Origin: Ophryocystis elektroscirrha
Lineage: Eukaryota > Apicomplexa > Conoidasida > Neogregarinorida > Ophryocystidae
Direction of reading: 5' to 3'
DNA: 17,343 nt
Assembly (NCBI GenBank): GCA_030141585.1
Contig: JAQIFP010000099.1
Location: 1-17,343 of the forward strand
Shown here: positions 1-17,343 of the stretch, piece by piece
Position numbering within the stretch: the stretch's first letter is position 1
How the letters are laid out: every line of letters begins with the position of its first letter
The notes under the pieces: generated by a model
Seen by the model: only the letters and a program-made list of their open reading frames with translations
Database searches by the model: none
Told to the model about the DNA's origin: nothing
Program-made: the position numbers and the translations under genes

Positions 1-201
1 TATATATACAGGTATATATAAACTATATACGCGAGCTAATTATTTTATTTTCAAACTACACATATCTATTAGTCGTAATAATTTGCAATAATTAAATGTT
101 TGTCATAATTAATGAATATAGAAAATATAAGTAAAGGTTTTTTTTCTTTTTGGATTTATATGTATATATATACATATATCTATATATTATTTGCTACATA
201 G
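1..201 (+). other. AT-rich intron/upstream sequence of the first gene
   Basis: No coding signal is visible here. The stretch ends in an acceptor-like TACATAG at about 195-201, immediately before the open terminal exon at 202. It is read as the 3' part of an intron whose gene begins outside the window. Confidence 0.45.
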
Positions 202-338
202 GGGCAAAACAAGTGCAAAAAAACAACTTTCGAGTTAATCAGTATAAACCAATGATATCTTTTTACCCAGATGCGGAAAATAAAAACAATGCATATTACC
301 CAGATTCATATAATTATGTGTACGAATATCCTATGTAA
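202..338 (+). CDS. 3'-terminal exon of an unidentified protein (partial)
   Basis: This exon encodes the last 45 or so residues of a protein that starts upstream of the window. The reading frame is open from the acceptor AG at 200-201 to TAA at 336-338. An ATG at 150 lies in the same frame, but the peptide from it is a Tyr/Ile run encoded by a TA microsatellite, so a spliced start at 202 is preferred. The C-terminus is rich in Tyr, Asn and Pro, with two related short motifs (FYPDAE and YYPDSY) and the ending YEYPM. I do not recognise the family. No membrane segment or catalytic motif is visible. The neighbour on the right is transcribed towards it. Confidence 0.5.
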
Positions 339-546
339 TTTACCGCGTAAATAATCATTGACGTTTTTTATTCCTGAGATGTATCAATAAATATAGTTTC
401 TCTTAGTTTTTTATTTATTTTATTACTTTTTGATCACTAAAGAAAAGGTATAAATGTAAAAATAGTTGTTTTTTTTTGACAATGAATAATTATTTTCTAT
501 ATATATTTAACTCAATTTATTTTTATTTGGGGTTTTTCTTTTTATA

Positions 547-564
547 AAAAAAAAAAAAAAAAAA
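547..564. repeat. poly(A) tract
   Basis: An uninterrupted run of about 18 A lies between the convergent 3' ends of the first two genes. It is a simple homopolymer with no assigned function. Confidence 0.85.
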
Positions 565-587
565 CAGTTTACATCTATTCACATATA

Positions 588-949
588 TCAAGATTCCATA
601 CCAACATCATCTGTACTCTTAATTTCATTTTCTTCAGCACTATGCTTCTGTCTCATTAAAAAAAGCAGGATTTTTATTCGTTTGTTAATAATTTTTTTTT
701 CTTCTCTTTCAGCAATAACTTTATTTCGTAATTTGGCTTTTTTAACCTTCAGTAATGCAACTTCATGTTTCATTTTTTTCCATTCCGAAGAGTGTCTCTT
801 AAACATTGCATGACTTGTTTCATGTTCATCGGGTGCTAATAATTTAAAAAAAGAACTCACTTACCCAATGCAAATTTGTCTATTAACGTATCGTCTATCA
901 TAGCCTTATCTTTAGGCTTCAACAATTTAGACTTTTTGACTTTTTTCAT
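588..949 (-). CDS. small basic coiled-coil protein, two exons
   Basis: Exon 1 is 949-865 and exon 2 is 835-588, separated by a 29-nt intron (GTAAGTGAG...ATTATTAG) that keeps phase 1. The product is about 110 residues. The N-terminus is very basic (MKKVKKSKLLKPKDK). The middle is a Lys/Glu-rich helix with heptad-like spacing (roughly residues 45-90, including EWKKMKHEV and AEREEKK), and the tail is short and acidic. There is no signal peptide or membrane segment. Composition suggests a nuclear or nucleolar protein, but this is inference and no family is recognised. The unspliced frame would begin inside the intron at 860, so the ATG at 949 is preferred. Confidence 0.65.
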
Positions 950-1060
950 TTTTATTTTGTACTTTTAATACCTTTCCTTTTAGTTTAAATATTTAAAGTT
1001 TTTATAATAAAACATACGCTAAGTAAATTATATCTGTAAACTGAAAAAAGCTTATAATTT

Positions 1061-1466
1061 TTAAATTTGTTGATCTAATTTACTACTTCGTGCAGCTAAA
1101 TAAGACAAATTTTTTGCTGTTTTTTTTATTCTAAAATTATTTGGATCTATAGACAGTGCCCTATAGTTATAAACTACATATTAGAAACAACTTACTCTTC
1201 TAATAAAGCTGCTGCTTCTGAATATTTAAATTGCCTTTCTAAACAATCCGCCAATAAAAGAAGAACAGCCTAAAACACCTAAATGAAACTCCTACGTTTA
1301 TTATGCTATGTCGTCCATGTATATATATATGCAATTTCTATTAAGACTTATCATATTGAATAAGTCAGCTCAACATAGTGTATACGTGCATGTGTATATA
1401 CAATTATAAGTGTATTTATAAATATATGAATGTATATAAGCATATATAAATGTATTTATACATATA

Positions 1467-1514
<48 letters not shown>

Positions 1515-2852
1515 TATATAATTGTATATATACATACGTGAGTATATATATACGTATATGAATGTATATAAGGATATATAAATGTATTTATACATGTATG
1601 AATGCATATATATATATATATATGTAACCATATATATACATATGTGAGTATATATATACATATATCAGTGTATTTAAACATATATAAGTGTATTTATACA
1701 TATATGAGTGTATATAAACATGTATGAATGTATATTAACATATTTGAGTGTATATATACATATATGATAGTATTTATACATATATGAGTGTACATGTATA
1801 TATATATAAGTGTATTTATACATACATGAGTCTTTTTATACATACATGAGTGTATTTATATATATTTGAATTTATATATACATACATGAATGTATTTATG
1901 CATATATGAGTGTACAAATATATATAAATGTATATATATATATATAAGTGTATTTATACATACATGAGTTAATTTATACAAATGTGAATTTAATTATAAA
2001 AATGTGAGCTTATATATGTGATTTTATACATATTAACGTAAATGAATATATGCGTGAATTAATATATAAATTAATTTAATTATAGTATTATAAATAAGCT
2101 TATTACAGTTTGTTTCTTATCGTAACATAAGACTTTTTTGAAATTATTTTCGGCATCTTTAATCCGATTTAACTGAAATTGCAAGACGCCTATATGAAAT
2201 ATGGCGGAAACTAAATATTGGTCTGATTTTTCGGTTTGATTAGACAAGGTTTCACATAAATTAATGACTTGTTCAAATAGCCCTAAAAAGAAAAAAATCG
2301 TATTAGATATTGTAGATTACTTAATGCGGACAATTTCTGTCCCGTTATTTGACATAGAACTCCTTTATGGTAAAGAACATTAATATCATTAGGAAACTGA
2401 GGATATTTATATATTTAATAAACGTACAATTTTGAGAGACATATCATAGCACATATCGCTTTCACGGTACATTTGTATGTCAAATAAAGTAAGTCCCAAT
2501 TTATCCCATATTTCTGCATCCTTCAATGTAGCTTTATTAACATCGAACGTTTTAACCAGTCTTGTTACTGCATTGCTTATGCTCTAAATTATAATGTCGG
2601 TTATTTATATACAGCTAGCCAACACCTTATTTACATATATATGTGTATATAACATATTTAAATTAAACATATGCCAGAAAAGCTAATAAAATATTTATTA
2701 TACATACAAATATTATTTTTATAATAATAATAATAGTAATTAAATGTGCATTTATCAAGCATAATATATATACTTAATTATATATAATCGATTTTATCTA
2801 TTATAATATAATAATAATATATGAAAAATAAATAACATTACTTATTATACAT

Positions 2853-2900
<48 letters not shown>

Positions 2901-3234
2901 TAATTGAAGCTTACGGGTGTCTGCCAGCACTGAAATAAATTGAAAATGTTGAAGATGCTGTAGTTATCGGTAGTCTGTTCATAAAGATATTCATTTCTAT
3001 TAGATTCATTCAAATAATTGACATAATTGAAGGCTAATGCAGTTGGTTCAAGTTTATTTTCTTCTAATTGATCAGTTATAAGCTGATACTGCTCTAAAAT
3101 TAATAACTGGTGAGTTTCAAGATTGAATTGGAATATTATCACTTACGGTCTCTCTTAAGAAGGGGATTTAAAGTAGATGACAAAATAGACGATATTTGAT
3201 TGATGGAAACATTACACCACTGTTTTCCTTCCAT
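1061..3234 (-). CDS. TPR-repeat protein, seven exons
   Basis: Seven exons join in phase: 3234-3147, 3093-2915, 2583-2428, 2396-2321, 2282-2107, 1269-1196 and 1160-1061, giving about 282 residues. Introns are 53, 331, 31, 38, 837 and 35 nt. Residues 110-282 form about four tetratricopeptide repeats: about 112-145 (starting [10 protein letters not shown]), about 146-178 (LYHKGVLCQ), about 189-223 (FHIGVLQF) and about 226-258 ([10 protein letters not shown] then ALSIDPNN, a classic TPR helix-B end). The N-terminal 110 residues are helical and unassigned. TPR arrays are protein-binding scaffolds, and the sequence does not say which complex this one serves. It is divergent from the alcohol dehydrogenase gene. 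The repeat identity is secure; the family is unknown. Confidence 0.8.
1270..2106 (-). repeat. 837-nt intron filled by a degenerate ~20-bp minisatellite
   Basis: Within intron 5 of the TPR gene, roughly 1380-2050 is a head-to-tail array of imperfect units near GAGTGTATTTATACATATAT. Units vary at a few positions (AAGTG, GAATG, ATAAAC) and are broken by a pure TA run at about 1468-1512. The flanking donor (GTAATAAG) and acceptor (GTTTTAG) preserve reading phase, so the array is spliced out of the coding sequence. Open frames of Tyr/Ile/His across it are repeat translation, not genes. Confidence 0.8.
2856..2899. repeat. (AT)n microsatellite
   Basis: An essentially pure AT dinucleotide run of about 44 bp sits inside intron 2 of the TPR gene, close to its donor. 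Confidence 0.9.
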
Positions 3235-3793
3235 AATGAATAAAATTTTAACTACTACAGTGATGTAATAATCAATTGTATCATTTAAAAATTGAATTTT
3301 ACTGAAATATAAACAATTCAGACATAAATTTTAGTTTTTGCAAAAAAAGGATTTTTCTTGTAATTGTTTGCAAACTTTGATTACAATATTAGAAAAAAAA
3401 AAAAATTATATAATTAATGCTATATAACCTGTAAAATTGTTGTAAGAACATATTTGTTAGATAAGGAGAATGATGACTAGTAGTTGCTAAATAATTTTAA
3501 TATTTTGATTGGATTGATAATAAATAAAAAATATTAGCTAATCAGCTATTTGAGCATATATATGATTACATGCAGACTTAATAAATACTATAATATGTTA
3601 TCTATTCAAATTTGTTTGCACATATAAAAAAAATAGAAATAATATTATTGTAGTATAATAAAACGATAATTGTACTAGTAAGCTGCTTTTGCAGCAAAAA
3701 GGTATCTTGAATATAAATGTATATGCATGTATATAGCATAATTATTTGAGAGACACACAGCAGGATAGGGTCTAAACCATTTATCTGTTTAGT
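3235..3793. promoter_or_regulatory. divergent intergenic spacer, presumed bidirectional promoter
   Basis: About 560 bp separate the start codons of the TPR gene (minus) and the alcohol dehydrogenase (plus). The sequence is very AT-rich with A and T tracts. No defined promoter motif, tRNA or coding signal can be named. Promoter function is inferred only from gene orientation. Confidence 0.4.
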
Positions 3794-4846
3794 ATGAGAG
3801 CATATCAAGTTATTAAGTTTGGCCAGAAATTTGAGAAACGTGAAATCGAAAAGCCAAAACCTTCTGAACATGAAGTTTTAGCTCGTACAGTGGCATCTGG
3901 AGTATGCCATACAGATTTGCACGTCGCACACGGTGACTTGGGATTAGTGGATTTACCAATTACAGGAGGACACGAAGGTGTAGGAATAATAGAGGAAGTT
4001 GGATCGAAAGTAACGAAATTTAAAGTGGGAGACCGAATAGGTGTGCCATGGTTGGGTTTGACATGTTTGGATTGTGTACAATGTCATAACAGTTTATATA
4101 ATATTTGTCAAAATCAATATCAAACAGGCTTTAAACGGAACGGATCTTTTGCGGAATATTTTGTTGCAGACGAGCGATTTGCAGCAAAAATACCCGATTC
4201 ACTAGAAAGCACTGCAGCAGCTCCCATACTATGTGCTGGACTGACTTCATATCGAGCTCTTAAAATACTAAAATCAAATAAATCTATTGCAGATACGACC
4301 ACAAATGGAGGAAAGAAACGTATTGTTATTTCTGGAGCAGGAGGAGGTCTTGGGCATTTAGGCGTCCAATATGCAAAATTGATGGATTTGGAAGTTATTG
4401 CATTAGATGTATTATCTGAAGATAAATATAATCTATTAAAGAAGCTAGGTGTCGACCATGTTGTAAATATTAAAGATAAAAACTATTTGGAGCAATTAGA
4501 AGAAATTGAAAAAAAACACGGGACTATATCTGGTGCGGTTATATTTGCACCAGCACCAAATGCATATCAAGATGCTGTTAAATATGTATCACCTGGCGGT
4601 GTTATTGTTGCTGTTTCCTTATTAGGTCAACACGTAGAACTGGATACTAATGAGATTATCTTAAAAGATTTATCATTGAAAGGATCTATCGTAGGTAACC
4701 CAGAAGATTTACAGGAGGTTCTTAATCTATCAGCACAAGGCAAAATTCATGCCGAATGTAAAATCGAACCACACGAAAATCTACCAAAAATTATTGATGA
4801 TCTAGAACACGGAACGATACGTGGACGTGTTGTTTTAACTTTTTAA
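3794..4846 (+). CDS. zinc-dependent medium-chain alcohol dehydrogenase
   Basis: This 350-residue NAD(H)-dependent alcohol dehydrogenase interconverts alcohols and aldehydes, typically ethanol and acetaldehyde, in the cytosol. Length and order match the yeast ADH1/bacterial AdhP class. Catalytic zinc ligands are visible at C38 (GVCHTD), H60-E61 (GGHEGVG) and C147 (APILCAGLTSY). The structural-zinc cysteines are C91, C94, C97 and C105. The Rossmann loop GAGGGLGHLG lies at 181-190, followed by D205, which favours NAD over NADP. A short insertion at about 161-175 precedes the loop. The start matches the family N-terminus (MRAYQV). The gene is one uninterrupted exon, unlike the spliced genes on either side of this cluster. 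Its stop lies 73 bp from the convergent alveolin stop. No targeting peptide is seen. Confidence 0.96.
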   Translation: MRAYQVIKFGQKFEKREIEKPKPSEHEVLARTVASGVCHTDLHVAHGDLGLVDLPITGGHEGVGIIEEVGSKVTKFKVGDRIGVPWLGLTCLDCVQCHNSLYNICQNQYQTGFKRNGSFAEYFVADERFAAKIPDSLESTAAAPILCAGLTSYRALKILKSNKSIADTTTNGGKKRIVISGAGGGLGHLGVQYAKLMDLEVIALDVLSEDKYNLLKKLGVDHVVNIKDKNYLEQLEEIEKKHGTISGAVIFAPAPNAYQDAVKYVSPGGVIVAVSLLGQHVELDTNEIILKDLSLKGSIVGNPEDLQEVLNLSAQGKIHAECKIEPHENLPKIIDDLEHGTIRGRVVLTF

Positions 4847-4919
4847 AAATTATGAAAATTATTTTATTTATTTACTCGAACAAAAATTCAACTATTGAAA
4901 AATAAACTAAAAAAAAAAA

Positions 4920-6038
4920 TCAATTAATGGAGTAACGCCTAGGTGAGCAATTTAAAGTTGTTGTTGTCGTCATTTGTTGGTGTTTTTCTGTTGTAATAAC
5001 ATGTAATTTCCTTTCTGACCAAGCAGTTTGAACCGCTGTATCGAGATTCTTCAAAGATACATATTGATCAATATTATTTTCTCTTATTTCTTTAGCAATT
5101 GTTTCAAGTTCACATAAACTAACAGCTTCGGATGATGTACGTAATTGTTGCAATTGTATATTTTTAGCGTTATATGTAGATTTTACACTAGGTTGAACTA
5201 ATTCTTCGGCGATAGGTACTTCAATAAATCGGGGCACATATACAGGGAACTTTACTTTAATGACTTTTGGAACAAGTTTTGGTAGATGATAATCAAAGCA
5301 TAAAACAGCTTCAGTAGGTACAGGTATATTTCGTGGAACATTATATTGTTCTTCAACATTGACATATCTCGGTACTTCTTTATGTACAAATTGCGGTATA
5401 GGAACTTTTCTGATTTGAACTTCTTCTTGTATTTGAGGAACTTCAACTACTCTTTCTTGCTTACTTTCTCTATATTCAACTTCAGGAACTTCAATTGTTT
5501 TTTCTTGTACGTATATTTTAGGTAGCTCTATTACTCTTTCTACTTTTTCTGGTTTAAAAACTTCACGTATTTTTTCTTCATATATAACTTGAGGCACTTC
5601 AACAATTTTGTCAACATATACGTATTCAGGGACTTCTATGATTTTTTCTTGAATAACTGGTTTAGCTACTTCAATAATTCTTTGCCTTATCGTACGAACT
5701 TCATCTATAATTTCCTCTCTTTCAATTGTTTCCGGTACCACAATATATTTATGTACAGTTTCTTTATGTATAACTTTTTTTGGTGTATGCACTTCACGGT
5801 CAACAATGCGCTCGGAAATAATACAGTTACTATCTACAGATGCTGGTAATCCAGTACATGGCTGACAATGAGTACGGTTGGTGGCTGCTGCACTATGAGA
5901 CTCATATGTTAGGTTATCACAAATGAATTTTTTTTCTGACCCACTGTTGGATATTTCTTGTTCAACCGTTTTTTTCGAATTTTCCTTCATTGATACTATA
6001 CAATAGCGTGCCTGGTATGCATGCGATTCATGTTTCAT
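4920..6038 (-). CDS. alveolin (inner membrane complex protein)
   Basis: This 372-residue protein has the alveolin signature. About residues 75-285 consist of short Glu/Val/Pro-rich repeats of the form (K/R/E)-x-I-x-E-V-P, for example KIIEVPEYV, KIVEVPQ, VIELPKI, TIEVPEVEY and VVEVPQ, followed by IPVPTEAV and FIEVPIAEE. Alveolins build the filament network under the flattened alveolar sacs of apicomplexans, dinoflagellates and ciliates, shaping the cell and its daughters. N-terminal cysteines (about C40, C58, C61, C72) and a near C-terminal Cys at about 364 could be lipidated, as in known IMC proteins; this is inference. A TTTGTAG just upstream of the ATG could be an acceptor, so an extra 5' exon is possible. 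This gene is the main taxonomic clue. Confidence 0.93.
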   Translation of the reverse strand: MKHESHAYQARYCIVSMKENSKKTVEQEISNSGSEKKFICDNLTYESHSAAATNRTHCQPCTGLPASVDSNCIISERIVDREVHTPKKVIHKETVHKYIVVPETIEREEIIDEVRTIRQRIIEVAKPVIQEKIIEVPEYVYVDKIVEVPQVIYEEKIREVFKPEKVERVIELPKIYVQEKTIEVPEVEYRESKQERVVEVPQIQEEVQIRKVPIPQFVHKEVPRYVNVEEQYNVPRNIPVPTEAVLCFDYHLPKLVPKVIKVKFPVYVPRFIEVPIAEELVQPSVKSTYNAKNIQLQQLRTSSEAVSLCELETIAKEIRENNIDQYVSLKNLDTAVQTAWSERKLHVITTEKHQQMTTTTTLNCSPRRYSIN

Positions 6039-6624
6039 ACACTACAAATAATGTACTGATTAATAACTTTATTCGTGTGTTATTATATTGAATAACTTAT
6101 TAAAAATATCTAATTTTTGTATAACTTTCACAAGTTTCATTTATTTTGTTTTTATAAGCTGCTTAACATCATTAAGACATAAAAATAACTGTGTCTAGGG
6201 TATATAATATTATAAACATGTATAATATTTGTAGCATAGTAACTTGCGATATAAAAAATAATATCAACTATGTAATATTTACACATCTATTTATCCCCAA
6301 GGTATCTGTGGAAATATACAAATAAATAATATATCTTGAAATTTACAAGAATTATAAAATTTAGTCGTTAATACACATTTACATGATAAATGAGCTTGTA
6401 ACTGTAGTCTCCCAAGTGATTTATTAACATACTAATTTACACAAAATAATTTAATTGCATATAACTTATCATTAAAATAAATTTTAAATATAATATACAT
6501 AAATATATATTTATTTTATTAAAAATAAAATAAATTTTATACATAAAGTATATACATATATATATAGATATGTTGAATAAATTAGATTATATATAAAAAA
6601 ATTATAGACGAGTGATACAAACTT
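6039..6624. promoter_or_regulatory. divergent intergenic spacer between alveolin and first ubiquitin-like gene
   Basis: About 590 bp of AT-rich sequence separate two divergent start codons. I see no coding frame, tRNA or recognisable promoter element. Bidirectional promoter activity is inferred from orientation alone. Confidence 0.4.
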
Positions 6625-7179
6625 ATGCGTACGTATATCATAATCTTGCTACTATCAAATATTTTACTTATATGTAATGGCGGTAGAAATGAGCAAAGAA
6701 ATATGCCAACGTATTATTCAGCATACAACATAGAGGAAGATGTTTTTGAAGACGAAAAATTATGGGAACAATTTCCCGCGGAACAGACCAATTGCACAGA
6801 TATCGTGTACGAAACTATCGAAAGTTTGGGATACATTTTAAGACCAGAGTTGATAAATCCTTCTAATGAGACTATTATTAAAGTTCCCATACGATTTTGG
6901 TATATTCCGAATCGCTGTTATTTATTTGGAATGGTTCCTTTTTATGCGAAGGATACTATCGGAGATTTAGCATCCAGAGCGGCAAAACAATTCTTTAATT
7001 ACCGTCAAAGCGAAAATAATGCTAAGTTAGTTTTAGGAATAGTGCCCTTATACAATAATAAGTTAATGCGTTATTTTTTACCAAGTGTTCAAAATGGAGG
7101 TGTTTTGACTTTAAAATTAGAAATTCAACCAAAATACGATGTAGATTCCTATTCTCCGTACGGATATTTCAGCTCTTAA
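6625..7179 (+). CDS. secreted protein with C-terminal ubiquitin-like domain (tandem paralogue A)
   Basis: This 184-residue, single-exon protein starts with a clear signal peptide (about residues 1-19, hydrophobic IIILLLSNILLIC). A short acidic linker with CTDIVYETI follows. Residues about 84-167 read like a ubiquitin fold: a strand pair around KVPIRFWY and LFGMVPFY, a helix after DTI (GDLASRAAKQFF), a strand KLVLG corresponding to the LIFAG strand of ubiquitin, and a final NGGVLTLKLE strand corresponding to STLHLVLR. The tail is Tyr/Ser-rich and lacks a terminal Gly-Gly, so conjugation as a modifier is not supported. The next gene, 158 bp downstream on the same strand, ends in a matching domain with shared MRYF and NGG-x-L. 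The fold is inferred from pattern; the cellular role is unknown. Confidence 0.75.
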   Translation: MRTYIIILLLSNILLICNGGRNEQRNMPTYYSAYNIEEDVFEDEKLWEQFPAEQTNCTDIVYETIESLGYILRPELINPSNETIIKVPIRFWYIPNRCYLFGMVPFYAKDTIGDLASRAAKQFFNYRQSENNAKLVLGIVPLYNNKLMRYFLPSVQNGGVLTLKLEIQPKYDVDSYSPYGYFSS

Positions 7180-7337
7180 ACCCTTTGTCTTTATAAGTTA
7201 TATTTTCAACTTTTAATTTTTTTAACGTTTTTCTTAAGTTCGATTCATTAATTAAACTACCAATTGCAAATAATTAGTTTCAGTTTAATATTTTTTACAT
7301 AATTTTATTTTTTAATAAAATTTCAAGTTAAGTTATA

Positions 7338-8357
7338 ATGATACTATCCAATCTAATTATTTTAAAATTAATTTTAATAAATGGAGTGCTTAATGTTCTA
7401 GAACCTTGGTCTATAAAAAAAAATGCAGATGAACCGTACATAAATTACTCATCATCCCCACGAAAACAAGCAAAAGCTGTACTAATGTCAAATTCAATTG
7501 ATAATACACCAAATATTATGAATGGTATGAAATACACGTTAAAACAGTCTAAAAGAGCACAAAATCGAATACCTAAAATAGAAGAATTGATATCGGATAG
7601 TAGTTTGTTAGAAAGTAGTAGTGATACATCCATTAAAAGTATGGCAAATTGGATTCCAAAACTTAGTAAAAAACGAAATAAACTTAACAGTCAATATATA
7701 ATAGACAGTACGGCAAGTAATACAGGCCATGAAAACTTATATGATTATTCACAATTCAAACCTGTTACTGAGGTAGTGGGAAATCCGTTAGATCTTGAAG
7801 ATGCAGAGGAAGATATGATTTATCAATTCAATTTTGAAGAATATCAACCCGAGTATAATATGGGAGACATGATGGAATATGAAATAGATGATATATCTGA
7901 TAGTCTCTATGATAATCCAAATGTCCCACTTATTGAATTTGAAGAAATATCAGAATATGACGAAAATATTGATCAAAATGCTTTGTTACACAAAATTATC
8001 AAAGAAGACTATATTTATCAAGATAATTTATCACGCTATATGAAAGAGGTATCCCCTCCAACAAGACATCTACAAATGCCTTTTAAAAAAAATGAAGTTC
8101 TTCAATTACCCATAAAATATTATTCCCCTAAAGAAAAAGTACATCGTATAGTTTATGTCCCTTCCTATGACCATAATACTGTTCAAGATATAGCAGATTC
8201 TGCAGCTAAATTGAGTAGAGGCAATTATCTTCCAAAAGAAACACTACTATTCCTAAACAATGAACTATTGCCTTCAGCTAAGCAAATGAGGTATTTTTAT
8301 AATAATGTGCTCAATGGCGGGAGTTTACAAATTAGTTATTTATATGATAAATTATAA
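7338..8357 (+). CDS. secreted protein with C-terminal ubiquitin-like domain (tandem paralogue B)
   Basis: This 339-residue, single-exon protein has an N-terminal hydrophobic signal (about residues 1-20, MILSNLIILKLILING). A Ser/Asn/Lys-rich basic region (about 27-125) and a strongly acidic region (about 150-225, for example DLEDAEEDM and YEIDDISD) follow. The C-terminal domain (about 254-337) matches paralogue A: QLPIKYY, then VYVPSYD, NTVQDIADSAAKL, TLLFLNNELL, MRYF and NGGSLQISYLY. The order of strand, helix and LLFLNNELL strand resembles ubiquitin. It ends KL, with no Gly-Gly. No cysteine is present. The signal plus basic stretch resembles an apicoplast bipartite leader, but a secretory or organelle-lumen destination fits equally well. 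This gene and A probably arose by tandem duplication. Confidence 0.75.
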   Translation: MILSNLIILKLILINGVLNVLEPWSIKKNADEPYINYSSSPRKQAKAVLMSNSIDNTPNIMNGMKYTLKQSKRAQNRIPKIEELISDSSLLESSSDTSIKSMANWIPKLSKKRNKLNSQYIIDSTASNTGHENLYDYSQFKPVTEVVGNPLDLEDAEEDMIYQFNFEEYQPEYNMGDMMEYEIDDISDSLYDNPNVPLIEFEEISEYDENIDQNALLHKIIKEDYIYQDNLSRYMKEVSPPTRHLQMPFKKNEVLQLPIKYYSPKEKVHRIVYVPSYDHNTVQDIADSAAKLSRGNYLPKETLLFLNNELLPSAKQMRYFYNNVLNGGSLQISYLYDKL

Positions 8358-8490
8358 ACTTTATTGATTTTTTTTTTATTACTAATTAAATTTTAAATCT
8401 AATTTATTGCTAATTAAATTATAATTTGGTATATTTAAAATATATACTGGAAATTCTGTCCATTCGATACAAAGTAGGAAATTCTTCAAA

Positions 8491-10615
8491 ATGAAGGACA
8501 ATTGGTGGTGTAAATCACGTTCAGCAATGGAAATAAAACAAGTCAATTTATCTGAAACGTATAAATAATAAGGATAACTTATTTGTAGAACTAAACGTTT
8601 GCCGTTTAGCTGCGAAACTCTCACCAAATATATGAAGTAATATAAATTTTTGTTATTTATCTTTTATGGAGTGGGGGAGTTCCTTCTGGCAAAATTATTG
8701 AATGTACAGGGGAACCTGGGGTGGGCAAAACGCAATTCTGCTTATCCCTTATAGCAGACGTAAATAAATTTTATTTGTAGTTACAAATCGTTAATTATTG
8801 CACGCTTATAGAAACTTGATAGATATCTAATTTATTAAAATAAAATAAATTTCAATATATTATATCCTTTGGATTATTATATTGCACTTAATTATTTACA
8901 TTTATTATATTAATGAAAAAAAAATTAATTATTGTCAAATATACTATAAATAATTAATTATCAGATATAAAATATAAATTATATATATATGCATAAGAAA
9001 TATAAAAGAAACCTATCAAAATATTAATTATTGATAATTCCATTATATAAATATGTTGTCAACGTTATTAATTGAATAGGTATTATTAAGCAACAGCGAA
9101 GCAGCAGTGCTGTATATGTCAGTTGAAAATCCTTTTCCAATATTAAGGTTGAATGAAATATTAAGTAATAGAGCAAATAATTATTGTTTTTTCCTTAGAT
9201 GCTAGATTAAAGTCTGCTAATGTGTAAATTGTAATGCTAACTTTTTTATTAAGCAGATTACTCAATGATTTATTGAAAAGACTAATGATTCAGAAAATAT
9301 CAAGTGTTCTTATATTTGAAGAATTGATAAAAAACTTTATATACAATAATTTTAAGGCCAGAAAGGTACTTTGAAATTAATATCATTGTCACTATGGATA
9401 TTAAAAAAAAAAAATTCTTATTATTGCTATATAAAGTATACGTGAAATTAAAAATAAGCATAATTTTATTCAAAATTATTTTTAAATTATCATAATTGTA
9501 TTACTAAATAAGTTTATATAATAATTTACACATTTTTTTGTAATTTATATAGTTGCGCTGATATTATTGACAGGGGGGTGTTAAACTGTTTTTGATCTTA
9601 TGATATTTATTTTTAATAAATTTATTTATTATATTAAAAAAAAGATATTAAATAGTACTTCTAGGTAATTGTATGTTGAATATATATTAACTTACAACTA
9701 GGTTACGTATGTACAATATACAAGACTGTACTAACGCTAGTCTGTACTATTTATATTTGCGAAAATAACAATCTTGAGAACTATTCCAAATATATAAGGA
9801 CTAATCAATACAATTATATAACTAATTAATATGCAAGTTCAGCCACAAGATATATATTATTGTATTTATAAATGGCTTATTTGCGAAAAATAAATATATA
9901 GTGGAAAAATTTCTGAATCATACGCAAGATATAGGTAGCGCTTATTGTAATTGACTCAATAGCTGGATTGTTTCGTATATTATCTAATTTGTAATTTTTT
10001 CAATTTATTTAAATTATTCTGCTTAGAGATCATTCAAGTATAAGAGGACGTGCCGTTCAAATGTTACGTTATTCCAATATACTTAAACGCTTAGCAACTG
10101 AACTAGAATGTCCTATTATTGTAACAAACCAAGTAACGGCTACTCAAATTCCTTCCAAAAAGTTTAAAATGTCTAATTTGCCTTCCCTTGGACTAGGATG
10201 GGATTCATGTATTAATACACGATACGTTATAACTAAAGCTAAATCGTCCTCCAATAAACGTGCACAGCGTTTTATTCAAGTTAATTATGATATTAATGAT
10301 TATACTCCCAAGTATGTATTTTAAATATATAAATTAATTTTTATATGTGCATAATTATATATTCACAAATATATATTATATATATACGAATATATATTGA
10401 TTAATATAAATTTAAATATTAATTTATATTGTAAATGTAGATAATTTACATATGTTGCAATAAAAGAAAAGTATAAAAAATAGAAATAATGCAATTAATC
10501 TATAAATATATAATTTATAATAAGGATAGTATAAACCATGTTAATGTATGGGTTTTTTCTTAGTGGAATTCCAATTGAAATATCTAAAACTGGAGTTTCA
10601 ATATCAAACAATTAG
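8491..10615 (+). CDS. XRCC3: XRCC3-like RAD51 paralogue, nine exons
   Basis: Nine exons join in phase: 8491-8558, 8589-8636, 8672-8759, 9080-9164, 9199-9223, 9257-9365, 9935-9990, 10027-10311 and 10564-10615, giving about 271 residues. Introns are 30, 35, 320, 34, 33, 569, 36 and 252 nt. RecA-fold motifs follow in order: KRLPFSCETL before the core, Walker A GEPGVGKT (about 52-59), LYMSVENPFP in place of the RAD51 YIDTEGTFRP motif, Walker B LIVIDSIAGLFR (about 144-155), IIVTNQV (about 190-196), PSLGLGWDSCINTR, and a C-terminal strand before GVSISNN. The ENPFP and SLGLxW motifs favour XRCC3 over RAD51C or RAD51B. The family assists RAD51 filaments in homologous recombination. The usual N-terminal helix-hairpin-helix part is absent, and only 133 bp separate this ATG from the preceding gene. 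Confidence 0.88.
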
Positions 10616-10621
10616 GCATAA

Positions 10622-10813
10622 TTATGTATTCTAAAAGAGTCCATTAAGCCTTTGCGAAAACTTGATAAAAATAAAGCAAAAATCCAACATAAAAGAATGT
10701 TTAACCCAAAACTAAAGCTTCCTGATAATTTTTCCTTGCTAGAATATAAACATTTGTCCACTGATATAATCTGCAGATTAATGTTTTGTTACCCGAGCTT
10801 ACTGTCATACTAA
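10622..10813 (+). CDS. unassigned coding island (possible exon)
   Basis: A 63-codon open frame follows the XRCC3 stop, with an acceptor-like CTAAAAG at about 10631-10637. The peptide is basic and protein-like (KPLRKLDKNKAKIQ, then KLKLPDNFSLLEYKHL, then STDIICRLMF), unlike translated AT repeats. There is no ATG at its start; an internal ATG begins at MFNPKLKL. It could be an exon of a separate gene continuing to 11254. I recognise no family, and the joins on either side are not established. Confidence 0.4.
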   Translation, partial: LCILKESIKPLRKLDKNKAKIQHKRMFNPKLKLPDNFSLLEYKHLSTDIICRLMFCYPSLLSY

Positions 10814-10932
10814 AGTCTGTTGCACATAGTAGCACTGATTTATCACTACAAAAGAAAAAAATATAGCGTCGTTGATACTAATTTTGTTTAGCAATATATT
10901 TATATGCGTCTAAACACTTTATATGTAAAAAT

Positions 10933-11010
10933 ATCCACTATATATACATCCACTATATATATATCCACGATATATATATCCACGATTTATATATCCAGGA
11001 TATATATATA
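10933..11010. repeat. 15-bp tandem repeat array
   Basis: The motif ATCCAC/G recurs at 10933, 10948, 10963, 10978 and 10993, exactly 15 bp apart, joined by AT-rich spacers. A sixth degenerate copy begins at about 11008. It is followed by a pure AT run at about 11015-11043. No coding role is visible. Confidence 0.85.
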
Positions 11011-11012
11011 CA

Positions 11013-11046
<34 letters not shown>

Positions 11047-11131
11047 ATTCAATTAAATAAACCGTTTTATATTGTAAATTTATGAGGAGATTTAAATTAT
11101 TTAATCATATTGATGCATAAGGTGACATTAA

Positions 11132-11254
11132 AGCAATATTTACTTATTAAAGAATAAACAGCCTGTTGTCGGTAAGTCATTTGAGCCAATAGCCAAACGA
11201 TTTCTACGTACAATACAGCGCAAATTAACTTTATTAGGTCTGAATGATAATTAA
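11132..11254 (+). CDS. unassigned coding island, possible 3'-terminal exon
   Basis: An open frame of 40 codons ends at TAA 11252-11254. Its peptide contains QPVVGKSFEPIAKRF and LRTIQRKLTLLGLNDN, an amphipathic basic helix typical of a real protein end. It probably starts at an acceptor near 11131. It may be the last exon of the gene hinted at by the island at 10622-10813, with the AT repeats between them in an intron. The minus strand is also partly open here, so strand is not certain. No family is recognised. Confidence 0.35.
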   Translation, partial: SNIYLLKNKQPVVGKSFEPIAKRFLRTIQRKLTLLGLNDN

Positions 11255-11608
11255 ATAAATAATACTGTACTTGTAAATGATTCGAAATAAATAGAAATGT
11301 TCATTTGAAGCAACAGCAATAAGACTTCGATCATTTCTGAAGCCATAAAATGTAAATACGACTCTTACGAAACAGAAATACAATTAAACATGGCACAATC
11401 TGATTGTTCATAAAAAGCCAAGGGTGCTATAAAAGTTCTGTTTCTGTCTGTAAATTTATGCGTTAAATGCCTTAAATATGAATAAATATAATATATTCTC
11501 TTACACTATAATTAAATAAGATTTCCGTGGTTTCAACGAATAGCCCAAAAGATAAGCATAATAACCGTTAAATGCACAAACTCTAGTATATATATACATA
11601 TGCAATAG
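11255..11608. other. intergenic sequence, nothing assigned
   Basis: This stretch lies between the 3' ends of a + strand island and the minus-strand SEC12-like gene. It is less AT-rich than the surrounding spacers but has no sustained open frame on either strand and no tRNA signature. It probably contains 3' UTRs. Confidence 0.4.
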
Positions 11609-13410
11609 GATTACACAAAAGTTTTTCCGTAGATTTTTAAAGCTGGATCTATTTTTCCTTTTTTTAACTTCTTATACAACCCTAATAAAGAGAAACTTTC
11701 TCCCGTCGTGTCTGAATCAACTTTAGTAATTCCATATGGTCCCGTTATGTAGCAGTTCCCTATTTTTGTCATTGTCATCAGCTGAAATGTTCCAATTATA
11801 TTGAAGTCGTATTAAAATGGAGTTTTTTAGTATATATACCATATTTTTTTTTCCATTATATAATTACTATTAGTTAATTAATTTCTTACATATGTGTTGT
11901 CTTTAAAGAACTGCATATGAGTGGTATTTGCTTCTTTTATGCAGATGGAATCTTTGAGTAAATATTCAGCACTGCTCTAAATACAGTGTAGTGATATATC
12001 AAACCTACAATATTTTTATTTTTATCTAAAGTAACTTTGGATATGGTAATGTTCCCTTGAGATGTAATACAGGCAATGATAGGTTCTTCGCTATGCAGAG
12101 TACATCGTTCCTAAACAAAATTTGCTTACATTAATTAAAGTATTATTATTATTATTATAATTATTATTATTATATTATATATATATATTCTTATATGAGC
12201 ATATAATTACAAATACGTATATAAATTAGGATTTAAAATAATAATCTAAGAAGTTAGTATAATAATACACTTTTCATCAATATTAATTTATTTATCTATA
12301 TTACAAATGATCAAGACACTTAAATACTATTACAGTTTAATGTAAATATATACAATTTACAGGTTTATCAATTTATATAGCTTCAGTATCTTAGACAATT
12401 ACTTGAGAAATTACGTCAAATTCCCATAAAATACCAGAGGACGAGCTAAGGTATATATATATAATGTGGCTTATACGTTTAATTGTATATTCAAATTAAA
12501 CTTTTCGTACACTTTTTTGAATTTCCAGACAATACCTTCACCTTCCACAGTAGCTGTACATACATCAAGCTACTTTACATTAATTATTAGTTTGATTACT
12601 CTAGGATTATAAGATACATTTTCAAAGATCTTGGGTGTAACTTCAGAAAAAACTAATTTGGGGTCTCCATTTTTTGAGATTAAATAAATTTCCTAATTAG
12701 TTTCGGTTTAAATGATCAATTATAAATATTATATTTATATATATATATAAATGTATGTCCTCATTATTGATACTATAAAATTGTATTTATTTATATACTT
12801 TGTAGAGTATATTACATAATTTATTTTTATTACTACTTACTCTATAAGAATACAGTTACTAATACATTCAATAATTCAGTATATACAATATTAATGGTAT
12901 TTATCACACACAATAAAAATAATAAAAAATTTAACTATGTCTATATTTAAATAAATGTGTCTATATATAAATAAACGTGTCTATATATATATATATATAT
13001 ATAATAATAATTGATTGGACTTGTGCCAAAGCATACGTAAGTTAAATACCAGCATATTAGGAATGCCATACTCAATACCACCTCCCCCTCCAGTTATTAA
13101 AGCATATTCATTGACATCCCCGTCTTCGTATCTCTTTATTTTACACAACTAAAGAGGAAAAAAGGTGAAAAAATAAGACAAAATACATTGAATATGGGAA
13201 ACTGTGTATATGTGGTCTTGAGAACACCATCTGAGCTGTAATTGTATTCATCTATATTCTTTATTGATTGCTCATAAGGACGATCTAATTGTTTTTTATA
13301 ATATTTATACGCGAAATTTGTTACAAAAAGCCAAAAATATATTTGGGTTTCAGTGAAATCTAATAAATTATGTAAACAATACTATCTTAACTGTAAGTTG
13401 CTTTGTACAT
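11609..13410 (-). CDS. SEC12/PREB-like Sar1 exchange factor, nine exons
   Basis: Exons: 13410-13392, 13359-13187, 13148-13050, 12692-12600, 12569-12511, 12445-12415, 12110-12009, 11976-11890 and 11781-11609, about 277 residues. Introns are 32, 38, 357, 30, 65, 304, 32 and 108 nt. SEC12 proteins are ER membrane beta-propellers that load GTP on Sar1 to start COPII vesicle budding. The diagnostic feature is a poly-Gly loop, LITGGGGG, followed by YGIPN (about residues 82-94), preceded by YTQFPIFNL as in PREB and yeast Sec12. Later blades are visible (GEGIVWKF, SSSGILWEFD, CITSQGNITIS, MTMTKIGNCYI). A short hydrophobic segment (about 13-24, IYFWLFVTNFAY) followed by KYYKK lies at the N-terminus, not the C-terminus. 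The first intron has an unusual GTTAAG donor, and the last ~30 codons are placed approximately. Confidence 0.75.
12938..12986. repeat. 20-bp tandem repeat, about 2.5 copies
   Basis: TGTCTATAT occurs at 12938, 12958 and 12978 with near-identical spacers (TTAAATAAA and ATAAATAAAC types). It then runs into a TA microsatellite to about 13004. It lies in the 357-nt intron 3 of the SEC12-like gene. Confidence 0.75.
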
Positions 13411-13784
13411 AATGTTCAGTAATATTTCATAATATTTTGTCTTTTCAGACACAGTGTAAAATATTATTAATATACAGAAAATAATTAATAATTATTAATA
13501 TTGCAATAATAATAATAATAATAATTAATTTGATAACAAAATCTGGATCTATTAGGATCTGAGTTACTGGTTTAAAATATTGTGGGTGTTTTTTTTTTGT
13601 ATGTCTTTGTTTAAATAGCGCACGTAGGTTACTTGAAAAAGGCACTTAAGCTTCTTTGTCGTGCAACCTTAAATAATCTATTTCGTGGCTTCAACCAAAA
13701 AAACTAGTTCATGTGTTGGTTTAAAAATTTGCTTTTTATATCGACTGCGAAGGATAAATTTGCGTATCCTGCAAAAACATCACC
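13411..13784. other. spacer between SEC12-like start and SR-protein stop
   Basis: About 374 bp lie between two genes transcribed leftward. The stretch contains AAT/ATT trinucleotide runs (about 13505-13525) and a minus-strand open frame of 66 codons at 13445-13645 that opens with GTG and ends in an Ile run. No ATG or convincing splice join supports that frame. The sequence probably holds the SR 3' UTR and the SEC12-like promoter. Confidence 0.4.
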
Positions 13785-14012
13785 TTATTTAACCGAAACA
13801 TCTTCATGAATTATGCGTTCTATGTAACTTGCACTGCGGCTTCCTGAAACAAATATAAAGTACATTTATAGCTAATACTAATATACATTATACAAATAAA
13901 GCAGCAATTGAGACTACACTCGAATAAAAATCCTCTCTATATAGTAATTATTTAATAATTATTTCTATAATTGATAATTATATTAATTATTATTGATATA
14001 GACACAATTATT

Positions 14013-14052
<40 letters not shown>

Positions 14053-15091
14053 ATATAGATTTGGCTAATTATTGTGCATAGTTTATATATGTAACAAATA
14101 GATAAAGAATAAATAATTATATAGTCTTTTTAAAAATTACTTGATTTAGTGACATTCTTTTCTTTTTCGATACTGCACTTGTCAGATGCAGGAGAAACAT
14201 TTTTAGATCTATAAGTTGGAGATTCGGTTTGTTTTTTAACAGGTGAGTTATTTTGGGATGTTGAAGCACACCGTTTACTGGACTTTACAGGTGAACATTG
14301 TCTTGAAGAAACAGAATGAGGATGTCTTCTACTTCTTCTTCCACGACCAATGTCTTCAACAGAATACTTTCGAGGCATTTCGATGGAAGATGAGCGACGG
14401 TATTCTTTTCTGCGTTCACGGTAATAGCGTGGAGGAGAGCGATATCGTTCCCCTGTACTACGGTACATAGAACGATTGTCTTCATCTTCGTAATGGTAAT
14501 ATGGACTAGAGTTACTACGACGAGATCCCCTTCTTCTTGGACCATAAGAGCGTGAACGAGAGCGTCTATATATAGGAGGACTTCTATAAGATCGTCTACG
14601 GTCATTTGAATAAGATCTACGGTAACGTGCTCTTTCTTTATGACGCATAGTTTCTGGCGACTTTCGACCTTGTTGTGCCACAGTAACAGAAACATCTGAA
14701 CCATCTATTACTATGTTTCGGCTTGTTGCTTGTAAAGCAGCTTCTGCGTCTTCATCTCGGGCAAATTCAACAAATCCAAAACCACGTGGAAGTTTTGTAT
14801 AATAATCAAGAGGTAGATACACATCCTTGACTTCACCTAAAACAATCCCCAAAATTATATGGAAAACAGCATACGCTAATAAGACTAATTTTTCGGATAA
14901 TTGCACTGACTTTAAGCCATTCAACAAAAAATCACATTTTATATTAATTTAATATATATAAATTATGTTTGCAATCAAAATACAAACAATACTACTAAAA
15001 TTAAGTAAATAGTATTACCAAATCTATCAAAATATTTACGAATTCTTTCAGGAGATGTAGTGTAACGTAAATTACGTACGATTAAAGACAT
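13785..15091 (-). CDS. SR splicing factor, SC35-like, three exons
   Basis: Exons: 15091-15019, 14836-14141 and 13843-13785, about 275 residues. Introns are 182 and 297 nt. Residues 1-80 are an RRM: RNP2 LIVRNL (about 3-8), then VKDVYLPLDYYT, and RNP1 RGFGFVEF (about 42-49). The linker GRKSPETMRHKERAR resembles that of the plant SCL and animal SRSF10-type factors. The remainder is Arg/Ser-rich (RRSYSNDRRRSYRS, RRSRSRSYGPRRRG and similar), the phosphorylatable domain that recruits spliceosome parts in the nucleus. Reading straight through exon 2 would end at TAA 14130. Splicing at GTAATT (14140) to TTTCAG (13844) instead adds a tail whose junction reads SRSRSAS, fitting the RS domain. The true start is the ATG at 15091, upstream of the open frame. 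Confidence 0.9.
14017..14049. repeat. (AT)n microsatellite in SR gene intron 2
   Basis: A pure AT dinucleotide run of about 33 bp lies inside the 297-nt second intron of the SR protein gene. Confidence 0.85.
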
Positions 15092-16086
15092 AGTCTTTCT
15101 CTCTCTCATGTCTTCAATTACTTTTTATAATTGACCTGCAATTATTAGGAGATCCACCGATAATTAAAAAAAAAAATCTTAACGTAATAATAAATATTAC
15201 AACGCTAAGTCTTAAGTTTATTTATTTAATTTTTACATTAAATTATCATAGTTTTACAACATTGTTTTAGTAAAGAGTAATTTCTAATAATATGCTTTGG
15301 TAAATAAGTCAAATTAAAATTATTTTTGTTGATTTCAAATAAAACTTAAAAATTTTATTGTAGTGATCGTTTTATAAGTTGTAAGTCATTTTTGTGAGTA
15401 CAGCTTAACATAAGATTAATTAGAAATATAACAAATTATTATCAATTAAATTTAAATATGTCAGGCAGATTTAAAATTATAAAAATAATTTATGCGTAAT
15501 TATAACAAATTTGATAATTAATTTATCAAATAAGTATTTATTAAAAAAAAAAATTTGTTAAATAAAAATTGTCACGAAAACATTGATTTTAATTGCATGA
15601 TATATTGAAGAGTTCTTTTAATTTAAAATATTTTTTTATATATTTAATAAAAATTTAAATCTTGTAAACTCAATTGTTTCGCTTATTGTCCACTATTAAA
15701 TTATTTCTGAATATAAACACAAGAATAATAAATATACATTTTTAACAGCATAATAAAAAATAAAAAAAAAATACAAAAATTAGTTAAGAATAATAATTAT
15801 TACTGTAAATAAGTAATTACAATTTTTGTGCTCATATCATATTGTAAGATTGCAGCTCCCAAACTAATTAATTAATTGGTTCATTTATGGAAGCATAATT
15901 ATTACTATCTGCGTACGTTTTCGTATTTTAGGGTGTAATTATTTGAGTCCATTGATATACGCATGAGTATGTAATTTTTTCCTATTAATATAAATTCAAA
16001 TGTATAAGAATTCCATGATATTTAAGATAGGTCAATTCGCACTGTTGCTAGTGTAGATTAATTTCTGTAACTAAATAAACAATTAG
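15092..16086. promoter_or_regulatory. long AT-rich divergent spacer
   Basis: About 1 kb of very AT-rich sequence lies upstream of the SR gene start. It has many A and T tracts, no sustained open frame and no tRNA or rRNA signature. It is presumed to include the SR promoter; nothing more specific can be read. Confidence 0.4.
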
Positions 16087-16250
16087 CCTTGGATGAAAGA
16101 AGAATTGTTTATAAGAATGCTAGGACATTAAAAGAACTAGATTTAGCATTCAACGGAATTATACAATTTAGCAGTGTCACGCTTGTGGTTTTTGTTTGCC
16201 TCAGTGATAAGAAATATAATCAATATATACATAAACCGTTGATATTGTAA
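16087..16250 (+). CDS. weak unassigned coding island (possible exon)
   Basis: After an acceptor-like ACAATTAG (AG at 16085-16086) the frame is open for about 54 codons to TAA at 16250. The peptide begins LDERRIVYKNARTLKELDL and goes on to FNGIIQF and a hydrophobic SVTLVVFVCL. The first half looks like a real helical protein. GT sites near 16180 could end the exon there. A second open piece at 16400-16454 could belong to the same gene. No ATG or family is recognised. Confidence 0.3.
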
Positions 16251-16399
16251 TATTCAAATCAATTAAGTGTATTTTGTGTAATGCGATTGTATTATACTTT
16301 CCACTGTGCGTCAAATCTATACAAAAATGCAAAGAAATGGAGTATTTTTGTTTAAATTAATGTTTTTTGAACATAATTTATATACTTTTTTTAATTTAG

Positions 16400-16454
16400 T
16401 ACAAATGATAGCCCTGATGTATTTATCATTAGTTGTGTAGTAAGTAGAAAATGA
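16400..16454 (+). CDS. very weak coding island (possible terminal exon)
   Basis: Following TTTAATTTAG (AG at 16398-16399), the frame encodes TNDSPDVFIISCVVSRK and stops at TGA 16452-16454. The peptide composition is unlike translated AT sequence, but it is only 18 codons long. It may be linked with the island at 16087. This is a suggestion only. Confidence 0.18.
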
Positions 16455-16760
16455 CGAATTTATTACTCCCGCTCCTAAAAAACATAAAAATTAGTGTAAT
16501 CATTCAAAATTTTGTTAAGATATGAAACATCATAAGTATAATAGTAAATTTGGCATAATGTATAGCAAAATGCTTCAGACAACAACATATTACACAAATA
16601 TGAAACTAAAAAAAACCTTCGAAGCAGTCATATTTTAGAGCGTCTATAATAGTATTAGAACGATACTTTAGGGTATTTTTGCATGTTTTTGGTGCACAAC
16701 AGGCACGAATATTGTTTATCAGCAGAGTTTGATAAATCTGTTTGCCAGAAACGTGGAAAA

Positions 16761-16899
16761 ATGCGTGAAATTGTATGTTTGCATTTCGGACAAGCTGGTG
16801 TTCAAAGTGGAAGTTCGTGCTGGGAGTTATTTTGCTTAGAGCATGGAATTAATCCCGACGGAACAATGAAAGACCCTAAAGCCATTCAAAAATCTCAAC
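16761..16899 (+). CDS. divergent alpha-tubulin, first exon (partial)
   Basis: This is the first 46 codons of an alpha-tubulin, the GTP-binding subunit that pairs with beta-tubulin in microtubules. MREI at the start, GQAGVQ (residues 10-15, nucleotide-site loop), [11 protein letters not shown] (20-30) and PDG (32-34) identify it. The exon ends in codon 47 at a strong donor GTAAGT (16900), and the rest lies beyond the window. It is unusually divergent: [13 protein letters not shown] replaces the near-invariant (I/V)GQAG(I/V)Q(V/I)GNACW, with Ser at 16, 18 and 19. Lys falls at position 40, the acetylation site, but the residues around it ([10 protein letters not shown]) differ from the usual SDKTIGGGD. 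An in-frame ATG at 16683 is ignored because the family begins MRE. It could be a specialised isotype. Confidence 0.9.
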
Positions 16900-17190
16900 G
16901 TAAGTTTCACAAAAAAGATAAGTCATGTAAATGTTGTCAACTTATTTTTAATTTATAATTTATCATAGAATACTATATATAGCTATATATTACTATTTTT
17001 CCATGCATGTTAAGGTACATGATAGTAAAGTTTACCGATAAAATTTTTTAGTTATATGAAATACTTTTAGCTTTGACTTTAATCGTTATAGTTGATATAT
17101 ACTACAGCTAAACTTAAAATAAAAATACATATAAATTATCTATAAGTACTGAAAAAAGGAAATCATGCTACTACTGTAATATGCAAAGTT
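16900..17190 (+). other. 5' part of alpha-tubulin intron 1
   Basis: The sequence after the GTAAGT donor at 16900 is AT-rich and carries no tubulin-like frame. It is read as intron. The next tubulin residues should follow downstream of the window. Confidence 0.6.
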
Positions 17191-17343
17191 AAATATATAA
17201 ATATATATATAAATATATATATAAATATATATATAAATATATATACAAATATATATATATATATATAAATATATATATAAATATATATACAAATATATAT
17301 ATATATATAAATATATATATAAATATATATATAAATATATATA
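17191..17343. repeat. 12-bp AT tandem repeat reaching the window end
   Basis: Units of AAATATATATAT repeat head to tail, with interspersed ACAAATATAT variants that recur about every 50 bp, suggesting a second-order period. It lies in the presumed first intron of the alpha-tubulin gene. Confidence 0.85.

What the first reader, a model, noticed from the sequence alone, without database searches (positions are those of the whole stretch)
6625..8357. Tandem pair of secreted proteins ending in a cryptic ubiquitin-like domain
Two adjacent single-exon genes both start with a signal peptide and end in an ~83-residue domain with ubiquitin-like strand/helix order: a strand pair, a helix after DTI or NTV, a LVLG or LLFLNNELL strand, MRYF, and an NGG-x-L final strand. 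Ubiquitin-like folds are rare behind signal peptides. In apicomplexans the known case is the apicoplast ubiquitin-like modifier used in protein import. These two lack a Gly-Gly end, so they would be non-conjugated relatives or an independent secreted family. N-terminal regions differ strongly (short acidic versus long basic-then-acidic), suggesting one domain deployed on two carriers.
Basis: partly seen in the sequence, partly recalled or inferred. Interest (0 to 1): 0.8.

Follow-up and report, generated by a model that had tools for sequence, protein, structure and literature searches.

The report
Tandem secreted paralogues sharing orphan domain
Two neighbouring genes of a gregarine-like parasite encode probably secreted proteins that share one C-terminal domain of unknown family; the proposed ubiquitin-like fold could be neither shown nor ruled out, and the suggested link to the parasite's relict plastid is unlikely.

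Summary
A (6625-7179, 184 aa) and B (7338-8357, 339 aa) are adjacent same-strand single open frames with hydrophobic leaders. They share a C-terminal domain of about 83 residues (33% identity, E 2e-8; z 13 against shuffles). Their N-terminal parts are unrelated and charged as described. Neither ends in Gly-Gly.

The apicoplast reading is disfavoured: 3 of 3 plastid-pathway families searched have no match, and the neighbouring alveolin's best named relatives are gregarine proteins.

Most likely a pair of secreted paralogues, orphan at the sensitivity reached, carrying a non-conjugated binding domain (role inferred). Modest interest.

The parts
6625..7179 (+). Gene A, 184 aa, single open frame, presumed secreted
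6625..6681 (+). A hydrophobic N-terminal leader (about residues 1-19), presumed signal peptide
   Evidence: hydropathy peak 3.0 in windows covering residues 5-16; no predictor run
6685..6864 (+). A short acidic segment (residues 21-80; 13 acidic, 4 basic)
6874..7125 (+). A C-terminal shared domain (residues 84-167)
   Evidence: AF2 model of residues 79-168, mean pLDDT 51.9
7180..7337 (.). 158-base spacer between the two genes
   Evidence: GC 0.15-0.19 in the three phases
7338..8357 (+). Gene B, 339 aa, single open frame, presumed secreted
7338..7391 (+). B hydrophobic N-terminal leader (about residues 1-18), presumed signal peptide or signal anchor
   Evidence: hydropathy peak 2.3; no predictor run
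7398..8072 (+). B long linker (residues 21-245), basic (21-135) then strongly acidic (136-240)
   Evidence: coding score positive in this frame only
8097..8348 (+). B C-terminal shared domain (residues 254-337)
   Evidence: structure job interrupted and never completed

Best explanation
A and B are tandem paralogues of a probably fast-evolving secreted protein family in a gregarine-like apicomplexan. The leader sends each protein into the ER and secretory pathway (inferred from composition). The shared C-terminal domain of about 83 residues is a compact alpha/beta module that binds a partner non-covalently, possibly but not provably a beta-grasp fold (inferred). The unrelated charged N-terminal parts act as flexible carriers, short and acidic in A, long and basic-then-acidic in B, setting localisation or valency (inferred). 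Conjugation of the ubiquitin kind is not expected because neither protein ends in Gly-Gly (the ends are shown; the consequence is inferred). The domain was probably duplicated in place and then given, or kept with, different N-terminal parts (inferred). What is shown: two open frames, the shared domain, the unrelated carriers, and no further copy in the genome as far as searched. The fold is left open here; the first and third rivals below divide this explanation between them.
For: Domain homology E 2e-8 and z 13. Genome searches with B, the A domain and the B domain find these two copies; the one further row, C70:1468, has E 0.079 over 45 residues (the whole of A was not used as a query). A YFx5NGG DNA pattern finds 4 places: A, B, one in a 35-codon frame and one with stops inside. 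Open frames and frame-specific codon scores. No relatives in the protein set at E 10: 73 candidates for A, 14 for B residues 240-339. None confirmed in viral contigs (27 stretches) or prokaryote contigs (64 stretches), where an apicomplexan gene is not expected anyway. The protein set does hold gregarines.
Against: No signal-peptide predictor, transcript or proteome evidence; secretion is unproven. The closest alveolin in the protein set is only 49% identical, so no close relative is held and lineage restriction may be only a limit of a search that needs shared 5-residue words. The codon score of the domain part itself is about zero in frame. The binding role is pure inference.
Confidence: 0.5

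Rival explanations
1. The shared domain is a true, highly diverged member of the ubiquitin-like beta-grasp superfamily, used as a non-conjugated secreted binding module.
For: Order of elements (two strands, helix after T-[IV]-x-D, a LVLG / LLFLNNELL strand, final strand after NGG) matches by eye. The AF2 model of A residues 79-168 gives, in model numbering, strand 7-15, strand 19-28 and helix 34-45, with block pLDDT 57-71 over residues 11-40. A global alignment of the B domain with ubiquitin sets TLLFLNNEL against RLIFAGKQL, though its score is at chance (p 0.23).
Confidence: 0.38
2. They are relatives of PUBL, the apicoplast ubiquitin-like modifier, acting in plastid protein import.
For: Leader plus a C-terminal domain of about ubiquitin size; PUBL was found by looking for a putative signal peptide with a ubiquitin-like domain (PMC5487736 passages).
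Against: No C-terminal Gly-Gly, which PUBL needs. No match to GcpE/IspG, LytB/IspH or KAS III at E 0.001 in the genome. No detectable ubiquitin similarity, whereas PUBL is described as derived from ubiquitin.
Confidence: 0.03
3. An ordinary secreted or surface protein pair whose domain is an unrelated alpha/beta fold or a small new fold; the ubiquitin resemblance is coincidental.
For: All sequence tests made against ubiquitins are at chance. PDB sequence matches are few, weak (E 0.67 or worse) and to unrelated proteins.
Against: Strand-strand-helix in the A model and the element order fit beta-grasp; absence of a match is weak evidence for orphans with two sequences.
Confidence: 0.5

Closest known systems
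PUBL, plastid ubiquitin-like protein of Toxoplasma gondii (PMC5487736: abstract and passages seen)
   Same: N-terminal extension that leads into the secretory route and a C-terminal domain of about ubiquitin size
   Different: PUBL lacks a recognised N-terminal signal peptide (a hydrophobic stretch at 52-74 may serve as a recessed one), is recognisably derived from ubiquitin, ends in an essential Gly-Gly and acts in the apicoplast; A and B have leaders at the very start, no detectable ubiquitin similarity and no Gly-Gly end, and the genome shows no match to three plastid-pathway families
Ubiquitin family PF00240
   Same: Domain length and possible strand/helix order
   Different: No significant match by hmmscan, PF00240 genome search, hhalign or pairwise tests
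Lineage-restricted secreted paralogue families of apicomplexans (general knowledge, recalled)
   Same: Leader, little sequence conservation, tandem arrangement, charged low-complexity parts
   Different: Only two copies found here; no expression or localisation data

Membership tests
Ubiquitin-like beta-grasp superfamily | Significant profile match to a ubiquitin-like family | tested here: not met
   diverged members can fail this, so it does not exclude the fold
Ubiquitin-like beta-grasp superfamily | Beta-grasp fold in a confident model | tested here: inconclusive
Conjugated ubiquitin-like modifiers | C-terminal Gly or Gly-Gly at the domain end | tested here: not met
   Ends YGYFSS and YDKL; the NGG lies before the presumed last strand
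PUBL (apicoplast) | Organism has an apicoplast | tested here: inconclusive
   3 of 3 plastid-pathway families without a match at E 0.001 (in one search one candidate was scored and did not pass). Exon-by-exon search, prokaryote controls only, assembly of unknown completeness; argues against
PUBL (apicoplast) | Apicoplast targeting signal | not testable with these tools
   No predictor; hydrophobic leaders seen
Secreted tandem paralogues | Two adjacent genes sharing homology | tested here: met
Secreted tandem paralogues | Cleaved signal peptide / secretion | not testable with these tools
   Hydropathy only

The most novel reading that the evidence does not exclude
A gregarine-specific secreted family in which a ubiquitin-like beta-grasp domain, uncoupled from conjugation and from any plastid, has been turned into an extracellular or vacuolar binding module on changing carriers.
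Probability: 0.3. Interest if true: 0.5.

Novelty: new member of a known kind. Interest (0 to 1): 0.25.

Why it matters
If the fold were confirmed, it would show a ubiquitin-like module in the secretory pathway of an apicomplexan that probably has no plastid, so the PUBL route would not be the only one. Without that confirmation it is one more small orphan pair, probably secreted, in a sparsely sampled parasite group, useful mainly as a target for structure prediction once close relatives are sequenced.

Tried and rejected
Tried without result: Pfam on whole proteins and on domains (the only row for A or B was DUF2326 on B residues 79-164, E 0.015, 15.5 bits, below its 28.7 cut-off, discounted). 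Protein searches with A and with B residues 240-339 (none at E 10). Profile scans of viral and prokaryote contigs (none). PDB sequence searches (AlbE homolog, SIR4, a transcriptional regulator and NrdI at E 0.67-1.7, discounted; none). hhalign and pairwise tests against 4 of the 13 own-genome PF00240 places (chance).

Organism: the Rfam 18S model could not be run and an exact universal primer pattern had no match. The 27.18% GC and 8.6 Mb of Ophryocystis elektroscirrha (PMC10210345 passages) resemble this genome (8.0 Mb, 118 contigs; window GC 0.20-0.34 per kb), but identity was not shown and is not claimed.

Rejected: PUBL membership; further copies at the two extra pattern places and at C70:1468, which was set aside on its E-value after a look at the DNA and not translated further.

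Full report
What is there. Two plus-strand frames lie at 6625-7179 (A, 184 aa) and 7338-8357 (B, 339 aa), 158 bases apart. In-frame stops lie close upstream of each ATG, since the stop-to-stop frames begin at 6616 and 7332. At the local intergenic composition about 0.003 chance frames of 184 codons or more are expected in the whole genome. Codon log-odds trained on the neighbouring ADH and alveolin genes are positive only in the named frames (A +15.8, B +33.5; the five other frames negative for each). Nearly all of this comes from the N-terminal parts (+16.4 and +32.5), so the domain itself is not marked by codon usage. No transcript data were at hand, so single-exon structure is read from the open frames.

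The shared domain. blastp aligns A 84-163 with B 254-332, 27/81 identical, E 2e-8. The local score of 91 compares with a shuffle mean of 26.2, sd 5.0, maximum 52 of 5000. The N-terminal parts show no similarity (88% of 2000 shuffles score as high). Both N-termini are the most hydrophobic part of their protein; a signal peptide is the natural reading, but no predictor was available, and B's could be a signal anchor.

How many copies. Six-frame searches of the own genome with B, with the A domain and with the B domain find each other. The one further row, C70:1468-1602, E 0.079 over 45 residues, was looked at as DNA and set aside as chance. An exact DNA pattern for YFx5NGG finds 4 places: A, B, one in a 35-codon frame and one with two stops inside. 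The pattern read backwards, as control, finds 3.

Relatives elsewhere. 73 candidate proteins for A and 14 for B residues 240-339, none at E 10 or better; 27 stretches in viral contigs and 64 in prokaryote contigs, none confirmed. As a control, the neighbouring alveolin (4920-6038 minus) was searched in the same protein set: 71 proteins at E 0.001, the best unnamed at 49% identity, the best named ones from Gregarina, Porospora, Lankesteria, Blabericola, Trichotokara and Selendium, then Cystoisospora, Plasmodium and others lower down (that the first six are gregarines is partly recalled). So gregarines are represented, but no close relative is, and this search needs shared 5-residue words. 'Orphan' therefore means orphan at this sensitivity.

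The apicoplast idea. PUBL of Toxoplasma needs its C-terminal Gly-Gly and is tied to apicoplast import; its absence from Cryptosporidium is explained there by the lack of the organelle (PMC5487736, abstract and passages; also PMC7600729, passages). A and B end in YGYFSS and YDKL. In this genome GcpE/IspG, LytB/IspH and KAS III have no match at E 0.001. The search is exon by exon, its controls are prokaryotes and the assembly may be incomplete, so this argues for, but does not prove, absence of a plastid. It would fit the report that plastids appear absent in most eugregarine superfamilies (PMC6733595, passages), if this organism belongs near them.

Neighbours. A TPR-like gene (minus, about 2080-3240; weak rows), a zinc-type alcohol dehydrogenase (3794-4846), an alveolin (4920-6038 minus), pieces of a RecA/Rad51-like gene (about 8649-10324; rows below the curated cut-offs), an RRM/RS gene (14130-15124 minus) and a tubulin-like exon (16659-16958; 31.6 bits against a cut-off of 33) surround the pair. 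Of the 10 pieces scanned, two gave no family at all. None suggests a function for the pair.

Verdict. A real tandem pair of probably secreted paralogues sharing one orphan domain on unrelated carriers. A non-covalent binding role is the most economical reading, and it is inference. Literature searches for ubiquitin-like, apicoplast, secreted and gregarine terms (20 of 53 papers listed), beta-grasp and signal peptide terms (15 of 126) and gregarine secretome terms (12 of 113) listed no paper whose title or abstract start describes such a pair. Only listings were seen for papers not cited above, so this is not proof that none exists.

Noticed in passing
window 4920-6038 (-): Alveolin in a single open frame (IMCp, Pfam E 4.8e-12) whose best named relatives are gregarine proteins; the best hit overall is an unnamed protein at 49% identity.
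   Followed up: yes
window 3794-4846 (+): Zinc-type alcohol dehydrogenase of 350 aa in a single open frame (Pfam ADH_N E 3.1e-28), in one of the more GC-rich kilobases of the window; origin not examined.
   Followed up: no
window 8649-10324 (+): Exon-like pieces of a RecA/Rad51-like ATPase gene just downstream of B (best Pfam rows E 1e-4 and 0.005, below cut-offs; the middle piece gave none).
   Followed up: partly
window 14130-15124 (-): RRM plus arginine-serine-rich, splicing-factor-like gene; the RRM is split over two frames (E 6e-9 and 0.008), which suggests an intron.
   Followed up: partly
window 16659-16958 (+): Divergent tubulin-like first exon (Pfam Tubulin E 2.4e-7, 31.6 bits, just below the cut-off of 33); looks alpha-like by eye.
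   Followed up: no
G000:C88:121748-123103 and other places: Six-unit ubiquitin array in one 472-codon frame, plus five further places above and two below the PF00240 cut-off.
   Followed up: partly
window 17190-17343: Contig ends in a long TATAAA-type simple repeat, perhaps the reason the assembly stops there.
   Followed up: no
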